Shown piece after piece: positions 1 to 64,000 of a stretch of DNA of 64,000 nucleotides. How positions within the stretch are numbered: the stretch's first letter is position 1; each line of letters starts with the position of its first letter. The notes under the pieces are model-generated. The model saw only the letters and a program-made list of their open reading frames with translations. It ran no database searches and was not told the DNA's origin. Origin of the DNA: an uncultured Bacteroidales bacterium (GTDB taxonomy: Bacteria; Bacteroidota; Bacteroidia; Bacteroidales; F082); NCBI GenBank assembly GCA_947166105.1, contig CAMVCZ010000001.1, forward strand, positions 62,001 to 126,000. Reading direction: 5' to 3'. The position numbers and the translations under genes were made by a program.

Positions 1-227
1 CCGACCAGCATACCTCCACCAGCGGCCAACAGCATATTGATGGTGAACATAAACTGAAGCAACGGCAGCGCAAGGTTGATGGCACTCACCGCATCTTCGT
101 TGATCAGGTTGCCCACAATCATCGCATCCACCACATTTCCCAAGCAGGCCGACAGTCCGATGAGGATGGAGGCCCACAAGAAACGCCAGAATTGGCGATT
201 AAACGATTTCTTTTCTTCTAAATTCAT
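1..227 (-). CDS. MATE-family efflux transporter, N-terminal part
   Basis: Only the first 75 codons lie in the window; the gene runs off the left edge. The visible protein starts MNLEEKKSFNRQFW and continues into a hydrophobic stretch containing GNVVDAMIVGNLI and later LPLLQFMFTINMLLAAGGG. This is the usual start of MATE (multidrug and toxic compound extrusion) proteins: a short cytoplasmic N-terminus, then the first two membrane helices with the conserved asparagine-aspartate region. Members export drugs or metabolites in exchange for Na+ or H+. The gene is transcribed away from the acyl-CoA synthetase, and a TAnnTTTG element lies about 90 bases upstream of the start. The substrate cannot be inferred. 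Confidence 0.75.
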   Translation of the reverse strand, partial: MNLEEKKSFNRQFWRFLWASILIGLSACLGNVVDAMIVGNLINEDAVSAINLALPLLQFMFTINMLLAAGGGMLV

Positions 228-314
228 CTTGATTTGTGTTTGCTTTTCAACATAAATAAAAACGCTGCTTTGTTGTCATTGTCAATGGTTTGAAGCAGTC
301 AAATAATTTTCTTG

Positions 315-322
315 CAAAAGTA
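315..322 (-). promoter_or_regulatory. -7 element of the MATE gene promoter
   Basis: On the minus strand this reads TACTTTTG, matching the Bacteroidota -7 consensus TAnnTTTG. It is 88 bases upstream of the MATE start codon. No clear TTG was seen at the usual -33 distance, so this is a partial match. Confidence 0.4.
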
Positions 323-358
323 GGGATTTTCTTTTTCATGCTTCTATTTATGCTTTTT

Positions 359-389
359 TTGTGCGTTTTGAGGAAAAACCTTATCTTTG
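359..389 (+). promoter_or_regulatory. Bacteroidota-type promoter of the acyl-CoA synthetase
   Basis: TTG at 359-361 is followed after 20 bases by TATCTTTG at 382-389. This matches the TTG-N19-21-TAnnTTTG consensus of the Bacteroidota primary sigma factor. Transcription would begin near 396, about 25 bases before the ATG at 422. Confidence 0.65.
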
Positions 390-421
390 CGGCAACTTAA
401 GAAATTAAATACCTTATTAAT

Positions 422-2725
422 ATGATAGCAAGAGAATTACTCGACCCGAAAAGCATCGTAGTGTGCGGTGCTTCGTCCGACATCCACAAACCTGGTGGAA
501 AAGCATTGAAGAACCTTTTGGAGAGCCCTTTCAGTGGCCCGATTTATGCCGTGAATCCCAAAGAAACTGAGGTTCAGGGCGTTAAGTGCTATGCCAAGGT
601 GGATGACCTTCCGCAGGTGGAATGTGCCATTCTTTGCATTGCCGCCAAGTTCTGCGCACAGACCGTAGATGTGTTGGCAAAAGAGAAAGGCTGCAAAGGC
701 TTTATCATCATCAGTGCAGGATTCTCGGAGGAAAACGCCGAAGGCGCTGCCATCGAGAAGCATATCGTTGATACCATCAACAGCGTTGGCGGCAGCTTGA
801 TCGGTCCCAACTGCACGGGATTCCTCAACGTGAATTATGCTGGTTGCTTCGACGCACCCATCCCGACCCTCGACCCCAAGGGCGTCGACTTCATCACGGG
901 TTCAGGTGCAACGGCTGTGTTCATCAAGGAATACGGTATGAGCAACGGCCTGAAGTTCAACAGCGTTTGGGCTGTGGGCAATAGTGCCCAGTTGGGCATC
1001 GAGGACGTGTTGGAGCACTTGGACGAGACCTTCGACCCCGAAAAGTCGTCGCGCGTCATCATGCTTTATATGGAAAAGATTGGCGACTCGCAAAGATTGC
1101 TCAGGCATAGCCGCAGCCTCATCAACAAGGGATGCCACATCGCTGCCATCAAGAGCGGAGGCTCGGCTGCCGGCTCGCGTGCTGCTTCTTCGCATACGGG
1201 TGCTTTGGCTACAAACGATGCCGCTGTGGATGCCTTGTTCCGCAAGGCTGGTATTGTGCGTTGCCAAAACCGTCAGGAATTGACCACCGTCTGCGGCGTG
1301 TTTATGCATCCCGAAATCAAAGGCAAACGCTGCGCCGTGGTCACCCACGCGGGCGGTCCCGCCGTGATGCTCACGGACGTGCTTTCCAATGGCGGCATGG
1401 AAGTGCCTTCGCTCAAGGAACACCCAGCCAGCAAAGCCCTTTTGGAGAAGCTCTTCCCCGGCTCCTCGGTGGGCAATCCCATCGACTTCCTCGCCACTGG
1501 CACCGCCGAACAGTTAGGTTATATCCTTGATGCAGTGGAGAATGACTACACCGACATCGACTTCTCGGTCGTCATCTTCGGCTCGCCCGGACTCTTCTCG
1601 AACAAGGAAGTCTACGACCTGCTCGACCGGAAGATGCACACCTGCAAGAAGCCCATCTTCCCCGTGCTGCCTTCCATCATCAACGTGAAGGAAGAGATTG
1701 AGGATTTCATCGCCAAGGGAAACATCAACTTCCCCGAGGAATGTGTGCTCGGCAATGCTATCTGCAAGATTTACAATACGCCCAAACCCAAGTCGGGCAT
1801 CATAGAGAATCTGCCTATCGACAAGCTTATGGTGCCTCCCACCGATGAGCCTGACAAGGCTGAGGTGGACGAGGTGGCCGAGTCCATACGCGAATTGGGT
1901 TTGCTCACCCCGATTACCGTCAGCCCTATGGATGGAGTCTATCGTGTCGTGAGTGGTGCCAAGCGTTTGCGTGCCGCCGCTTTGGTTGGCATGAAAGAGA
2001 TTCCGGCCTACGTTCAGGAAGGCGCTGTGGCCGCCGACCAACCCGAAATTGACGTTGTGCGCATCCGCAAAACCATTGACCGCTGCAAAGATGGTTATCT
2101 TGAAATGGCCGACTACAACGAACTGCTCGATGCCGCTGGTATCAGCCGCAAGAAGAGTGTGGAAGTGAGCAAGAAAGAAGATGCCTTGGCCTTCGCGAAA
2201 GAGGTTGGCTGCTCGAAAGACGTGCCGTTGGTGATGAAGGTCGTCGGCCCGCTACACAAGAGCGATGTTGGCGGCGTCACCCTCGGCGTGAAGGACCTCG
2301 ACACGGTAAGCAAGGAGTTCGACCGGCTCATGGCCATCAAGGACACCTACGCCGTGGAGATGTATCCCATGCTCGACGGCACGGAGGTTTACGTCGGTGC
2401 CATGCGCGACCCGAAGTTTGGCCATCAGGTCTTCTTCGGCTTGGGCGGCATCTTCATCGAGGTGCTGAAGGACGTGGAGAGTGTGCTCGTGCCCACCAAT
2501 AAGGAAGAAGTGCTCGAAAAGCTCAAGAACCTAAAGGGCTATAAGATCCTGGAAGGAGTGCGCGGTCAGGCGGGTGTCAATCTCGACCTCTACGCCGAAC
2601 AAGTGGTTCGTGTGAGTGCCTTGGTGCAGGCTGCGCCCGAAATCGCCGAGATGGATTTGAACCCGTTGCTCGGCAATCCGCGTTACGTGACCGCTGTGGA
2701 TGCACGTATTAGAATTGAAAAATGA
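422..2725 (+). CDS. ADP-forming acyl-CoA synthetase (fused alpha-beta) with an internal ParB-like domain
   Basis: 767 residues. The family interconverts acyl-CoA, ADP and phosphate with acid, CoA and ATP, giving substrate-level ATP in acetate-producing anaerobes. Residues 1 to about 450 are the CoA-binding and ligase domains of the alpha part, including GPNCTGFLN and the phospho-histidine loop SSHTGALATNDAA (His258). Residues about 570-767 are the ATP-grasp beta part with LHKSDVGGVTLGV (His612, the position of the second phospho-histidine) and EMDLNPLL. Between them, residues about 462-535 look like a ParB/Srx-fold N-terminal domain: a LPIDKL start, VAESIRELGLLTPITV, then VSGAKRLRAAALVG and IPAYV, resembling the ParB G-x-R-R-x-R-A box. 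I do not know this insert as standard for the family. The reading frame is open throughout, so it is a true fusion. The acid used (acetate, propionate, branched or aromatic) is not determined. Confidence 0.88.
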   Translation: MIARELLDPKSIVVCGASSDIHKPGGKALKNLLESPFSGPIYAVNPKETEVQGVKCYAKVDDLPQVECAILCIAAKFCAQTVDVLAKEKGCKGFIIISAGFSEENAEGAAIEKHIVDTINSVGGSLIGPNCTGFLNVNYAGCFDAPIPTLDPKGVDFITGSGATAVFIKEYGMSNGLKFNSVWAVGNSAQLGIEDVLEHLDETFDPEKSSRVIMLYMEKIGDSQRLLRHSRSLINKGCHIAAIKSGGSAAGSRAASSHTGALATNDAAVDALFRKAGIVRCQNRQELTTVCGVFMHPEIKGKRCAVVTHAGGPAVMLTDVLSNGGMEVPSLKEHPASKALLEKLFPGSSVGNPIDFLATGTAEQLGYILDAVENDYTDIDFSVVIFGSPGLFSNKEVYDLLDRKMHTCKKPIFPVLPSIINVKEEIEDFIAKGNINFPEECVLGNAICKIYNTPKPKSGIIENLPIDKLMVPPTDEPDKAEVDEVAESIRELGLLTPITVSPMDGVYRVVSGAKRLRAAALVGMKEIPAYVQEGAVAADQPEIDVVRIRKTIDRCKDGYLEMADYNELLDAAGISRKKSVEVSKKEDALAFAKEVGCSKDVPLVMKVVGPLHKSDVGGVTLGVKDLDTVSKEFDRLMAIKDTYAVEMYPMLDGTEVYVGAMRDPKFGHQVFFGLGGIFIEVLKDVESVLVPTNKEEVLEKLKNLKGYKILEGVRGQAGVNLDLYAEQVVRVSALVQAAPEIAEMDLNPLLGNPRYVTAVDARIRIEK

Positions 2726-2736
2726 ATTGTGGTGAT

Positions 2737-2764
2737 GTAGAGACGCAAAATTTTGCGTCTCTAC
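2737..2764. repeat. 28-bp perfect palindrome, GTAG-R-GACGC family
   Basis: Left arm GTAGAGACGCAAAA at 2737-2750 is followed immediately by its exact reverse complement to 2764. It lies between the synthetase stop and the next start and could fold in RNA as a terminator-like hairpin without a T-run. The outer bases match the larger element at 31625-31690, so I read both as copies of one dispersed family. Confidence 0.7.
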
Positions 2765-2782
2765 AACCAAACCATTAAGATT

Positions 2783-3085
2783 ATGTTTCATATAGCAGAT
2801 AAAGGCCTATATTATCTTGTGTACGGCGCCTTAGTCGCTCTCACCTTTGTGATAGACAATGTGTTGCTGAAAAAGACTGGCAAAACCTCCCGTGTCGTTG
2901 GCTATGTCCTCAGTATCATCGTGGATTTGGCCATTTTCGGCTACGGCATTTACCTCTATCTTGCCAAAGGTGAAGACCAGACAGGTTTCGTCCTTGGCGG
3001 TATCCTTTGCGGGATTTGTCTGCTTTGTCTTTTGGGACGTTACTGGCAGAACAAGGAAGAGGACAAAAGGCGCAACGGTGAATGA
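2783..3085 (+). CDS. Small membrane protein, three predicted helices
   Basis: 100 residues from the ATG at 2783. A TTG in the same frame at 2755 lies inside the palindrome and is less likely to be the start. The protein has a short N-terminus (MFHIADKGLYYLVYG), then three hydrophobic segments at roughly residues 8-25, 38-60 and 68-86, and ends in a charged tail (WQNKEEDKRRNGE). No family was recognised. Its stop overlaps the start of the CotH-type gene by four bases (ATGA), so the two are probably translated together. The function is unknown. Confidence 0.6.
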   Translation: MFHIADKGLYYLVYGALVALTFVIDNVLLKKTGKTSRVVGYVLSIIVDLAIFGYGIYLYLAKGEDQTGFVLGGILCGICLLCLLGRYWQNKEEDKRRNGE

Positions 3086-4896
3086 AAAGGTGGTCGCTTA
3101 TAGGGCTTGTACTGTTGTTGTCGCAATGGATGGTAGCGCAGACGGTGACGTTTTCCGCTGCCGGAGGATTCTATGACGCGTCGTTTGAGTTGGCCTTGCA
3201 GTGCAACGGAGCCTATCAAATCCGTTATACCACCAATGGAAACAACCCGACAGGGACTTCAGCTTTGTACGAGTCCCCGTTGGCATTGGATGAGGTTTTG
3301 TATTCAAAATCTGATATTTACACGATTCAGACCGCTTGCGACGAATTGTTTTTTGCCCCTGAAACAGTGCGACATTGCATTACCTTGCGGGCTGCGGCGT
3401 TCGATGAGGCAGGAAATCGTGTTGGCCCTGTCGCCACCCAGAGCTATTTCATTCGTTCCTTGGGTTGCGACACCCATGGCTTGCCCGTGATGGCCATCAG
3501 TGCCGACTCTTTAGCCTTGTTTGATTATGAAACAGGCATTCTCGTCCCTGGTGTGTTTTTTGATCCCTCCAATATCAATTGGACGGGAAATTTCTATCAG
3601 AACGGCCGGGAATGGGAGCGGCTTGTCAACGTGGAGTTTTATGAGCCGACCGACAATAGCGGAATCAACCAGCAGGCTGGATTACGTACGCATGGCGGAA
3701 CATGTCGCCGCCAGACGCAGAAAGGCATGAAGATTTATGCTCGTGAAGAGTACGGAAAGAAGCGTTTCAAACATAAGTTCTTTGAGTCCATTCCCAATGA
3801 AAGTTTCAAGCATCTGGTAATGAAGCCGTTCAGCTACCAATGGTTCAATTTTGGGATACAGGACGACATCTGCAACCGCATGGCGGCCCATCTTGACGTG
3901 GAGTCCGTCGCCTCACGTCCCATGGTGCTCTTTTTGAATGGCGAGTATTGGGGCATTTATTACCTCAAGGAAAAGCCTGACGCTCATTATTTGGAGGACC
4001 ATTTTGGAGATGAAGATACTGACTATAATGTCGTAAGCAATTGGTATGGCTATATGGTAGATGGCGACACGACGGGCTTCGTCGAGATGATGCATTGGGT
4101 GAAGAACTGCGACCTCACACAACAAGAACAATATGCCCAAATTGGCGAAATGATTGACATCAACAGTTTTATCGATTACTATTGTTTGGAGTTGTTCATC
4201 GCCAACAAAGACTGGCCAGCCAATAATATGCGCTGTTATCAGCTGGACGATGGGATATGGCGCTGGATCTTCTTCGATGGCGACGATGCGCTTATGGAGA
4301 TGAGCTTTGACGTGTTGGATAATGCCACTTCAACGGTCAATTTGGGTTGGCCAACCGATTCAAGGTCAACACTGCTCTTTAGGAAACTACTTGAAAATAA
4401 AGAATTTAAGAATCGATTCCTTATACGCTTTACTGAACTCTTAACCTCGCAGTTCACCTATGCGGTGACAAAGGCTTACTTTGATGATGCCGCAGCTTTG
4501 GTTAGGGGTGAGGTGCCCGCCCAATGTGATCGTTTTGGCTTACCCTTGAACATGGGACAATGGGAATATGATATTACTACCATCGACAGGTTTTTGAAGA
4601 AGAGAGTGGCGAATATGTTTGACCGTCTTGATGCTTTCTGTTCGGTTGACGACAATAACCTAAACATCAGTAGGTTATATCCAAATCCTGTCAGCGATGA
4701 ACTCCATCTTGTCCTTTGGAGTGACTACTATGCAGTGAGTGACATTGAATTGTTTGACCTTTTGGGAAGGAAGCTCTTTTCCCAAAAGATGGTCTTGATG
4801 GAAGGTGAAAATTATTTGGACATATCATGCCCGTACACATCGGGCATGTACCTCCTTAAATTTGAAAATCGAATGTATAAAATTGTTATTCAATAG
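3082..4896 (+). CDS. CotH-kinase family protein secreted by T9SS
   Basis: 604 residues with a signal peptide (MKRWSLIGLVLLLSQWMVAQ). Residues about 25-125 resemble the chitobiase-C-terminal-like beta-sandwich often found before CotH domains (IRYTTNGNNPT). Residues about 195-440 carry CotH features: GLRTHGGTCRRQTQKGMKIY, a long middle with FLNGEYWGIYYLKEKPD, and the acidic WIFFDGDDALM near residue 398 that matches the metal-binding part of the kinase fold. The last 80 residues form a T9SS type A sorting domain (LYPNPVSDELHLVL, GRKLF, GMYLLKF, KIVIQ). CotH proteins are atypical kinases that phosphorylate proteins in spore coats; in Bacteroidota they are usually surface or secreted proteins with unknown targets. 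It overlaps the preceding small gene by four bases. Confidence 0.85.
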   Translation: MKRWSLIGLVLLLSQWMVAQTVTFSAAGGFYDASFELALQCNGAYQIRYTTNGNNPTGTSALYESPLALDEVLYSKSDIYTIQTACDELFFAPETVRHCITLRAAAFDEAGNRVGPVATQSYFIRSLGCDTHGLPVMAISADSLALFDYETGILVPGVFFDPSNINWTGNFYQNGREWERLVNVEFYEPTDNSGINQQAGLRTHGGTCRRQTQKGMKIYAREEYGKKRFKHKFFESIPNESFKHLVMKPFSYQWFNFGIQDDICNRMAAHLDVESVASRPMVLFLNGEYWGIYYLKEKPDAHYLEDHFGDEDTDYNVVSNWYGYMVDGDTTGFVEMMHWVKNCDLTQQEQYAQIGEMIDINSFIDYYCLELFIANKDWPANNMRCYQLDDGIWRWIFFDGDDALMEMSFDVLDNATSTVNLGWPTDSRSTLLFRKLLENKEFKNRFLIRFTELLTSQFTYAVTKAYFDDAAALVRGEVPAQCDRFGLPLNMGQWEYDITTIDRFLKKRVANMFDRLDAFCSVDDNNLNISRLYPNPVSDELHLVLWSDYYAVSDIELFDLLGRKLFSQKMVLMEGENYLDISCPYTSGMYLLKFENRMYKIVIQ

Positions 4897-4904
4897 GTCA
4901 TAAT

Positions 4905-5594
4905 ATGAAAAAAGTTGATTTTCTTACTATCGCCATTGTGGTAGTTGTCATTTGCGGCTTCGCTTTCATCCCAGGCGCGTGGGATTGGTTCAACACGACC
5001 ACCGCCAACCACGGCCTGCTGATGAGTTTCTTCAAGTTTGCCATCCTCGGCACTTTTGGCGAGATGCTTGCTTTGCGCATCCGCGAAGGCACTTATCTCA
5101 AAAAAGGCTTCGGCCTGCTGCCTAAAATGCTGGTTTGGGGTGTGTTGGGCGTAGTCATTGCCTCCGCCATGACCATATTCAAGACGGGAACTGTGAAGTT
5201 GCTCGACGGAGGTTTCCACCTCAACGGCAAGGCTGCCGAGTGGTTTGCTGGTGATTTGAGTTGGGGCAAGGCTTTTGTCGCGCTCTGTGTCAGTGTGCTG
5301 ATGAACACCCTGTTTGCGCCAGTCTTTATGACTTTCCACAAAATCACCGACATCCACATTGCCGAAACGGGTGGGACGCTGAAGGGCTTCTTCGGCAATC
5401 CGCTGAAAATCAGGGAAACGCTTTCGAAGAAAATCAACTGGGACATCCAATATGGCTTCGTCTTTGCCAAGACGATTCCGCTGTTTTGGTATCCTGCACA
5501 CACCATCACTTTCCTTTTGCCGCCTACGCTTCAAGTGTTGTTTGCGGCCTTCCTCGGCGTGGCTTTGGGCGTGATTTTGAGTATCAAGAAGTAA
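4905..5594 (+). CDS. Mpv17/PMP22-like integral membrane protein
   Basis: 229 residues with about four to five hydrophobic helices. The C-terminal part (AKTIPLFWYPAHTITFLLPP, then LFAAFLGVALGVILS) resembles the Mpv17/PMP22 signature, in which a W-x-P-x-x-x-x-x-F motif is followed by a last helix. Bacterial members of this group are uncharacterised; the eukaryotic relatives form or modulate organelle membrane channels. It starts nine bases after the CotH-family gene and is followed by a strong terminator, so it probably ends that transcription unit. The assignment rests on one motif and could be wrong; the membrane prediction is solid. Confidence 0.55.
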   Translation: MKKVDFLTIAIVVVVICGFAFIPGAWDWFNTTTANHGLLMSFFKFAILGTFGEMLALRIREGTYLKKGFGLLPKMLVWGVLGVVIASAMTIFKTGTVKLLDGGFHLNGKAAEWFAGDLSWGKAFVALCVSVLMNTLFAPVFMTFHKITDIHIAETGGTLKGFFGNPLKIRETLSKKINWDIQYGFVFAKTIPLFWYPAHTITFLLPPTLQVLFAAFLGVALGVILSIKK

Positions 5595-5616
5595 TCTTTC
5601 CCTCCGTCATTCAAAG

Positions 5617-5668
5617 AACCTTGACTAAAACTCGAAAAAAAACGGAGTTTTGGTCAAGGTTTTTTTTG
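5617..5668 (+). terminator. Rho-independent terminator after the Mpv17-like gene
   Basis: The 17-base arms AACCTTGACTAAAACTC (5617-5633) and GAGTTTTGGTCAAGGTT (5645-5661) pair with one G-T wobble and are followed by a run of Ts to about 5667. It lies just after the stop at 5594 and closes the upstream unit before the ABC operon. Confidence 0.85.
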
Positions 5669-5674
5669 TGTTTG

Positions 5675-5830
5675 GTCACAAAACATTCAAAACCCACAAA
5701 ACCATTTTTGCAAGGAAAGTCGCCAACCGGCTCCTTTCCCAGTCGCTGTTAGGCGCCGTTGCAACAGCGACTAGTTGAGAGCCGTTGCCTGTTTTCCCTT
5801 TTGTTTTGAATATTTTGCAGGTTTTGTGAC
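5675..5830. repeat. Structured dispersed repeat, copy 1 (GTCACAAAAC ends)
   Basis: A 156-bp element with inverted ends GTCACAAAAC (5675-5684) and GTTTTGTGAC (5821-5830). Inside are two hairpins. The first spans GGAAAG..GCCAACCGGC..CTTTCC (about 5714-5739). The second has 10-bp perfect arms AGTCGCTGTT (5741-5750) and AACAGCGACT (5763-5772). It contains no reading frame. A second copy with the same architecture is at 55833-55968. It fills most of the gap between the terminator and the ABC promoter. Confidence 0.7.
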
Positions 5831-5869
5831 AAAAAAATCGAAAATTTTCAAAAAAAATCACTTTTTCTC

Positions 5870-5899
5870 TTGACAGTAATGAAAAATGTTGTACTTTTG
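5870..5899 (+). promoter_or_regulatory. Promoter of the ABC transporter/GntR operon
   Basis: TTG at 5870-5872 (within TTGACA) and TACTTTTG at 5892-5899 are separated by 19 bases, a near-perfect Bacteroidota promoter. The expected start of transcription is near 5905, directly on the inverted repeat described next. Confidence 0.8.
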
Positions 5900-5903
5900 C
5901 AGC

Positions 5904-5921
5904 GTACTAATCAACTAATAC
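5904..5921 (+). promoter_or_regulatory. Possible GntR (YtrA-type) operator
   Basis: An imperfect inverted repeat, GTACTAATCAACTAATAC, with 12 of 18 positions symmetric and GTA/TAC at its ends. It covers the predicted transcription start of the operon that ends in the GntR-type gene. YtrA-type regulators usually repress their own ABC operon from such sites. The functional link is inferred. Confidence 0.4.
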
Positions 5922-5942
5922 ACCAATACAAAATACAACAAC

Positions 5943-6767
5943 ATGATTACAATCAGCAACTTAGACTTCGGCTACAAAAGTCAGCCAGTCTTCAGAAACA
6001 TCAGCCTCGGCTTCGAGAAGGGCAACATCTACGGGTTGCTTGGCGAAAACGGAGTGGGGAAGACCTCCCTGCTGAAACTCATCAGCGGTTTGCAGAAACC
6101 AACCGCCGGCACCTGCGAGGTGGACGGCATCGCACCCTTCAACCGCTTACCCGAAACCCTCCAGAAGATTTACTTCATTTCGGAAGACTTCGCCATCCCG
6201 GAGGGCACACCTATTAATAATGTGCGCGAGTTGGGCATGTTCTATCCCAACTACGACGAGAAACTTTTCTTCGAACTCTGCAAGGAGTTGGACGTTGATC
6301 CAACGCGCAAATACGCCGAAATGTCATTCGGTCAGCAGAAGAAATGCCTCATTTCCACCGCTTTGGCCCTCAACACGGACTATCTGCTCCTCGACGAACC
6401 CACCAACGGCCTCGACATTCCCTCGAAAACCCTCTTTCGTCAGGTCATCGCGAAACACGCCAACGACAACCGCACCATCATCATCTCCACCCATCAGGTG
6501 AAGGATGTGGAAAACCTCATCGACCCCATCATCATCCTTGACCACGACGAGGTGCTGCTCAAGGCCTCGTTCCGCGAAATCACTGACCGCCTTTATTTCG
6601 ACTACGGCATGGAGAAGGACGACACCGCGCTCTACAGCGAGATGATCCCCGGCGGCTATGTCAATGTCATTCGTAACCCCGAAGGCTTAGACAGCAAAGT
6701 CAGCATCGAGGTGCTGTTCAACACCGTGATGAAAAACAAAGAAACCATCAAACAACTTTTCAACTAA
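5943..6767 (+). CDS. ABC transporter ATP-binding protein
   Basis: 274 residues, a single nucleotide-binding domain followed by a short C-terminal region. Walker A is GENGVGKT (residues 34-41), the signature loop is SFGQQKK (near 128) and Walker B is LLLDEPTNGLD (near 149), followed by the histidine switch STHQVKD. It powers the permease encoded 15 bases downstream. The combination of this subunit, a six-helix permease and a short GntR regulator is typical of YtrA-controlled transporters that answer cell-envelope stress or export lipids or peptides. The substrate is unknown. Confidence 0.9.
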   Translation: MITISNLDFGYKSQPVFRNISLGFEKGNIYGLLGENGVGKTSLLKLISGLQKPTAGTCEVDGIAPFNRLPETLQKIYFISEDFAIPEGTPINNVRELGMFYPNYDEKLFFELCKELDVDPTRKYAEMSFGQQKKCLISTALALNTDYLLLDEPTNGLDIPSKTLFRQVIAKHANDNRTIIISTHQVKDVENLIDPIIILDHDEVLLKASFREITDRLYFDYGMEKDDTALYSEMIPGGYVNVIRNPEGLDSKVSIEVLFNTVMKNKETIKQLFN

Positions 6768-6782
6768 TAGGAGGACAAAGCT

Positions 6783-7622
6783 ATGAATAACACATTCAGT
6801 TTCAATCGTTTCAAGAACCTCTTGCTGAAGGACGGCAAGATGTATGTCCGCAACTTCGGCACCTCGCTCATCGTGTTCTGCTGCCTAAACGCCATCTTCT
6901 GGATTTTCAACCTGCTTTTCGGTTCCGAGACCATGCCACCAGTCCGTTTCGGAATGTTATGCACATGGACGGCATTGGCCATGTTGATGGTGCCTTCCAA
7001 GGTCTATGGCAATGCCAACCTTTCGCGCGAGGGCGTTGGTTTCGCCATGATGCCCGCTTCTTCTTTGGAGAAGTTCGTCAGCATGTTTCTCTATTGCGCC
7101 ATCGTGACACCCGTTATTGTGTTCTTTGGTGGTTATTTGGTCGATACGCTGCTGTCGCTCTTCCCCTTTGGTGGTTTCGACAAGCCGATACGCCTTTACA
7201 CGCTCAACGAGATTGTTTCCCGCATGATGACTGATAATGAAGGTGTTGTGCAAATGGGCGAGTTGAGCATCTCTGCTACGACTTTGTTTCCCATTGGTGT
7301 GATACGCACTTCCCTTTATATGGGTATCATCCAATGGGCAGCCATCTTCATGCTCGGCAACATGCTCTTCAAGAAGCACAAGGCCGGCAAGACTTTCGCC
7401 TGCTATCTCGGCATCGGTTATCTGCTTTCCATGATTTTCGGACAGGTTTTCCTCACGAACGGACGTTTGGAAAGATGGATTACAAAAATAGGTTATATGC
7501 CTATCGAACAAAAGCTCCAACTGTACCACAATTGGATGGTCGGAGGCATGATTTTTGGCATCATCATCACGGGCGTGCTGCTCTACTTCACCTATCGTAA
7601 AATCAAGACGCAAAAATACTAA
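6783..7622 (+). CDS. ABC transporter permease
   Basis: 279 residues. A soluble, basic N-terminus (NRFKNLLLKDGKMYVRNF) precedes about six hydrophobic segments: two near 30-75, one near 105-125, one near 178-200, one near 205-225 and one near 245-268. The topology fits ABC-2-like exporters. A purine-rich ribosome-binding sequence AGGAGG lies just before the ATG. It forms one transcription unit with the ATPase upstream and the regulator four bases downstream. Confidence 0.75.
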   Translation: MNNTFSFNRFKNLLLKDGKMYVRNFGTSLIVFCCLNAIFWIFNLLFGSETMPPVRFGMLCTWTALAMLMVPSKVYGNANLSREGVGFAMMPASSLEKFVSMFLYCAIVTPVIVFFGGYLVDTLLSLFPFGGFDKPIRLYTLNEIVSRMMTDNEGVVQMGELSISATTLFPIGVIRTSLYMGIIQWAAIFMLGNMLFKKHKAGKTFACYLGIGYLLSMIFGQVFLTNGRLERWITKIGYMPIEQKLQLYHNWMVGGMIFGIIITGVLLYFTYRKIKTQKY

Positions 7623-7625
7623 GCC

Positions 7626-7976
7626 ATGGAATTTAATGCACACAAACCCATATACTTGCAGATTTGCTCGCAACTCTATGAACAAATCCTGCGCGGCGAA
7701 CTGAAGGCCGACGACCGTATTCTGTCGGTGCGAGACTACGGCATCCAACTCGGAGTGAACCCTAACACCATCATGCGCTCCTACGAGACCATGACCGCTG
7801 CGGGCATCATCTACAACAAGCGCGGCATTGGTTATTTCATTGCGCCCGAGGCCAAAGACATCGTTCTCAAGCAAATGCGCGAGGAGTTCCTCGAAAAGGA
7901 ACTGCCCGAAGTGGTCAAGAAGATGAAACTCTTGGGCATCGGCCTCGACGAGATAAAAAAATCGTATGAACTGTAA
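7626..7976 (+). CDS. GntR-family transcriptional regulator, YtrA type
   Basis: 116 residues: a GntR winged-helix domain (residues about 8-75: PIYLQICSQLYEQILRGEL, then SVRDYGIQLGVNPNTIMRSY and GIIYNKRGIGYFI) and a short helical tail rather than a large ligand-binding domain, which is the YtrA architecture. The tail (EEFLEKELPEVVKKMKLLGI) probably makes the dimer. As the last gene of the transporter operon it is likely an autorepressor acting on the site near 5904-5921; the effector is unknown. Confidence 0.88.
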   Translation: MEFNAHKPIYLQICSQLYEQILRGELKADDRILSVRDYGIQLGVNPNTIMRSYETMTAAGIIYNKRGIGYFIAPEAKDIVLKQMREEFLEKELPEVVKKMKLLGIGLDEIKKSYEL

Positions 7977-8022
7977 CTTTTTCGGCGCAAGTCCGTATTA
8001 CTACAAAGACTTGGAAGAAATG

Positions 8023-8180
8023 AACTACGAATTGCACGAATTGCACGAATGTTCCGAAAGAATATGGCAGCCAAGGCTGCGGATTTCTACGAATATGTTA
8101 TGGAATCAATTCGTAAACATTCGGTCGCTTGCGACCAAAATTCTAAAAATCAATTCGTTATATTCGTGTAATTCGTAGTT
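8023..8180. repeat. Structured repeat with 28-bp inverted ends (ACGAATT family)
   Basis: Inverted ends at 8023-8050 and 8153-8180 match at 24 of 28 positions; both begin AACTACGAATT when read inward. Two short perfect hairpins lie inside: GCAGCC/GGCTGC (8067-8072 and 8075-8080) and GGTCGC/GCGACC (8123-8128 and 8131-8136). It contains no gene and occupies most of the gap between the GntR gene and the DUF2807 lipoprotein. A reduced relative is at 9121-9181. Confidence 0.7.
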
Positions 8181-8218
8181 AAATAGTTAAAAGAAAACCA
8201 ACGTAAAACATCAATAAA

Positions 8219-9037
8219 ATGAAAAGAAACATCATAATCATCGCAGCAGCCATCATCAGCATGACGCTCAATGCCTGCACCATCAATCTGGATGGGGAAT
8301 CGCTTGGCGGAAAAACCATCAAAGGCGACGGCAACATCATTACCCGCAACATCGATGTGACCGCGTTCAACGAAATCTCGACTTCGTTGCCAGCTACGGT
8401 CAATTTCACGATTGCCGACAATTACTCCTGCACCGTCAGTGTGGACGAGAACCTTTTCGACTACCTCGACATCAAAGTGAAAGACAATGAGTTGCTGATG
8501 GGCAAACGCAAGGATGACAAAAACACAAGTTTAAGAGCCACGAAATTCGTTATCGAAGTAACGGCACCGAGTTTGAAAGACATCAATCTTGCGGGCAGCG
8601 GCACTTTCAATGCCAACAGTCCGTTGGAAGCGGAGAAATTTGAGGCCAATGTGGCCGGTTCGGGCGACATCGTTTTCCACAAAACGGTCACTGCTGAGAA
8701 AGCCGAATTGAATGTGGCTGGTTCGGGCGATTTGGTTTGCAATGAACTGATTTCCGACAAGTTGGACTGCAACGTTGTCGGTTCTGGCGACTTGAAAGTC
8801 GTTGGCGGCACGGTGCGCGAAGCCGAGGCTGGCGTGGCTGGCTCGGGCGACATCGTCCTGACCTGCGACATCGAAAACCTTGATGCCAATGTTGCTGGCT
8901 CTGGCGACATCAAGGCGCGGGTCAGCGGCAAGCTCACCTACGGCATCATCGGCTTGGGCGACATCGGCTACTATGGCAATCCTGTCGTGGAAGGCGACAA
9001 AGCGGGTCGCGGTGGTGTGACACGCCTCGGCGACTGA
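8219..9037 (+). CDS. DUF2807 (head GIN domain) lipoprotein
   Basis: 272 residues. A lipoprotein signal ends at LNAC (Cys18-19 region), so the protein is anchored in the outer or inner membrane. Residues about 45-245 form a DUF2807 domain, a right-handed beta-helix-like fold. About seven turns are marked by the recurring motif [NG]-V-A-G-S-G-D-[IL], spaced about 20 residues. Such proteins are common in Bacteroidota next to envelope-stress regulators and transporters, but no enzymatic role is known. It follows the GntR/ABC operon with a repeat in between; no separate promoter is evident, and a terminator follows. Confidence 0.85.
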   Translation: MKRNIIIIAAAIISMTLNACTINLDGESLGGKTIKGDGNIITRNIDVTAFNEISTSLPATVNFTIADNYSCTVSVDENLFDYLDIKVKDNELLMGKRKDDKNTSLRATKFVIEVTAPSLKDINLAGSGTFNANSPLEAEKFEANVAGSGDIVFHKTVTAEKAELNVAGSGDLVCNELISDKLDCNVVGSGDLKVVGGTVREAEAGVAGSGDIVLTCDIENLDANVAGSGDIKARVSGKLTYGIIGLGDIGYYGNPVVEGDKAGRGGVTRLGD

Positions 9038-9078
9038 CCACAACGAAAGTAAATCACTTTTTCATATCCTTGTAATGA

Positions 9079-9116
9079 GAAACGGCTGGCCAAAAAGACC
9101 AGCCGTTTTCTTTCGT
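9079..9116 (+). terminator. Terminator after the DUF2807 gene
   Basis: The arms GAAACGGCTGG (9079-9089) and CCAGCCGTTTTC (9099-9110) form an 11-base stem followed by a T-rich stretch. It ends the plus-strand unit ahead of the convergent C25 protease gene. Confidence 0.8.
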
Positions 9117-9120
9117 TTTT

Positions 9121-9181
9121 ACACGAATTGCCACGAATTATTCACGAATTTTCCTTGAATTTCATTAATGACAATTCGTGT
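9121..9181. repeat. Short ACGAATT-family repeat
   Basis: CACGAATT occurs three times between 9122 and 9150. The ends ACACGAATTG (9121-9130) and CAATTCGTGT (9172-9181) are exact inverse copies. It looks like a degenerate or internally deleted relative of the element at 8023-8180. Confidence 0.5.
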
Positions 9182-9208
9182 TCAATTGATGATAATTCAT
9201 GTTGAAAA

Positions 9209-12200
9209 TCATCTGATTACACTAACACGCTTGGCACCAATACCATTCTCCGTATAGATGCGAATCAAGTAAACACCTACACCAAATTGACTCATATTCA
9301 GGATAGTGGTGCTGTCGTTCATTTCGGCATCATAAACCACCTGACCGAGTTCGTTGACCACGGTGAGGCGTTGCATACCTTCAACCTCGATGGTGACAAT
9401 GCCGTTGGTCGGGTTGGGGTAGAGGTTGGCTTTCACACCAAACTCATCCACATCGGTGGAGTTCTTCACGGTGACGGTCATTGTTCCGTTGCCGTTGTTG
9501 CACTCCGAAACGGGTGCTGCGGTCAAGGTGGCTTCACCCTTGTAGGTGTCGCTCCAAGTGACCATCACCGACTTGCCATCGTTGGCGGGTGTCAGCGTTC
9601 CAGCCTCTTCAGGCTCGATGCTGAAGCCGACTTCTACATCATTATTGACGGTGTAATTGGCTGTAGGTGTGAGGCGCACATCCAATTCGGCATCGCCGCT
9701 GATTTCGGGTTGGGCAACGTAGGGCTCAACATTAACGGTGAGTGTTATATCCAACACGTTTTCACAATCGTAGCTGCATGAACCTCCTTGTGAAAGAATA
9801 TGATTCAAGTTGATAACCGTATTTTCAGAAGGAGTCAATTCAAGGATATGACTGTTTCCAATGAACGAGAATTCATCAATGCCCGTGCCGCTGACGACAA
9901 ATGGGTGATTCTCATGTCCGCCTGTGACTGCAAGTTCGAAGGTTGCTGTCTCGCCTTCGCAGATGTTAACGATAGGATTGGCTACAGTGAGCTCTGGCGT
10001 GTTAAGAATAGTAACATCGAAATAACCATCGGTGATGGTGCCTTCGCAATATCCATTGCTCAGGTTGGAGAATTGGTAATTGTGGTGTCCGACCTCCTCG
10101 CTTGAGCAAGGCAAGACAATGGGCTGGCCTTCGAGGATGGTATAAGGAACGCCATCGATTTCGACATTCAATTGCCCATCGATGAATCCAGAAGCAGTAT
10201 AACCGAAGATGTTATTCTCTATCAAATAGTCTTGACCTAAGCAAACCTCTGTGATACAATCCAGTTGGGCGATATTCAATTCGGGTATGACATTCATCTC
10301 AAAAGGATAATCGTAAGTGAAGGAACCACAGCCGGGCGATACGGCAAAAGCAGTCAGGGTGACTCCGTTTGCAATATCTAATAATCCAGGAGTATAAGTG
10401 GTTTCCAAAGCGGAGGCATCTTCAAAAGTGCCGTCGCCGTTGGTCAGCCATTGGAACGATATATAATCACCTGAAATCCTCACTGCAATGGGTTGAGGCT
10501 CATCGGTGGCGCAATAATGGATGTCGGTTAGCGCGTTTTCGATCACTACCTTTTGGGTGATAAATACCGTCATCTCATCAGTAATCGTTTCACCTCCGCC
10601 ATTGATGGTTAGGGTCAATGTGGCTGAACCGTTTGCAATATCTTGAGTTCCAGGTGTGTAAATCGGTGTGTCAATGTTAGCGTCATCGAAGGTGCCATCG
10701 CCCGAGGTCGTCCATTGCAGGTTGTCGTAATGGATGGCGTAACCCACGACTTGAGCTTCGCTGCCTTCGCAAACGGTCACATCATAACCAGCAGTGCCGG
10801 CCATCACGCGCTCGGTGGGCAGGCCAACGAAGTCGATCCATGCGCAGTCGCTTCCGCTGGTGGTGTAGGCGTCTTTGGTATAGGTCCATTTGTAGGTGTG
10901 TCTTCCAGCCGTAACTGCGTATGCTGCCTTGGTCCAATCCACATCACCCGACCAATTGCCCTTTTCTTGGCTGTCGATATAGAAGTGCAGCTTGTCGTAG
11001 CCATTTTCCGACGACACCTTATAATAGAAGGAAATGCTGTCGTTTGTGCCGGCCTCATGGGTCAGAAGCAAGGTGGAGCTAGCATTGTTGCCGATGCTGC
11101 CCGATTTGGCGCAGTATTGGCCCTCGTATGGGCTTTCGGTGACGATTCTCCACGGGGTGTTTTGCTGGTTCCAGCCTTCGCCGAAAGCACCGCTCTCGAA
11201 ATCCTCAACGACAAGACCAACCTTGGCAATGTAGTCATTTTGTTCGGTGTATTGGCCTGAAATCACGTTGAGGTGGAGCGGGCAAGTGTAACCGATAGGC
11301 GTGTTTTCGTTGATGGCAATGTCGTATGTGGCCGTCAAGGTTTCGCCCGCATCGACGTTTTCAAAGTCCACGCGGTTTTCCTCGATGGTGATGTAAGGCG
11401 AAAGCATCTCCAAAACGGCTTCGGTGGCGGTGGCATCGGCGTGGCCCTCGTTCTTGATGGGGAAGCTGAGGGTGGCGGTTTCGCCAGCATCCAAACGTCC
11501 GTTGCCGTTACCGTTGATTTCGGTGATGGTCATGTCGCCCAACTTGAAGACAGGAGCGTATGATTTCATTGTCAAGTTGCTGACATATTCGTCGTCGCCA
11601 TTGGTCACGGTAATGGTGAACAGGTTGCTCGTGTTGTCGGGTACGTTGTCGGCCACGGTGAACGAGAAGGCGTTCTCAACGGTCAAAGTGCCGTTGGGAG
11701 CAATGTCGCCGAATTGTGCCGTGCCGTTGTCGATGGTGATGTAATCCGAAGTGGTTTCTAACACTGCCTCAAAAGCGTCCATGTTCTCAGAGCCGACATT
11801 CTTCAAGGTGATGTCGAGGTTGATGGCCTCACCGAAGTCGAGTTGGTCGTTGTTGTTTTGGTCGTGGAGTACCTTGCTGTCGAAAATGATGTAAGGACCA
11901 TCGGCGGGGATGACGCTCATCACAGCCTCATAGCGGAGGTAGTTCTGACCCGTCACGACAAGGTTGATTTCGGTGGACGGCAATTGCGGTAAGAAGGTGA
12001 TGTTTTGGGGCTCGCCAGTGGCTTCTACTACGGCGATAATGTCCCATTCGCCGATGGAGTTTTGTTTCACAAGGCTAATCATGCAGCCTTCGGGCGCAGT
12101 GATGTTGGCTTCACCCAAACCCGCGATAATCACTTCAGGATGAGTAACTTCCATTTGCTGAGGTACTTGCGTATAGATGCGCAGGAAAGCGTCACAGTGG

Positions 12201-14092
12201 GCGGTAAACATGGTATAGGTGATGTCCTTGTCTTCGGTGTTGTAGGGCCAGTTGCTTTGGGCGAGGAAATACTTGCCGGCCACATTGCCGAAAGCGGGCA
12301 TCCAATTGCCGGTGTTGGCGGCGAAGGGGCCATAAGTGGGCATGAAGTTACCGTCAAAGAGGTCGTAAACGCCCCAAACGTAGGCATCGTTGACGAAAGA
12401 GTAGGAGGTTTCGGTGGGGCAGAGCAGACCCACTGCACCGGCGTTTTCGCCATTGTAGGTGCGGCGCAACCAAGCCTCGGCGAAGCAGTTTTGGTTGTAG
12501 TTGAACTTGCCCGTGAGGCAGTTGATGGACATGACGAAAGGCAACTTGCCGACATTGTTCATTTGGTTGACATGGCTGTTGCGCACGGCGGGCTCACCCC
12601 AGCCGGTTTCCAAACCGTGGTCGCGGTGTTGCAGCCAGAAAGCGCCTTGGTTAACGGCTTGCACCACTTGCTCAGGCGTGCCACCCGTCCACCCGCCGAG
12701 TTCGCTTGGGGTTTGTGGAATGTAGCCTGTTCCGTTGGGACCAAAGTAGTTGATAATCATGTTCGTATTCTGGTTGCTCGACCAGATGTTGCCCGGCTGA
12801 CCAGAATAGATGCAGTTGATGCGGTTGGTGTCGTAACCGAGGTTGCGCATGTAGCCGCCAAAGATTTCCGAACACAACTGGAACCAACGCTCCGTTTGCC
12901 AGCCCAAAGCGGTGATGGGGCGGGAATAGAAGTCAGGATCCATGTTGGGATTGGTGTATTCGTATTCGATTTGCTTGCCTACAAAGACGGGCAACTCATT
13001 GGCGTTCTGAGCGATAAGGCGCGAAAACACCATGTCGGGGAGGTTGTCGTTGCCGACCACATCGGCGTAGCGGTTGTCGGTAATGCAAGATCCGTTGGAA
13101 GGGTGGCTCACGGTTTCGGCGGGGATGTATTGGCCCATGTTGGTACCGTGGTCACCGAGCAGGCACACTGCTACAGGGGCAATCTCCCATGTGTTGTAGG
13201 CATTGTGGAACCAATCCTTCATTTGTTGAGTGCTGTTGGCGGGCATTTCGTCAAGGCGGAAAACCTTGGTGATGATGCCTTGGCGTTGGCGATAGTCCCT
13301 CAGTTGGTTGGCATATTCGGCCCAAGCGTCGTTGTTGGGCGTGATGATCACATACTCGGCACCTTCTTCACCGCCGCGCTGCCATTCTTGCATACGGGCG
13401 GCATAGTCGATGACGGGCAATTGGTCATAATTCATCAATTCGGCGGCGAGGATGGGGTCCCAATAAGGCGAGCGCAGGCGGTCTTCGCCAAAATGCCCAT
13501 TACCACCTTCAAAGTTCACCGAAAGTTCAATGTTGGTGAACACCTTCAGTTCCTTGGTGACAGGATTGTACTGGAAAGGCGTAATGGCTACCGTAACAGC
13601 CTCAACGCCACGGATATACGAACTTCCCATGACAAAAGGATCGGCAGGATAGAACGCATCCTTTCCGTAGATGTTCATGTCTTTCACATAGTTCATGTCA
13701 GGTTCCTCGTTCTCCGACTGGATACGGAGTGCAGGGGCGATGTTGACATTGTGAAGGATTTCGGTCTCAAAACTCACCACATTGAGGGTGGCAGTGGCCC
13801 CTTGCGGGATGGCCATCATGCGGCTCTCGGTGGGGAGGTTGGGGTGACCGGCATCATTGGGGATGGCGATGGCCGAAATGCTGATTTCCGACATTTCCTC
13901 GCCACGATAGTCGAGTTGGCTCAACGACATCTGTCCAAGATTGTAGGTGATGTGCAACCCGTCGCGGGTCTTTTCCGTCAGGTTGAAGCCTTGTTTCCCT
14001 TTCAGGGGATAGTTGAAGGTTTGTGCCATAGCAATGCCACCCGTCAAAGCAAGCATAATAATGGCCAAAACGGTTAGTAAAATTTTCTTCAT
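9209..14092 (-). CDS. Gingipain-like C25 cysteine protease with adhesin-like domains and T9SS sorting domain
   Basis: 1627 residues with a signal peptide (ending GGIAMAQ). Residues about 25-240 resemble a C25 propeptide. The protease domain (about 245-640) has the catalytic histidine in QHRDHGLETGWG (His492) and cysteine in INCLTGKF (Cys525). The 33-residue spacing equals that of gingipain RgpB (His211/Cys244), and FAEAWLRR follows as in that family. After it come Ig-like repeats, a cleaved-adhesin-like domain at about 960-1110 (EDFESG.., WIDFVGLP), then PKD/Ig-like repeats and a type A sorting domain at about 1550-1627 (LYPNPTNGIVTIEV, GVYLIRI). It is a surface or secreted endopeptidase. It is the last gene of the minus-strand island. 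Its targets, and whether it processes the neighbouring cargo proteins, are unknown. Confidence 0.92.
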   Translation of the reverse strand: MKKILLTVLAIIMLALTGGIAMAQTFNYPLKGKQGFNLTEKTRDGLHITYNLGQMSLSQLDYRGEEMSEISISAIAIPNDAGHPNLPTESRMMAIPQGATATLNVVSFETEILHNVNIAPALRIQSENEEPDMNYVKDMNIYGKDAFYPADPFVMGSSYIRGVEAVTVAITPFQYNPVTKELKVFTNIELSVNFEGGNGHFGEDRLRSPYWDPILAAELMNYDQLPVIDYAARMQEWQRGGEEGAEYVIITPNNDAWAEYANQLRDYRQRQGIITKVFRLDEMPANSTQQMKDWFHNAYNTWEIAPVAVCLLGDHGTNMGQYIPAETVSHPSNGSCITDNRYADVVGNDNLPDMVFSRLIAQNANELPVFVGKQIEYEYTNPNMDPDFYSRPITALGWQTERWFQLCSEIFGGYMRNLGYDTNRINCIYSGQPGNIWSSNQNTNMIINYFGPNGTGYIPQTPSELGGWTGGTPEQVVQAVNQGAFWLQHRDHGLETGWGEPAVRNSHVNQMNNVGKLPFVMSINCLTGKFNYNQNCFAEAWLRRTYNGENAGAVGLLCPTETSYSFVNDAYVWGVYDLFDGNFMPTYGPFAANTGNWMPAFGNVAGKYFLAQSNWPYNTEDKDITYTMFTAHCDAFLRIYTQVPQQMEVTHPEVIIAGLGEANITAPEGCMISLVKQNSIGEWDIIAVVEATGEPQNITFLPQLPSTEINLVVTGQNYLRYEAVMSVIPADGPYIIFDSKVLHDQNNNDQLDFGEAINLDITLKNVGSENMDAFEAVLETTSDYITIDNGTAQFGDIAPNGTLTVENAFSFTVADNVPDNTSNLFTITVTNGDDEYVSNLTMKSYAPVFKLGDMTITEINGNGNGRLDAGETATLSFPIKNEGHADATATEAVLEMLSPYITIEENRVDFENVDAGETLTATYDIAINENTPIGYTCPLHLNVISGQYTEQNDYIAKVGLVVEDFESGAFGEGWNQQNTPWRIVTESPYEGQYCAKSGSIGNNASSTLLLTHEAGTNDSISFYYKVSSENGYDKLHFYIDSQEKGNWSGDVDWTKAAYAVTAGRHTYKWTYTKDAYTTSGSDCAWIDFVGLPTERVMAGTAGYDVTVCEGSEAQVVGYAIHYDNLQWTTSGDGTFDDANIDTPIYTPGTQDIANGSATLTLTINGGGETITDEMTVFITQKVVIENALTDIHYCATDEPQPIAVRISGDYISFQWLTNGDGTFEDASALETTYTPGLLDIANGVTLTAFAVSPGCGSFTYDYPFEMNVIPELNIAQLDCITEVCLGQDYLIENNIFGYTASGFIDGQLNVEIDGVPYTILEGQPIVLPCSSEEVGHHNYQFSNLSNGYCEGTITDGYFDVTILNTPELTVANPIVNICEGETATFELAVTGGHENHPFVVSGTGIDEFSFIGNSHILELTPSENTVINLNHILSQGGSCSYDCENVLDITLTVNVEPYVAQPEISGDAELDVRLTPTANYTVNNDVEVGFSIEPEEAGTLTPANDGKSVMVTWSDTYKGEATLTAAPVSECNNGNGTMTVTVKNSTDVDEFGVKANLYPNPTNGIVTIEVEGMQRLTVVNELGQVVYDAEMNDSTTILNMSQFGVGVYLIRIYTENGIGAKRVSVIR

Positions 14093-14113
14093 AGTGATAT
14101 GATTTATAATGGA

Positions 14114-15037
14114 TTAATCATACTCGCCCCACCTGATGCAAGCGCCCTGCAACTGCTTTTTCAGCGGGAACATCAAGGTGATTTTCACGGCAGCATCGGT
14201 GTTGAATCTCATGCCCAAAAGGTAGGGGTCGATGTAGCCCGCGCCAATCACATTCTGTGAGGTGCCCTGTTGTTCTTCGTAAGTGAACGAGTTGAGCAAA
14301 GAAGCGTGGACAAAGGGCGATTCATTCAGGAAGGTGAAATAGGCCAACGAAGCGTGAGCGGAAACGTCGGCCTTGATGAGGAAATAATAGTTTCCAACGG
14401 TGAGTTTGTACATAATACCTGCACCAGCCACCACGCCGAGATTCCATTGCCACATGTTTTGTGCAGTCATGGGTACCGTGTCGATGGTGGGCGTTTGGCT
14501 AAGTTGTTGGTCGGCAGTGCCGTAGTTCAATATCTCGGTCTTCTGCCAAACCGTCTTTCCCGAAAGGGGCACACTGACGCGCGGACCGGCATAGATATAA
14601 GGCCTGAAATTGCCTTGACCAAGATAATGTGTAAACAGAGCCTGGACATTGACTTCCTGATAATCAACATCAAGCTCGCGATAGAAGTTCTTGCTTTGGT
14701 TGATGCCAACGGGGAAATTCAGCACCTCGTAATTCAATTGCGTGTTGCGCATGGCGTACAGGCCTTCGAGCGAGATGGAGTTGCTGTTGTTGAGCATACG
14801 TTCAACAGAAAGACCTCCGATGATGCCAAAGTGGAAAGGTTGGTTGTATTTTGTTTTGGTTCCGCCAGCGTGGAACCAATATGTCGAGTTGAGACCACCT
14901 GTAATGCCGACGTTATATTTGGCTTCGGAAGAGGCCACTCTGCTGTAGGCAGGCTTGATGGGCTTGTTGAACTGTGCCTCGGCTGTGCTGCAAAGGAAGG
15001 AAAAGGCGAGGAATAACAGGAAATTCGCTTTTTTCAT
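14114..15037 (-). CDS. Outer-membrane beta-barrel protein (PorT-like)
   Basis: 307 residues with a signal peptide (ending CSTAEAQ). It shows alternating aromatic/hydrophobic strands and glycine-rich turns typical of an eight- to ten-stranded Bacteroidota barrel: YNVGITGGLNSTYWF, FHFGIIGGLSVERML, ISLEGLYAMRN, FRPYIYAGPRVSVPL, WNLGVVAGAGIMYKL. PorT, a T9SS component, belongs to the same broad barrel family, but this is not proof that it is PorT itself. It is 21 bases upstream of the C25 protease gene and 45 bases downstream of a lipoprotein gene, so all three are probably cotranscribed. It may help assemble or anchor the neighbouring surface proteins. Confidence 0.65.
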   Translation of the reverse strand: MKKANFLLFLAFSFLCSTAEAQFNKPIKPAYSRVASSEAKYNVGITGGLNSTYWFHAGGTKTKYNQPFHFGIIGGLSVERMLNNSNSISLEGLYAMRNTQLNYEVLNFPVGINQSKNFYRELDVDYQEVNVQALFTHYLGQGNFRPYIYAGPRVSVPLSGKTVWQKTEILNYGTADQQLSQTPTIDTVPMTAQNMWQWNLGVVAGAGIMYKLTVGNYYFLIKADVSAHASLAYFTFLNESPFVHASLLNSFTYEEQQGTSQNVIGAGYIDPYLLGMRFNTDAAVKITLMFPLKKQLQGACIRWGEYD

Positions 15038-15082
15038 TGATTGTCAGGGTTTAGTTTTAGTGTTTCTGAATCAATTATTCAG

Positions 15083-15943
15083 TTATTCAGTATATTCTCC
15101 AAGATGAACGTCTCCGACGCTTTTCAAGATCCAAACGTTGCCCGGAAGCGGTAACGATCCGTTGTTGATGAGCGGGGCGTAAAGGATGGTCTCCTTGTTG
15201 TAATAGAACATCGACTGTGAACCTATCCTGAAGTCTTGGATGATGGGCTGCCAAACGGTGTCGGTTTTGTGGCTTACCGTGTCGGTTGTCACCACGGCTT
15301 CCTTGCCCATCTTGCCTGAGATGATGATGGCCAAAAGCGGCAGGGTCTTTGAACTGATGTCGCGCACCTCATAATAATAGGCGGTGAAATACGGGTCGTT
15401 ACCCATGATGTAAATGTTCTGGAAGTCTTTGACCGATGGTGTCCCGTTCTTGAAATAGGAAGGTGCAATGCTATCGTTGACGAAACTTTCGAATCGGTTG
15501 TTGGCACTGACAATGTCGTAGGTCGTGTCGTTGCTCGCGTTTTCCATATAGAGCAGCGTGCCGACTTGTGTCTTGTAGGGTCTCATTTCCCTATACTTGG
15601 CTATGCCTTGGTGTTGGTCATAGAAATCGAAATAGTCCTTCACGGGCAACATGCCGGTACGGGGCTGCCAAAGAGAATCGATTTTGATGTTGGTCTCGTA
15701 AAGGAATGCATCCACGAGGAATTTTCCCTCAATCTTGGGCGGCTCGTCACCAAAATAAAGGTGCTGAGGGCCAAATGCGTTCAGCAGGCGCTGTGGCATG
15801 TATTCGTTGATGTTGGGAATTTGTTGGTAGCCGTAATAGACCGTGGAATTGTTGGCCGGATCGTTTTTCAGGCATGAGCTGAGAAGCGCAAGACCAGATA
15901 GGAAAACGATAGTTTTGATAAGGTGCTTCTTCATTTTTTCCAT
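15083..15943 (-). CDS. Lipoprotein of unknown function
   Basis: 286 residues. A basic N-terminus and hydrophobic stretch end at the lipobox LLSSC. The ATG at 15934 (MKKHL) may be the real start instead of the one at 15943 (MEKMKKHL). The mature part is soluble and rich in aromatic residues and has no domain I recognise. A TAnnTTTG element at 15984-15991 gives it its own promoter, and the barrel and C25 genes follow closely. The linkage suggests a role in surface display of, or interaction with, the protease, but this is guesswork. Confidence 0.6.
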   Translation of the reverse strand: MEKMKKHLIKTIVFLSGLALLSSCLKNDPANNSTVYYGYQQIPNINEYMPQRLLNAFGPQHLYFGDEPPKIEGKFLVDAFLYETNIKIDSLWQPRTGMLPVKDYFDFYDQHQGIAKYREMRPYKTQVGTLLYMENASNDTTYDIVSANNRFESFVNDSIAPSYFKNGTPSVKDFQNIYIMGNDPYFTAYYYEVRDISSKTLPLLAIIISGKMGKEAVVTTDTVSHKTDTVWQPIIQDFRIGSQSMFYYNKETILYAPLINNGSLPLPGNVWILKSVGDVHLGEYTE

Positions 15944-15983
15944 TCTTGAAGAGGTTCTTTCTTTTATTCTAAGTTTTAAACCG

Positions 15984-16016
15984 CAAATGTAAGAAATTCT
16001 GAATTACATTTTGCAA
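15984..16016 (-). promoter_or_regulatory. Promoter of the lipoprotein-barrel-C25 operon
   Basis: Minus-strand TACATTTG at 15984-15991 with a TTG (CAA at 16014-16016) 22 bases upstream, slightly longer than the usual 19-21 spacing. It lies 41 bases before the lipoprotein start. Confidence 0.5.
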
Positions 16017-16058
16017 AGCAACGCATTTTTTTGTCGTTTTATTGTAATTGTTTGAAAA

Positions 16059-18944
16059 TTATTTTGTTACAACAACCTTTCGGATGGCGTTTTTCCCGTT
16101 GCCGTTGAAAACAAAGAGGTAAATTCCGCTCCGATAGTCATTTATGGTGTATGAATGTCGGCTGTTTGTGCTGCCAATCAGCTCGAATTGGTCAACCAAT
16201 TGGCCGGTCATGTCGTAAACTTTTGCGCCAATCTTGCTTTCTGTTTGGCTGAAAATGATGTCCATTTTGCCGTTGTTGGGGTTGGGAACAATGTCAATTT
16301 GCATCGGGGTTTCCTGTTCGTCGAGGCCGAAGAAAGTGCAAACGAGCCAGAATCTGCGCTCAATGCCAGTGCCGGGTTCGCAATGGCCGTAAACCGTGGC
16401 GTTCAGCCAAACGGTGTCTTCTACGCGGCTGTTCACTGAAACCGTGCAGAATCTGCCATTTTCCCCGTAAGGCTCGATCCTCCATGTGATGTCGCTCTCA
16501 AAACTCCACACTACCGAGTCCCATTCTGAGCCTTCGTTGTTGTCCCACAAGGTAAAATCATAAGTCTTGATTTCAAACTCGGTGGGCGAGATGACACTGT
16601 GCGGGGTTTCGTTGTTTGGGTCGGTGGATTGGATTTCAGACGGGTCGGGTGCAAGGGCCATGCTCAATTGCAGGTGGACTATGCTGTCGCAGCCAAAAAC
16701 GTTTTGCACTGTGTCGGTGTAGAAGCCGGGCATGTCGTAGTATTGGCCGTTCCAGAAGTAGGCATTGCAGCTTCCTGTGACGGTGTCGGTGCCGCCTTCA
16801 ACGGCTTCGTTCAGAATGATGTGCAGCTCCACGATGCTGTCGCAGCCCATCACCGAAGGGAAGATTTGCTCGTAGTCGCCGCTTTCAGTGTAGGTGACTC
16901 CGTTCCAAGTGAAGGATTCGGAACAACTGCTATGATTGACAGGGAAGGGACTGATGATTCGGTCGGTGACGATAAGCGTCAGGTCAACGATGCTGTCGCA
17001 ACCGCCCGAAATAGGTGTACTGATTTGCTCGGTGTAGGTGTCGGGATGGTCGACTAAGATGTTGAATCCGTGCTCGTTGTAAGTAATCGGCTCTCCCTGC
17101 CAGCAAAGGGTGTCGCTGTAGGCGGCATAATAGCCCGGCAATGCCGTGATTTGCACCAACAAACTGTCGGGGCAAAGCGGATGCTCCGGGTTGTCAATGG
17201 CTTTCCGCAGGATGGTGTCGTTGGTGACGACCACATTGAAGCCGTGTTCCGTGTAGGTTTCGCCTTTGCACAACTCGGCCTCGTCGTATTCGTAATGTAA
17301 GCGGGCATCGATGAAGTAGCTCGAAGTGTCGCTCGTGCTGAACATGCAGCCCCCGATTTCGTCCGTGGCGATGATGAGCGAGGCTTGGTAGAGCCTGTTG
17401 TCATTATAGGTGTGCGTAACGGGGTTTTGCGAGCTTGTGGTGCCGTCGCCGAAATCCCATCTGAGGTCGTAACTCGACAGGTTGACTTCCGCACTGAAAG
17501 TGATAGTTTCCGCAGCGCAATGACTGATGCTGTCACCATTATTGACCAACAGGTCGTTGAGGTGTACTTTCATGGTCAGGTCGGAGGTCTTCGAGCCTAC
17601 CAAATAGGCATAGCCTTTGGCGATGCCGAAGCCATAAACGTGGGCGTTGAAACCGTGGGCGCATTGCAGCCTATGTACACCGTGCGATATGTTTTTGCGG
17701 GCAAAGACAAATTCGTTGGTGCCTTCCACGGGAGAGAAGCTGTTGGCAGGCAGGAGGTTACCGTCGAGGTAGACAGTTCCGGCATCTTCCGTGTTGACGA
17801 TGATGTTGACATGATGGGTGTCGATGTCGATGTAGGTGTTGTTGAAAGTGGAGAAAGTGATGTCGTCGATGCGCTGCTCGATGGGGGCGATCCACACTAC
17901 AGAGGGGTCGCCAATGCTGTTGCCGCCTTGTGAAATTTGGTAGAGATAAACGGCTGCGCGGCCTGTGCTTTCGATGAAACAGGACGGGACGCTTCGCATC
18001 TCGAAAATGAACGACTCGCCATTGTCGAGCGTGGCGATAGGCTCGCCGTTTCTGAGGATTTCGTTGTTGTCGGCTGCAGAAACGATTTTCACATAGTCTG
18101 ACTCGCGTTCAAGCGAACCGGTCACCACGAAGCGTTTGCCCCAAGCCTGTATGGGCATGGCTTGCTCAAAGATGTGGTCATAACTGCTACTGGTGCGGGG
18201 TATGGCGGTAAGCGTGTTGCCATTGAATACGGCGATGCGCTTGCAGTCGCGTGCGGTGACCCGTGTCCCACTGAGGTCGCGCTCATTGCTGTCCTTGTTG
18301 GAACGCACCTGATACACTTGCCCTTTGTTCAGGTTGATGGTGAATTCGCGACCTGCTTGCCTGCCGCCGTAGGTTTTCACGCTTGGGGTGATGTCGATGG
18401 TAGTGCCGTCTTCGGTGGCAACGATGAGGAACGCACTTGTCTGGTTCTCTTTCACATAAGGCAACGATGATGGGTTGTTCGACTGGTCGTAGGTTTGCAC
18501 GATGTAGTCGTCGGCCAAGCTTTGTGTGGGCAGCACGTATGAGGCATCAAACGAGAGGTGTGCAATGTTGGTGCAAAACACGGAGATGGTGTCGCTGCTG
18601 GTGATTTTCAGGCCTCGGTTCAGTACTTGCTCGGAAGAGCCGTCCACATAGGCGACATCATCAGGGATTTGTACCGTGGTGATGCTATTGGCTTGAACAG
18701 TGAAGTCGGTGCTCCAGCCTAATTGTGGGTTGGCGATGGTTCCCGAACATTCGCGCTTGCCACTGATGAGCACTTGGGTGAGTACCCAATTGCCTTCGGG
18801 TGCTGCGGAATGGTACTTGTGGCCATTCGACATGAAGGAGACCCAAAACTCGGTGCCTTGCGTCGATGCGTCTTGGGCAAGTCCGATTGGATTGACGGCG
18901 AAAAAGGCTGCAAGCAGCACTACTATGATTCTAAAGGTTTTCAT
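16059..18944 (-). CDS. A1: IgGFc-binding-domain T9SS cargo protein
   Basis: 961 residues with a signal peptide ending at LAQ (about residue 24). Residues about 90-375 match the IgGFc-binding N-terminal family (SFDASYVLP, DDYIVQTYDQS, ATEDGTTIDITPS, SGTRVTARDCKRIAVFNG, AMPIQAWGKRFVVTGS, VWIAPIEQRIDDITFSTF). A PKD domain (WDFGDGTTSSQNPVTHTY) follows near 495, then three cysteine-containing repeats ending in CDSIVDLTL, CDSIVELHI and CDSIVHLQL. A module of about 100 residues (777-875) is shared with the three upstream proteins. A type A sorting domain (IVPNPNNGKMDII, GIYLFVF) ends the protein. The family name comes from a human mucus protein; IgG binding should not be assumed. It is probably surface-exposed and adhesive. 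Confidence 0.85.
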   Translation of the reverse strand: MKTFRIIVVLLAAFFAVNPIGLAQDASTQGTEFWVSFMSNGHKYHSAAPEGNWVLTQVLISGKRECSGTIANPQLGWSTDFTVQANSITTVQIPDDVAYVDGSSEQVLNRGLKITSSDTISVFCTNIAHLSFDASYVLPTQSLADDYIVQTYDQSNNPSSLPYVKENQTSAFLIVATEDGTTIDITPSVKTYGGRQAGREFTINLNKGQVYQVRSNKDSNERDLSGTRVTARDCKRIAVFNGNTLTAIPRTSSSYDHIFEQAMPIQAWGKRFVVTGSLERESDYVKIVSAADNNEILRNGEPIATLDNGESFIFEMRSVPSCFIESTGRAAVYLYQISQGGNSIGDPSVVWIAPIEQRIDDITFSTFNNTYIDIDTHHVNIIVNTEDAGTVYLDGNLLPANSFSPVEGTNEFVFARKNISHGVHRLQCAHGFNAHVYGFGIAKGYAYLVGSKTSDLTMKVHLNDLLVNNGDSISHCAAETITFSAEVNLSSYDLRWDFGDGTTSSQNPVTHTYNDNRLYQASLIIATDEIGGCMFSTSDTSSYFIDARLHYEYDEAELCKGETYTEHGFNVVVTNDTILRKAIDNPEHPLCPDSLLVQITALPGYYAAYSDTLCWQGEPITYNEHGFNILVDHPDTYTEQISTPISGGCDSIVDLTLIVTDRIISPFPVNHSSCSESFTWNGVTYTESGDYEQIFPSVMGCDSIVELHIILNEAVEGGTDTVTGSCNAYFWNGQYYDMPGFYTDTVQNVFGCDSIVHLQLSMALAPDPSEIQSTDPNNETPHSVISPTEFEIKTYDFTLWDNNEGSEWDSVVWSFESDITWRIEPYGENGRFCTVSVNSRVEDTVWLNATVYGHCEPGTGIERRFWLVCTFFGLDEQETPMQIDIVPNPNNGKMDIIFSQTESKIGAKVYDMTGQLVDQFELIGSTNSRHSYTINDYRSGIYLFVFNGNGKNAIRKVVVTK

Positions 18945-19011
18945 GGCGTTGAGTTTTGAATTATGCCGCTAAAATACAACTTTTTTCCAAATCAACGCAA
19001 TTTTTTCCATT

Positions 19012-21882
19012 TTAATTGAAAATTACGACTTTTTTGGTCAAGATGCCTTCCTTGCTTGTCACCACAAAGAAATAGACGCCATTGGCCTTCGATTTCATGT
19101 CATAATGATAGGTGCTGGAGTCGTTGTAGTTAGTAGTTTGGAAATCGTCTATTATCATGCCGCGCATGTCATACACCTTCACGCCAATCTTGCCTGTCAG
19201 GTGCTGGAAGTTGAGCGTCATTTGGCCGTTGTTGGGGTTGGGCAATACGCTGAAACTACTCAAAGTGGACTCGTCAAGGCCGTGGAAAGAGCAAACGAAC
19301 CAATAACGGCTCGCAATGCCTTGCGGGGCGCACCTGTTGTAGGCCTTGGCATTGAGCCAAACGGTGTCGTCGACATGTTCCATGACATAAAGCGTGCAGT
19401 TCTGGCCTTTCGGTTGCGTAGTGGTGTCGGGTTCAAGTAGCCATTGCAGCCCGGGATTCTCAAACTCCCAAGTGATGGAGTCCCAATAGCAGTTGGGATT
19501 GGTGTCCCAGAGATGGAACCTATACGTGTTGATTTGGAATTCGGTGGCCGTCACCACCCAGTGGGGAGCTGTGTTGTCCGGGTCCATTGGATAGATGGGC
19601 GTGGGTGCGGGCGTGTAGTTGAATTGCACGTGCATCTTCACAACACTGTCGCAGCCCATGTGGTTTTTGTACGTCCTTTCATAATCGCCGGAAAGGTCGT
19701 ATGTCAGGCCATCATGGTCGGTTGCTATGATTTCGTGACCTTGGGGATCCCAAAAGTATTCGTCGCAACTTTCCTCGATGGGAACGGTAAACTCGTAAGC
19801 ATCGAGCGGGTTTACGGTGAGGTTGAGCCTCAAAAGGCTGTCGCAGCCATGTTGGGTCTGCAAGTGGTGGGTATAAACGCCCGAAGTGTTGAGTACTTGG
19901 CCGAAGAAGTTGTAGGTTTCGTTAGCGCAAATGGATTCATAGAGGTCTTGCTCTTCCTTGGGGTAAACGGTTACGGTCACGTTGACGATTTGCGTGGCGA
20001 TGCCGTCGCTGATGGTGCAGGAGAACTCAGTCTGTCCAAGGGGAGGTGTGGCAATGGGGTGCTGCACACTCGCATTGCTGAGCAGGTTGGCTGGCGTCCA
20101 ATTGTAAGTATAGTTGCCCGTGCCGTTGATGGGGTAGGCGTGGAGGGTGGTCGTGCCATCCTCGCAGATTTCGCCGGGTTCGGCGATGGCCGTTGCCGTC
20201 ATGTCGGAGCCTTCCATGTTCACCACAATTTGTTCGGTGCTGGTGCAGCCTCCGTCAACACTCGTTACGGTGACGGTGTACACTTGCGACGAGGTGAGGG
20301 GCACGGTTTGGGTGGTTTGGCTGTTGGGGTTGGTCACCATGTTGGCAGGTTCCCAATGGTAAGTATAGTTCCCTGCTGGTGTCGCATTGGCGGTGAGGGT
20401 TGCGGTGCCGCCGAAGATGACTTGGGTGGGGTTAGACGTAACGGTGATGGTCGGGATGGTATAGACGGTCACTGTCAGAGTGATTTCATCTACGCACCGG
20501 CGACCCGTCTGTACGGTATGTGTCACATTGTAGGTGCCCGGAGCGGCGTAAGTGTGTGTCGGGTTTTGGGTGTTGTCGGTGGTGCCGTCGCCAAAATCCC
20601 ATTCATAACTCGTGATTTCATGCCCCAAGGGGTTGGTGGTGGCTGTGCTGGTGAATTGGGTGGGCGTGCCTTCGCAAACGGCGGTGAACTCGAAGTCGGC
20701 GACAGGCATGGCATAGATGACGACCTCGGTCGAGCCGGTGGTGGTTTGTCCATCAACGGTTGTCACACAGGTATAGGTGCCGGCCATTTCCATAGTGCAG
20801 TTCGGTAAGGTGGGGCTTTGCGAAGTGGAGGTGAAATTGTTCGGGCCGGTCCAACTGTAAGTGGCGCCAGCTTGCGTGGTGACGGAGAGATGAATGGTTT
20901 CGCCGACGCAATAAGGGCCGTCGTTGGTGGCAATGCCGGGCAGGATGCCGCAGTCGGTGGTGCCGGGGCCTGAGCCTTCGGTCTTGGTGAACGAAATGAC
21001 ACAAGGCTCACGCGAGTAGTTGGTAATCATCAGGATGTAATATTCTCCTGTTTCGGGGGTGTGCTCAGTGATGGTGCCGTGGCTCTGGTTATGCACATGC
21101 TGGCCTTCGGAATAGCCCAGAAAGATGTCTTCGGAATAGGAAGACGAATAGTTGCAGTCGATGATTTTGTCTGTCGTCAGTTGGGCAACGCAAGGGTCGG
21201 TCGGATGCTCGAAAGGTCCCCACATGCAGAAGTCGATGTCTCTTTCTACGTTGGTCCACGGGTCGTGGCCTTCCATGTGGATAATGAACTGTCCGCCCGT
21301 GTTGATTCTCATGTGATACCACGAGGGATTGTAGGATGAGCCAATGCAACCGTCGTCGAAAACGCCGGGTGCCTCAAGTTGGTCGGCGGTTTGGCTGGTG
21401 TTGGCCGCGTTGAAGGTGATGACATCTGAAGTGCAGAAAGGGTCGGAATCAACGCAATGGTTGTTTTCGGTCATGGCACGGTTGAGTGCCAAATCCATGG
21501 TGATTGAGGTGAAAAACATGGCCGGAACGCGCTCTTTCCATTGGGGAACGAGCCTGTCGAGGTCCACTTTGTCAATCATGCGGAAGTTGGTGGCGGCGTT
21601 GTTGTAGAACGACTCGAAAGCCTCAAAGAAATTGCCGTCGAAGTGGCCTTCGCTCGGATTGACGATGAATTGGCCGTACTCGTCCTCCGCAAGCAGCGAG
21701 AACCTGTCGTCAAGCCCGATGTTGTAAAGCAGATACAAACGGAGGTCGGGGTTGCCGATTTCAAAAAAGTTGAGCATGATGCCGTCGTCGGCATATTGCC
21801 TGTAGGGTTGTTGCGCGAATGGCTTGAAAGGTAAAAGAAGGAGCAACAGTACTACTAACGTAAGTTTGAATTTGTTGTTCAT
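19012..21882 (-). CDS. B1: PKD/Ig-repeat T9SS cargo protein
   Basis: 956 residues from the ATG at 21882 (MNNKFKLTL..); an upstream in-frame ATG at 21939 lacks a proper signal-peptide context. The signal peptide ends KPFAQ. The N-terminal region (about 25-290) has DPFCTSDVITF, a WYHMRINTGGQF strand and DIDFCMWGPFEHPTDPC, a pattern I associate with many Bacteroidota surface proteins. Next come an Ig-like domain (YSWTGPNNF), a PKD domain (YEWDFGDGTTDNTQNPTHTY), more Ig-like repeats, two CDS[LV] repeats, the shared module at about 764-870 and a type A sorting domain (VLPNPNNGQMTLNF). Its paralogue B2 is upstream, with A2 between them. The role is likely structural or adhesive. Confidence 0.8.
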   Translation of the reverse strand: MNNKFKLTLVVLLLLLLPFKPFAQQPYRQYADDGIMLNFFEIGNPDLRLYLLYNIGLDDRFSLLAEDEYGQFIVNPSEGHFDGNFFEAFESFYNNAATNFRMIDKVDLDRLVPQWKERVPAMFFTSITMDLALNRAMTENNHCVDSDPFCTSDVITFNAANTSQTADQLEAPGVFDDGCIGSSYNPSWYHMRINTGGQFIIHMEGHDPWTNVERDIDFCMWGPFEHPTDPCVAQLTTDKIIDCNYSSSYSEDIFLGYSEGQHVHNQSHGTITEHTPETGEYYILMITNYSREPCVISFTKTEGSGPGTTDCGILPGIATNDGPYCVGETIHLSVTTQAGATYSWTGPNNFTSTSQSPTLPNCTMEMAGTYTCVTTVDGQTTTGSTEVVIYAMPVADFEFTAVCEGTPTQFTSTATTNPLGHEITSYEWDFGDGTTDNTQNPTHTYAAPGTYNVTHTVQTGRRCVDEITLTVTVYTIPTITVTSNPTQVIFGGTATLTANATPAGNYTYHWEPANMVTNPNSQTTQTVPLTSSQVYTVTVTSVDGGCTSTEQIVVNMEGSDMTATAIAEPGEICEDGTTTLHAYPINGTGNYTYNWTPANLLSNASVQHPIATPPLGQTEFSCTISDGIATQIVNVTVTVYPKEEQDLYESICANETYNFFGQVLNTSGVYTHHLQTQHGCDSLLRLNLTVNPLDAYEFTVPIEESCDEYFWDPQGHEIIATDHDGLTYDLSGDYERTYKNHMGCDSVVKMHVQFNYTPAPTPIYPMDPDNTAPHWVVTATEFQINTYRFHLWDTNPNCYWDSITWEFENPGLQWLLEPDTTTQPKGQNCTLYVMEHVDDTVWLNAKAYNRCAPQGIASRYWFVCSFHGLDESTLSSFSVLPNPNNGQMTLNFQHLTGKIGVKVYDMRGMIIDDFQTTNYNDSSTYHYDMKSKANGVYFFVVTSKEGILTKKVVIFN

Positions 21883-21935
21883 GGATATTGAGTATTGATA
21901 TGTTAGACTTCGAAAATTGTTTTTGATGATTATTA

Positions 21936-24900
21936 TCATTGGATGACGACTTTTCGCGCCACAGTGCCTTCCTTGCCCGTCGCGACAAAGAAATAAATGC
22001 CTTTTGCGCTTGGTTTCATGTCGTATGGGTAGGTTGCTGAATCCAATGTGTTGGGAATCTGTAGGTTGTCGATAATTACACCTCTCATGTCATAAACTTT
22101 GAGGTCGATGTTGCCGGTCAGGTGGCCGAAATTGAGGGCCATTTGGCCGTTGTTGGGGTTGGGGACGACATGGAAACTAATGGACTCTGAACCTGTCGAG
22201 CCGTATTCCTCCACATCATAGAAAGAGCAAACAAACCAATAACGGCGATAGATGCCATAGGGGTTGCACTTGTTGAAGACCGTGGCGCGAAGCCAAACGG
22301 TATCATTCACATGCTCAATGACATACATCTTGCAATTCTTTCCTTCTGGGAGGGTGGTGGAGTCGGGCACCAACAGCCAGTTCAATTCGGGATTCTCAAA
22401 CTCCCAACGGATGGAGTCCCAGTGACATTCGATGTTGTTGTCCCACAATTGGAAATCATACGAGTTGATTTGGAACTCGGTGGCGGTCACCACCCAATGG
22501 GGGGCGGTATTTTCGGGACTCAGAGGGAAAATCTCGGTGGGGTCGGGGGTGTATTCAATGTTGAGGTTGAGATGGACGATGCTGTCGCAGCCCAAATAAG
22601 AGGTCAGTGTTTTGTCAAAAACTCCTGAATTGGTGTACAGTGAGTCAATCCAATAATAGGAATTACATTCATTGATTTCGGTGGTCGCGCCTTCCACCGT
22701 GCCCGAAAGGAGCAGGTTGCAGTCGACGATGCTGTCGCAACCGTCGTGGGAGGGAAACACTTGGCGATAAACGCCGCTGCTGTTGTATTCCTGTCCGTTC
22801 CAAACGAAAGTGCCACAAGTGATGGTGTCGAAAGTGGTATGTTGGGGATGTCCCATCGTCAAGTGCAGCGTGACAATGCTGTCGCAGCCGCCCGACGAGG
22901 TGTAGTATTGCTCATAGTCGCCATCGGCAGTATAGGTTTGGCCGCCCCAAACGTATGAGGAGCCACACTCGTGGTGGTCGAATTCGGTGGTAATCTGATC
23001 GGCAACGTTGAGGTGCAGGCTGATGATGCTGTCGCAGCCTAAAGCAGTTTGCAATTCAAGCTGGCGGTCGTATTCGCCCGGATGGTCGTACTCGAAACTG
23101 AAGCCGTACCCGTCATAGATACCGGGCTGGCCTTGCCAGCAACGGCTGTCGTTGATGGGAATGTGGTATTGTGGGCGAGCGGTGATGTAAACCAAGAGGC
23201 TGTCCTTACATTCAGGGTGTACAGGATTGTTTTGCAATCGGGCCAAGATGGTGTCGTTGTTGATTAGGACGTTGGTGAAGCCATAGCCTGAATAAAAATC
23301 GCCTGAGCAAAGTTCGTCGCTTTCAGTGACGTATTGCTGGCTGACATCGATGAAAAACTTGGTCGTGTCGCTGTCCGAACCTGTGCAGCCGCCCGCTTCG
23401 GTGGTGACGAGCAAAGTGGCTGGAAAGACGCGCCTCTCGTGGTAGACGTGGGTTGTGGGATTGTCGGTGCTGGTTGTGCCGTCACCGAAATCCCATGTCA
23501 ATTCATATTGCTGCAGGTTGACATCGGCTGAGAAAGTGATGGGTTCCTCTACGCAGTATTGGAACGACTCGTGTGGCTGGACAACTAGGTCGTTGACGGT
23601 GAGGCTGGTGCTAAGATTGGTGGCCTTCGAACCGACCATGTAGGCATAGCCTCTCGATTGGCCGAAACCATAGACATGCGCATTGAATCCATTTTCGCAA
23701 ACCAAATGATGAACGCCATGCTCGATGTTCCATCGCATGAAGCGGTAGTCATCGTTGCCGTTGACTGTTTCAAACTCCAAGGGGGACAGCAATTGGCCGT
23801 CGAAGTAGACATGTCCAATGTCGTCCTTGTGGACGATGACGTTCACACTGTGTACACTGATGTTGACATTGTCGTGATTGTAGTTGAATGTGGAGAAGGT
23901 GATTTCGTCGATGCGTTGCTCCAACGGCGCAATCCATACCATGGAAGGCGCACCGTTGCCTTCGCTGTTCGAGCTTGTGTTGTAAAGAAACACGGCGCAA
24001 CTGTTGGTGGCTTCCAAATAGCAGGATTTTTCGGTGCCGAGCATCCTGAATGTGTAGGATTGGTTGGCGTTCAGGTTGCAGAGTTGCTCGCCATTCTTTA
24101 ATATGGTGTTGTTGTCGGTTGCGGAGGTGATTTTGACATAATCATCATTGCGGTTCAACGACGAGGTGACGATGAACCGCTTTCCCCACGAATGAACGGG
24201 CATGGCTTGCTCGAAAACGCAGTCGGCATCGCTGTAGGCACTGGTGGGCACCAAGGTGAGGTTGTTCCCGTTGAACACCGCGATTTTCTTGCAGTCTCTC
24301 GCCGTGACGCGCGAGCCGCTCAGGTCGCGGCTGCCTCCCCAAAACTCGTTGTGCGAGCGCACTTGGTAGGTTTGCCCACGATCCAAGTTGACGCTGAAGG
24401 TTACTCCGGCAGGCGAACTGCGCAAAGTCTCCACCGAGGGCGTGATGTCGACGGTGGTGTTGTCTTCGGTGGCAACAATCAGGAACGCGCTGGTGTAATA
24501 GTCGTCACTGCCTCCTGTCCCGTCCGATTGGTCGTAGGTTTGGATGATGTAGTCGTCGGCCAACCCCTGCACGGGCATGACGTATGAAGCGTCAAACGAA
24601 TAGGTCGCGATGTTGGAGCAATACACGGAGATGGTGTCGGTGGAGGTGATGAGGAGGCCTTTGTCCTTGACGCGCTCGTGCTCGTCCAATTCCATGTAGG
24701 CTTGCGTTTCGTCGATGTTTTCAAATAGGTAGGTGCTGTTGGCCTCGATGTCAACGGTTTGCTGCCAACCCGTCCGAGGGTTCTGAATAGTGCAACTACA
24801 GGCATCTTTCGCGCTGATAAGCAATTGGATACGAAGCCATGTCCCGTAATTGGGGTGGTCTTTGAATCCATTGCCCATGAACGACACCCAAAACTCCTTG

Positions 24901-24989
24901 CCTTGCGTCGAAATGTCTTGTGTGAAGGCAGTTGTAGGGGCGAGCGCATAGAGCAAAACCAACAATATGAGTGTCTTGAGCTTGTTCAT
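21936..24989 (-). CDS. A2: IgGFc-binding-domain T9SS cargo protein
   Basis: 1017 residues, a paralogue of A1. The signal peptide ends TTAFTQ and is followed by DISTQGKEFWVSFMGNGFK, almost the same as in A1. The IgGFc-binding region covers about 90-385, PKD is near 500 (WDFGDGTTSTDNPTTHVY), and the repeats include CDSIISLHL, CDSIVTLHL, CDSIVDCNL and CDSIVHLNL, one more than in A1. The shared module is at about 828-926 and a type A sorting domain ends the protein (VVPNPNNGQMALNF). It begins 30 bases after B2 and is followed 53 bases later by B1, so the genes are likely read as one mRNA. Confidence 0.85.
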   Translation of the reverse strand: MNKLKTLILLVLLYALAPTTAFTQDISTQGKEFWVSFMGNGFKDHPNYGTWLRIQLLISAKDACSCTIQNPRTGWQQTVDIEANSTYLFENIDETQAYMELDEHERVKDKGLLITSTDTISVYCSNIATYSFDASYVMPVQGLADDYIIQTYDQSDGTGGSDDYYTSAFLIVATEDNTTVDITPSVETLRSSPAGVTFSVNLDRGQTYQVRSHNEFWGGSRDLSGSRVTARDCKKIAVFNGNNLTLVPTSAYSDADCVFEQAMPVHSWGKRFIVTSSLNRNDDYVKITSATDNNTILKNGEQLCNLNANQSYTFRMLGTEKSCYLEATNSCAVFLYNTSSNSEGNGAPSMVWIAPLEQRIDEITFSTFNYNHDNVNISVHSVNVIVHKDDIGHVYFDGQLLSPLEFETVNGNDDYRFMRWNIEHGVHHLVCENGFNAHVYGFGQSRGYAYMVGSKATNLSTSLTVNDLVVQPHESFQYCVEEPITFSADVNLQQYELTWDFGDGTTSTDNPTTHVYHERRVFPATLLVTTEAGGCTGSDSDTTKFFIDVSQQYVTESDELCSGDFYSGYGFTNVLINNDTILARLQNNPVHPECKDSLLVYITARPQYHIPINDSRCWQGQPGIYDGYGFSFEYDHPGEYDRQLELQTALGCDSIISLHLNVADQITTEFDHHECGSSYVWGGQTYTADGDYEQYYTSSGGCDSIVTLHLTMGHPQHTTFDTITCGTFVWNGQEYNSSGVYRQVFPSHDGCDSIVDCNLLLSGTVEGATTEINECNSYYWIDSLYTNSGVFDKTLTSYLGCDSIVHLNLNIEYTPDPTEIFPLSPENTAPHWVVTATEFQINSYDFQLWDNNIECHWDSIRWEFENPELNWLLVPDSTTLPEGKNCKMYVIEHVNDTVWLRATVFNKCNPYGIYRRYWFVCSFYDVEEYGSTGSESISFHVVPNPNNGQMALNFGHLTGNIDLKVYDMRGVIIDNLQIPNTLDSATYPYDMKPSAKGIYFFVATGKEGTVARKVVIQ

Positions 24990-25019
24990 TGGTGTTCGGA
25001 GTTTGTACCGTCAAAAATA

Positions 25020-28000
25020 TTAATGTTGAATGACTACTTTCTTGGCCACGGTGCCTTCCTTGCTCGTCGCCACGAAGAAATAGATGCCGTCGGCTTTTGT
25101 TCCCATGTTGTATTGGTAGGAGCTTGGTCCGGCACCATTGTAGGTCTGGAATTTGTCGATCAAGGTGCCTCTCATGTCGTAAACCTTGATGTCAATCTTT
25201 CCAGAAAGTTGCTCGAAATTGAGGGTCATTTGGCCGTTGTTGGGGTTGGGAATCACATCGAAATCAGCGGCTGTGGCTTCGTGTTCTTCCACGCCGATAA
25301 ACGAACTCAGGAGCCAATACTTTTGTTCGACACCTTCATCGGGCGAGCAGCGGTTGAAGGCTCTGGCTTTCAGCCAAACAGTGTCTTCAACCCAACTGAG
25401 CACATACAGCTTGCAGCATTTTCCATTGTCGCCAAAAGGCTCGAGAATCCAGTCAGGAGCCTCGTCGCAGCTCCACTGAACGGTGTCCCAATGGCAGTTC
25501 GGGTTCTCATCCCAAAGGTTGAAATCGTAAGTGTTGATTTGGAACTCCGTTGCAATGATGGGCCAGTGGGGTGTCGTGTTGGTGGCATCCATCGGGTAGA
25601 TGGACGTGGGGTGAGGCGTATACTCGAATGTGACATTCATCGACACAACGCTGTCGCAGTCGTAGATGTTCTTATAGGTTCTGACGTATGGAGTCCCATG
25701 AGTTGAAATGTCGAACACATGGTCTTCAGGGTCATAGGCGTTGCCTTGGACATAAATGCTGCCCGGAGTGTATTCGTGGCCTTGCGGATCCCAAAAGTAA
25801 CTGTCGCAACTCTCGTCTAATGGCACTTCTACCGTGACCTCATCGTGGTCGTTGATGGAGAGGTAGAGGGTCGCTTCGCTTTCGCAGCCGAAAGTATTAG
25901 TATAGTGGTGTGTGTAAACCGTGCTTTCGCTGAAGGTCATGTCAACACCGTAAGTGTCGTTTTTCCAGCGGTAGGTGTCGCAACTGGTGACTACCACATC
26001 GTTGTTGTAGCTTGGTCTGAGTTCAAGATTCAAAATAAGGGTGCTGTCGCAAGCGTTGGGAACCGAAAGGGTGTCGTAGTAGGTACCAGATTCATAATAA
26101 GTGACTCCATTTGACCCCCAAGTGTACTCGGTGGCGCAAAGCGAAACATTGTAGGTCTTTGAGTTGTACTCGGCTTCTTCAACGGTGAGGATAACGATGC
26201 TGTCGCAGCCTGCAACCGTTTCAAACACGAGCATATTCGGCATTGGGCTGGGCGGGAAATACATATCAAGCGGAGCAAAGTAATAGCCAGGTCCGCCTTG
26301 GCATGTCGATTCGTTGAGGTAGACTTCGTAGGTGGGGTCTTGAATCAGGTTGAGCTTGATGACGCTGTCGCAACCGTGAACCGATTCAAGGGTGTGGCGA
26401 TAGATGCCGCTCGAAGTACATGTTTGGTCGAAGAATTGGTATGATTCGCCTTGGCAAAAACGATCGCTGATGGGGGTTTCGTAAACCTGCCAGTTGTCCA
26501 AGTGCAGGTGGATGGTGCTGTCGCAGCCGTGTATGGTCTGTATGGTGTAGTCATATACATCTGGCATTTGCAGTATCTGCCCGAAAAACTCGTAGTAGTC
26601 GTTCTCGCAGATGGTTTCATAAATGTCGGCCTCTTGGTTGGGATGCACGGTGATGGTCACGCTGACGTCTTGGCCCGTGATGCCGTCGCTCACATGGCAG
26701 GTGTAGGTGGTGGTGCCGACGGGCGGCGTGACGATGGGGTTCTGCTGCGAAGATGTGAAGCCGTTGGGGCCATTCCAGCTGTATGTGTAGTTGCCCGTGC
26801 CGCCCGAAGGATAGGCGTGCAACGTGGTCGACTCACCTTCGCACAAGGTGTTTTGGTCGGCGGCGGCGAGGGCGGTCATGTTGGAGCCTTCCATGCTGAC
26901 GGTCACTTGTGCGGTGCTGCTACATTCGCCTTGGGGATTGGTGACGGTCACGGTGTAGGTTTGGGTGGCTTGAAGCGGCACGGTTTGGGTGGTTTGCGAG
27001 TTGGGATTGACCACCATGTTGGCGGGTTCCCAATGGAAGTTGAATGTGCCGGTCGAGCCTGCATTGGCGGTGAGGGTGGCCGTGCCGCCATAAATAACGG
27101 TGCTGGGGTTGGCGGTCGCTGAAGCCACAGGTGCGGCATACACGGGCACGGTTTGCGTCTTTTGGTCGGTGCAAAGGCCGTTGCCGCAAGCAACTGCAAG
27201 GGTCACTTGATAGTTGCCAGCTTGGGCGTAAGTGTGCGTAACGGTTTGGCCTACACCAGTTTGTCCATCGCCGAAGTTCCATTGGTAGCTTTGGATTTGC
27301 TGCCCGTTGGGGTTGGTGGTGGAGGTGCTGGTGAATTGCGTCGGGTTGCCTTTGCATACCGAAGTGTAAGTGAAGTTGGCCGTGGGTTGGGGAAACACTT
27401 CAACTTCGGTGGTTGCGCTGTTGGTTGCGCTACCGAGAGAAATGGTGCAGGTGTAGGTGCCTGAATGGGCCATCGTGCAGTTGTTGATGGTCGGGTTTTG
27501 TTGGTTCGACGAGAAACCGTTGGGGCCTGTCCAACTATATGAGGCACCGGCTTGTCCGTTGGCGGAGAGGTGGATGGTTTGCCCCACGCAGTAGGGACCT
27601 TCGTTATTGACCAAAGGAGGCAGGATGCCGCAGTCGGTTTCGCCATCACCGGCGTATTTTTGGAAAGTGATGCTGCCGTCAGTTCCGCTCCAGTTTGTGA
27701 TAAGAAGAATGAAGTATTGTCCAACTTGTCCATTCACGATGTGAGCATACTCATAGTGTCGTGCATCAAAACTGCAATCATGAAGGTTGCCGTATGGATA
27801 GTTGGCGGTGCTTGATGTGTTGTTCGGGCAACTGCTGCAAGTTGCCGTTAGCATACCCGTTTGCCCCGCCTGTGTCGGACACGGGTCGGTTTCGTTGGCG
27901 AAAGGTCCCCAAAGGGCGAAGTCGACATCGAAATTGGCTTCAATCTTGATGGTGATGTTGCCTGCAACGCCGATTCTCATGTAGTACCAGAAAGAATGAT

Positions 28001-28568
28001 GGGAAGTGGGAGAGGTGCCTAAGCAACCGTAGTTGGGCCCTGACCAAGAATAACCGCTATTGAGGGCCGGGAAATTGTAAACATCGGTAGTGCAGAACGG
28101 CTCGGCATCCATGCAATGGTTGGCACGGTCAAGATGGTCTGACATCAAGAAGTTGTAGTATTCATTGCTGAGATTGTGTGCCCATGAACCGAAGATTTCA
28201 GCAAATTCCTCTTTTGGCAACAATGAAGCTGCTTGGTATTCTTCCCGAAGAGTCATTCTGAGATAATCGAATTCGGCGTAAATCGGGATGTCGGCGTAGT
28301 AACTGTTGGGTCTAATGAACAATTCTCCGGGGTTGTCGGTCGGGTTGCAAAGCCAGATGTCGCTCGTGGCAAGAGCCGAGGCCAACTGAACACGTTCCTC
28401 AACGTTTTCGATTTCAAAGACGTTGAAAAGGAATCCGTTTTCATGTTCCCTGAGTTGGTAGTTTTGAGTCGCATTGGTCTGATTTGACATGTAATCTTGT
28501 GCCCAAACCCTTGCAGGGATTACCGACAATATAAGGGCAACTATCATCGTCGTAGTGAATTTGTTCAT
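25020..28568 (-). CDS. B2: PKD/Ig-repeat T9SS cargo protein, first gene of the island
   Basis: 1182 residues, a longer paralogue of B1. The signal peptide ends ARVWAQ. The N-terminal region has EPFCTTDVYNFPALNSG, YYMRIGVAGNITIKI and DFALWGPFANETDPC. Ig-like (YSWTGPNGFSSNQQNP) and PKD (YQWNFGDGQTGVGQTVTHTY) domains follow, then about six cysteine repeats (CDSTIHLHL, CDSVIKLNL, CDSIVILTV, CDSTLILNL, a CESEATL variant and CDSVVSMNV). The shared module is at about 990-1092 and a type A sorting domain with NPNNGQMTLNF ends the protein. The extra length compared with B1 comes from added cysteine repeats, which suggests repeat gain or loss. A promoter-like element is at 28652-28684. Confidence 0.8.
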   Translation of the reverse strand: MNKFTTTMIVALILSVIPARVWAQDYMSNQTNATQNYQLREHENGFLFNVFEIENVEERVQLASALATSDIWLCNPTDNPGELFIRPNSYYADIPIYAEFDYLRMTLREEYQAASLLPKEEFAEIFGSWAHNLSNEYYNFLMSDHLDRANHCMDAEPFCTTDVYNFPALNSGYSWSGPNYGCLGTSPTSHHSFWYYMRIGVAGNITIKIEANFDVDFALWGPFANETDPCPTQAGQTGMLTATCSSCPNNTSSTANYPYGNLHDCSFDARHYEYAHIVNGQVGQYFILLITNWSGTDGSITFQKYAGDGETDCGILPPLVNNEGPYCVGQTIHLSANGQAGASYSWTGPNGFSSNQQNPTINNCTMAHSGTYTCTISLGSATNSATTEVEVFPQPTANFTYTSVCKGNPTQFTSTSTTNPNGQQIQSYQWNFGDGQTGVGQTVTHTYAQAGNYQVTLAVACGNGLCTDQKTQTVPVYAAPVASATANPSTVIYGGTATLTANAGSTGTFNFHWEPANMVVNPNSQTTQTVPLQATQTYTVTVTNPQGECSSTAQVTVSMEGSNMTALAAADQNTLCEGESTTLHAYPSGGTGNYTYSWNGPNGFTSSQQNPIVTPPVGTTTYTCHVSDGITGQDVSVTITVHPNQEADIYETICENDYYEFFGQILQMPDVYDYTIQTIHGCDSTIHLHLDNWQVYETPISDRFCQGESYQFFDQTCTSSGIYRHTLESVHGCDSVIKLNLIQDPTYEVYLNESTCQGGPGYYFAPLDMYFPPSPMPNMLVFETVAGCDSIVILTVEEAEYNSKTYNVSLCATEYTWGSNGVTYYESGTYYDTLSVPNACDSTLILNLELRPSYNNDVVVTSCDTYRWKNDTYGVDMTFSESTVYTHHYTNTFGCESEATLYLSINDHDEVTVEVPLDESCDSYFWDPQGHEYTPGSIYVQGNAYDPEDHVFDISTHGTPYVRTYKNIYDCDSVVSMNVTFEYTPHPTSIYPMDATNTTPHWPIIATEFQINTYDFNLWDENPNCHWDTVQWSCDEAPDWILEPFGDNGKCCKLYVLSWVEDTVWLKARAFNRCSPDEGVEQKYWLLSSFIGVEEHEATAADFDVIPNPNNGQMTLNFEQLSGKIDIKVYDMRGTLIDKFQTYNGAGPSSYQYNMGTKADGIYFFVATSKEGTVAKKVVIQH

Positions 28569-28651
28569 GGTGCTTTAATTTATTGGTTATCAATATTATA
28601 TTTAATTATTTTCGTAGTTTTTCAGGGGAAAGATGCCTGTATTTGAACCGA

Positions 28652-28684
28652 CAAATATAGAAAAATTCCATAATAACAGCGCAA
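28652..28684 (-). promoter_or_regulatory. Promoter of the B2-A2-B1-A1 run
   Basis: Minus-strand TATATTTG at 28652-28659, with TTG (CAA at 28682-28684) 22 bases upstream. It is 84 bases before the B2 start. No equally good element was found between B2, A2 and B1. Confidence 0.5.
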
Positions 28685-28720
28685 GAATGGGGAAAAAAAT
28701 GGAAAAAAAGTAGAAAAAAA

Positions 28721-28749
28721 CAAAAAAGGAGCCGAAATCTCAGCTCCTT
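28721..28749 (-). terminator. Terminator of the rnf operon
   Basis: On the minus strand AAGGAGC (28743-28749) and GCTCCTT (28726-28732) form a stem followed by TTTT and further T-runs (down to about 28703). It lies about 60 bases after the rnfA stop. Confidence 0.8.
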
Positions 28750-28750
28750 A

Positions 28751-28800
28751 AGGTCAAATCCAGTCCCGAAGGGACGGCACATCAGTAAGCAGGTGACGTG
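28751..28800. repeat. Possible dispersed repeat downstream of rnfA
   Basis: The stretch between the rnfA stop and its terminator contains a tight hairpin, GTCCC-GAA-GGGAC (28763-28775), followed by GGCACATCAGTAAGCAGGTG. It resembles intergenic repeats I have seen in other Bacteroidales, but only one copy is present here. Confidence 0.35.
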
Positions 28801-28810
28801 AGTCCCTGCA

Positions 28811-29413
28811 TCAGACCACTCCCGTAAATCCCATGAACGCCATAGCCAAAATGCCGGCGATAATCAGGGCGATGGGGGTGCCTTTCATGCCCTTGGGGGC
28901 TTCCATCAGATCAACATGCTCGCGGATGCCCGCAAACAGCACCAAGGCCAAGGCAAAGCCCAAGGCAATGCCGACGGCATACACCACCGACTCGCCAAGG
29001 CTCAGCATGTGGGCCACGCCACCATAGTTGAACTCCTTCGTGACCACGGTCAGCGAAACGCCGAGGACGGCGCAGTTGGTCGTAATCAGCGGCAGGAACA
29101 CACCCAAAGCGGTGTAAAGCGAAGGACTGATTTTCTTCAAGATAATCTCCACCATCTGCACTAAGGCGGCGATGATGAGGATGAAGGCAATGGTCTGCAA
29201 GAACTTGTCCAAACCCAACGGAATCAGGATGTACTGGTTCACAAGCCATGTGACGAGGGTGGCCAAGGTCAGCACGAAGATGACGGCGGCACCCATGCCC
29301 AAGGCCGTTGAGGTCTTCTTGGAAGTGCCAAGGAAGGGGCAAATGCCAAGGAATTGGCTGAAAATCACATTGTTGACCAAGATGGTCGAAAGTATGATGA
29401 TAAGGTATTTCAT
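28811..29413 (-). CDS. rnfA: Rnf electron transport complex subunit A
   Basis: 200 residues, six hydrophobic helices, the usual RnfA/NqrE length. Key segments are NNVIFSQFLGICPFLGTSK near the N-terminus and PLITTNCAVLGVSL in the middle; both carry the conserved cysteines proposed to hold a membrane-embedded iron-sulfur centre with RnfE. The Rnf complex couples electron flow between ferredoxin and NAD+ to ion transport across the inner membrane. It is the last gene of the B-C-D-G-E-A operon, three bases after rnfE, with a terminator downstream. Confidence 0.95.
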   Translation of the reverse strand: MKYLIIILSTILVNNVIFSQFLGICPFLGTSKKTSTALGMGAAVIFVLTLATLVTWLVNQYILIPLGLDKFLQTIAFILIIAALVQMVEIILKKISPSLYTALGVFLPLITTNCAVLGVSLTVVTKEFNYGGVAHMLSLGESVVYAVGIALGFALALVLFAGIREHVDLMEAPKGMKGTPIALIIAGILAMAFMGFTGVV

Positions 29414-29416
29414 GGC

Positions 29417-30010
29417 TTAGTGGTTTTCTTTCTTGAATTGGTTGACGATGGCGATGAGGAATCCGAGGCAGATGAACGCGCCCGGAGGCAGGATGAAGAG
29501 CAGGATGTTGGCCGTTTCGGGCAGGATGCGGAAACCGAACATGGAGCCGCTTCCAAGGAGTTCGCGGATGCAGCCCAAAATGGTCAGGGCGAAGGTGAAG
29601 CCCAAACCCATGCCTGCACCGTCGAGAATGGAGGGGAAAACAGGGTTTTTCGAGGCGAAAGCTTCAGCACGACCCAAAACGATGCAGTTCACCACGATAA
29701 GCGGGATGAACAGACCGAGGGTTTCGTAAATGTCGGGAACGTAGGCCTGCATCACCAATTGTACGATGGTCACAAACGAGGCGATGACTACGATGAAGCA
29801 GGGAATACGAACCTTGTCGGGGATGAAGCCCTTCAGCAGTGAAATCACCAAGTTCGACATGATGAGGACGAAGGTGGTGGCCAGGCCCATCGACATGCCG
29901 TTGATGGCGCTGGTGGTGGTGGCCAAGGTCGGGCAGCAGCCCAACAGCAGCACCAAAATCGGGTTCTCTTTGACGAGGCCTTTGGTAAAAGTTTGCAGAT
30001 TGTTACTCAT
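29417..30010 (-). CDS. rnfE: Rnf electron transport complex subunit E
   Basis: 197 residues, six helices, homologous to RnfA. It contains NPILVLLLGCCPTLATTTS and LFIPLIVVNCIVLGRAEAFA, the paired cysteine motifs mirrored in RnfA. Together they form the membrane core that carries electrons across the bilayer. Its start overlaps the end of rnfG by four bases, indicating coupled translation. Confidence 0.95.
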   Translation of the reverse strand: MSNNLQTFTKGLVKENPILVLLLGCCPTLATTTSAINGMSMGLATTFVLIMSNLVISLLKGFIPDKVRIPCFIVVIASFVTIVQLVMQAYVPDIYETLGLFIPLIVVNCIVLGRAEAFASKNPVFPSILDGAGMGLGFTFALTILGCIRELLGSGSMFGFRILPETANILLFILPPGAFICLGFLIAIVNQFKKENH

Positions 30011-30591
30011 TGTTGTCCTCCTTTCATGAATTTTGACTTGTTCGCTTCAAAACTATCGCAGGCCATTTTCACGGCACCGGTGAAGGCACGCGAACTGATA
30101 GTGGCCGCAGTGATGGCATCCACGTCGCCGCCGTCTTTCTTAACGCTCAGGCGGAAGGATGCGGGATTCTTGCCGTTGAATTGGTCCTTGAATTTCGGAT
30201 TCACCATGTTGGCGCCCAAGCCGGGAGTTTCGCTTTGCGAAAGCACTGAAACGGCATTGATGGTGCCGTCGACGAGCAGGCCAACCATGAGTTCGATGCG
30301 ACCGCTAAAACCGGCGTTGGAGTAGGTCTTCACCGCAGCGCCGAGCAGGTTGCCTTGCGCATCGTAGGCCAAATTGTAGGTCAAATCGTCGACGACGGTT
30401 TCCTCAATGCGGTCAATGGGCGTGTCGGTCTTCAAAACCGCTTCGATGGCCGCTTGGTTTTTCTTCAGATCAACTTCGGCGATGGTGTCTTTGGTCATGC
30501 CATAGACGAGGCCGAGCAAGCCGCCCGAAACCGCCGTGATGACGAGCAGGGCGACGACCATATTAATTAAGGTGGATGGTTTCTTTGCCAT
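30007..30591 (-). CDS. rnfG: Rnf electron transport complex subunit G
   Basis: 194 residues: one N-terminal membrane helix and a periplasmic FMN-binding domain. The motif DAITAATISS places the covalent FMN on Thr164, as in the S/T-[GA]-A-T motif recognised by the flavin transferase ApbE. ETPGLGANM is the usual upstream signature. It receives electrons within the Rnf complex from the membrane part. It starts five bases after rnfD ends. Confidence 0.94.
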   Translation of the reverse strand: MAKKPSTLINMVVALLVITAVSGGLLGLVYGMTKDTIAEVDLKKNQAAIEAVLKTDTPIDRIEETVVDDLTYNLAYDAQGNLLGAAVKTYSNAGFSGRIELMVGLLVDGTINAVSVLSQSETPGLGANMVNPKFKDQFNGKNPASFRLSVKKDGGDVDAITAATISSRAFTGAVKMACDSFEANKSKFMKGGQQ

Positions 30592-30596
30592 GACGT

Positions 30597-31592
30597 TTAC
30601 TTTTTAGAGGGTTTGACGACACCGAAAACATACGGCTTGAAGGCCTTGTTGATGAGCGGCGTGAAGGCGTTCATGATGAGGATGGCGAACGAAACGCCCT
30701 CGGGATAGGCTCCCCAAAGACGAATCACCACCGTTATCAAGCCCACACCGACACCAAACAGGATTTTGCCTCGAATGGTCATGGGGGTGGTCACCATGTC
30801 GGTCGCCATGAAGAAGGCACCGAGGATGAGGCCGCCATACACGATATGGTACCACGGCGCGATGAAGTTGGCCGGATTGACGAGATGGCAAATTCCCGTG
30901 AAGATGAACACGGTGAGGAGGATGGTCAAAGGTGTCACGAATTCGATGACGCGGCGGGCTAAAAGGTAAATCGCACCGAGCAGCAGGGCGATGGCGCACA
31001 CCTCGCCAAAGGCACCGCCACGGTTGCCAAGAACCATGTCAAGGAACTGCATGTCGCCTGTTTCGGCCAGCGAACCCACGCCGGATTCCTTCAGTATGCC
31101 GAGCGGGGTGGGACCCGTGACGGCATCGGCGAAGAAGCCTTTCTCGAAGATGGGCTGGGCTTGCGGCCAAGTGGTCATGGCGGTCGGGAACGACACGAGC
31201 ATGAACACACGGCCTACCAAGGCGGGATTGAAGGGGTTTTTGCCCAAGCCGCCGAAAGCCATCTTGCCCACGCCGATGGCGACGATGCTGCCCACGATGG
31301 CCATCCAAATGGGAAGGTTGGCGGGCACGTTGAAGGCAAGGAGCAAACCCGTCAGCGCGGCTGAGCCGTCATTGATGGTCAAAGGCCCCTTGATGAGGAA
31401 TTTCTGGATGAGCCATTCGGTCAGCATACAGGCGGCTATCGAAACGATGGTCAGCCTGAGCGCATACCAGCCGAAATAGTACAAAGCCACAAGCAAGGCG
31501 GGAACCAAGGCGAGAATCACGCGATACATGATTTTCTGCGTGTTTTCCGTCGAGTGTACATGCGGCGAACCGGATATTGTGTATTTGTTCAT
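30597..31592 (-). CDS. rnfD: Rnf electron transport complex subunit D
   Basis: 331 residues from the ATG at 31592 (MNKYTISGSPHVHS); the reading frame stays open farther upstream to 31727, but that part crosses an inserted palindromic repeat and the end of rnfC and is not coding. About nine to ten membrane helices. The sequence VTGPTPLG puts the covalent FMN on Thr162, matching the RnfD/NqrB motif. GGLGKNPFNPALVGRVF is a strong family signature. It is a core proton- or sodium-translocating subunit. Confidence 0.94.
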   Translation of the reverse strand: MNKYTISGSPHVHSTENTQKIMYRVILALVPALLVALYYFGWYALRLTIVSIAACMLTEWLIQKFLIKGPLTINDGSAALTGLLLAFNVPANLPIWMAIVGSIVAIGVGKMAFGGLGKNPFNPALVGRVFMLVSFPTAMTTWPQAQPIFEKGFFADAVTGPTPLGILKESGVGSLAETGDMQFLDMVLGNRGGAFGEVCAIALLLGAIYLLARRVIEFVTPLTILLTVFIFTGICHLVNPANFIAPWYHIVYGGLILGAFFMATDMVTTPMTIRGKILFGVGVGLITVVIRLWGAYPEGVSFAILIMNAFTPLINKAFKPYVFGVVKPSKK

Positions 31593-31624
31593 TGTTGAAA
31601 TATTTAATCGTTTATTGTTGTGTT

Positions 31625-31690
31625 GTAGGGACGCATCGAATGCGTCCGTTATTGTTGATTGTGTTGCGGACGCACGCGGTGCGTCCCTAC
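31625..31690. repeat. Double-hairpin repeat between rnfC and rnfD (GTAG-R-GACGC family)
   Basis: Ends GTAGGGACGCA (31625-31635) and TGCGTCCCTAC (31680-31690) are exact inverses. Each half is also a hairpin: GGACGCA/TGCGTCC on the left and GGACGCAC/GTGCGTCC on the right. It shares the end pattern with the palindrome at 2737-2764 and sits inside the rnf operon in the only sizeable gap. Confidence 0.7.
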
Positions 31691-31695
31691 AAACG

Positions 31696-33051
31696 TCATT
31701 TCTGGTTACGGGCGCGGATGATGGCACCGGTCTTGGCCTTGCCGTATCTGATGTAATCTAACAGCGGGATGTTGGCGGGACAGGTGAACTCGCACGAACC
31801 ACATTCGATGCAGTCCATGATGTGGTTCTTCTCCGTCTCGTCGAAATTGTTCTGCTTGGCCAACTTGTGGAGCAGGAACGGCTGCAAGCCCATCGGGCAG
31901 GCCATCGCGCAACGACCGCAGCGGATGCAGTTGGTCTGGCGACGGTCTTGGGCCTCGTTCAAGGTCATCAGGAGGATGCCCGAAGTGCCTTTGATGCACG
32001 GGAAGTTGGTGACCGACACCGACTTGCCCATCATCGGGCCGCCATTGATGACATCGGTGATGCCTTCGGGCAGACCGCCAGCGGCCTCGATGAGGAGGTC
32101 GGCAGGCGTGCCGAAACGCACACGGAAGTTGCCTGGCTTCTTGACCGACTTGCCCGTCACGGTGACGATGCGCTCAATCAAGGGCTTGTTCTTTTGGACG
32201 GCCTCATAAATGGCGTAAGTCGATGCCACATTGACCACGACGCAACCCGTCTCGATGGGCAGTTTGCCCGAAGGTACCTCGCGACCCGTGACGGCCTTAA
32301 TCAATTGCTTCTCACCGCCTTGCGGATATTTGGTCTTCAAGGGTTGCACCTCGATGCCTTTGTAAAGGTCGCGGTGCTCGTTGATGGTCTTGTCGAGCAA
32401 CTCGATGGCTTCCATCTTGTTTTCCTCGATGCCGATAATGCCCTTGTCGGTGTTGACGGCCTTCATCAGGATTTTCACGCCGACGAGGAATTCTTGTGTT
32501 TTTTCCAGAAGGAGGCGGAAGTCGCAGGTGAGGTAAGGCTCACATTCGGCGGCATTAATAATAATGTATTCGGCTTTCTTGCCTTCGGGAACCATCAGTT
32601 TGACATGGGTGGGGAAGGTGGCGCCGCCCATGCCGACGATGCCACATTCTTTCACCTTGTCGATGATTTGCTTGGAATCCAATTTGATGTCGGTAATCAG
32701 TTCATCGGTGTCAATGTAGCCCTCGATCCATTCGTCTTGGTCTTCGCGGTCGATGAAGACGGCGGGTTTATAATAACCCGTGTGGTCCATCACGACATCA
32801 ACTTTGGCAACAGTGCCCGTGGCGGGCGAGTGGACGTTGGCCGAAACGAATCCTTTGGCCGTGCCGATGAGTTGTCCCGTCAACACGCGGTCGCCTTTCT
32901 TGACGATGCATTCAGCTGGTGCGCCGAGGCATTGTCCGAGTGGGACGATGATCTGTTTGGGCATCGGAAAGTCTTGTATGGGCAGGTGTGCCGAGAGTTT
33001 GTTCTCTTCGGGATGCACGCCGCCTTTTTGGAAAGTCTTTATCGGGTTCAT
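31696..33051 (-). CDS. rnfC: Rnf electron transport complex subunit C
   Basis: 451 residues. The N-terminal part holds the RnfC signature (GGVHPEENKL, IPLGQ-like PLGQCLGAPAE, HSPATGTV) and the flavin/NADH-binding region with GMGGATFPTHVK and INAAECEPYL. Two [4Fe-4S] clusters are bound near the C-terminus by CIRCGRCAMACP (near 365) and CIECGSCEFTCP (near 405). It is the peripheral NAD(H)-reacting subunit on the cytoplasmic face. It overlaps rnfB by four bases. Confidence 0.95.
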   Translation of the reverse strand: MNPIKTFQKGGVHPEENKLSAHLPIQDFPMPKQIIVPLGQCLGAPAECIVKKGDRVLTGQLIGTAKGFVSANVHSPATGTVAKVDVVMDHTGYYKPAVFIDREDQDEWIEGYIDTDELITDIKLDSKQIIDKVKECGIVGMGGATFPTHVKLMVPEGKKAEYIIINAAECEPYLTCDFRLLLEKTQEFLVGVKILMKAVNTDKGIIGIEENKMEAIELLDKTINEHRDLYKGIEVQPLKTKYPQGGEKQLIKAVTGREVPSGKLPIETGCVVVNVASTYAIYEAVQKNKPLIERIVTVTGKSVKKPGNFRVRFGTPADLLIEAAGGLPEGITDVINGGPMMGKSVSVTNFPCIKGTSGILLMTLNEAQDRRQTNCIRCGRCAMACPMGLQPFLLHKLAKQNNFDETEKNHIMDCIECGSCEFTCPANIPLLDYIRYGKAKTGAIIRARNQK

Positions 33052-33995
33052 GCTTTGACGGTGTTTTCGGGTTTGACTTCAGTTTTGGCCTCCACGGGTT
33101 CGGGTTTCGGCTGTGGCTTCACGACGGGCTCTGCGCCTTGCAAAACTTTTGGGTCTTCGGTCTTCGGCTTGCGAGGCGGGAAATTGATGGCGTGGATGCT
33201 GCCACGAGGACAGACCTCAACGCACTTGCCGCAGGCCTTGCACTTGGCTGGGTCGATGTAGGCCAAGTTGCCGCGCATCTCGATAGCCTCGAAGGGGCAC
33301 TCTTTCAGGCACTTCTGGCAGCCGATGCAGCCCACCGAGCAGTTCTTTACGACCAATGCGCCCTTGTCGGTGTTGACGCAGCACACAAACACGCGGCGGT
33401 CTTTCTTGCCACGCGGGCGCACTTCGATGATGCCACGCGGGCAGTTCTTGGCGCACACGCCGCAGCCCACGCACTTGTCGGGGTCGACGACGGGCAGGCC
33501 CGTTTCCTTGTCGATGTGGATTGCGTCGAAGTTACACTTCTTCACGCAGTCGCCGAGGCCGAGGCAGCCTTTGGAGCAACCGCCTTCGCCCGCGTAGAGC
33601 GTGTTGGCGAAAGCGCAAATGTCGGCGCCTTCGTAATGCACCTTGGAGGGTGAGTTTTGGCAACTGCCGTTGCAACGCACCACCGCAATCTTAGGTTCGA
33701 AGGCGGCGGCGGTCAGTCCGAGGACGGCGGCCACCTTGCCCATGTCGGTGCCGGGGCAGGCCAGTCCGTCGATGTTGCCTTTTTCGGCGGCTTGCTTCAC
33801 GCAGGCCTCGGCCAAAGCTCGGCAGCCCGCGAAGCCGCAGCCGCCGCAGTTGGCGCCGGGCAGGCAAGCCTCCGCTTCGTCAATCAGCGGGTTCTCCTCG
33901 ACCTTGAACTTCTGTGCCACGAAGTACAGAACCACGGCAAGCACACCGCCCAAGATTCCGAGAACCGCAAGGGAAATAAATAAAGTGTTACTCAT
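33048..33995 (-). CDS. rnfB: Rnf electron transport complex subunit B
   Basis: 315 residues: an N-terminal membrane helix, the cysteine motif CLPGANCGGCGFAGC (about 43-57) typical of the RnfB cluster domain, then several ferredoxin-type CxxCxxCxxxC motifs (for example CVGCGVCAKNCP, CIGCQKCLKECP, CKACGKCVEVCP). It is the ferredoxin-reacting entry subunit. The last 45 residues are a lysine/glutamate/proline-rich tail (KPQPKPEPVEAKTEVKPE) of unknown function. It is the first gene of the operon, behind the promoter at 34035-34064. Confidence 0.95.
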   Translation of the reverse strand: MSNTLFISLAVLGILGGVLAVVLYFVAQKFKVEENPLIDEAEACLPGANCGGCGFAGCRALAEACVKQAAEKGNIDGLACPGTDMGKVAAVLGLTAAAFEPKIAVVRCNGSCQNSPSKVHYEGADICAFANTLYAGEGGCSKGCLGLGDCVKKCNFDAIHIDKETGLPVVDPDKCVGCGVCAKNCPRGIIEVRPRGKKDRRVFVCCVNTDKGALVVKNCSVGCIGCQKCLKECPFEAIEMRGNLAYIDPAKCKACGKCVEVCPRGSIHAINFPPRKPKTEDPKVLQGAEPVVKPQPKPEPVEAKTEVKPENTVKA

Positions 33996-34034
33996 TTAAA
34001 AAAGAATTTTGAGTTTGTTTTCGATTTGAACCCG

Positions 34035-34064
34035 CAAAAATACGGAATATCGTTTTTTTGGCAA
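34035..34064 (-). promoter_or_regulatory. Promoter of the rnfBCDGEA operon
   Basis: Minus-strand TATTTTTG at 34035-34042 and TTG (CAA at 34062-34064) separated by 19 bases, a full consensus match. It lies between rseC and rnfB, so rnf can be transcribed independently of rseC. Confidence 0.75.
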
Positions 34065-34152
34065 AGGAAAAATTATTCAAATCACATTACAAAACTATAC
34101 AATTTGCATTATACGAATCATATAAAATTTCATAAATTAAAGTAACTAATTG

Positions 34153-34572
34153 TTACTCAATAATATATAAAAACTTATTCTTGAGTTTGTCGCGGCGCAA
34201 ATAGAGTATAATATAATAAGGTATCAGTGCGACGATGGCGATGAGTGCCGACAAGCCTTCGTTCAGCCCCAAGCCAAGGCATACGAAAAGCACGGCCAAA
34301 AGCAGAAGAATCGGGATGAGATAGGCCAAAACCGCCGCCTTGTTGCCCTGCCCAATGGCCATTTTCACGTTCACTTTTTGGTTCAACGCGAAGTCCTGAC
34401 CCTTGGGTCGTGGCACGGTGAGGATTTTCTCAGTCTGTTCGCCCATGCCGCAGGCACTTTTGGCATGGCAGGCAGCGCACGCGCTCTGCGCCAATATCTT
34501 GATTTCCAGTTCGTCGTCGGTGATTTTAGTGACGATACCCTCGTGGGAGATGGTGTTGCTTTCGTTGGTCAT
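34153..34572 (-). CDS. rseC: RseC/MucC-family positive regulator of SoxR/sigma-E type
   Basis: 139 residues: an N-terminal cytoplasmic domain with four cysteines (SACAACHAKSACGMGEQ), followed by two hydrophobic helices (VLAYLIPILLLLAVLFVCLGLGL and LSALIAIVALIPYYIILYL) and a basic tail. RseC-family proteins are linked to Rnf: in enteric bacteria RseC acts with Rnf in the reduction of SoxR. In Bacteroidota this gene frequently sits directly before rnfB, as here. The protein may deliver or stabilise iron-sulfur clusters or modulate the complex. Confidence 0.85.
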   Translation of the reverse strand: MTNESNTISHEGIVTKITDDELEIKILAQSACAACHAKSACGMGEQTEKILTVPRPKGQDFALNQKVNVKMAIGQGNKAAVLAYLIPILLLLAVLFVCLGLGLNEGLSALIAIVALIPYYIILYLRRDKLKNKFLYIIE

Positions 34573-34579
34573 AATGCCG

Positions 34580-34610
34580 CAAAAATAGGATTTTTATCGG
34601 CTCATTGCAA
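34580..34610 (-). promoter_or_regulatory. Promoter of rseC
   Basis: Minus-strand TATTTTTG at 34580-34587 and TTG (CAA at 34608-34610) 20 bases upstream. It lies just before the rseC start and close to the -7-like TATTTTTG at 34620-34627 of the divergent YihY gene. Confidence 0.65.
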
Positions 34611-34645
34611 CAAAACCCGTATTTTTGCGCCATAAAACTCCGTTT

Positions 34646-35974
34646 ATGCCCAACAAAGAAAAGAAAGACGGAAAACTGTCAATCTGGCTGCAAGCCAAAA
34701 TGCAGACGGTGAAGGAGTGGTACAACCGCGACGACAACTTCTTGCGCTTGGTGCGTTTCCCTGGCACGAAGTTGCCGCTGATGGATGTGCTCATCGACTT
34801 CTTCAAGCTGTTCACCAAGGGCCGCACCGTCGACCGCGCCGCTGGCGTGGCGTTCAATTTCTTTGTCGCGCTCTTTCCGCTGATTCTCTTTTTCTTCACT
34901 CTGATTCCCTACATCCCCATCCCAAACCTTTACGGAAGGGTGATGTTAGCCTTGGATGATTTCCTTATCCCTTCAGGGACAATGGATTACGTTAAGGAAA
35001 CCATCGATGGCATCATGAATCGGCCCCACGATGGCTTGCTTTCCATCAGTGTCGTTTTGTGCTTGGTGTTTGGCTCAAGCGGCATCGTGGCTGTGTTCAA
35101 TGGTTTCCGAAATGTTTACGCCGACTACCTCACTTTCAAGGGCTTAGGGCTGAAAGGTTGGCTGATTCAGCGGCTGTTTGCCATCATCATGCTTATCATC
35201 ATCGGGGCTTTGGTGGTGGTTTCAGTCCTGCTGATTTCCTTGGGTGGCACGGCCCTGAAATATTTGGTCACAAACGAAATCATCGAAGGAGGTTCGTTTA
35301 CCTTCTTCTTGTTCATGGTATTGCGTTGGGTGATAGGTGTTTTCGCCCTTTGTTTTGGCATTGCGTTGCTGTATTATTTCGGCAATGTCAGGTTCAATGA
35401 GCATTACCGTCAGGAACTCAAGCGGCTTGGCCCCAACGGGGAAAAACGCTATCGCAACTTCGTGGTTTTCAGTCCCGGAACGATTCTCGCCACCACGCTT
35501 TTCGTTCTCGGAACGGTGGGTTTCAACACCTATATCTCCAATTTTGCACGCTATAACGTGTTGTATGGCTCCATTGGCACACTCATCATACTCCTGCTTT
35601 GGATTTGGATTGTTGCCATCCTGATTTTGGCTGGCAACGACCTCAACTCGGGCATTCGGCGCGGATACGACAAACTGAGTGACGCGGAAGACGAGGTGCG
35701 CCGCCGCGAAATCGTCATCGAGGACTTGAAGAAACACATTCAGGCCTATCAAACCGCTAATGAATACCGTTTGGAGCGCATTGAGGAGTTGAAGAGAAGC
35801 ATTGAGGAGAAGAATGTCTTGGTTCATGACTTGGAGGAGCAAAACAAGGATTACGAGTTGATTATCAAGGCGTACCAGAAGTTTGCCGAGCATGAACGCA
35901 AGCGTTCCGACGAGCAATACGAAAAGACAATTGACTTGAAAGAGGAGTTTGAAAAGTTGGGTAATCCGTCATAA
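34646..35974 (+). CDS. YihY/BrkB-family membrane protein with C-terminal coiled coil
   Basis: 442 residues from the ATG at 34646; an in-frame TTG at 34625 lies within the TATTTTTG element (34620-34627) and is unlikely. Residues about 35-300 are a YihY/BrkB domain (formerly and wrongly called RNase BN): six helices with AAGVAFNFFVALFPLILFFF and YFGNVRFNEHYR. The last 110 residues are a long charged helix with heptads (RREIVIEDLKKHIQAYQTAN to YEKTIDLKEEFEKLG), predicted to be a coiled coil. The coiled-coil tail is uncommon in short YihY proteins and may mediate oligomerisation. It is followed nine bases later by the flippase gene. Confidence 0.85.
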   Translation: MPNKEKKDGKLSIWLQAKMQTVKEWYNRDDNFLRLVRFPGTKLPLMDVLIDFFKLFTKGRTVDRAAGVAFNFFVALFPLILFFFTLIPYIPIPNLYGRVMLALDDFLIPSGTMDYVKETIDGIMNRPHDGLLSISVVLCLVFGSSGIVAVFNGFRNVYADYLTFKGLGLKGWLIQRLFAIIMLIIIGALVVVSVLLISLGGTALKYLVTNEIIEGGSFTFFLFMVLRWVIGVFALCFGIALLYYFGNVRFNEHYRQELKRLGPNGEKRYRNFVVFSPGTILATTLFVLGTVGFNTYISNFARYNVLYGSIGTLIILLLWIWIVAILILAGNDLNSGIRRGYDKLSDAEDEVRRREIVIEDLKKHIQAYQTANEYRLERIEELKRSIEEKNVLVHDLEEQNKDYELIIKAYQKFAEHERKRSDEQYEKTIDLKEEFEKLGNPS

Positions 35975-35983
35975 TCAGGCACT

Positions 35984-37519
35984 ATGGGCATCGTAGCACG
36001 ACAGAGTATCAAGGGCACCATCGCCACCTATATCGGGGTGGCCGTGGGCATTGTCACGACTTTCTTCATTCAGACGAAAGCCTTTCAGCCTGAGCAAATT
36101 GGCCTTATCGACATCTTGTTGCAATGCTCCTTGTTGTTTGGCGGTTTGGCGCAATTGGGTACCAACTCGTCCGCCATGCGCTACTATCCTTTCTTCAAGG
36201 ACGAAAAGCACCGCGATCACGGCTTTTTCGGCTGGACTTTGCTCGTCCCGCTGATTGGTTTCACATTCTTTTTGCTTGCGTTTTTCCTCTTCAAAGGCAC
36301 GATAGTCAATTTCTTTACGAAAGATTCCGAAGTGGGCGCGGAGTTGTTTGCTAAATATGTGAATTTCGTCGTTCCACTGGCGTTTTTCATGCTCTATATC
36401 TCTGTTTTTGAGACGAATAGCAATCTTCTGCTTCGCATTGTTTTGCCCAAGTTCATCCGCGAGGTCGGGTTGCGTGTCGGAACTCTTACGATATATCTGC
36501 TTTATTTCTATGAAATCATTGATTTTGATGGTGTTATCATTTCGTTTTGTGTTCTTTACGGCCTTGCTACCTTAATTAATATAGTCTATTTGCTGTCACT
36601 CAAACGGGTGTCGTTCAAGATAGAGCCGAGGTTCATTTCGGCACAACTTAGGCGTGATTTCCTATTCTACACCTTGTTTATGATTACGGCGGCCTTGGCG
36701 GGCAACGTGATTCCCATGCTGAGCAAGTTTTTCGTGGCGGCCAAGACGAGTTTCCATTTGGCGGGCGTGTTCACAATAGCCACCAACATTGCAGCACTGG
36801 TGGAGATGCCCTACCGCTCGCTGGGAGCCATTTCGCGCCCGCACATCTCCGACGCGATGGCCAAACAAGACATCAAAACGGCTGATGCCTTGTGCAAGAA
36901 TGTAGCTCTGCATCAGTTCATCGCAGGCAGTTTCGTGTTTTTCATCGTGTGGATTAACATAGACTTTCTCTTTGACCTGTTGCCCAATGGCGAAATTTAC
37001 CGTTTGGGCAAATGGGCGGTACTTATCCTTTCGTTGAGCCGCCTCATCTATTCCACGCTCGGCGTGATAACCACAGCGTTGAGTTATTCCAAATATTATT
37101 ACTATTCCCTAATTTTCACCATCTTGCTCGCCACAATGTCCATCATCCTGAACAGTTGGCTCGTCCCAAAATGGGACATCACAGGCGGTGCCTTGGCCAA
37201 TGTTGGGTCCTATTTGGTGTATTTCGTCTTGCTTTTGGCCTTCATCAAGTGGAAAATCGGCGTGATGCCGCTGTCGAAGAAACTAATCCCCGTGGCGGCG
37301 ATAGTTTTGGCTTTGTTTGCGCTCAATTGGCTGTGGACAAGCGCATTAACACCATTATTTGCCAATCTTTTCGAGAATCCCATTTTAGGCTATGTCATTG
37401 ATGCAGCCTTGAAATCAGCCCTATTCCTTGTCTTGGGAATGGTGGCGTTATATAAATTGAAGGTTTCACAGTCTTTGAATGATTTGGTGGAGAAGGCACT
37501 CAACAAGAATATGCACTGA
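35984..37519 (+). CDS. Polysaccharide/lipid-linked glycan flippase (MOP superfamily)
   Basis: 511 residues and about 12-14 hydrophobic helices. The first segment (GIVARQSIKGTIATYIGVAVGIVTTFFI) and the repeated G-x-x-x-x motifs resemble Wzx/RfbX-type flippases that turn undecaprenyl-linked oligosaccharides to the periplasmic face. The 3' end overlaps the convergent glycosyltransferase gene by 20 bases. Its cargo could be the glycan made by the neighbouring glycosyltransferases and perhaps decorated by the phosphonate operon; that is an inference from position. Confidence 0.8.
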   Translation: MGIVARQSIKGTIATYIGVAVGIVTTFFIQTKAFQPEQIGLIDILLQCSLLFGGLAQLGTNSSAMRYYPFFKDEKHRDHGFFGWTLLVPLIGFTFFLLAFFLFKGTIVNFFTKDSEVGAELFAKYVNFVVPLAFFMLYISVFETNSNLLLRIVLPKFIREVGLRVGTLTIYLLYFYEIIDFDGVIISFCVLYGLATLINIVYLLSLKRVSFKIEPRFISAQLRRDFLFYTLFMITAALAGNVIPMLSKFFVAAKTSFHLAGVFTIATNIAALVEMPYRSLGAISRPHISDAMAKQDIKTADALCKNVALHQFIAGSFVFFIVWINIDFLFDLLPNGEIYRLGKWAVLILSLSRLIYSTLGVITTALSYSKYYYYSLIFTILLATMSIILNSWLVPKWDITGGALANVGSYLVYFVLLLAFIKWKIGVMPLSKKLIPVAAIVLALFALNWLWTSALTPLFANLFENPILGYVIDAALKSALFLVLGMVALYKLKVSQSLNDLVEKALNKNMH

Positions 37520-38612
37520 TGATTCTATCAGCGATAATGTTGGGTGAAAATTGCATGATGCAGTTTTCTGAAATCTGTTTTGGCTTGTATTCGTGATAGT
37601 TTTGTCGTAGGGTTAGCATGGCAAGAGCAAGTGCATCAATATCGTTCACGGGAACAAGCAAACCATTGCTTTCATCGACAAACGACTCCGGACCGCCGCA
37701 TCGTGTGGCGATAACGGGAAGTCCGGCATACATGGCCTCGATATAACTCACGCCAAAAGTCTCACTCTGCGAGGGCAGCACAAATACATGGCTTTTTTGA
37801 TAAAATCGGTTGATTTCATCTCGATTGAGCCGTCCCAATAATTCGACCTGGGAAAGCAGTTGGAGTTTGTTGATAAGGCTTTTCAATTTTTCATGCTCTG
37901 GTCCATCACCGATAATATATAGCTTGGCATTTCCTTTCAATCGTGAAAAAGCTTCAATCAACTTGTCAAAAGCCTTTATTGGAATGAGATTGCCTACCGA
38001 AACAAAGATGAATGGAGACTCGTTTTTGTCGTGGGCAAAGCATCGGAAACTTTGATTGTCCACCATGTTGGGGATGACGATGCTGTCGTGTTGAAAGTTT
38101 TGCAAAATGTTGTTGCGTAAGGTTTCAGAAACACAAATCAATTGGTCACATTTTTTGTAGGCTTGAATGGCCAAGCGTTTATCCAAATTGCTGATTTGTT
38201 CGGCGGACTTGTTGAGTTTACTGCTGTGTTCGGTGATGACGAAATGAATACCATATTTCTTCTTCAGGATGCAGGCAATGGCAGCAATGGAGTAGAAGTG
38301 AGCGTGAACGACATCGGGCTTGCCAAACGATTTCAGCATGGCGCGGAAGGGGATCAATAAAAGCCTTTGAAGGAAAGGAATGGCTCTTCGATAAACATTG
38401 AGCGGCAGCGATAACTCAAAAACATGAACGCCCTCGCGTCTGTACTTGAACAGGCCGAAATGCCTTTTGTATGAAAATGCCCTGAAATCGATGACGATGA
38501 AAGCCACTTCTATGCCTTTTTGGGCCAAGGCCTTGGCTTGGTCGAATTCAAAAATGCCATTCAACGGGTCCTTTCGAGTGGGCATTCCTCTTGAGATGAT
38601 GGCGACTTTCAT
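37500..38612 (-). CDS. Glycosyltransferase family 4
   Basis: 370 residues. N-terminal acceptor domain (VAIISRGMPTRKDPLNGIFEFDQAKALA, DVVHAHFYSIAAIACILKK) and a C-terminal donor domain with FVSVGNLIPIKAFDKLIEAF, GDGPEHEKLK and the family signature ETFGVSYIEAMYAGLPVIAT. It uses nucleotide sugars to build surface glycans; the sugar is not predictable. It is the last gene of the phosphonate/LicD operon, three bases after licD, which ties phosphonate attachment to glycan assembly. It overlaps the convergent flippase gene at its 3' end. Confidence 0.9.
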   Translation of the reverse strand: MKVAIISRGMPTRKDPLNGIFEFDQAKALAQKGIEVAFIVIDFRAFSYKRHFGLFKYRREGVHVFELSLPLNVYRRAIPFLQRLLLIPFRAMLKSFGKPDVVHAHFYSIAAIACILKKKYGIHFVITEHSSKLNKSAEQISNLDKRLAIQAYKKCDQLICVSETLRNNILQNFQHDSIVIPNMVDNQSFRCFAHDKNESPFIFVSVGNLIPIKAFDKLIEAFSRLKGNAKLYIIGDGPEHEKLKSLINKLQLLSQVELLGRLNRDEINRFYQKSHVFVLPSQSETFGVSYIEAMYAGLPVIATRCGGPESFVDESNGLLVPVNDIDALALAMLTLRQNYHEYKPKQISENCIMQFSPNIIADRIISAYSC

Positions 38613-38615
38613 GGC

Positions 38616-39416
38616 TTATTGGATGTCAACGTAAATGATATGGGTAACTCGCTTTTCCTCTGGGGGGATTGTCATATAATCACCATAAATCGACCTCAAT
38701 AATAGGTCGTAATTTTTAGGTACATACACTTTTATGCCTTCAAACATTACCTCTTCCAATTCCAATGGATAAAGCCATTCTTTGGGGAAGAAGCAACAAT
38801 ATGGATCTCTTCGGATGTCGTAACCAATCAGGTTTTTGGGCCAGAGACATAGGGTTTTCCAAACCAACATGCATGACCATTTAATGATTGGGAAAGAGAT
38901 GGCAGCCAAATGGTTCTTCAGGGTTATGTCGTGTTTTGTGGCGAAGAACCAATTTGTCTTGGCTATCCATTTCAAAACGAATTTCATCGGTTTGCGAGGC
39001 GCATCGGGATAGTCGGTTAGCATAAAGATGTCCACGTAGATGCCTTTGTTGTAAGGTCTCGTGAAGTCTTCGTGTTGGGTGATGAAAAAGGAGTTTTTGT
39101 CACGAATTTTGGTGAGGGGTAGCCTGTATGAAGGGTCCGTTTCAGGCGTTTGCAATAAGAGGTTTTGAGGAAGCTCTTTTGGCGCGATTTCGAGGAACCT
39201 TCTGTAATCCGCTTCAGGCATGGTGACATCCAAGTCATCATCCCATGGAATAAAGCCTTTGTGCCGAATAGCCCCAATCAAACAACCAAAGTCCAGATAA
39301 TACTTGATGTCGTGTTTGCGGCAGATTCTATCGATTTCTATAAAAATATCTAAGAGGCGCATTTGGAGCTTGCGCAAATCAGTGCCTTCACCATTATACT
39401 TAGAAAAGTCTTCCAT
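38616..39416 (-). CDS. LicD-family phosphotransferase
   Basis: 266 residues with the complete LicD core: YYLDFGCLIGAIRHKGFIPW and the metal-binding WDDDLDVTMPEADYRRFL (near residues 42-75). The well-known LicD proteins move phosphocholine from CDP-choline to glycans. Here the gene sits 12 bases downstream of a phosphonate pathway whose first enzyme is fused to a cytidylyltransferase, so the donor is more likely a CMP-activated phosphonate such as hydroxyethylphosphonate or a related group. The acceptor is probably a sugar made by the glycosyltransferase downstream. Confidence 0.88.
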   Translation of the reverse strand: MEDFSKYNGEGTDLRKLQMRLLDIFIEIDRICRKHDIKYYLDFGCLIGAIRHKGFIPWDDDLDVTMPEADYRRFLEIAPKELPQNLLLQTPETDPSYRLPLTKIRDKNSFFITQHEDFTRPYNKGIYVDIFMLTDYPDAPRKPMKFVLKWIAKTNWFFATKHDITLKNHLAAISFPIIKWSCMLVWKTLCLWPKNLIGYDIRRDPYCCFFPKEWLYPLELEEVMFEGIKVYVPKNYDLLLRSIYGDYMTIPPEEKRVTHIIYVDIQ

Positions 39417-39428
39417 AAAATAGTAGTA

Positions 39429-40511
39429 TTAAATTATCGATTTGTATAAAAACAAGCAATCGCGGTTGTTCAGATGGATAGGGTTGTTTTTCAATCTTGT
39501 CGGATTCACTGAGTTTGTGAGCACTTCCAACTCCATCACTCTGTCTTTTGTTTCTGGATTTTGCAGTTCCAATATCTTCAGCAAGTTAATGATGTAATTG
39601 GCCGCCTCGTTTGCATCGTGACATGCAAGCGCACTGGCAATGTCGTCAAAGGTGGTGAACAAATACTCCTTTCCCCTTGGGTCTACGCATTGTTCGGGAT
39701 GGTTGATCATATATTGCCAAACCACGGGTAGACACAATGCCACGGCGTGACCATGTGGCAAGCCGTAAATCGAAGTCAGTTTGTAGCTCATGGCATGAGG
39801 AGCGGTGGTTTGGGTGATGTTTATGGCGCGGCCTGCATAGTTGGCGGCGGTCATGATGCCTTCAGCAGCCTCATCGGTGTTGTGGAAAATATAATCCTCC
39901 CAATACTGCATAATCATTTGAACCGCAATCTTGCTATACATCTTGCTTTCGTCAGTCGAGTTGACGCTCCACCATGACTCTATCCCTTGGCACAAGGCAT
40001 CCATCATGGTGCATTTCTTTTGGTAAAGTGGCAAGGTCTTTAAGAGCATAGGTTCAAGTATGGCATAATTTGGGATGATGCTCTCGTGTGTCACGCTTTG
40101 TTTCTTGCCCTCGAAATAAATGACGGCATAGCGTGTGCTTTCGCTGCCTGTGCCCGCCGTGGTTGGTATGGCGATGAGCGGCACACCGCTGTCTTTAGCC
40201 TCTTGTTGCAGGTGGTTTTGCGCTGGATCCATCTTGCAATATAGCTTGATGCACTTCGCCACATCGATGGTTGAGCCGCCGCCAATCGCCACTATGGCGT
40301 CGCATTGGTTGCTGTTGAAAAGCTCCACACCTTTGCATACCTGTTCGTAAAGAGGGTTTGGGGTAAACTGGTCAAAAATAGTCTTGGGATGGAATACGTC
40401 TTTTATGGGCAAGAAGGAGAATGAAGAATCGCAAACCAGCAAATAATTGCGGCTCCCGACTTCTTCCAATGCGATTTCGACATTCTTATGCCCTTTCAGA
40501 ATCTTCTGCAT
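39429..40511 (-). CDS. Iron-containing alcohol dehydrogenase, probable phosphonoacetaldehyde reductase
   Basis: 360 residues of the iron-dependent alcohol dehydrogenase family. The NAD-binding part has GGGSTIDVAK (near 77) and AIPTTAGTGSES (near 114); the metal-binding part has DALCQGIES, APHAMSY and GLPHGHAVAL. In many family members the first motif is D-x-x-x-H; here the histidine position is glutamine. The location between phosphonopyruvate decarboxylase and LicD points to reduction of phosphonoacetaldehyde to 2-hydroxyethylphosphonate, the PhpC-type reaction, rather than transamination to aminoethylphosphonate. No aminotransferase lies in the operon, which supports this. The start is five bases after the decarboxylase stop. 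Confidence 0.8.
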   Translation of the reverse strand: MQKILKGHKNVEIALEEVGSRNYLLVCDSSFSFLPIKDVFHPKTIFDQFTPNPLYEQVCKGVELFNSNQCDAIVAIGGGSTIDVAKCIKLYCKMDPAQNHLQQEAKDSGVPLIAIPTTAGTGSESTRYAVIYFEGKKQSVTHESIIPNYAILEPMLLKTLPLYQKKCTMMDALCQGIESWWSVNSTDESKMYSKIAVQMIMQYWEDYIFHNTDEAAEGIMTAANYAGRAINITQTTAPHAMSYKLTSIYGLPHGHAVALCLPVVWQYMINHPEQCVDPRGKEYLFTTFDDIASALACHDANEAANYIINLLKILELQNPETKDRVMELEVLTNSVNPTRLKNNPIHLNNRDCLFLYKSII

Positions 40512-40516
40512 GGTGC

Positions 40517-41641
40517 TTATTTTGATAGGAATCTCATCAAGGCTTCCTTGTTTTGGATGGGGGTGGTTGTGGGGCGTCCCAAGTCCTTTCGGTTGCCTTT
40601 TTTTACTTTTACTTCGAGAAAAACCGGGCCTGTCGAATCCTTCACTTTGTCCAGAACTGCTTCAAGGTCGGCTTTGTTATCGACGCTGTAAATGGCAGCA
40701 TATCCAACCGCCATTGCAACTGCTGGCAAGTCAATTTTCAAGCCAACCGTAGGCTGTCCGCCAACACTGTCGTGGGCACCGTTGTTGAACACTACATGAA
40801 CATAATTTTTCGGTGCTTTTGAGGCCACAATAGCCAAACTGCCCATGTGCATGATGCTGGCTCCGTCGCCATCGAAGCACCAAACTCGGCGTTCTGGTTG
40901 TTCAAGAGCAATTCCCAAAGCAATCTGGGAGGCATGGCCCATTGAACCAACGGTCAAGAAATCGCGTTCATGGCTTTGGTTCATTGCAGCGCGGTATTCG
41001 AATAGTTCCCGACTTATCATACCAGTTGTGCTGACAATGCAATCTCTTTCGCCGAGGCTGGCAGTCGCAGACTGGATAGCATCTTCGCGGCACATCGTAA
41101 GGTTGTTCGTTTCAATGTTTTGAAGTTTGTATTCTTCAAAGGTGTCTTTTTCAATCACAAGCGCGTAAACCTCTTTGTTTCTAATGACTTCAGCGGCTTT
41201 TGAGATTTGTTTCACAGCTTTGTCCTTCTCTTTACTCAACACGTCGAAGTTGATTCCCATTACGTTGAGCAATCCAGTGGTTATTTTGCCCTGTTTTATG
41301 TGTTGCGGCTCGTCATGAATGCCGGGTTTTCCGCGCCAACCGATGAGGAGAAGCATCGGGATGTTATAGACTTCCTTGTCGGTGAGTGAAGCGAGAGGGT
41401 TGATGGCGTTCCCTTCGCCGCTGTTTTGCATATAGACACAACCGGCTTTCCCCGTGGCCAAGTAATGGCCGGCGGCCAAACCAACCGCAGCGCCTTCGTT
41501 GGCGGCGATGATGTTATGAGCCGCATCGAAATGGTCGGTGATGTAGGCACACATGCTTTTCAGCAGGCTATCGGGCACACCGGCATAGAAATCAATACCT
41601 TCGGAACGAAGTTTTTCGATGAAAAATTCAGGCGTAATCAT
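40517..41641 (-). CDS. aepY: Phosphonopyruvate decarboxylase
   Basis: 374 residues from the ATG at 41641 ([15 protein letters not shown]); a longer open frame upstream overlaps the preceding gene and is not needed. It is a thiamine-diphosphate enzyme: N-terminal part with [11 protein letters not shown] and the catalytic-type [17 protein letters not shown], and C-terminal cofactor motif [20 protein letters not shown] followed by [16 protein letters not shown]. It converts phosphonopyruvate to phosphonoacetaldehyde, the irreversible step that drives phosphonate biosynthesis. It overlaps the mutase gene by four bases (ATGA), as expected for tightly linked pathway enzymes. Confidence 0.93.
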
Positions 41642-42951
41642 TGCTTTGTTCCAGGGATGAGGGTTAGTATTTCCTTGATGGGCATACAGTAATCGTTGCT
41701 GGCCTCCAAACTGCGTTGGTGTTTGAGGATGCTTTGGGCACATTTCACCATAGCAGGATAGGCAGCACGGAGCATGTGGTTGGCATAAATGACCACATTG
41801 ATGCCCCATGAGGCCAACTCGTCTTCAGTGAACTGGTTGTAAGTGGTGGGTACGGCCACAATGGGCGTTTCGGTGTCTTTTTCACGAAAACGCTGACAAA
41901 ACGCTTTAATGTCCATTCCGTCTTGGTTTTTGGAGTGTATCATGATGCCGTCAGCCCCAGCCGCGATGTAGGCAAAGGCGCGTTCCAAAGCGTCTTCAAC
42001 GGTCTTGCCAGCTATGAGGCTCTCAATGCGTGCTATAATCATGAAGTCTTCCGTGATTTGGGCATTTTTGCCTGCTTTGATTTTGGCGCAGAAATTTTCG
42101 ATGGAGTCTTGTGTCTGTTTGGCATCGGTGCCGAACAGTGAGTTCTGCTTCAAGCCGATTTTGTCCTCAATGATGACAGCCGAGATGCCAAGACGCTCCA
42201 AAGTGCGAACGGTGAACACGAAATGCTCCAGTTTGCCGCCTGTGTCGCCATCGAAAATGACAGGCTTGGTGGTCACTTCGAGGGCATCGTTCAAGTCGTG
42301 AAGGCGGGTTGTGATGTCAACCGCCTCAATGTCGGGTTTGCCTTTGCTTGTGCTGTCGGTGAGCGAAGAGGCCCACATACCATCGAATTCCTGCTTCCTT
42401 CCATTGACTTCAACAAAAGTGTTTTCTATTATTAGCCCTGTTAATCCATTATGGCTTTCCAGGATGCGCACGATTTTTTTTGCCCCTATCAGGCGACGCA
42501 GCCTCTTCAACCTGATTTCGGGGGTAGTGCCAATCTCTTTGAGCCGTTGGTTCATGGCGGTGCTGCTAATGCCTTGGGTATAAGGAATGTCGATTACTTT
42601 CCCGCCCCATTCTGCCATGGCTTCGATGATGCGCTGACGGGTCTTGGCCTGCACTCCTTCTTTCCAGTCGTCGCCATGCACCACATAATCCGGTTTCAGT
42701 TCTCGCAAGTTTGGAACGTAATCCAATGTGGTTTGTGGCACTACACGGTCAACGCCTTTGATGTTGCTGACGATTTCGGCCCTTTGCTCGTAGTTGAGAT
42801 AAGGTAGGCGCTTGTAGCTGGCAATGGCAGCATCGGTCAGGACACCTACCGTAACGCTACCTAACTTGCAGGCTTCATGTATGATGTTCAGATGACCCGG
42901 ATGAATCATGTCGGCGCTCATGCCGACGTAAACTGTTTTTTGGGGTTCCAT
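41638..42951 (-). CDS. aepX: Phosphoenolpyruvate mutase fused to a nucleotidylyltransferase
   Basis: 437 residues in two domains. Residues 1 to about 135 are a cytidylyltransferase-like domain with the HxGH motif in [12 protein letters not shown] and the later [10 protein letters not shown] motif. Residues about 145-437 are PEP mutase: [17 protein letters not shown], and the diagnostic [13 protein letters not shown], which separates it from isocitrate-lyase relatives. The mutase makes phosphonopyruvate from phosphoenolpyruvate. The fused transferase (PntC-like) is expected to activate the final phosphonate with CTP so it can be transferred to a glycan. It is the first gene of the phosphonate operon. 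Confidence 0.95.
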
Positions 42952-42993
42952 TATTTATTGCTCAATAATTATGTTTACTATTATCAATGTATG

Positions 42994-44718
42994 TTAGCCT
43001 TTGTTCTCTTCGGTTATCACTTCCCAATGCCCACCTTTGTTTGGACCGATGCGGGTTAGGCGGCCTGTGGATTTTAGTTGTTGGATATTCCATTCGACAC
43101 CTCGGAGCGATAGCCCTGTTAGTTTTGCTATTTCAGGTTTCGTGATTTTGGGATTGTTGATTATAAAGTTTAGAATTCTTTCCGCTGTTTCTCCTACAGT
43201 TTCTCCCACAGTTTTTTCCACAGTTTTTTCCACAGAAGAACCGCTTTCTATGTCTCCCTGTGTGGTTTTTACCGAAATGTTATCGTCTTTACAAATACAA
43301 GTGTCATTTAGGCCTGTATCATTTTCGGTAACATTTTCAGTAACTTTCCAATGTCCGTTTTTGCGCGTTCCAACTCTAACAATGAGACCGTTTTGCTTGA
43401 GGAAAGCAATATTGTTTCTAATATTCTTGGGGCTTATTCCTATTTTACTGCTCAATTCGGCTTGGGTAATCATATTGTTTGATTTGATTAACTCCATAAT
43501 CTTTCTTTGATTGGGAGAGAGATTTTTTAGGTCGTTTTTTAGGTCGTTTTTTAGGTCGTTTTTTAGGTCGTTTTCTGCCGTGGCGACATTTTCTGTCTCA
43601 TTCTTAGTATCGAGATGAACAGTCACCATAATCCCGCCAGAAATCTGCTGCCATTCGGGGGCTTTATGGCCTGCCTCTAAAAATGCCTGAACCACACGCC
43701 TGATGCCGCTGCCATACTTTTCAATTTCGCCCATATCCTTAAAGACATCGGCAATCTGCTTGTTGCGCGGTTGTGAGCGGTAATGGTTGCTCATCAAGTC
43801 CGCAATATCAAGACCTTCGGGCAGTTTGCCAGGGTTGTAAAACTCCATTCGGTCGGGCAGGATCTTCACTATGGAATCGGCGGCGGCACGATAATCGCGG
43901 TGGATGATCATGTTGAGCACGATCTCGCGGATGGCATCCAAAGGATAGTCCCAACGTTGGATGTTCTCCACTTGGTTGGGCGAAATGATGACCGCCATGT
44001 TGATGTGCTTCTTGACAAACTGCATAACATCTTCCACCTGTTCAATAAGACTGGCCTTCGACCGTGCCGAATCCTTGATGAAAATGCCGTTCTTGTCCTG
44101 AAAATGCCCTAACTCTATGGTTGTCAGCAGGTCTTCCTCTTGCTTGAAAAGCAGGTAGCCGCCAAAAGTAAGTTGCCCGGCTGCATTGCATAGCCCCTTC
44201 TTTCTGATATATTCCTCCGGCGATTCGGTGATGTTCATTCCACGGCGGTTCATCTGTGCGATGGACTTTCTGACAAGGCCGAGATTCAGGTCGTCGATGG
44301 TGTGAAGCGGGTCGGTGTAGTAGTCCCAACTCGAGTTGCGTGTTTGCAGGCTCATGTCGGCGATTTCGCCAGCCGAAAGCAAATGGTTGCTGTTTTGTCG
44401 GCGGCAGTAATACTTTCCCTTGACCGAAACGGGTTTCACGGGATATTCCTGAACGCAGAACAACACGATGGTCTTGCCATTTTCTTCCTGAATTTCCACA
44501 TCGGGAATGATGCTCGGCTCGGTTTTCGACTTCACCTCATTAATCCATTGTGCCACAGTTTCTTTCCCAAGTCTTACTCCAACTACGGTGCCGTCATCGT
44601 CCACGCCAATATAGACAGTTCCACCTTTCGCATTGGCAAACGCCACCAATCCGACAATCACCTTGTCGGAAAAAGACGGCTTGAACTCCGTATGTAAATC
44701 TTCCTGCTTGGGTATCAT
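42994..44718 (-). CDS. AlbA_2/Schlafen-type putative transcriptional regulator with winged helices
   Basis: 574 residues. The N-terminal AlbA_2 domain (EFKPSFSDKVIVGLVAFANA, GGTVYIGVDDDGTVVGV) is followed by the C-terminal helical region typical of this family (IVLNMIIHRDYRAAADSIVK, GSGIRRVVQAFLEAG). Residues about 380-400 are a low-complexity linker made of four NDLK units. Two winged-helix domains follow (QRKIMELIKSNNMITQAELS and ERILNFIINNPKITKPEIAKLT), separated by a second linker, VEKTVEKTVGETVGET. Such proteins are abundant in Bacteroidota and may regulate transcription; target genes are unknown. The linkers are DNA tandem repeats (see 43185-43232 and 43523-43570). Confidence 0.8.
   Translation of the reverse strand: MIPKQEDLHTEFKPSFSDKVIVGLVAFANAKGGTVYIGVDDDGTVVGVRLGKETVAQWINEVKSKTEPSIIPDVEIQEENGKTIVLFCVQEYPVKPVSVKGKYYCRRQNSNHLLSAGEIADMSLQTRNSSWDYYTDPLHTIDDLNLGLVRKSIAQMNRRGMNITESPEEYIRKKGLCNAAGQLTFGGYLLFKQEEDLLTTIELGHFQDKNGIFIKDSARSKASLIEQVEDVMQFVKKHINMAVIISPNQVENIQRWDYPLDAIREIVLNMIIHRDYRAAADSIVKILPDRMEFYNPGKLPEGLDIADLMSNHYRSQPRNKQIADVFKDMGEIEKYGSGIRRVVQAFLEAGHKAPEWQQISGGIMVTVHLDTKNETENVATAENDLKNDLKNDLKNDLKNLSPNQRKIMELIKSNNMITQAELSSKIGISPKNIRNNIAFLKQNGLIVRVGTRKNGHWKVTENVTENDTGLNDTCICKDDNISVKTTQGDIESGSSVEKTVEKTVGETVGETAERILNFIINNPKITKPEIAKLTGLSLRGVEWNIQQLKSTGRLTRIGPNKGGHWEVITEENKG
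43185..43232. repeat. Four imperfect 12-bp tandem repeats inside the AlbA_2 gene
   Basis: Units resembling CAGTTTTTTCCA and CAGTTTCTCCCA occur back to back. They encode the linker V-[EG]-[KE]-T repeated. The units at 43209-43232 are identical to each other, and the outer ones differ at two or three bases. Confidence 0.8.
43523..43570. repeat. Four identical 12-bp tandem repeats inside the AlbA_2 gene
   Basis: The unit TTTTTTAGGTCG is repeated exactly four times, encoding NDLK repeats on the minus strand. Twelve-base units keep the reading frame, so copy number can vary without a frameshift. Confidence 0.9.
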
Positions 44719-44722
44719 GGCA

Positions 44723-46033
44723 TCATTCCGTTATGGTTTTATCCAGCAGTTTCCCATATTCCCCCGTCAAAGCCCTTCGCGAGTATTTCTCCACTTCTTG
44801 GCTCTCATTTGAGGGCAATCCATTCTTCAAATACTTTTGATACAGGTCTTTAATGACTTCCTTCATCTTTTTCTTGTCCTCGAAATTGACGATTTGTCCA
44901 GCGTGGGTTTCCTTCAGGATATGCGCCGCGTCGCCGTCTTCAGGACCGATGCAAAGAATGGGACGGCCAGAGGCAAGATACTCGAAAATTTTCCCGGTCA
45001 GTATGCCTTTTGCGTTAGGCGTGTGGTTGATGAACAGCAGCAAGACCTGAGAAGAGGCTTGAACCTGTTGGATTTGGTTGTGAGGGACATAAGGAATCAA
45101 TTCTGTGTTCTCTCTAAGATGGTTCTCGTTTATGGATTTAAGAACAGATTGATCCACCTGACCGATTAGTTTGATTCTCAGTTTTTTCGAGAACTCTGGA
45201 TCGGCTGCTTTCAACTCGCATAAAGCTGCCCAAAGCTGATGCTCATTGCGATTGGCTCCGATAATCCCAACATGAGCCAATGTGAATTCCGATGAAATAG
45301 GCGATTCTGACGGCCCAACATTCGCATCCCAGTCGAAGCCGTTGTAAATCGTCCTCACGTTTCTATTGCCCAACCTGCCAAGCCTTCTTGCACCATCTGG
45401 GGCCACAGTGACCACCTTGTCGGCCTTGGTCAGCACTTCGCGCTCCAAACGATGTTGCTTGCGGTCGGCCCATTTTGTAAGTCTAAGCTCGTCATAATAG
45501 TCGATTTCCGTCCAAGGGTCGCGGAAGTCGGCTATCCACGGGATGCCCAAGGCTTCCTTCAACTTCATGGCAATCAGGTGCATGGAGTGTGGCGGACCCG
45601 TGCTGATGATGGCGTCTACGGGATGGTTTTTCAAATACTCCTTCAGGTAGCGCACCGATGGCTTTACCCACCAGCAACGCGCATCGGGAATGAACAGATT
45701 GCCGCGAATCCATACTGCAAGGTTCTCTTTCCATCCCGTTTTTTTTCCGTCCTCCTTGATGAAACCAGCTTTCACAGTCTCGCTTTTCTTGATGCCGAGA
45801 AACTTTTTATACAAGGTATAAGGCTCCACAATGGGTCGCCTGATGATTTCGGCTTCGGGTGCGACGTCTTTTTCGAGTGAGGGGTCCAAAATGGGATATT
45901 CGCCCTCTTCGGGTGTGTAAATTACGGGTTGCCAGCCGTTTTCGGGCAAATATTTTGACATTTTCAGCCATCGCTGTACCCCGCTGCCGCCCGAAGGGGG
46001 CCAATAATATGTGATAATCAAGACGCGCTTCAT
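44723..46033 (-). CDS. Glycosyltransferase, GT4-like
   Basis: 436 residues. Start MKRVLIITYYWPPSGGSGVQ is the usual first strand and acceptor loop; IISTGPPHSMHLIA and GIPWIADFRDPW follow. The C-terminal donor domain has TLAHVGIIGANRNEHQLW and FEYLASGRPILCIGPEDGDA. It resembles the GT4 enzymes of Bacteroidota capsule and exopolysaccharide loci. It overlaps the yfhO gene by four bases, so the two are probably cotranscribed. Confidence 0.85.
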   Translation of the reverse strand: MKRVLIITYYWPPSGGSGVQRWLKMSKYLPENGWQPVIYTPEEGEYPILDPSLEKDVAPEAEIIRRPIVEPYTLYKKFLGIKKSETVKAGFIKEDGKKTGWKENLAVWIRGNLFIPDARCWWVKPSVRYLKEYLKNHPVDAIISTGPPHSMHLIAMKLKEALGIPWIADFRDPWTEIDYYDELRLTKWADRKQHRLEREVLTKADKVVTVAPDGARRLGRLGNRNVRTIYNGFDWDANVGPSESPISSEFTLAHVGIIGANRNEHQLWAALCELKAADPEFSKKLRIKLIGQVDQSVLKSINENHLRENTELIPYVPHNQIQQVQASSQVLLLFINHTPNAKGILTGKIFEYLASGRPILCIGPEDGDAAHILKETHAGQIVNFEDKKKMKEVIKDLYQKYLKNGLPSNESQEVEKYSRRALTGEYGKLLDKTITE

Positions 46034-48537
46034 GCCTCTTGTTTTTTCTTCTTGATTGTGAACAAGATAGCTCCAATCAAGCCCAAAATCATTATCAGCG
46101 AACTGGCAAACGTCACCGTATTACCGGTTTTGTAGGCTTTGGGTGCATATTCCATCACGATTTCATGCTCGCCGCTCGGGACGAGGGCGGCACGCAACAG
46201 GTAGTTAGTCCTCAACAAAGGCTGCTCCTGTCCGTCGATGTACATTTTCCAGCCTTTTGAGGTCCAAATTTCGGAGAAAACGACCAAATAGTCGGCGGTC
46301 GTTGAGCTTGACGAAACGCCGTTGAATCTGTAAGTTAGTTTGTTAGGCTGGTATTCCGTTAAAACAATTTGCGGCAAAATGCTGTCCGTAAGTCTGTAGT
46401 TTCCAACTTGTTGCGCAAACTCCTTGTTGAGGATGGCCGTATGTTGCAAGTCGGTGTTTGCTATGGCATCGATCTCATCGTTGGGAGTATCGACCCATTT
46501 GATGTCGTTGGCAATCCATGCATTGCCAAAGGCGAAAGGATTGGAAATGGGCTGTGCTTCCGGATTGTAGATGATATATTTGGTATTCAGCATGTTGGCG
46601 ACTTTTAGTTGTGCCATGACTTGCATCATTTCTTGTATTGATTTGGTGCCTCGAAGCTGGTTCAGCTCGCCACCGAGGTATTGCGTGATGATGTCTTGAT
46701 AACGGCGCAATTTGGCTCCCGAATAGCCCCCGAGCGACTTGTGGAAATAGCATGTGCTCGCATCGTTAAACATATCCTTGGTTAGATCCATAACCCTGAA
46801 ATCCAAGCTGTTGTCGGAGAGGATGGCTTTGTCGGCCACCGATTCGGTATAGGGATTCTTGACCCGCTGTTTCGGCAGGAAATTGTTGTTGTTGAGGTAG
46901 CGTTTGTCGATGGGAAACATGTCAATCAGCACCAAAACGGCGAGAATCGGGAAGGCAATCTGGCCTTTCAGCTTGCCCTTGCCATATAGGAAAATCGGCA
47001 CGGCGGCAAGGATGATGAAGAGTAGGCTGCGCAAGGTGTCTTTGCGGAAAATGGCCACACGCACGTCTTCAAGTTGTGTAGCGAAATTAGCGTAAAGGGC
47101 TCCGTCTTTGCCTTTGCTCATAGCGGCAAACTGCTCGGCTTCGTTTTGGCTGAGGAAGCTGAAGAAGGCTTTCGGTGCGAGGTAGAACAACAGGCAAATG
47201 CCCGCAGTAATGCCTAACGCAATATAGAATTTCTTTAGGTTTTGCTTGAAACTTTCAGGGCTTTTCGCGATTTCGGCCAAGCCGAGGAAACCCAACAAGG
47301 GCATGGTGACCTCGGCAATGACCAAGGTCATGGAAACGGCTCGGAACTTGTCGTAAAACGGCACATAATCAAGGAAGAAGTTGGTGAATCCCATGAAGTT
47401 CTTGCCCCAACTGAGCAGGATGGAGAGCAAGGTTGCAATCAGCAAGGCCCATTTCAGTTTGCCTTTCACGGTCAATGCGCCTAACACAAAGAGAAACACC
47501 ACGATAGCACCTACATAAACTGGCCCGCTCGTCCCTGGTTGGTCGCCCCAATAGGCACTGCTCTGCGCGATGCTGTCTCTGAATTGGCGATCGGCCTTTT
47601 CCAGAGCTGGATTCTTCTTCCCAATGTAGGCAGATGCGCCGCCTTTTGCGTTGGGAATCAGCAAACTCCATGTTTCTCCCTTGCCGTAACTCCATTGCGT
47701 GATGTAGTCGCGGTCGAGGCCTTTGGTTTGGTTGGCTTCGTTGCGGGTCAGCACGGGTTTGCCGCGTGTGGTTTCCTTGCCAAACTCATAGTTGCCGTAA
47801 AGCGTTGTGGAACAAGTCAATATGCCTAATATGGCGGCTACAACTAATCCCAACGAGGCTTTGAGAAAATGTCCTAATTGTTTGTTTTTCAGGTCGCTGA
47901 TAAGTTCGGCAATGATGAGGATGACTATAATCAATAATAGGTAATACGTGATTTGAATGTGCCCGGTGCGAATCTCGAAGGCAAGGGCGAAAGCAGTTAA
48001 AATGCAGCCCCACAGGTATTTGCCTTTGTAGGTCAGCAGTACGCCCGCAATGACGGGTGCCATGTAGGCCATAGCCATAGCTTTGGCGTTGTGGCCTGCG
48101 CCTATAACTATAAATAGGTATGACGTGAACCCGTAGGCGATGGCACCTATAAAACTAATCCAAAAGCCGCAGTCGAGCACCAAAAGTAGGACAAAAAATC
48201 CTAACATGCTGATAAACACAGAACTGAGTGACTGTGGCAAACCGATTCGTAAGGCTTTGTAAAAGGGTAGGGTGAGGTTTCCTTTTTGCTGCACAGAAAT
48301 GTTCCATGCGGGCATACCGCCAAAAGGCGCGTTGGTCCAAAGGGTCTGTTCTCCAGTGACGTTTCTGTAGTTGTCAATCTCTTGGGCCATGCCTTTGTGC
48401 ATCTCAATGTCATGTTGTTTGACGAGTTTGCCTTGCAGCACGGGGCTGAAATAGACCAAAGTGATGGCTGCAAATGCAATAATGGCCGCAATGATGCTCA
48501 GGATGTTTTTGTTTTTCTGAAAAAAAGTATTCTTCAT
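46030..48537 (-). CDS. YfhO-family membrane protein
   Basis: 835 residues: about 12-13 membrane helices in the N-terminal two thirds, a long extracytoplasmic part (about 480-790) and a last helix (TVTFASSLIMILGLIGAILF). The N-terminal PVLQGKLVKQHDIEMHKGMAQEI and SYLFIVIGAGHNAKAMAMAYM fit the YfhO family. In Gram-positive relatives YfhO is needed to glycosylate lipoteichoic acid; in Bacteroidota it is thought to be a GT-C-like sugar transferase using lipid-linked donors. Its overlap with a GT4 gene supports a role in surface glycan synthesis. Confidence 0.85.
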   Translation of the reverse strand: MKNTFFQKNKNILSIIAAIIAFAAITLVYFSPVLQGKLVKQHDIEMHKGMAQEIDNYRNVTGEQTLWTNAPFGGMPAWNISVQQKGNLTLPFYKALRIGLPQSLSSVFISMLGFFVLLLVLDCGFWISFIGAIAYGFTSYLFIVIGAGHNAKAMAMAYMAPVIAGVLLTYKGKYLWGCILTAFALAFEIRTGHIQITYYLLLIIVILIIAELISDLKNKQLGHFLKASLGLVVAAILGILTCSTTLYGNYEFGKETTRGKPVLTRNEANQTKGLDRDYITQWSYGKGETWSLLIPNAKGGASAYIGKKNPALEKADRQFRDSIAQSSAYWGDQPGTSGPVYVGAIVVFLFVLGALTVKGKLKWALLIATLLSILLSWGKNFMGFTNFFLDYVPFYDKFRAVSMTLVIAEVTMPLLGFLGLAEIAKSPESFKQNLKKFYIALGITAGICLLFYLAPKAFFSFLSQNEAEQFAAMSKGKDGALYANFATQLEDVRVAIFRKDTLRSLLFIILAAVPIFLYGKGKLKGQIAFPILAVLVLIDMFPIDKRYLNNNNFLPKQRVKNPYTESVADKAILSDNSLDFRVMDLTKDMFNDASTCYFHKSLGGYSGAKLRRYQDIITQYLGGELNQLRGTKSIQEMMQVMAQLKVANMLNTKYIIYNPEAQPISNPFAFGNAWIANDIKWVDTPNDEIDAIANTDLQHTAILNKEFAQQVGNYRLTDSILPQIVLTEYQPNKLTYRFNGVSSSSTTADYLVVFSEIWTSKGWKMYIDGQEQPLLRTNYLLRAALVPSGEHEIVMEYAPKAYKTGNTVTFASSLIMILGLIGAILFTIKKKKQEA

Positions 48538-48552
48538 TGTGTCGATATTTTT

Positions 48553-48765
48553 CTATTTAATCTCTTCAAAATCAGTATATTCACCTATATTTGGGTCAAC
48601 ATGGAGATTGGATGGCTTTTTTGTGGTGTCTTGATAGTCGTCTGCAAATTCCTGTTGCATCTGCCGGGTGGCTTTCTTGATTTTATGTTGGAATAATATC
48701 CTGATAATCATGCTGAAAACATAGAATATCAAGATGATGATGATCAGTATTCTGATAAGTCCCAT
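48553..48765 (-). CDS. DUF4834-like small membrane protein
   Basis: 70 residues from the ATG at 48765 (MGLIRILIIIILIFYVF); an in-frame start at 48849 would overlap the end of the GT2 gene. One N-terminal membrane helix is followed by a basic stretch (RILFQHKIKKATRQMQQEF) and an acidic tail (EYTDFEEIK). This matches the size and layout of DUF4834 proteins of Bacteroidota, whose function is not known. It lies between the GT2 and yfhO genes. Confidence 0.6.
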   Translation of the reverse strand: MGLIRILIIIILIFYVFSMIIRILFQHKIKKATRQMQQEFADDYQDTTKKPSNLHVDPNIGEYTDFEEIK

Positions 48766-48797
48766 AGGATAACTCGGTATTGAAATATGCTGCGAAA

Positions 48798-49778
48798 TTA
48801 CGATTTTTCCGTTTTCGATGGCTGTTTTTTGCTCAAAATGTCTTTCCATGCGGCTTCAAGAAAGCCCAAACCATAGCCAAATAATTGAACGTAAGCCGCA
48901 GGAACAGAGAGCAAAGCAACTTTTAAACTCTTGTTTTTCAGCAAAGAATCACAGAATACCATCAGGCAGTAGAGTAGGACGGGAGTGAACCAAAGCCAGT
49001 GACAGAAAACGCCCAACAATACCATAATCAGGTTGCCAATCACGAAAGCAGCGGGCAAAAGATGCACAAGTTTGAAAGTCTCAGGGTATTTGTTCTTCAA
49101 AATGACACGCGCCTCGCCAGAATGTTTCACTTGACGGAAAAACGAGCTGAATTTGACTCGCCTTTTGTGATAGACGAAGGCATCAGGGAAGAGTCGGCAA
49201 CTGTAACCGTTGGCGAAGATTCTGGTACTCAGGTCAATATCTTCTCCGTAACGCATAGGAGAGAAGCCTTCCAAGGCTTCATAGACGCTTTTCTTGATGC
49301 CCAAATTGAAACTTCGGGGATAGAATTTGTCTAATTTTTGCTTGCCGCCACGGATGCCGCCCGTAGTGAAAAATGAAGTCATTGAGTAGTTGATGGCCTT
49401 TTGGATTGGAGTAAAAGAAGGATGCGCCCGGTCTGGACCGCCGAAGGCATCGCAAGACTGGCTTTCCAACTCTTTATCAATGATTTCCAAGTAGTTGTCG
49501 GGAACGATGACATCAGAATCCAAAATGATAAGGTACTCGCCTTGGCTGCGCTCTGCACCATAATTGCGCGAAGGTCCTGGGCCAGAGTTGGGCTTGAAGT
49601 AATAATTCAAGTTCAACTTGTCGGCGTATTTTTGGCAAACTGTGTCGCATTTCTCTGACGAACCGTCCTCCACCACAACGACTTCGAAGTCCTTGAAAGT
49701 CTGTGTGCATAGGCTTTCCAACAACTCATCGACTTCTTGAGGCCGGTTATAGACGGGTATGATGATTGAAAACAGCAT
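48798..49778 (-). CDS. Glycosyltransferase family 2
   Basis: 326 residues from the ATG at 49778 (MLFSIIIPVYNRPQEVDELL). The open frame upstream to 49973 overlaps the divergent methyltransferase and its promoter, so the shorter start is chosen. GT-A motifs are present: FKDFEVVVVEDGSSEKC, YLIILDSDVIVPDNY (DxD-type) and FSPMRYGEDIDLSTRI near the catalytic base. Two hydrophobic helices near the C-terminus (about 235-290) anchor it in the membrane. It probably adds a sugar to a lipid-linked or surface glycan. Confidence 0.88.
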   Translation of the reverse strand: MLFSIIIPVYNRPQEVDELLESLCTQTFKDFEVVVVEDGSSEKCDTVCQKYADKLNLNYYFKPNSGPGPSRNYGAERSQGEYLIILDSDVIVPDNYLEIIDKELESQSCDAFGGPDRAHPSFTPIQKAINYSMTSFFTTGGIRGGKQKLDKFYPRSFNLGIKKSVYEALEGFSPMRYGEDIDLSTRIFANGYSCRLFPDAFVYHKRRVKFSSFFRQVKHSGEARVILKNKYPETFKLVHLLPAAFVIGNLIMVLLGVFCHWLWFTPVLLYCLMVFCDSLLKNKSLKVALLSVPAAYVQLFGYGLGFLEAAWKDILSKKQPSKTEKS

Positions 49779-49790
49779 TTCTCTAAATTT

Positions 49791-49822
49791 TTGCAAAGAT
49801 AGGCAATCTTTGTGTATTTTTG
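49791..49822 (+). promoter_or_regulatory. Promoter of the methyltransferase, overlapping a divergent one
   Basis: Plus strand: TTG at 49791-49793 and TATTTTTG at 49815-49822, 21 bases apart. Minus strand: TATCTTTG at 49794-49801 fits a -7 element for the GT2 gene. The two promoters overlap back to back. Confidence 0.6.
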
Positions 49823-49835
49823 CGTCAAATATGTA

Positions 49836-50609
49836 ATGATGAAGAAACTCATTTCCCTCTTTACCAAAATCTTCCCCCGCCAGTGGCTCATCAAGTTGAG
49901 CTACTTGTTCAGCCTTTTGGTGCGTCCGTTCTATATCGGAAACAAGGTGGAATGTCCCGTATGTGGAGGCCATTTCCGCAAGTTCTTACCATACGGCTAC
50001 GGCAAAGCGATGGATAACCGTTTGTGTCCCAAATGTTTGTCGCTTGAGAGGCATCGTTTGCTTTGGCTTTATCTGAAGGAAAAGACGGATTTTTTTACTG
50101 CGTCATTGAAAGTGTTGCATTTCGCGCCTGAACAGCCATTCTTGAAGCGTTTCCGTGCTTTGAAAAACCTCGACTATACCACCGCCGACCTCGATTCGCC
50201 CATCGCCGACCTGCATTTGGACGTGACCGCCATCGACCAACCGAGCGAAACTTACGACGTGGTCATCTGCAACCATGTTCTTGAGCATGTCGACAATGCA
50301 AACAATGCCTTTTCGGAAATTAAGCGCATCTTGAAACCGGGCGGCTGGGCGATTCTGTTGGTGCCTATCAATCCTGATGTGGACACCTTTGAAGACCCGA
50401 CAATCACCGACCCGAAGGAACGTGAGCGGCTTTTCGGCCAGTATGACCATGTGCGGCAGTTTGGCCGCGATTATGCCGAAGTTTTACGCAGGGCAGGTTT
50501 CAAGGTGACGGAAGACAGGATTTACTACGAGATTTCAGCGGAACAGCGTGAGCGGATGCGCTTGGCGCGTAGGGGAGAGGAAATCATTTATCGTTGCGAG
50601 AAAGTCTAA
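49836..50609 (+). CDS. SAM-dependent methyltransferase with N-terminal zinc-ribbon-like motif
   Basis: 257 residues from the ATG at 49836 (MMKKLISLF). Near residues 38-72 two cysteine pairs (ECPVCGGHF and LCPKCLSLERHR) suggest a zinc-binding motif. The methyltransferase core follows: VLHFAPEQPFLKRF (motif I variant), YTTADLDSP, YDVVICNHVLEHVDNANNAF and RILKPGGWAILLVPI. The class I fold and the acceptor-side zinc motif recall methyltransferases that modify sugars or small molecules in glycan loci. The substrate is unknown. It is divergent from the GT2 gene and shares its regulatory region. Confidence 0.85.
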   Translation: MMKKLISLFTKIFPRQWLIKLSYLFSLLVRPFYIGNKVECPVCGGHFRKFLPYGYGKAMDNRLCPKCLSLERHRLLWLYLKEKTDFFTASLKVLHFAPEQPFLKRFRALKNLDYTTADLDSPIADLHLDVTAIDQPSETYDVVICNHVLEHVDNANNAFSEIKRILKPGGWAILLVPINPDVDTFEDPTITDPKERERLFGQYDHVRQFGRDYAEVLRRAGFKVTEDRIYYEISAEQRERMRLARRGEEIIYRCEKV

Positions 50610-50637
50610 TAATGTCCTCGTATGGACAAAACAACAA

Positions 50638-50664
50638 AAGGCGATTCCCATGCGGGGTCGCCTT
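50638..50664. terminator. Hairpin between the methyltransferase and rpmH
   Basis: AAGGCGA (50638-50644) pairs with TCGCCTT (50658-50664). It lies between two convergent genes and could end both transcripts, though the T-run is short on the plus strand. Confidence 0.5.
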
Positions 50665-50703
50665 CCGTTTACCTTAAAAAGAAATATAACGGCTTCCGAA
50701 AAT

Positions 50704-50850
50704 TTAATACTCGTCAGAAACTGTAAGTTTTTTGCGGCCTTTGGCTCTTCTGCGGGCCAAAACCTTACGGCCGTTAGCCGTTGACATTCTCTCTCTGAAA
50801 CCGTGTTTGTTTCTACGTTTTCTGTTCGATGGTTGATAAGTACGCTTCAT
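50704..50850 (-). CDS. rpmH: Ribosomal protein bL34
   Basis: 48 residues: [20 protein letters not shown] followed by [20 protein letters not shown], which is the full conserved body of bL34. It is a basic protein of the large ribosomal subunit. The C-terminus, KLTVSDEY, is slightly extended. No rnpA or other rnpA-yidC cluster gene is next to it, unlike the classical rpmH-rnpA arrangement. A strong promoter lies directly upstream. Confidence 0.95.
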
Positions 50851-50903
50851 CTCTGTATCTTTTTATTTGTTATTTTTCTGTAGAATCCCTTTGAATCGGG
50901 CTG

Positions 50904-50933
50904 CAAAAGTACGAAGAATTTCCTTTGCTCCAA
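50904..50933 (-). promoter_or_regulatory. Promoter of rpmH
   Basis: Minus-strand TACTTTTG at 50904-50911 and TTG (CAA at 50931-50933) with a 19-base spacing, a full Bacteroidota consensus. It is 54 bases before the rpmH start. Confidence 0.75.
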
Positions 50934-50952
50934 CACTTTTCTCAAAAAAAAT

Positions 50953-50988
50953 GAAAAAGGCAAAGCCAATTCTGATTTTGCCTTTTTC
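50953..50988 (-). terminator. Terminator of pepD
   Basis: On the minus strand GAAAAAGGCAAA pairs with its inverse around a short loop (50953-50964 with 50976-50988), and a T-run follows. It sits just after the pepD stop. Confidence 0.8.
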
Positions 50989-51009
50989 AAATTATTGATT
51001 ATAAATTGC

Positions 51010-52476
51010 TTATGCAACAGCTTCCTTTTCGGGAATGTTCTTCAATGTCTCGACGAGGAAGTCCCAGAAAGGCTGCACACTCTCGATGAGCAGGGCTTCG
51101 TCGGGGGAATGGGGGTGAACCAAGGTCGGGCCAAAGGAGACCATGTCCCAATTCGGGTACTTCGAGCCGAGGATGCCACATTCCAATCCGGCGTGGATGA
51201 CCATAATCTTGGCTTCCTTGCCGAACTTGTCGTGATAGACTTTCTTCATCAGATTAAGGATGGTCGAGTTGATGTTGGGTTTCCAGCCGGGATAATCACC
51301 AGTGGAGTAAGCCTCTGCACCATTGTCGGTGAGGTTCTTGCGGATTTGCTCGGCCAACTTGTCCTTGTCGGCATCGACAAGGCTGCGGGTGAGGGCAGCG
51401 CACACAATCTTGCCGTTTTCCATCTTCACCGTGGCCAGATTGCTGGAGGTTTCAGTGGTGCCTTCAAAGTCGTTTGACATGGCAATCACGCCGTTGGGAT
51501 AACGGGCGATGGCGCAGAACATGTTGTTTTGCGTCTTCAAGTCAATGACTTGCTTAGGCATTTCAGCGGGTTCGCAGAGAATGGCCAATTCAGGTTCGGT
51601 TTGGGCAAACTCTTCCTTGCAAATGCCTTCATACTCAGCGGCAAATTGTTTGAATTCCTCCTCCTTGTCGGCGGGAACCACAACAATGGCTTCGGCCTCT
51701 CTTGGGATGGCGTTGCGCAGGCTGCCTCCGTCGATGCAGGCGAGGCGCAGGCCGTATTTCTCAGCTGCCATCAGCAACATGGAGTTCAGCACTTTGTTGG
51801 CATTGGCGCGACCAAGGTTGATGTCCATGCCTGAGTGACCGCCTTTCAATCCCTTGACAAACAGGCGATAAGCCACCATTCCAGCGGGAACATCCTCGTA
51901 AGAAGGAGTCCAAGTGCCGATGGTGTCGACACCGCCGGCGCAACCCACATAAAGTTCGCCTTCGGTTTCGGAGTCCATGTTCATCAGGATGTCGCCTTGC
52001 AGCAGGCCGGGTTGCAGCTTGTTGGCACCCGTCATGCCTGTTTCCTCGTCAATGGTGAACAGGGCCTCAATCGGACCGTGTTGTAAATCATTGGCTTCGA
52101 GCACAGCCATTGCAGCGGCTGCACCCATGCCATTGTCGGCGCCGAGGGTGGTGCCGTTGGCCTTCACCCAGCCGTTTTCGATGTGGGTTTCAATCGGGTC
52201 GTTCTCGAAATCGTGTACCTTGTCGGCGTTCTTTTGCGGCACCATGTCCAAGTGGGCTTGCAGGATAACGCCCTTGCGGTTTTCCATGCCGGGCGTGGCG
52301 GGCTTGCGCATGATGACGTTGCCGCAGTCCTCAATGATGGTTTCCAATCCGTGTTCCTCGCCCCATTGTTTCATAAAGGCGATCACCTTTGCTTCTTTCT
52401 TCGAAGGGCGCGGAATCTGTGTCAAGCTGTAGAAATTCCTAAACACGCCATTCGGTTCCAATTCTTTGATTGTCAT
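51010..52476 (-). CDS. pepD: Aminoacyl-histidine dipeptidase (M20 family)
   Basis: 488 residues, the usual length for PepD. Metal-binding motifs of the di-zinc M20 fold are present: ILQAHLDMVPQ (near 78), GADNGMGAAAAMAVLEA (near 113) and TIDEETGMTGANKLQ (near 140). LKGGHSGMDINLGRANANK marks the lid domain and VIHAGLECGIL is the C-terminal zinc ligand segment. It hydrolyses dipeptides such as Xaa-His in the cytoplasm and supplies amino acids. It stands alone with its own terminator. Confidence 0.93.
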   Translation of the reverse strand: MTIKELEPNGVFRNFYSLTQIPRPSKKEAKVIAFMKQWGEEHGLETIIEDCGNVIMRKPATPGMENRKGVILQAHLDMVPQKNADKVHDFENDPIETHIENGWVKANGTTLGADNGMGAAAAMAVLEANDLQHGPIEALFTIDEETGMTGANKLQPGLLQGDILMNMDSETEGELYVGCAGGVDTIGTWTPSYEDVPAGMVAYRLFVKGLKGGHSGMDINLGRANANKVLNSMLLMAAEKYGLRLACIDGGSLRNAIPREAEAIVVVPADKEEEFKQFAAEYEGICKEEFAQTEPELAILCEPAEMPKQVIDLKTQNNMFCAIARYPNGVIAMSNDFEGTTETSSNLATVKMENGKIVCAALTRSLVDADKDKLAEQIRKNLTDNGAEAYSTGDYPGWKPNINSTILNLMKKVYHDKFGKEAKIMVIHAGLECGILGSKYPNWDMVSFGPTLVHPHSPDEALLIESVQPFWDFLVETLKNIPEKEAVA

Positions 52477-52635
52477 TTGTGATAGTTTATAGTTTAATGT
52501 TTAATTGTTGATTCTTTGTATGTTGTGAATGTTTGAGGTTGTCTTTCAAATGATTAAACGGTCCAACCGCCAACAACTCAACAACAAAAGGTCGGCTAAA
52601 ATACGAAAAAACTCTCACATTGAAACAAAAAGTCT

Positions 52636-52643
52636 TATTTTTG
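52636..52643 (+). promoter_or_regulatory. -7 element of the 119-residue lipoprotein gene
   Basis: TATTTTTG lies 20 bases before the ATG at 52663. The -33 TTG at the usual spacing is missing (nearest one is 13 bases upstream). Confidence 0.45.
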
Positions 52644-52662
52644 CGCCAAAATTCTGAACAAG

Positions 52663-53022
52663 ATGAAAAAGTATTTACCTCTTTTATTATTGGTGATGCT
52701 CGCGGTTGCGGGTTGCCAGCGTGGTCCTGCCACATACCAATACACTGATAATCCGCACGAAATTGTGGTCAATGCCGAGAAATTCGTCAATCAGGTTTCA
52801 AAGAAATCGAAGCATTACACAGCCGAGGAGTGGGATGCTGCCGTAGGGCAATTCGTCACCATGTGCAAGAACTATTATGAAAACAGCAAGTCCCTTACGA
52901 ATGAGGAGCAGATGAAGTTTGACAAGGCCCGCCTGAAGTTCATGGATGCCATTTCTGCCGCTGGCAAGGACGATGTTGCCCGCCGCGTAAAGGAAGATTA
53001 TGCAAGAATAATTGGGGATTGA
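52663..53022 (+). CDS. Small lipoprotein of unknown function
   Basis: 119 residues. The lipobox VAGC gives a mature N-terminal cysteine (about residue 18). The mature part is helical and charged (EEWDAAVGQFVTMCKNYY, ARLKFMDAISAAGKDDVARR) and contains no domain I recognise. Similar short helical lipoproteins are common in Bacteroidota. It converges on the YugP-like gene, six bases away. Confidence 0.7.
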   Translation: MKKYLPLLLLVMLAVAGCQRGPATYQYTDNPHEIVVNAEKFVNQVSKKSKHYTAEEWDAAVGQFVTMCKNYYENSKSLTNEEQMKFDKARLKFMDAISAAGKDDVARRVKEDYARIIGD

Positions 53023-53028
53023 GGCAAA

Positions 53029-53706
53029 TTACCTTCTGCTATTCCCCAATCCAATGTAATACAACAGCGAAGCCAACGATGATAAGGCTGCGACCACGTA
53101 TGTGCTTGCGGCCCAACCCAATGCTTCCTTGGCCTGTCCTACCTCGGCCTGACTGAGCGAGTTGGATGATTGTAGCCATGCCAAAGCACGGCGCGAGGCA
53201 TTGAACTCGACGGGCAAGGTGACGACGCTAAAAAGGAACACCAATGCGAACATGGCAATGCCTAACCAAAACAGGGCAGGGAAAGTGTTGATAATGAGCA
53301 GCCCGATGATGATGACAAACATCGACAATTTAGACGAAAAGCTGACGGCTGGCACCAAAGCCGAGCGTAATTTCAACGGTGCATAGCCTTCTTTATGCTG
53401 CACGGCGTGGCCACATTCGTGGGCAGCAACCGCAGCCGCCGCAACACTGTTCATGCGGTAGACATCTTCACTAAGGTTGACGGTCTTCTTGGTGGGGTCG
53501 TAATGGTCGGTGAGTTGTCCTTTGATGCAAGTCACCGAAACATCATAGATGCCGTTGTCGTTCAGCATTTTCTGCGCGATTTGCGCTCCTGTCATTCCGC
53601 CAGGCGAGAGCACTTTCGAGTACTTTGCGAATACGCTTTTCAGTTTCCATTGCACCAGCATCCCGACGATGCCGATGACGATGATAAGAATCCAGCTTGT
53701 GTTCAT
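53029..53706 (-). CDS. YugP-like zinc metalloprotease
   Basis: 225 residues. A helix at the N-terminus, then the catalytic HExxH-type motif in AVAAHECGHAVQHKEGY (His near 97), followed by helices SALVPAVSFSSKLSMFVIII and GIAMFALVFLFSVVTLPVEF and the conserved EFNASRRALAWL. YugP/DUF zinc-peptidase proteins are membrane-embedded; their substrates are unknown. A TATCTTTG element on the minus strand at 53732-53739 is a likely promoter. Confidence 0.88.
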   Translation of the reverse strand: MNTSWILIIVIGIVGMLVQWKLKSVFAKYSKVLSPGGMTGAQIAQKMLNDNGIYDVSVTCIKGQLTDHYDPTKKTVNLSEDVYRMNSVAAAAVAAHECGHAVQHKEGYAPLKLRSALVPAVSFSSKLSMFVIIIGLLIINTFPALFWLGIAMFALVFLFSVVTLPVEFNASRRALAWLQSSNSLSQAEVGQAKEALGWAASTYVVAALSSLASLLYYIGLGNSRR

Positions 53707-53773
53707 TGCTCCAATATTTTTATTTAAGGCGCAAAGATAGCGGAATTTTCTTGAGTATTGGTTGAAAATATCG

Positions 53774-53802
53774 TTGACCGACGATGTTTTTTCCTATTTT
53801 TG
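53774..53802 (+). promoter_or_regulatory. Promoter of the steroid-reductase-like cluster
   Basis: TTG at 53774-53776 (in TTGACC) and TATTTTTG at 53795-53802, 18 bases apart. Transcription would start near 53809, after the upstream in-frame ATG at 53784, which supports translation from 53823. Confidence 0.65.
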
Positions 53803-53822
53803 GCCTTTATTTCTCATCGAAA

Positions 53823-54590
53823 ATGTCCGAACATTCCTTTAACTTATACCTAATTGTCATGTCGGCCATCGCTGTGGTGGTCTTTGTGAGCCTATATTTC
53901 GTGGATGCAGGCTATGGCAAGTTCTACAACAAGAAATGGGGTCCGACGGTCAATAACAAATTGGGCTGGGTCTTGATGGAATCGCCTGTGTTTGTTGCCA
54001 TGTTGCTGCTTTGGCTCTTCTCCGATAGGCGCGGCGATTTGGTGCGGATAGCCTTCCTCTTTTTGTTTGAACTACACTACATCCAGCGGTCTTTTGTGTT
54101 TCCGTTCCGGATGAGGGGCAACAGCGTCATGCCGCTTTCGATTGTAGTTATGGGCGTGGTTTTCAATGTGTTGAACGCGCTGATGCAAGGCGGCTGGATT
54201 TTCTACATCTCGCCCGACGGCTACTATGGCCGCGATTGGCTCACCGACCCGCGTTTTATTGCTGGATTTTTGGTTTTCATCATTGGCATGTATATCAACA
54301 TTCAGTCCGACGACATTATCCGCAACCTTCGCAAGGATGGCGACACACGGCATTATCTGCCCAAGCAAGGCATGTTTCGCTATGTGACCTCTGCCAATTA
54401 TTTCGGTGAGTTTGTGGAATGGGTTGGCTTTGCGATACTTACATGGTCATGGGCGGGCGCGGTGTTCGCTTTGTGGACTTTCGCCAACCTTGGCCCTCGC
54501 GCCGACCATATCTATAAGATGTACCAAAGTGAGTTCGGCAAAGCCCTGGACACGAAGAAAGTCAAGAGAATCATACCTTTTATCTATTGA
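53823..54590 (+). CDS. 3-oxo-5-alpha-steroid 4-dehydrogenase (SRD5A) family membrane reductase
   Basis: 255 residues from the ATG at 53823, about six to seven helices. The residues used in human steroid 5-alpha-reductases are kept: glutamate in LMESPVF (Glu53), tyrosine in ELHYIQRSFVFPFRMRG (Tyr86) and glutamate in ANYFGEFVEWVGFAI (Glu196), plus the C-terminal KRIIPFIY and the NADPH-binding NLGPRADHIYKMY. The family saturates the C4-C5 double bond of 3-oxo-delta-4 steroids to the 5-alpha form with NADPH. The gene is directly followed (three bases) by a flavin enoate reductase and then a hydroxysteroid-dehydrogenase-like SDR. Steroid or bile acid use is an inference; other enones or fatty enoyl substrates are possible. 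Confidence 0.85.
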   Translation: MSEHSFNLYLIVMSAIAVVVFVSLYFVDAGYGKFYNKKWGPTVNNKLGWVLMESPVFVAMLLLWLFSDRRGDLVRIAFLFLFELHYIQRSFVFPFRMRGNSVMPLSIVVMGVVFNVLNALMQGGWIFYISPDGYYGRDWLTDPRFIAGFLVFIIGMYINIQSDDIIRNLRKDGDTRHYLPKQGMFRYVTSANYFGEFVEWVGFAILTWSWAGAVFALWTFANLGPRADHIYKMYQSEFGKALDTKKVKRIIPFIY

Positions 54591-54593
54591 GTC

Positions 54594-55829
54594 ATGGAAA
54601 AATCAATCATATTCACCCCTTGCGAAATCGGGCCTATCACCTTGCGAAACAGGGTAATACGCTCTGCGGCTTTTGAGAATATGGCCTACGGCAACCGCCC
54701 TTCCGACGACCTCTACAATTATCATGTGGCAGTGGCGCGAGGCGGTGTCGGCATGACAACTGTGGCCTACGCTGCGGTCAGCCAGTCGGGACTGTCGTTC
54801 AATGGCCAGCTTTGGATGCGCGAGGAGATTGTGCCCACCTTGAAAAACCTCACTGATGCCGTCCATAGTCATGGTGCCAAGGCTTCCATCCAATTGGGGC
54901 ATTGCGGCAACATGACGCACCGCTCTACCTGCGGCTGTATGCCTGTCGGGGCTTCGGGAGGTTTTAATTTGTATTCGCCGACCTTCGTCAGAAAACTTAG
55001 AAAGTCAGAGATTTACAAGTTGGTTCTTGATTTCGGCAAGGCCGTTGACCTTGCTCGCAAAGCTGGCTTCGACTGTGTGGAAATCCATGCTGGGCATGGT
55101 TACCTCATCAGTCAGTTTTTGTCGCCTTACACCAACCATCGCCGCGACGAGTTTGGCGGCAGCCTCGAAAACCAGATGCGTTTCATGCGTCTCGTCATCG
55201 AGGAGGTGATGCGCACGGCGGGCAACGACATGGCTGTGGTGGTCAAGGTGAACATGCACGACGGCTTCAAGAAGGGGATGCAACAAGAGGAGTGCCTTGA
55301 GGTGGCCAAAGAACTGGAACGCCTTGGTGTTCATGCACTTGTGCTGACAGCAGGCTTTGTCAGTAAGGCTCCGATGGAAGTGATGCGTGGCGCAATGCCG
55401 CTCAAGACCTTGCGCTATTACATGGATCCGAAGAAGTTCTGGTGGCTCAAGGCGGGATTGGCCTTGTTTGGCCGTAAAATGATTCCCACGGTGCCATTCA
55501 GTGAAGGCTATTTCTTGGAAGAAGCCAAGGTGTTCCGCAAAAACCTGAAATTGCCCTTGATTTATGTGGGCGGCATGGTTTCTCGGGAAAAAATGGAAGA
55601 GGTGCTCGATTCGGGCTTTGTGGCCTTGCAAATGGCACGCGCTTTGATAAACGACACTGAGTTTGTCAACAAACTGCATAGCGGCGAGGTAACCCGTAGC
55701 GAGTGCAAGCACTCCAACTATTGCATCGGGCGCATGTATACCTTGGAGATGAAATGTCACCGTTGCGTGGATGATGAACTGCCGAGGGCGATACGGAAAG
55801 AGATAAAAAAAGCGGAGAAAACATTATGA
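54594..55829 (+). CDS. Old-yellow-enzyme-family flavin enoate reductase, single domain
   Basis: 411 residues, a single TIM barrel without the FAD/NAD domain of two-domain members. Motifs: FTPCEIGPITLRNRVIRSAA (FMN side), SIQLGHCGNMT, the catalytic-type EIHAGHGYLISQFLSPYTNH followed by RDEFGGSLENQMRF, and VGGMVSREKMEEVLDSGFV. The C-terminus has CKHSNYCIGRMYTLEMKC, a spaced cysteine run that looks like the iron-sulfur motif of the family with one cysteine replaced by serine. Old-yellow enzymes reduce alpha,beta-unsaturated carbonyls. In gut bile-acid pathways related enzymes make the 5-beta product, so this enzyme could be the 5-beta partner of the neighbouring 5-alpha reductase. Confidence 0.88.
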   Translation: MEKSIIFTPCEIGPITLRNRVIRSAAFENMAYGNRPSDDLYNYHVAVARGGVGMTTVAYAAVSQSGLSFNGQLWMREEIVPTLKNLTDAVHSHGAKASIQLGHCGNMTHRSTCGCMPVGASGGFNLYSPTFVRKLRKSEIYKLVLDFGKAVDLARKAGFDCVEIHAGHGYLISQFLSPYTNHRRDEFGGSLENQMRFMRLVIEEVMRTAGNDMAVVVKVNMHDGFKKGMQQEECLEVAKELERLGVHALVLTAGFVSKAPMEVMRGAMPLKTLRYYMDPKKFWWLKAGLALFGRKMIPTVPFSEGYFLEEAKVFRKNLKLPLIYVGGMVSREKMEEVLDSGFVALQMARALINDTEFVNKLHSGEVTRSECKHSNYCIGRMYTLEMKCHRCVDDELPRAIRKEIKKAEKTL

Positions 55830-55832
55830 AAT

Positions 55833-55968
55833 GTCACAAAACCAGCAAAATGGACAAAACCTTTTTAGTTGGGAGGGAAAGCTGCCAACCGGCGGCTTTC
55901 CGGCGGCACACGGTTGTGTAGCCGCCATGATTCAAGTGAAGTTTTGAAGGTTTTGGGAGTTTTGTGAT
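55833..55968. repeat. Structured dispersed repeat, copy 2 (GTCACAAAAC ends)
   Basis: A 136-bp element with ends GTCACAAAAC (55833-55842) and GTTTTGTGAT (55959-55968). Hairpin 1 is GGAAAGCTGCC..GGCGGCTTTCC; hairpin 2 is GGCGGCACAC..GTGTAGCCGCC. The loop GCCAACCGGC of hairpin 1 is identical to copy 1 at 5675-5830, but the arms of hairpin 2 share almost no sequence with copy 1 while still pairing. It fills the gap between the flavin reductase and the SDR gene. Confidence 0.75.
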
Positions 55969-55980
55969 AAAGAATAAAGC

Positions 55981-56796
55981 ATGGATACGAAAAAATGGTT
56001 GAATCGGTTTCAGGAGGCACACGGGCGTCGGCCTTGGGCACTCATCACGGGCGGAAGTTCGGGGATGGGCTTGGAGTATGCCCGACAATTGGCTGAAATC
56101 GGTTGTAACTTGCTTTTAGTCAGCAATCAAAAGGAGGAACTTGAAAAGGTTTCCGAAGACTTGAAACGCAATTCTACCATACAAGTCGTTCCGCATTATC
56201 AGGATTTGTCCACCGAGTCTGCCGCTGTGGAATTATTCGGTTTTTGTCAAGCTGTAGGCCTTCAAATAGACATTCTCGTCAACAACGCAGGGATGTTCTT
56301 TTTCGAGGAACTGACCACGGAAAACGAAGCCAAAGCCTTGACCATGATGCGTTTGCATGTTTTTACCCCGACGAAATTGTGTGTCTTGTTTGGCGAGGAG
56401 ATGAAAAAGCGCGGTTACGGATACCTTATTAATATGTCGTCGATGGCGGCCAAGTTGCCGTGTCCAGGCATTACGGTCTATTCGGCCACCAAAGCCTATC
56501 TGAAAAGTTTCGGCAAGTCGCTCTATTTCGAGATGCGACCCTACGGCGTGGGTGTGACAACGGTCTGTCCCGCCGCCATTGCCACACCGCTTTACAGACT
56601 GAAACCCAATTTGTTGAATCTTGGCGTGAAAATTGGACTGATTGGCACGCCGCAATGGTTGGTTCGTAAGGCCTTGAATGGCATGATACGGAAGAAAAGA
56701 GTGGTGAAACCGGGCTTCATGAACTATTACTTGCCCCCGCTGATTGCCTTGTTACCCCAAAGATTAGTTGATAAGTTATGGCGAAAATTCAAGTGA
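55981..56796 (+). CDS. Short-chain dehydrogenase, 17-beta-HSD-like
   Basis: 271 residues, Rossmann fold. NAD(P)-binding ALITGGSSGMGLEYARQLAE, ILVNNAGMFFFEEL, then the catalytic serine in NMSSMAAK, and the YxxxK pair in ITVYSATKAYLKSFGKSLYFE (Tyr/Lys). The segment after it (VGVTTVCPAAIATPLYR) resembles 17-beta-hydroxysteroid dehydrogenases and the ketoacyl reductases of the same branch. With the upstream reductases it could oxidise or reduce a steroid hydroxyl (for example at C3). The start lies 13 bases after repeat copy 2. It overlaps the next gene by 19 bases. Confidence 0.85.
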   Translation: MDTKKWLNRFQEAHGRRPWALITGGSSGMGLEYARQLAEIGCNLLLVSNQKEELEKVSEDLKRNSTIQVVPHYQDLSTESAAVELFGFCQAVGLQIDILVNNAGMFFFEELTTENEAKALTMMRLHVFTPTKLCVLFGEEMKKRGYGYLINMSSMAAKLPCPGITVYSATKAYLKSFGKSLYFEMRPYGVGVTTVCPAAIATPLYRLKPNLLNLGVKIGLIGTPQWLVRKALNGMIRKKRVVKPGFMNYYLPPLIALLPQRLVDKLWRKFK

Positions 56797-57725
56797 CCAT
56801 ACTATGCCTGTTGTCCTGTTTGACTGCATCGGCCCAGCGTTACGAGAAAGTGCCTTTCGGCGATTTCAACCAATGGACAGTGCGCTATATTACTGAGTCT
56901 AAAGTGATTGGGGGTCAGGAAAAAATCGTGTACATGGTCGGCCCAACCGATACCATTCGGGGCAACGTTCCTTATTCTTACAAAAACACGATTTGGTCGT
57001 CGTCGAATGTCTTTGCCAAGGTGGTGGGCGTGGTGAAGACCAGCACCAATGTCACGCCCGATGATGGCCCGACGGGAAAATGCGCCAAATTGGTTTCCCA
57101 AATGGTGTCTTGCAAGGTGGCTGGCATTATCAATGTCAAGGTGATGGCTGCTGGGTCCATTTATTGGGGACAGACGCAGGAACCCGTTTCGGGTATCAGC
57201 AATCCCTACGCCGTGATGACTTGGGGCATACCTTTTACCAAACGACCGAAAGCGTTGGTTTTCAATTATAAGGCGAAGATTCCGAACACAGGAAAATTGA
57301 TTAGGAGCACCACATTCCGCGCCACCGAATTTGACGGCTACGACCCTGCCGAAGTCGTTCTCATATTGCAAAACCGCTGGGAAGACGAAGATGGCAACAT
57401 CCACGCCAAGCGGGTGGGAACGGCGATGTGCCAAGTGGAAAGGTCGACAGCAGATTGGATTATCGACCGTAGGCTGCCAGTCATTTACGGCGATGCGCGA
57501 AAACACAAGGATTATAAGCCGTACATGGATTTGATTACAGGCTATAAGAATATGTACGCTTTCAACAGCAAAGGCAAGAAGAAGCCCATCCTCGAAGAAG
57601 GCTGGGCCGATGCGGATTGCCCTGTCACTCACGCCATTTTGTGGTTCGCCTCGGGCAGTTGCGGTGCTTTCATCGGGGCTTTGGACAATGTGCTTTGGGT
57701 GGATGAGGTGAGATTGGAGTATTGA
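56778..57725 (+). CDS. PCMD-domain-like secreted protein
   Basis: 315 residues. A signal peptide (MAKIQVTILCLLSCLTASAQ) precedes a beta-rich domain with NQWTVRYITESK near the N-terminus, RPKALVFNYKAKIPNTGK in the middle and the C-terminal SGSCGAFIGALDNVLWVDEV. The latter is typical of PCMD (putative carbohydrate metabolism) domains, where a G-A/S-x-G-S/N-x-L-x-V-D-D/E strand closes the fold. Its function is unknown in Bacteroidota. It overlaps the SDR gene by 19 bases, so the two are translated from one mRNA; the functional link with steroid reduction is not clear. Confidence 0.65.
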   Translation: MAKIQVTILCLLSCLTASAQRYEKVPFGDFNQWTVRYITESKVIGGQEKIVYMVGPTDTIRGNVPYSYKNTIWSSSNVFAKVVGVVKTSTNVTPDDGPTGKCAKLVSQMVSCKVAGIINVKVMAAGSIYWGQTQEPVSGISNPYAVMTWGIPFTKRPKALVFNYKAKIPNTGKLIRSTTFRATEFDGYDPAEVVLILQNRWEDEDGNIHAKRVGTAMCQVERSTADWIIDRRLPVIYGDARKHKDYKPYMDLITGYKNMYAFNSKGKKKPILEEGWADADCPVTHAILWFASGSCGAFIGALDNVLWVDEVRLEY

Positions 57726-57737
57726 AAAACTTGAAAT

Positions 57738-60161
57738 TTATTTGTCTTCTTGTTCTTTTAGTTTGGCTTGGATGTCGACGATTCTTCCCTTAACTTTGAT
57801 TGTATCGGGATGGTCAGAGCCAAGTACAGCCTCTCGGATTGCATACGCTTGGTTGTAATATCCCAAGGCCTTATCGTAATTGCCAAGATTGCAGTAAACA
57901 TTTCCTATAACATGGTAACTGGAAGCAACATGGTGATGGTCTTCACCCAAAACTTTCAACCTGATAGTTAGTGCGGTTTCAAGATATTGTAATGCTTTTT
58001 CGTATTCCCCTTCAGCATTATAAATATAACCAATATTATGATATGCGGTGGCTACATCTGGATGATCTTTACCAAATAATCGTTCTGCTATTTCCAAACT
58101 TTTGTTAAAAGATTCCAAAGATTGTACAAGATCATCATTGTAATAATAAATAAAGCCTAAACTATTATATGTTGAAGCAACTGAGTAATCAGAACCATTG
58201 ATGGTAGTATCAATGGCTAAAGCTATATTAATGTGTTCGATTGCTTTTGTATAGTCACCCAAATAGCCATACATTTCACCTAACCGTTCGTGGCAATTAG
58301 AAACACTATTGTTGTTTAATCCAATAGTTGTTTCAAAAATGTGTAATGCCTCATAGTAATAATACATAGATTTTTCATAATCTTCAATTTCATAATAAAA
58401 AGTTCCCAAATCACCAATAGAAACCGCAGTGTTCTTATTCTCCCTGCCATAAAGGGTTTCATTGATGGACAAGGCGGAATTGTAACAATCCAATGCCAAA
58501 TCAAATTGGTCTGTCTTTAAATAGATTCCACCTAGGCTTTTAAATGCTTCGGCAAAGTATGGATGTTCCTTGTTGAACACTAAAGTTAAGGTTTGAATTG
58601 CTTTCTCTGTGTATTCCAATGCCTTGGAGTAATCTCCCTGATATATGTAATGATGTCCAATGTCTAAATAGGACTTGGCAACATCAGGATGATTGAAACC
58701 AAGCAGCTTTTCTCGAAGCTGCAATGCTGTTTCCTCGTGTTTTAATCCACTGGCGAAGTCTCCAATTCGATCATAAGACCTACCGATATTAGATAAAAGA
58801 GTCGCCGCTGTTGGAGATTCGGAATCTTCGCAAAGCGACAAGGCTTTTAGAAAATACTCCAATGCGGCTTTGTCCCAACCCATTCCAAAATAAACGGCTC
58901 CGATATTTGAGTATGTATATAAGAGTTGCGGATGATTCTCCCCATATATTTCATTTTTTATGTTTAATGACATATTGAAACATTCCAATGCTTTATTGTA
59001 TTCACCAATGTTAGAATAAACAAGCCCGATGTTGTTGTATATTGATGCAATGATAGTGCTGTACGTTTCATCTGCTGACGAAACAATAGTTAGGGCTTTT
59101 TCAAAACGATTTAACGCATCCGAATATTGCCCTAATTCTAAATAAATTTCTCCTAGGCTGTTGTATGAAATAGCAACTTGTATGTCCGTTTCACCATTTT
59201 GCGCAATGACGTTTCGTATAGCTCGTTGTTCGTATATTACGGCTTGGTCATAATGACCAAGATAGAAATACAAGTAATAGCCTGCATCATCAGACCATTC
59301 CACATTTGTAGTGTCTAAGCTTGCTCTCAATTCAAGGAAATAGGCAGCGGTATCGTTCAAATGTTGAGCAGCAAAAGTCTCATAATAACTATAGCAACGT
59401 TTAGCCAGTTCTTCCGTATCAGCGGAATATACTGCCTTGGCTTGGCTCAATTGTTCATCTTGTTCTTGAATGGCTTGGCCTTTTTTTCGTTGTTCTTTCA
59501 CTTGTTGGGTTACATTGCCTTTGGTTCTCAGAAGAGAGTCGGCTTTCACCAATTCGCCATTTTCAATGCAATAGGAAACTTGACGATAGAACTCGTCCAA
59601 TTGGTCGTAGTCCAATTCAGAATATCGTTTGGCCATATCCTTGATCAATTGGTCGTTTTGGCTAGTTTCTTCATATAGATTTTGCAATGCCTGCCGATAT
59701 TCTTCATCAGTAATCTTTTTTTGTTCTTTCAAAGCTTCAATCTCGTCTTCACGCTCCCGTAGTTGACGTTCGAGTGTACGCCGTATTTTCCGTTGTGCAT
59801 CCAATTCGTCTTGAAGCTGTTGATCAGGAGTTTCCATTACGATATAAAGCGGATTACAAGAATAATTATACAACCTGGGGCAAGCCTCCATATCCACCAA
59901 TTGATAGCCTTTCTTCTTTACAGAGTCCAAGCGGAATTGCGCTTCGGGTACGGGAAAAGAGAAAGCTCCGTCATCGGCATTTACTAATACGGTTGTACGA
60001 CCCTTAATGGAGACCGTTGCCCCTTTCAGGCCTTGGCCAGGTACAAGTTGGCCGTTCACCATGCGACCTTTGGTCTTAACATAACCCTGCTGGGTTTGTG
60101 TCTGTGCCGAAAGCATAATGCCGAGCACCATGATAGCAGCGAGGAGGAAAAATCTTTTCAT
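57738..60161 (-). CDS. TPR2: periplasmic tetratricopeptide-repeat protein
   Basis: 807 residues with a signal peptide (ending MLSAQ). The N-terminal part (about 20-110) is a carboxypeptidase-regulatory-like beta domain (GLKGATVSIKGRTTVLVNADD, GAFSFPV). A coiled coil follows (about 115-240: QQLQDELDAQRKIRRTLERQ, REREDEIEALKEQKKI). The rest is 11-12 tetratricopeptide repeats of 42 residues (for example NIGEYNKALECFNMSLNIKN), the kinesin-light-chain spacing. The N-terminal 260 residues are nearly the same as in the TPR protein at 61367-63178. It is the downstream gene of the locus, behind its own promoter. Confidence 0.85.
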   Translation of the reverse strand: MKRFFLLAAIMVLGIMLSAQTQTQQGYVKTKGRMVNGQLVPGQGLKGATVSIKGRTTVLVNADDGAFSFPVPEAQFRLDSVKKKGYQLVDMEACPRLYNYSCNPLYIVMETPDQQLQDELDAQRKIRRTLERQLREREDEIEALKEQKKITDEEYRQALQNLYEETSQNDQLIKDMAKRYSELDYDQLDEFYRQVSYCIENGELVKADSLLRTKGNVTQQVKEQRKKGQAIQEQDEQLSQAKAVYSADTEELAKRCYSYYETFAAQHLNDTAAYFLELRASLDTTNVEWSDDAGYYLYFYLGHYDQAVIYEQRAIRNVIAQNGETDIQVAISYNSLGEIYLELGQYSDALNRFEKALTIVSSADETYSTIIASIYNNIGLVYSNIGEYNKALECFNMSLNIKNEIYGENHPQLLYTYSNIGAVYFGMGWDKAALEYFLKALSLCEDSESPTAATLLSNIGRSYDRIGDFASGLKHEETALQLREKLLGFNHPDVAKSYLDIGHHYIYQGDYSKALEYTEKAIQTLTLVFNKEHPYFAEAFKSLGGIYLKTDQFDLALDCYNSALSINETLYGRENKNTAVSIGDLGTFYYEIEDYEKSMYYYYEALHIFETTIGLNNNSVSNCHERLGEMYGYLGDYTKAIEHINIALAIDTTINGSDYSVASTYNSLGFIYYYNDDLVQSLESFNKSLEIAERLFGKDHPDVATAYHNIGYIYNAEGEYEKALQYLETALTIRLKVLGEDHHHVASSYHVIGNVYCNLGNYDKALGYYNQAYAIREAVLGSDHPDTIKVKGRIVDIQAKLKEQEDK

Positions 60162-60191
60162 TAAGCTAATTCTTTTTGTTGTTTATGGCTG

Positions 60192-60220
60192 CAAATTTAA
60201 GAAATAATCCTGTGAACCAA
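60192..60220 (-). promoter_or_regulatory. Promoter of TPR2
   Basis: Minus-strand TAAATTTG at 60192-60199 and TTG (CAA at 60218-60220) with an 18-base spacing, located between the TIR gene stop and the TPR2 start. Confidence 0.55.
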
Positions 60221-60243
60221 TCGGTTTTTTGCAGGGAGAGGAG

Positions 60244-61374
60244 TTATTTGGTCAACAGCACGTCATTTGCTCCGGAAGGCATGGTGAGGATGCTGTCTTT
60301 CAAGGGAACAGGGGCCGACACACGATAGGTTTTTTTTTGCGCTTCCAATGGGATGAAAATGGAAACAAAACCTTTTTCATCTGTCGTGACCTCGAATCCT
60401 TCAACGAAAAGGGTGGTGTTGGCCAAGGATGTTTCAGATTCGGTGTTCCATGTGCAGAAATGGACATTACCGTAGACCTTTGGGTCGCGGTGAATATCTA
60501 TTGTTACGGATGGAGTTAGAGCAAAAACAGTGTCGAGAGAGAGGAAATTGCAACAGCTCACCGAAACTTGCACGGGCTTTTTTAGGAATTTGTGTGGTAT
60601 ATTGCTGAAAACCAAATTGCTGTTTAATGAGCAAATGGTGTCGCTCTTCGTCTCGTTGTCCAAGTGCATGGTTACGATGGCATCTTTCAGCGGTGGTAGG
60701 TTGTCGTTGTGGACGGAGGCTTCATTGATGTGTATTTCCGCATCGAAGGGCTGGCTTATGCGCCACACGCACAATAGGGCCGCAATTACGGCAATACCTC
60801 CTGCCGTCCATGCCGCTGCTATATGAACCAGTCTCCGACGATGCCGCTGCCAGATGGCATCGAACTCTACACCGAGCAGCTTGGAGATGAGTTGCACATA
60901 AGCGCGTTCCTTATTGAGCCAAGGTTGGCGGTAGACTTGCTCATGGATATTGGCCCCAAGGATTTCGGGCAGCCCCAATTTCTCAACAATGGGATTGAAA
61001 CATTCCGTCTTCGGGTCGTTGCTGTGAGGCGTACCATCTACGATGAAGAAATGGATGTTCTTCGTGCGGCCAAGGCGATAAAAGAACTCGATTTCCTTAC
61101 CCACCCATTCCGACCGTGCCGAGTTAGGAGAACAAATGACAATGAGATTGCGCGAGGACTTTAGTCGTTCCTGCAATTCCTCAGAAAGTTCCCCAGGCTG
61201 TATGTCGGTGGGAGCGAAAAACACGGGATTCATCGGCTTGCGTTCCCAGCCATGTTCGCTGCACAGTGTGGCGGGCATTCGGTAGTGCTCTAACTTCCTT
61301 TGCAGCCGCTTTCCCCATGCGGTGTCCTTCGAGCTGTAGCTGATGAAGGCGAAGTATTTGAAGGGGTTAGTCAT
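60244..61374 (-). CDS. Membrane-anchored TIR-domain protein
   Basis: 376 residues from the ATG at 61374; a longer open frame to 61473 lies in the preceding TPR gene. Residues 5 to about 150 are a TIR domain: FAFISYSSKDTAWGKRLQ (beta-A), FFAPTDIQPGELSEELQERL and NLIVICSPNSARSEWVGKEI. Glu94 (WVGKE) is at the position of the catalytic glutamate of TIR NAD hydrolases. A single membrane helix (182-204) is followed by a periplasmic part that ends in a beta domain (ANTTLFVEGFEVTTDEKGFV). The start overlaps the TPR1 stop by eight bases. The layout suggests a receptor with an NADase-capable cytoplasmic end; enzyme activity has not been shown for it. Confidence 0.88.
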   Translation of the reverse strand: MTNPFKYFAFISYSSKDTAWGKRLQRKLEHYRMPATLCSEHGWERKPMNPVFFAPTDIQPGELSEELQERLKSSRNLIVICSPNSARSEWVGKEIEFFYRLGRTKNIHFFIVDGTPHSNDPKTECFNPIVEKLGLPEILGANIHEQVYRQPWLNKERAYVQLISKLLGVEFDAIWQRHRRRLVHIAAAWTAGGIAVIAALLCVWRISQPFDAEIHINEASVHNDNLPPLKDAIVTMHLDNETKSDTICSLNSNLVFSNIPHKFLKKPVQVSVSCCNFLSLDTVFALTPSVTIDIHRDPKVYGNVHFCTWNTESETSLANTTLFVEGFEVTTDEKGFVSIFIPLEAQKKTYRVSAPVPLKDSILTMPSGANDVLLTK

Positions 61375-63178
61375 TCTCTTGTTTTTTAATTTTGGCTTTG
61401 ACAGTTTCCAGCGTTGCCCTGTCTTCAAGGGTGTAGGGATGCTCTGCGCCAAGGACTTCTTCATCGATGGCAACCGCTTGTTCGTAATAATCTACGGCTT
61501 TGGAGTAGTCTCCCAATTCTTCATATACTTTTCCAATGTAGTAATAGGAAGCCGCTAGAAGGAAATGCATTTCCCCAAAGATATTAAGCCGAATATCCAT
61601 AGCTTTTCGGAGACACCCAATAGCTTTTGAATACTCTCCATTTTGTATGTAGATTTTGCCTATTGAATGATATGTATTAGCCACGTCGGGATGCTCCTCC
61701 CCCAATATCTTTTTCCTGATGGCGAGAGCCTTGTTACTGTACTCCATGGCCTTTTCATAGACGCCAAGTGCGTAATAGTCTGCGCCTATTCCATAGTATG
61801 ATGAAGCCACGTCGGGATGCTCCTCCCCGAATATCTTTTTTCTGATGGCGAGTGCCTTGTTATCGTACTCCAAGGCCTTTTCGTAGATTCCAAGTGCGCA
61901 ATAGTCTGAGCCTATTTCGCAGTATGACTGAGCCACGTCGGGATGCTCCTCGCCAAACACCTTTTTCCTGATGGCGAGTGCATTGTTCTGGTACTCCAAG
62001 GCCTTTTCGTAGTCGCCGAGGACGTAATAGACAACGCCTATATTGTTGTATGAGTGAGCCACATCGGGATGCTCCTCGCCGAACACCTTTTTACTGATGG
62101 CGAGTCCCTTGTTTGCGTACTCCAAGGCCTTTTCGTAGTCGCCGAGGACGTAATAGACATTGCCGATGTAATTGTAAGACGACGCCCCTTTACCGCTTTG
62201 TTCCCCATATTGAACGATGGACCATCTCAATGCTCTTTGGAAATAGGATAAAGCTTTGTTGTAATCCGCGATATAATAATTATAACACACCCCCGACTCC
62301 ATCTGCCATTCAACATTTGTCGTATCCAAACTCGCCCGCAATTCAAGGTAATACGCTGCCGTGTCGTTCATGTGTTGTGCTGCAAAGGTCTCGTAAAAAC
62401 TGTAGCAGCGACGAGCCAATTCCTCTATGTCGGCAGCATGAACTGCCTTGGCTTGGTTGAGTTGGGCTTCCTGCTCTTGGATGGCTTGGCCCTTGCGCAG
62501 TTGGGCTTCCACCTGTTGGGAAACATCGCCTTTGGTTTTTAGCAGCGAGTCGGCCTTCACCAACTCACCGTTCTCGATGCAATAGGACACTTGGCGGTAG
62601 AACTCGTCCAATTGGTCGTAGTCCAACTCGGAGTAGCGTTTGGCCATGTCCTTGATGAGCTGCTCGTTGTTCTCTTGGTCTTGGTAAAGCTTCTGCAAGG
62701 CTTGGCGGTATTCTTCTTCTGAGATTTGCTGTTGCTCTTTCAAAGCTTCAATCTCATCCTCGCGTTCTTGGAGTTGTTTTTGCAGGTTGCGGCGTATCTT
62801 TCGCTCGGCGTTCAATTTGTCCTGCAACTGTTGCTCAGGGGTCTCCATCACAATATAGAGTGGATTGATGGAGTAGTTGTAGGTTTTTGGGCAGGCATCC
62901 ATGTCAACCAACTGATAACCTTTCTTCTTAACAGAATCCAAACGGAATTGTTGTTCAGTGACAGGGAAGGAGAATGTGCCGTCGTCTGTGTTCACTAATA
63001 CCGTGGTTCTACCTTTAATTGAAACCGTTGCCCCTTTTAGGCCCTGGCCAGGAATAAGCTGGCCATTCATCATACGGCCTTTTGTTTTTACATAGCCTTG
63101 TTGGGTTTGTGCTGTAACTCTGAGGCCTGTCAGCATGACAATTAATAGTAACCATGTTCTTAAATAGACTTTGTTCAT
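61367..63178 (-). CDS. TPR1: periplasmic tetratricopeptide-repeat protein
   Basis: 603 residues. Signal peptide (ending LRVTAQ), then the same carboxypeptidase-regulatory-like beta domain, coiled coil (QQLQDKLNAERKIRRNLQKQ) and CIENGELVKADSLL segment found in TPR2. The C-terminal half has about seven 42-residue TPRs. Four consecutive ones are almost identical at residue level (GEEHPDVA..Y..IG, EKALEY.NKALAIRKK) and also at DNA level, pointing to recent internal duplication. It is the first gene of the TPR-TIR pair, overlapping the TIR gene. Confidence 0.85.
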   Translation of the reverse strand: MNKVYLRTWLLLIVMLTGLRVTAQTQQGYVKTKGRMMNGQLIPGQGLKGATVSIKGRTTVLVNTDDGTFSFPVTEQQFRLDSVKKKGYQLVDMDACPKTYNYSINPLYIVMETPEQQLQDKLNAERKIRRNLQKQLQEREDEIEALKEQQQISEEEYRQALQKLYQDQENNEQLIKDMAKRYSELDYDQLDEFYRQVSYCIENGELVKADSLLKTKGDVSQQVEAQLRKGQAIQEQEAQLNQAKAVHAADIEELARRCYSFYETFAAQHMNDTAAYYLELRASLDTTNVEWQMESGVCYNYYIADYNKALSYFQRALRWSIVQYGEQSGKGASSYNYIGNVYYVLGDYEKALEYANKGLAISKKVFGEEHPDVAHSYNNIGVVYYVLGDYEKALEYQNNALAIRKKVFGEEHPDVAQSYCEIGSDYCALGIYEKALEYDNKALAIRKKIFGEEHPDVASSYYGIGADYYALGVYEKAMEYSNKALAIRKKILGEEHPDVANTYHSIGKIYIQNGEYSKAIGCLRKAMDIRLNIFGEMHFLLAASYYYIGKVYEELGDYSKAVDYYEQAVAIDEEVLGAEHPYTLEDRATLETVKAKIKKQEND

Positions 63179-63226
63179 AAGATTTTTTCCTCTATCGTTT
63201 TTGACTTATTTGTCAGTTCATCGCTG

Positions 63227-63256
63227 CAAAGTTATAAAAAAGTGTACGCAACCCAA
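63227..63256 (-). promoter_or_regulatory. Promoter of the TPR1-TIR operon
   Basis: Minus-strand TAACTTTG at 63227-63234 and TTG (CAA at 63254-63256) with a 19-base spacing. It overlaps the plus-strand -7 element TATTTTTG at 63267-63274 only at its upstream side; the latter belongs to the DUF5606-like gene. Confidence 0.65.
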
Positions 63257-63300
63257 AACTTTTTCCTATTTTTGCAGCCGTTTTTGAAAATGAATGAACT

Positions 63301-63753
63301 ATGGATTTGACTAAAATTGTATCAATATCTGGCAAACCGGGACTGTATGTGATTAAGTCTCAGGCTATTGGAAGGATTATTGTTGAATCGGTTGCCGAGG
63401 GTAAATGTGTTCCCGCTTTCGCCCGCGACCGCATGAGTTCCCTTGAGGAAATCTCTATCTTCTCCACCGACGAGGACCGTCCGCTGAAGGAAGTCTTCAA
63501 AATGATTCATGACAAGATGGGCGACAAGGTCGATTTCGATTTCAAGAAGGCCTCAAATGACGAGTTGCGCGAGAAGTTCGCCTTCGTCATGCCCGACTAT
63601 GATGAGGATGCCGTGTATCCTTCCGACATGAAGAAAGTGTTTCAATGGTATCAGATGCTGAATGACAAAGGTATGCTCGACTTCACCGAGGAAACCGAAG
63701 CTAAGCCAGAGGAAGAAGCGGCAAAGCCTGAAACCCAAGAAAACGAAAAGTGA
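63301..63753 (+). CDS. DUF5606-like protein
   Basis: 150 residues, cytoplasmic. The N-terminus MDLTKIVSISGKPGLYVIKS and PAFARDRMSSLEEISIFST match my recollection of the DUF5606 family, which is specific to Bacteroidota and has no established function. The C-terminal 25 residues are an acidic low-complexity tail (EETEAKPEEEAAKPETQ). TATTTTTG at 63267-63274 is its -7 element, 27 bases before the ATG. Confidence 0.75.
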   Translation: MDLTKIVSISGKPGLYVIKSQAIGRIIVESVAEGKCVPAFARDRMSSLEEISIFSTDEDRPLKEVFKMIHDKMGDKVDFDFKKASNDELREKFAFVMPDYDEDAVYPSDMKKVFQWYQMLNDKGMLDFTEETEAKPEEEAAKPETQENEK

Positions 63754-63775
63754 TTTTATTAGTTTATTCTTGAAG

Positions 63776-63798
63776 AAGCTGCTTCGGCAGCTTTTTTT
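63776..63798 (+). terminator. Terminator after the DUF5606-like gene
   Basis: AAGCTGC-TTCG-GCAGCTT (63776-63793), a perfect 7-base stem with a stable UUCG tetraloop, followed by a T-run to 63798. Confidence 0.9.
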
Positions 63799-63799
63799 G

Positions 63800-63807
63800 T
63801 ATATTTG
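63800..63807 (+). promoter_or_regulatory. -7 element of pyrK
   Basis: TATATTTG directly after the preceding terminator, 22 bases before the ATG at 63830. The -33 side is occupied by the terminator and shows no TTG. Confidence 0.45.
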
Positions 63808-63829
63808 TGGCGCGTAAAGGTTCAATCAC

Positions 63830-64000
63830 ATGACAAAACAGATTGCAGACTTCAAATTAGTTGAAAAACAAGACTTTAGCCGCTCCGTGTTGTTGCGGTT
63901 GCGTTCCGACCAGCCTCTGCCAGCTATTCAGCCCGGACAATTTGTGCAGGTGCGCGTGGACGACTCACCAAGCACCTATCTTCGTCGCCCGATTTCCATC
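63830..64000 (+). CDS. pyrK: Dihydroorotate dehydrogenase electron-transfer subunit, N-terminal part
   Basis: 57 codons lie in the window; the gene runs off the right edge. The start MTKQIADFKLVEKQDFS and the FAD-binding-type QPGQFVQVRVDDSPSTYLRR followed by PISI match PyrK, the FAD/[2Fe-2S] subunit that hands electrons from dihydroorotate dehydrogenase (PyrD) to NAD+ in pyrimidine synthesis. The partner pyrD is expected just beyond the window. Confidence 0.85.
   Translation, partial: MTKQIADFKLVEKQDFSRSVLLRLRSDQPLPAIQPGQFVQVRVDDSPSTYLRRPISI

Follow-up and report, generated by a model that had tools for sequence, protein, structure and literature searches.

A probable steroid A-ring reduction cassette of the gut-Bacteroidales type in an uncultured Bacteroidales genome

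Known clusters and the locus in the window

Clusters of adjacent genes encoding a 5-alpha-reductase (5AR), a flavin 5-beta-reductase and a 3-beta-hydroxysteroid dehydrogenase (3-beta-HSDH) are known from Bacteroidota, including Parabacteroides merdae, Odoribacter laneus and Bacteroides dorei (PMC10382948). Production of isoallo-lithocholate has been reported for members of Parabacteroides and Phocaeicola. P. merdae carries such a cluster, and disruption of its 5AR abolishes alloLCA derivatives; genes for a predicted 3-beta-HSDH and an NADH:flavin oxidoreductase lie in the same cluster as this 5AR (PMC10382948). A review gives the order as 5-beta-reductase (giving 3-oxo-delta4-LCA), 5AR and 3-beta-HSDH (PMC12916643).

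The window, i.e. the whole stretch of 64,000 nucleotides analysed here, harbors an adjacent pair of genes for 5AR and an FMN ene-reductase (OYE) in the same order as in this cluster. Across the Parabacteroides loci retrieved and in Phocaeicola massiliensis, which do not include the named P. merdae sequence, identities to the window are 52-60% for 5AR and 61-65% for OYE (59% and 65%, respectively, for the P. massiliensis pair). The two systems differ in the third gene, which in the window encodes a short-chain dehydrogenase denoted SDR-A instead of the SDR-B of the Parabacteroides/Phocaeicola clusters, in an added gene for a PCMD-type protein (PCMD), in the missing RND pump within the operon, and in the rumen habitat. 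SDR-A and SDR-B share 24% identity, which rules out orthology. The original prediction of a likeness to the gut cluster therefore holds for the 5AR-OYE pair and fails for the third gene. All four open reading frames lie where that prediction had placed them, and all four proteins exceed their Pfam cut-offs (Table 1).

Table 1. Features of the locus, with positions in the window
Feature	Position	Strand	Basis
Promoter-like motif TTG ... TAnnTTTG, Bacteroidales type	53774..53802	+	sequence, upstream-region comparison
5AR, SRD5A-type 3-oxo-steroid 5-alpha-reductase, 255 aa	53823..54590	+	PF02544 E 5e-44, 7C83 E 1.3e-53, tree, E53/Y86/E196
OYE, FMN ene-reductase, 411 aa	54594..55829	+	PF00724, model pLDDT 90.6, VIA-align, Cys 110/110, invariants
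Palindromic intergenic element, 151 nt	55830..55980		RNA fold z -6.9, copies, junction in L019
SDR-A, short-chain dehydrogenase, S154/Y167/K171	55981..56796	+	PF00106, 45% to P. distasonis SDR, conservation
PCMD, beta-sandwich protein, 315 aa	56778..57725	+	PF13201 E 1.7e-20, model pLDDT 89.6, Foldseek

The order 5AR-OYE-SDR-B is found in 14 of 15 Parabacteroides loci, 8 of the 15 lying behind an RND efflux pump; one locus (L225) has 5AR and the pump, and neither OYE nor SDR was seen there. The assignment of these genomes to Parabacteroides is based on an RND protein that shares 86% identity with its P. distasonis counterpart. A P. distasonis record (NZ_OY725754.1) contains an OYE-SDR pair behind TetR-TolC-RND genes. 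Its OYE is 63% identical to that of the window and its SDR is of the SDR-A type (45%); unlike the window, the record has no 5AR match and has a pump and regulator attached.

A more distant likeness concerns the catabolism of steroidal saponins by Sphingobium, which is aerobic. In strain TomTYG65, an isolate of a study on alpha-tomatine (PMC10653915), an OYE relative (38%) lies between a gene annotated as 3-beta hydroxysteroid dehydrogenase and one for a beta-xylosidase. The main text of that study contains neither 'flavin' nor 'reductase' and does not discuss this OYE.

The 5AR and OYE proteins

The 5AR scores 150.3 bits against Steroid_dh (PF02544, cut-off 22.6) and is, by family, predicted to be a membrane enzyme. 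The three residues named by the original prediction, Glu53, Tyr86 and Glu196, are the same in all 142 aligned sequences, window included, and align with the equivalent residues of PbSRD5A (PDB 7C83, 40% identity) and human SRD5A2 (7BW1, 36%), members of the same family that conserve the catalytic Glu/Tyr/Glu. We take these to be the catalytic and NADPH residues. In a tree of 58 hand-picked rows, the 5AR forms one clade with Parabacteroides/Phocaeicola 5ARs (support 100/99) and does not group with DUF1295 or lipid enzymes, a grouping that would have told against the prediction; three PDB rows are flagged as long branches, and 7C83 and 7BW1 stand on separate long branches whose exact placement is unsure.

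The family PF02544 also includes enoyl-CoA and polyprenol reductases, so that the substrates of the cassette might be lipids made by the cell itself (enoyl, polyprenol or hopanoid-like) rather than external steroids. A second Bacteroidales 5AR clade, which is found next to an extended SDR resembling 3-beta-HSD and may have a biosynthetic role, points the same way. The bit scores of 5AR argue otherwise: 185 to 7C83, which is bacterial, and 132 to the human enzyme, versus 38 to the enoyl-CoA reductase art-1 and 30 to DUF1295; a lipid enoyl reductase was rejected on these scores. Moreover, the gene is patchy (12 of 23 other genomes of the same genus, several of them incomplete) and hence unlike an essential lipid step, and its partners include an exported-looking protein and, in Parabacteroides, an efflux pump. 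Action on own lipids is thus very improbable, and by its sequence the 5AR of the window is classified as a true SRD5A-type steroid 5-alpha-reductase.

Two candidate starts, ATG 53784 and ATG 53823, share the stop at 54590. The latter is preferred because the former would overlap the promoter-like motif and because the residue numbers of the original prediction fit the latter only. The motif comprises a TTG at 53774 and TAnnTTTG at 53795-53802, presumably the Bacteroidales promoter consensus. The element TAnnTTTG occurs at -25 to -40 of the equivalent start in 42 of 50 upstream regions, window included, drawn from 141 loci (selected for an identity of 76% or more, plus-strand orientation, an alignment starting at residue 1 and enough upstream DNA). 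The feature is described here as a promoter-like motif of Bacteroidales type; a sigma-70 scan places no site there.

The OYE gene starts three bases past the 5AR stop, as had been noted, and its product matches Oxidored_FMN (PF00724, E 2e-56). It has an H165/H168/Y170 motif and a C-terminal tail C371-x5-C377-x10-C388, after which the chain ends; the predicted single-domain architecture is borne out, with no FAD/NAD domain in the 411 aa (model pLDDT 90.6). The three tail cysteines are invariant in 110 of 110 aligned sequences. The position of a second cysteine is occupied by Ser in 93 of the 110 (Ser374 in the window) and by Val, Thr or Lys in 16, with one not shown. A four-cysteine motif is, as we assume, the 4Fe-4S site of BaiCD-type OYEs, and the tail is best described, from its motif, as a degenerate iron-sulfur-type cysteine site. 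The FAD/NAD domain and the second cysteine of the BaiCD, 2,4-dienoyl-CoA reductase and trimethylamine dehydrogenase type are both missing. The OYE is not a BaiCD-family protein: the score against NF041087 is 193.7 bits versus an equivalog cut-off of 825, the FAD/NAD(P) domain is absent, and there are three cysteines, not four. No OYE family model is reached at its own cut-off. We also found no characterised 5-beta-reductase of this single-domain kind, which we count against our main reading. These features define a truncated, degenerate-cysteine OYE subclass as a near-constant partner of gut 5ARs.

Conservation and further members of the cassette

Among the nearest loci (the best 80 of 363, none from a named human-gut species), 5AR is accompanied by OYE in 79 and by the SDR in 74; in 78, the starts of 5AR and OYE are 700-1100 nt apart. 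A further 39 loci of the gut clade, taken from across the order (37 genomes, two of them giving two loci each), include 31 with OYE, 30 of these at 700-1100 nt. Across 294 Bacteroidales genomes, OYE is present in 35 of 37 with the gut 5AR clade, in statistics that ignore phylogeny; G000 was left out of these sets though seemingly among the 294, so that N should be 293, with the picture unchanged. Of the 28 genomes of the second 5AR clade (21 verified at the locus, the other 7 from profile scores alone), 8 have OYE as well, which counts against the main reading; 1 of the 21 loci has an OYE-like match (33%, 6 kb away, on the other strand). The clade split is our own assignment from match rows, leaving aside the partial matches in G061 and G104 as well as every weaker row. 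Synteny and co-occurrence together indicate that the cassette is more than chance.

It is conceivable that OYE serves as a general ene-reductase in the detoxification of quinones, oxylipins or xenobiotics and just shares the operon, with 5AR alone being steroid-specific. Amine dehydrogenases and a naphthoyl-CoA reductase are among the closest folds in a structure comparison with the predicted model, no OYE family model fits at cut-off, and the gut 5AR clade is missing from 9 of the 44 genomes with OYE. Against this stand the near-complete co-occurrence within the 5AR clade, with adjacency in most loci, and the P. distasonis record, whose OYE-SDR pair, kept without 5AR beside a pump, points to a shared pathway. 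We regard such a general role as rather improbable.

SDR-A starts 151 nt past the OYE stop, the interval being the palindromic element of Table 1, which is not present at the OYE/SDR junction of the nearest relative (L019); Rfam gives no match over 53700-57800. SDR-A exceeds the cut-off of adh_short (PF00106, E 2e-39) and keeps TGxxxGxG and the Ser-Tyr-Lys residues (T23, G24, G28, G30, S154, Y167 and K171 in 94 of 94). It is a probable 3-oxo-steroid reductase/3-hydroxysteroid dehydrogenase. Its best PDB match is an alcohol dehydrogenase (6zdz, 4e-23), and three chains labelled 3-alpha(or 20-beta)-HSDH are found only at about 3e-15 among 46 PDB matches, which include no characterised close relative; the position and epimer assigned to SDR-A are therefore guesses. 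In the window genome, which is 97% complete, no SDR-B was found (best match 26%; none at 1e-40, a threshold at which 34 other genomes match). The 3Beta_HSD profile has six matches in the window genome, five over cut-off, and matches in 14 of 14 control genomes. The label '3-beta-HSDH' readily conflates two SDR lineages, which are told apart here.

PCMD overlaps SDR-A by 19 nt and matches PF13201 (74.2 bits, cut-off 28); a signal peptide was judged by eye, and Foldseek matches of its model are BT_2081, BT3745, BVU_0247 and BACOVA_00087. The original prediction had set this protein aside. In this lineage it belongs to the module, being found in 42 of the 80 nearest loci (best 80 of 363), also where the gene order is rearranged.

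Reactions, habitat and natural substrates

Gene identity, intact catalytic residues, conserved linkage and the clade shared with Parabacteroides/Phocaeicola 5ARs are established in this analysis. The genes probably constitute a steroid A-ring reduction cassette of the gut-Bacteroidales type, with plant sterols or sapogenins as likelier substrates than bile acids. We infer the reactions, including the stereochemistry and direction of OYE, the position and epimer for SDR-A and the role of PCMD, as follows. The 5AR would use NADPH at the membrane and irreversibly convert 3-oxo-delta4 steroids into 5-alpha (flat) 3-oxo steroids. OYE would act on the same bond with the opposite, 5-beta stereochemistry, and probably also in reverse, so that the pair could flip 5-beta steroids to 5-alpha through a 3-oxo-delta4 intermediate. 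SDR-A would then interconvert 3-oxo and 3-hydroxy forms. PCMD would be exported and probably binds the substrate or helps to handle it outside the inner membrane.

Of the 80 nearest records (best 80 of 363), 24 have RUG names, which we take to mean rumen, and another 24 mention rumen, reticulum, omasum or abomasum. For 5 the source is given as duodenum, cecum, colon or horse faeces, and 27 are unspecific. Bile acids are normally absent from the rumen (PMC11193847). Bile acids are therefore doubtful as natural substrates, the nearest relatives coming largely from the forestomach, and for an organism of this stomach plant sterols or sapogenins of the diosgenin/sarsasapogenin type would be the likelier target.

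Alternatively, the locus may be the known bile-acid cluster, kept for hindgut or reflux bile acids, with the rumen merely a sampling site of MAGs. The homology of 5AR and OYE to the Parabacteroides/Phocaeicola cluster is consistent with this, as are the relatives from duodenum, cecum, colon and horse faeces and the isoalloLCA in the large intestine (hindgut) of cows (PMC9750977). Forestomach bacteria also get to the hindgut. Sheep rumen contents given swine bile acids formed alloCA, 3-beta-CA and isoLCA (PMC11193847). The window genome also encodes a choloylglycine-hydrolase-family protein above the Pfam cut-off (54.5 versus 20.4 bits), so that exposure to bile salts is conceivable. However, this protein is divergent, below the NCBIfam C45 cut-off (75.4 versus 85 bits), with no BSH model match at 1e-10 and a best PDB choloylglycine hydrolase match of 4e-7 over about 94 residues. 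SDR-B was not found, a forestomach compartment or abomasum is named in 48 of the 80 records with RUG read as rumen, and the rumen is normally without bile acids. A bile-acid function is accordingly possible yet unlikely.

As regards plant steroids as substrates, sapogenin reduction and C-3 epimerisation are documented in sheep, where diosgenin saponins are hydrolysed to yield epismilagenin, smilagenone, smilagenin and tigogenin (PMC10385484). The cassette is a candidate for these steps. In a literature search mostly without subscription papers, no gene was found assigned to rumen sapogenin conversion or to rumen alloCA/3-beta-CA formation. We tentatively suggest, as a speculative extension, that this cassette supplies the missing genes by which steroidal sapogenins and plant sterols are reduced in their rings and epimerised at C-3 in the rumen. 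Saponins would be captured and deglycosylated by PCMD, joined in equine relatives by a 6-hairpin glycosidase; OYE and 5AR would set the 5-beta or 5-alpha ring, and SDR-A, with or without SDR-B, would set the 3-hydroxyl. If so, an older module for the detoxification of plant steroids would have been put to new use in the bile-acid cluster of the human gut. The conversion of sapogenins into epismilagenin-type products in the rumen has been linked to hepatogenous photosensitisation in grazing ruminants, as judged from titles of refs 60-62 in PMC10385484. With a defined four-gene cassette in an uncultured rumen Bacteroidales, sapogenin and bile-acid conversions in the rumen become directly testable.

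The glycosidase lies within the operon in three MAGs (two from horse faeces, one Candidatus Limimorpha equi), i.e. 3 of the 80 nearest loci (best 80 of 363). It was not found in the window genome, in a search without positive control, and a full glycosidase scheme was rejected for the window. A megablast of 52000-60200 against plasmids gave no match. A GH78 rhamnosidase is encoded on the same contig outside the window, implying nothing specific. Downstream in relatives are DUF5606/DUF6852 and pyrK- and pyrD-like genes, which we take as neighbours, not partners.

Composition and conservation of the module

The original prediction described four genes, an SRD5A-type steroid 5-alpha-reductase (5AR), an old-yellow-enzyme reductase (OYE), a short-chain dehydrogenase (SDR-A) and a secreted-type protein (PCMD). 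Their presence is confirmed. All four gene products pass their Pfam cut-offs, and residues Glu53, Tyr86 and Glu196 of the 5AR are each conserved in all 142 sequences aligned.

Features of the steroid-reduction cluster (window coordinates)
Feature	Position	Remarks
5AR	preferred start ATG 53823	255 aa
OYE		3 bases after 5AR
SDR-A	55981-56796	151 bases after OYE
PCMD		overlaps SDR by 19
Palindromic element	55830-55980	RNA fold z -6.9
Palindromic element, second copy	5676-5829	RNA fold z -4.5

Among the best 80 of 363 homologous 5AR loci, OYE is found in at least 79, SDR-A in 74, PCMD in 42, a different dehydrogenase of Parabacteroides and Phocaeicola clusters (SDR-B) in 30, and a glycosidase in 3; all are lower bounds, because several loci end at contig edges. 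Five loci (L079, L081, L084, L089, L094) have the order SDR-A, PCMD, 5AR, OYE, and PCMD stays with SDR-A despite the rearrangement. Beyond these 80, 39 loci of the same clade as the window, Parabacteroides and Phocaeicola 5ARs (gut 5AR clade) were fetched from a set of 294 Bacteroidales genomes; OYE occurs in 31, SDR-A in 19, SDR-B in 19, and PCMD in 3, there on the opposite strand.

OYE is present in 35 of the 37 genomes with a gut-clade 5AR (Fisher p 2e-34, shared ancestry ignored; 17 families), located elsewhere than the 5AR in four (G026, G138, G226, G295). Conversely, 35 of 44 OYE genomes harbor a gut-clade 5AR; 8 of the other 9 hold a 5AR of a second Bacteroidales clade (8 of 28 second-clade genomes). 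SDR-B occurs in 23 of the 37 genomes and PCMD in 27 (p 6e-18, shared ancestry ignored; 17 families), the latter also in 19 genomes without gut-clade 5AR, mostly away from 5AR. The 5AR-OYE-SDR-PCMD set is a real module.

The 21 second-clade loci examined (35-41% identical) contain one OYE-like match, 6 kb away, and no PCMD. In 13 of these 21 (L168-L188), one extended-SDR family precedes the 5AR; its member at L169, the sole one scanned, matches 3-beta-HSD/isomerase (PF01073, 81 bits) and, higher, Epimerase (112). At L172, one locus scanned, an MMPL/Patched-type transporter follows the 5AR. The second clade possibly represents a separate sterol or lipid pathway.

The palindromic element (about 130-155 nt, intergenic, periodic CAAAAC/GTTTTG arms) separates OYE from SDR in the window, L051, L056 and L060. 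In L002 and L044 it separates 5AR from OYE, and the L019 junction lacks it. It resembles a small mobile (MITE/REP-like) element, one that would have inserted repeatedly into the steroid operon. On the minus strand further along the window (57738-63178), a protein with a TIR-like N-terminal half lies between two long TPR-like proteins whose own N-terminal halves resemble each other (by eye).

Relation to the known bile-acid cluster

A tree of 58 chosen 5AR rows groups the window 5AR with those of five Parabacteroides genomes and Phocaeicola massiliensis, in a clade of 45 rows (100/99); the second clade is separate (99/94). The genus Phocaeicola now includes B. dorei, as Phocaeicola dorei. The P. 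massiliensis locus reads 5AR-OYE-SDR-B, with a single-domain OYE of ~410 aa. Within one genus of 38 genomes, assigned to Parabacteroides through an RND protein that shares 86% identity with the P. distasonis one, 19 carry 5AR, and 14 of 15 loci fetched are 5AR-OYE-SDR-B. Conversion of 3-oxo-delta4-LCA to isoalloLCA is reported for P. merdae, O. laneus and B. dorei, disruption of 5AR in P. merdae abolishes alloLCA derivatives, and 5AR shares a cluster with an NADH:flavin oxidoreductase and a predicted 3-beta-HSDH (PMC10382948). The order of steps given in a review is 5-beta-reductase yielding 3-oxo-delta4-LCA, then 5AR, then 3-beta-HSDH (PMC12916643); in that order the flavin enzyme would run backwards.

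Given the shared clade and the 5AR-OYE loci, the first two window genes are, by sequence, homologues of their counterparts in the known cluster, whereas the third differs: SDR-A is only 24% identical to SDR-B, which sequence searches did not find in the window's genome (3.5 Mb, 97% complete), and 45% identical to an SDR downstream of OYE in a P. distasonis record without 5AR. The window's cluster is a variant of the known one. The predicted gut 3-oxo-steroid/bile-acid reduction stands in kind, as steroid A-ring reduction; as regards the third gene, the OYE family and the bile-acid substrate, the prediction is either mistaken or unproven.

Both SDRs co-occur in 29 of the best 80 of 363 loci and 12 of the 39 further loci (counted by eye), and therefore probably have different functions, conceivably 3-alpha versus 3-beta reduction. 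At SDR-A residue 126, the catalytic-tetrad Asn position of SDRs, 92 of 94 members have His and the other 2 have Gln, a signature of the lineage.

Of the 15 Parabacteroides 5AR loci, 8 have an RND efflux pump ahead of the steroid-reduction genes (TetR seen in 5), and so does P. distasonis; the loci concerned are L221-L227, L234 and L206. This placement suggests steroid-induced export coupled with reduction.

Host distribution and substrate

The nearest titled contigs belong to MAGs RUG13092 and RUG11504 (5AR 98% identical). Counted by eye among the best 80 of 363 loci, 24 have RUG names (rumen uncultured genomes), another 24 refer to rumen, reticulum, omasum or abomasum, 5 refer to duodenum, cecum, colon or horse faeces, and the names of the other 27 point to no particular site. 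Of 23 other genomes in the genus, some of them incomplete, 12 contain the gene; it therefore looks accessory.

According to authors studying sheep rumen, bile acids are normally absent there; swine bile acids added to rumen contents yielded alloCA, 3-beta-CA and isoLCA, so rumen communities possess 5-alpha and 3-beta activities (PMC11193847, whose text lacks the terms '5AR' and 'isoallo'). IsoalloLCA is reported from cow large intestine (PMC9750977). In sheep, saponins undergo hydrolysis, and their sapogenins are converted by oxidation and reduction into epismilagenin, smilagenone, smilagenin and tigogenin (PMC10385484, PMC8955086), a 5-beta/5-alpha and 3-epimer pattern that OYE, 5AR and an SDR would be predicted to produce. 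In Candidatus Limimorpha equi and two horse-faeces MAGs, the glycosidase (PF17389 30 bits, PF22422 35 bits, each above cut-off) separates OYE from SDR-A. In Sphingobium TomTYG65, an isolate of an alpha-tomatine paper (PMC10653915), a related OYE is flanked by 3-beta-HSD and beta-xylosidase. Both neighbourhoods hint at a plant-steroid substrate. The window's genome also encodes a divergent choloylglycine-hydrolase-family protein, above the Pfam cut-off, below the NCBIfam C45 cut-off and matching no BSH model at 1e-10, which cuts both ways as substrate evidence.

PCMD has a signal peptide (judged by eye) and a predicted beta-sandwich fold. Compared by fold, it is closest to four entries from Bacteroides that carry the label putative glycoside hydrolase (E 2e-7 to 8e-7, TM 0.41-0.49), followed by carbohydrate-binding modules CBM28 and CBM27 (E 3e-3); substrate capture would be our guess at its role.
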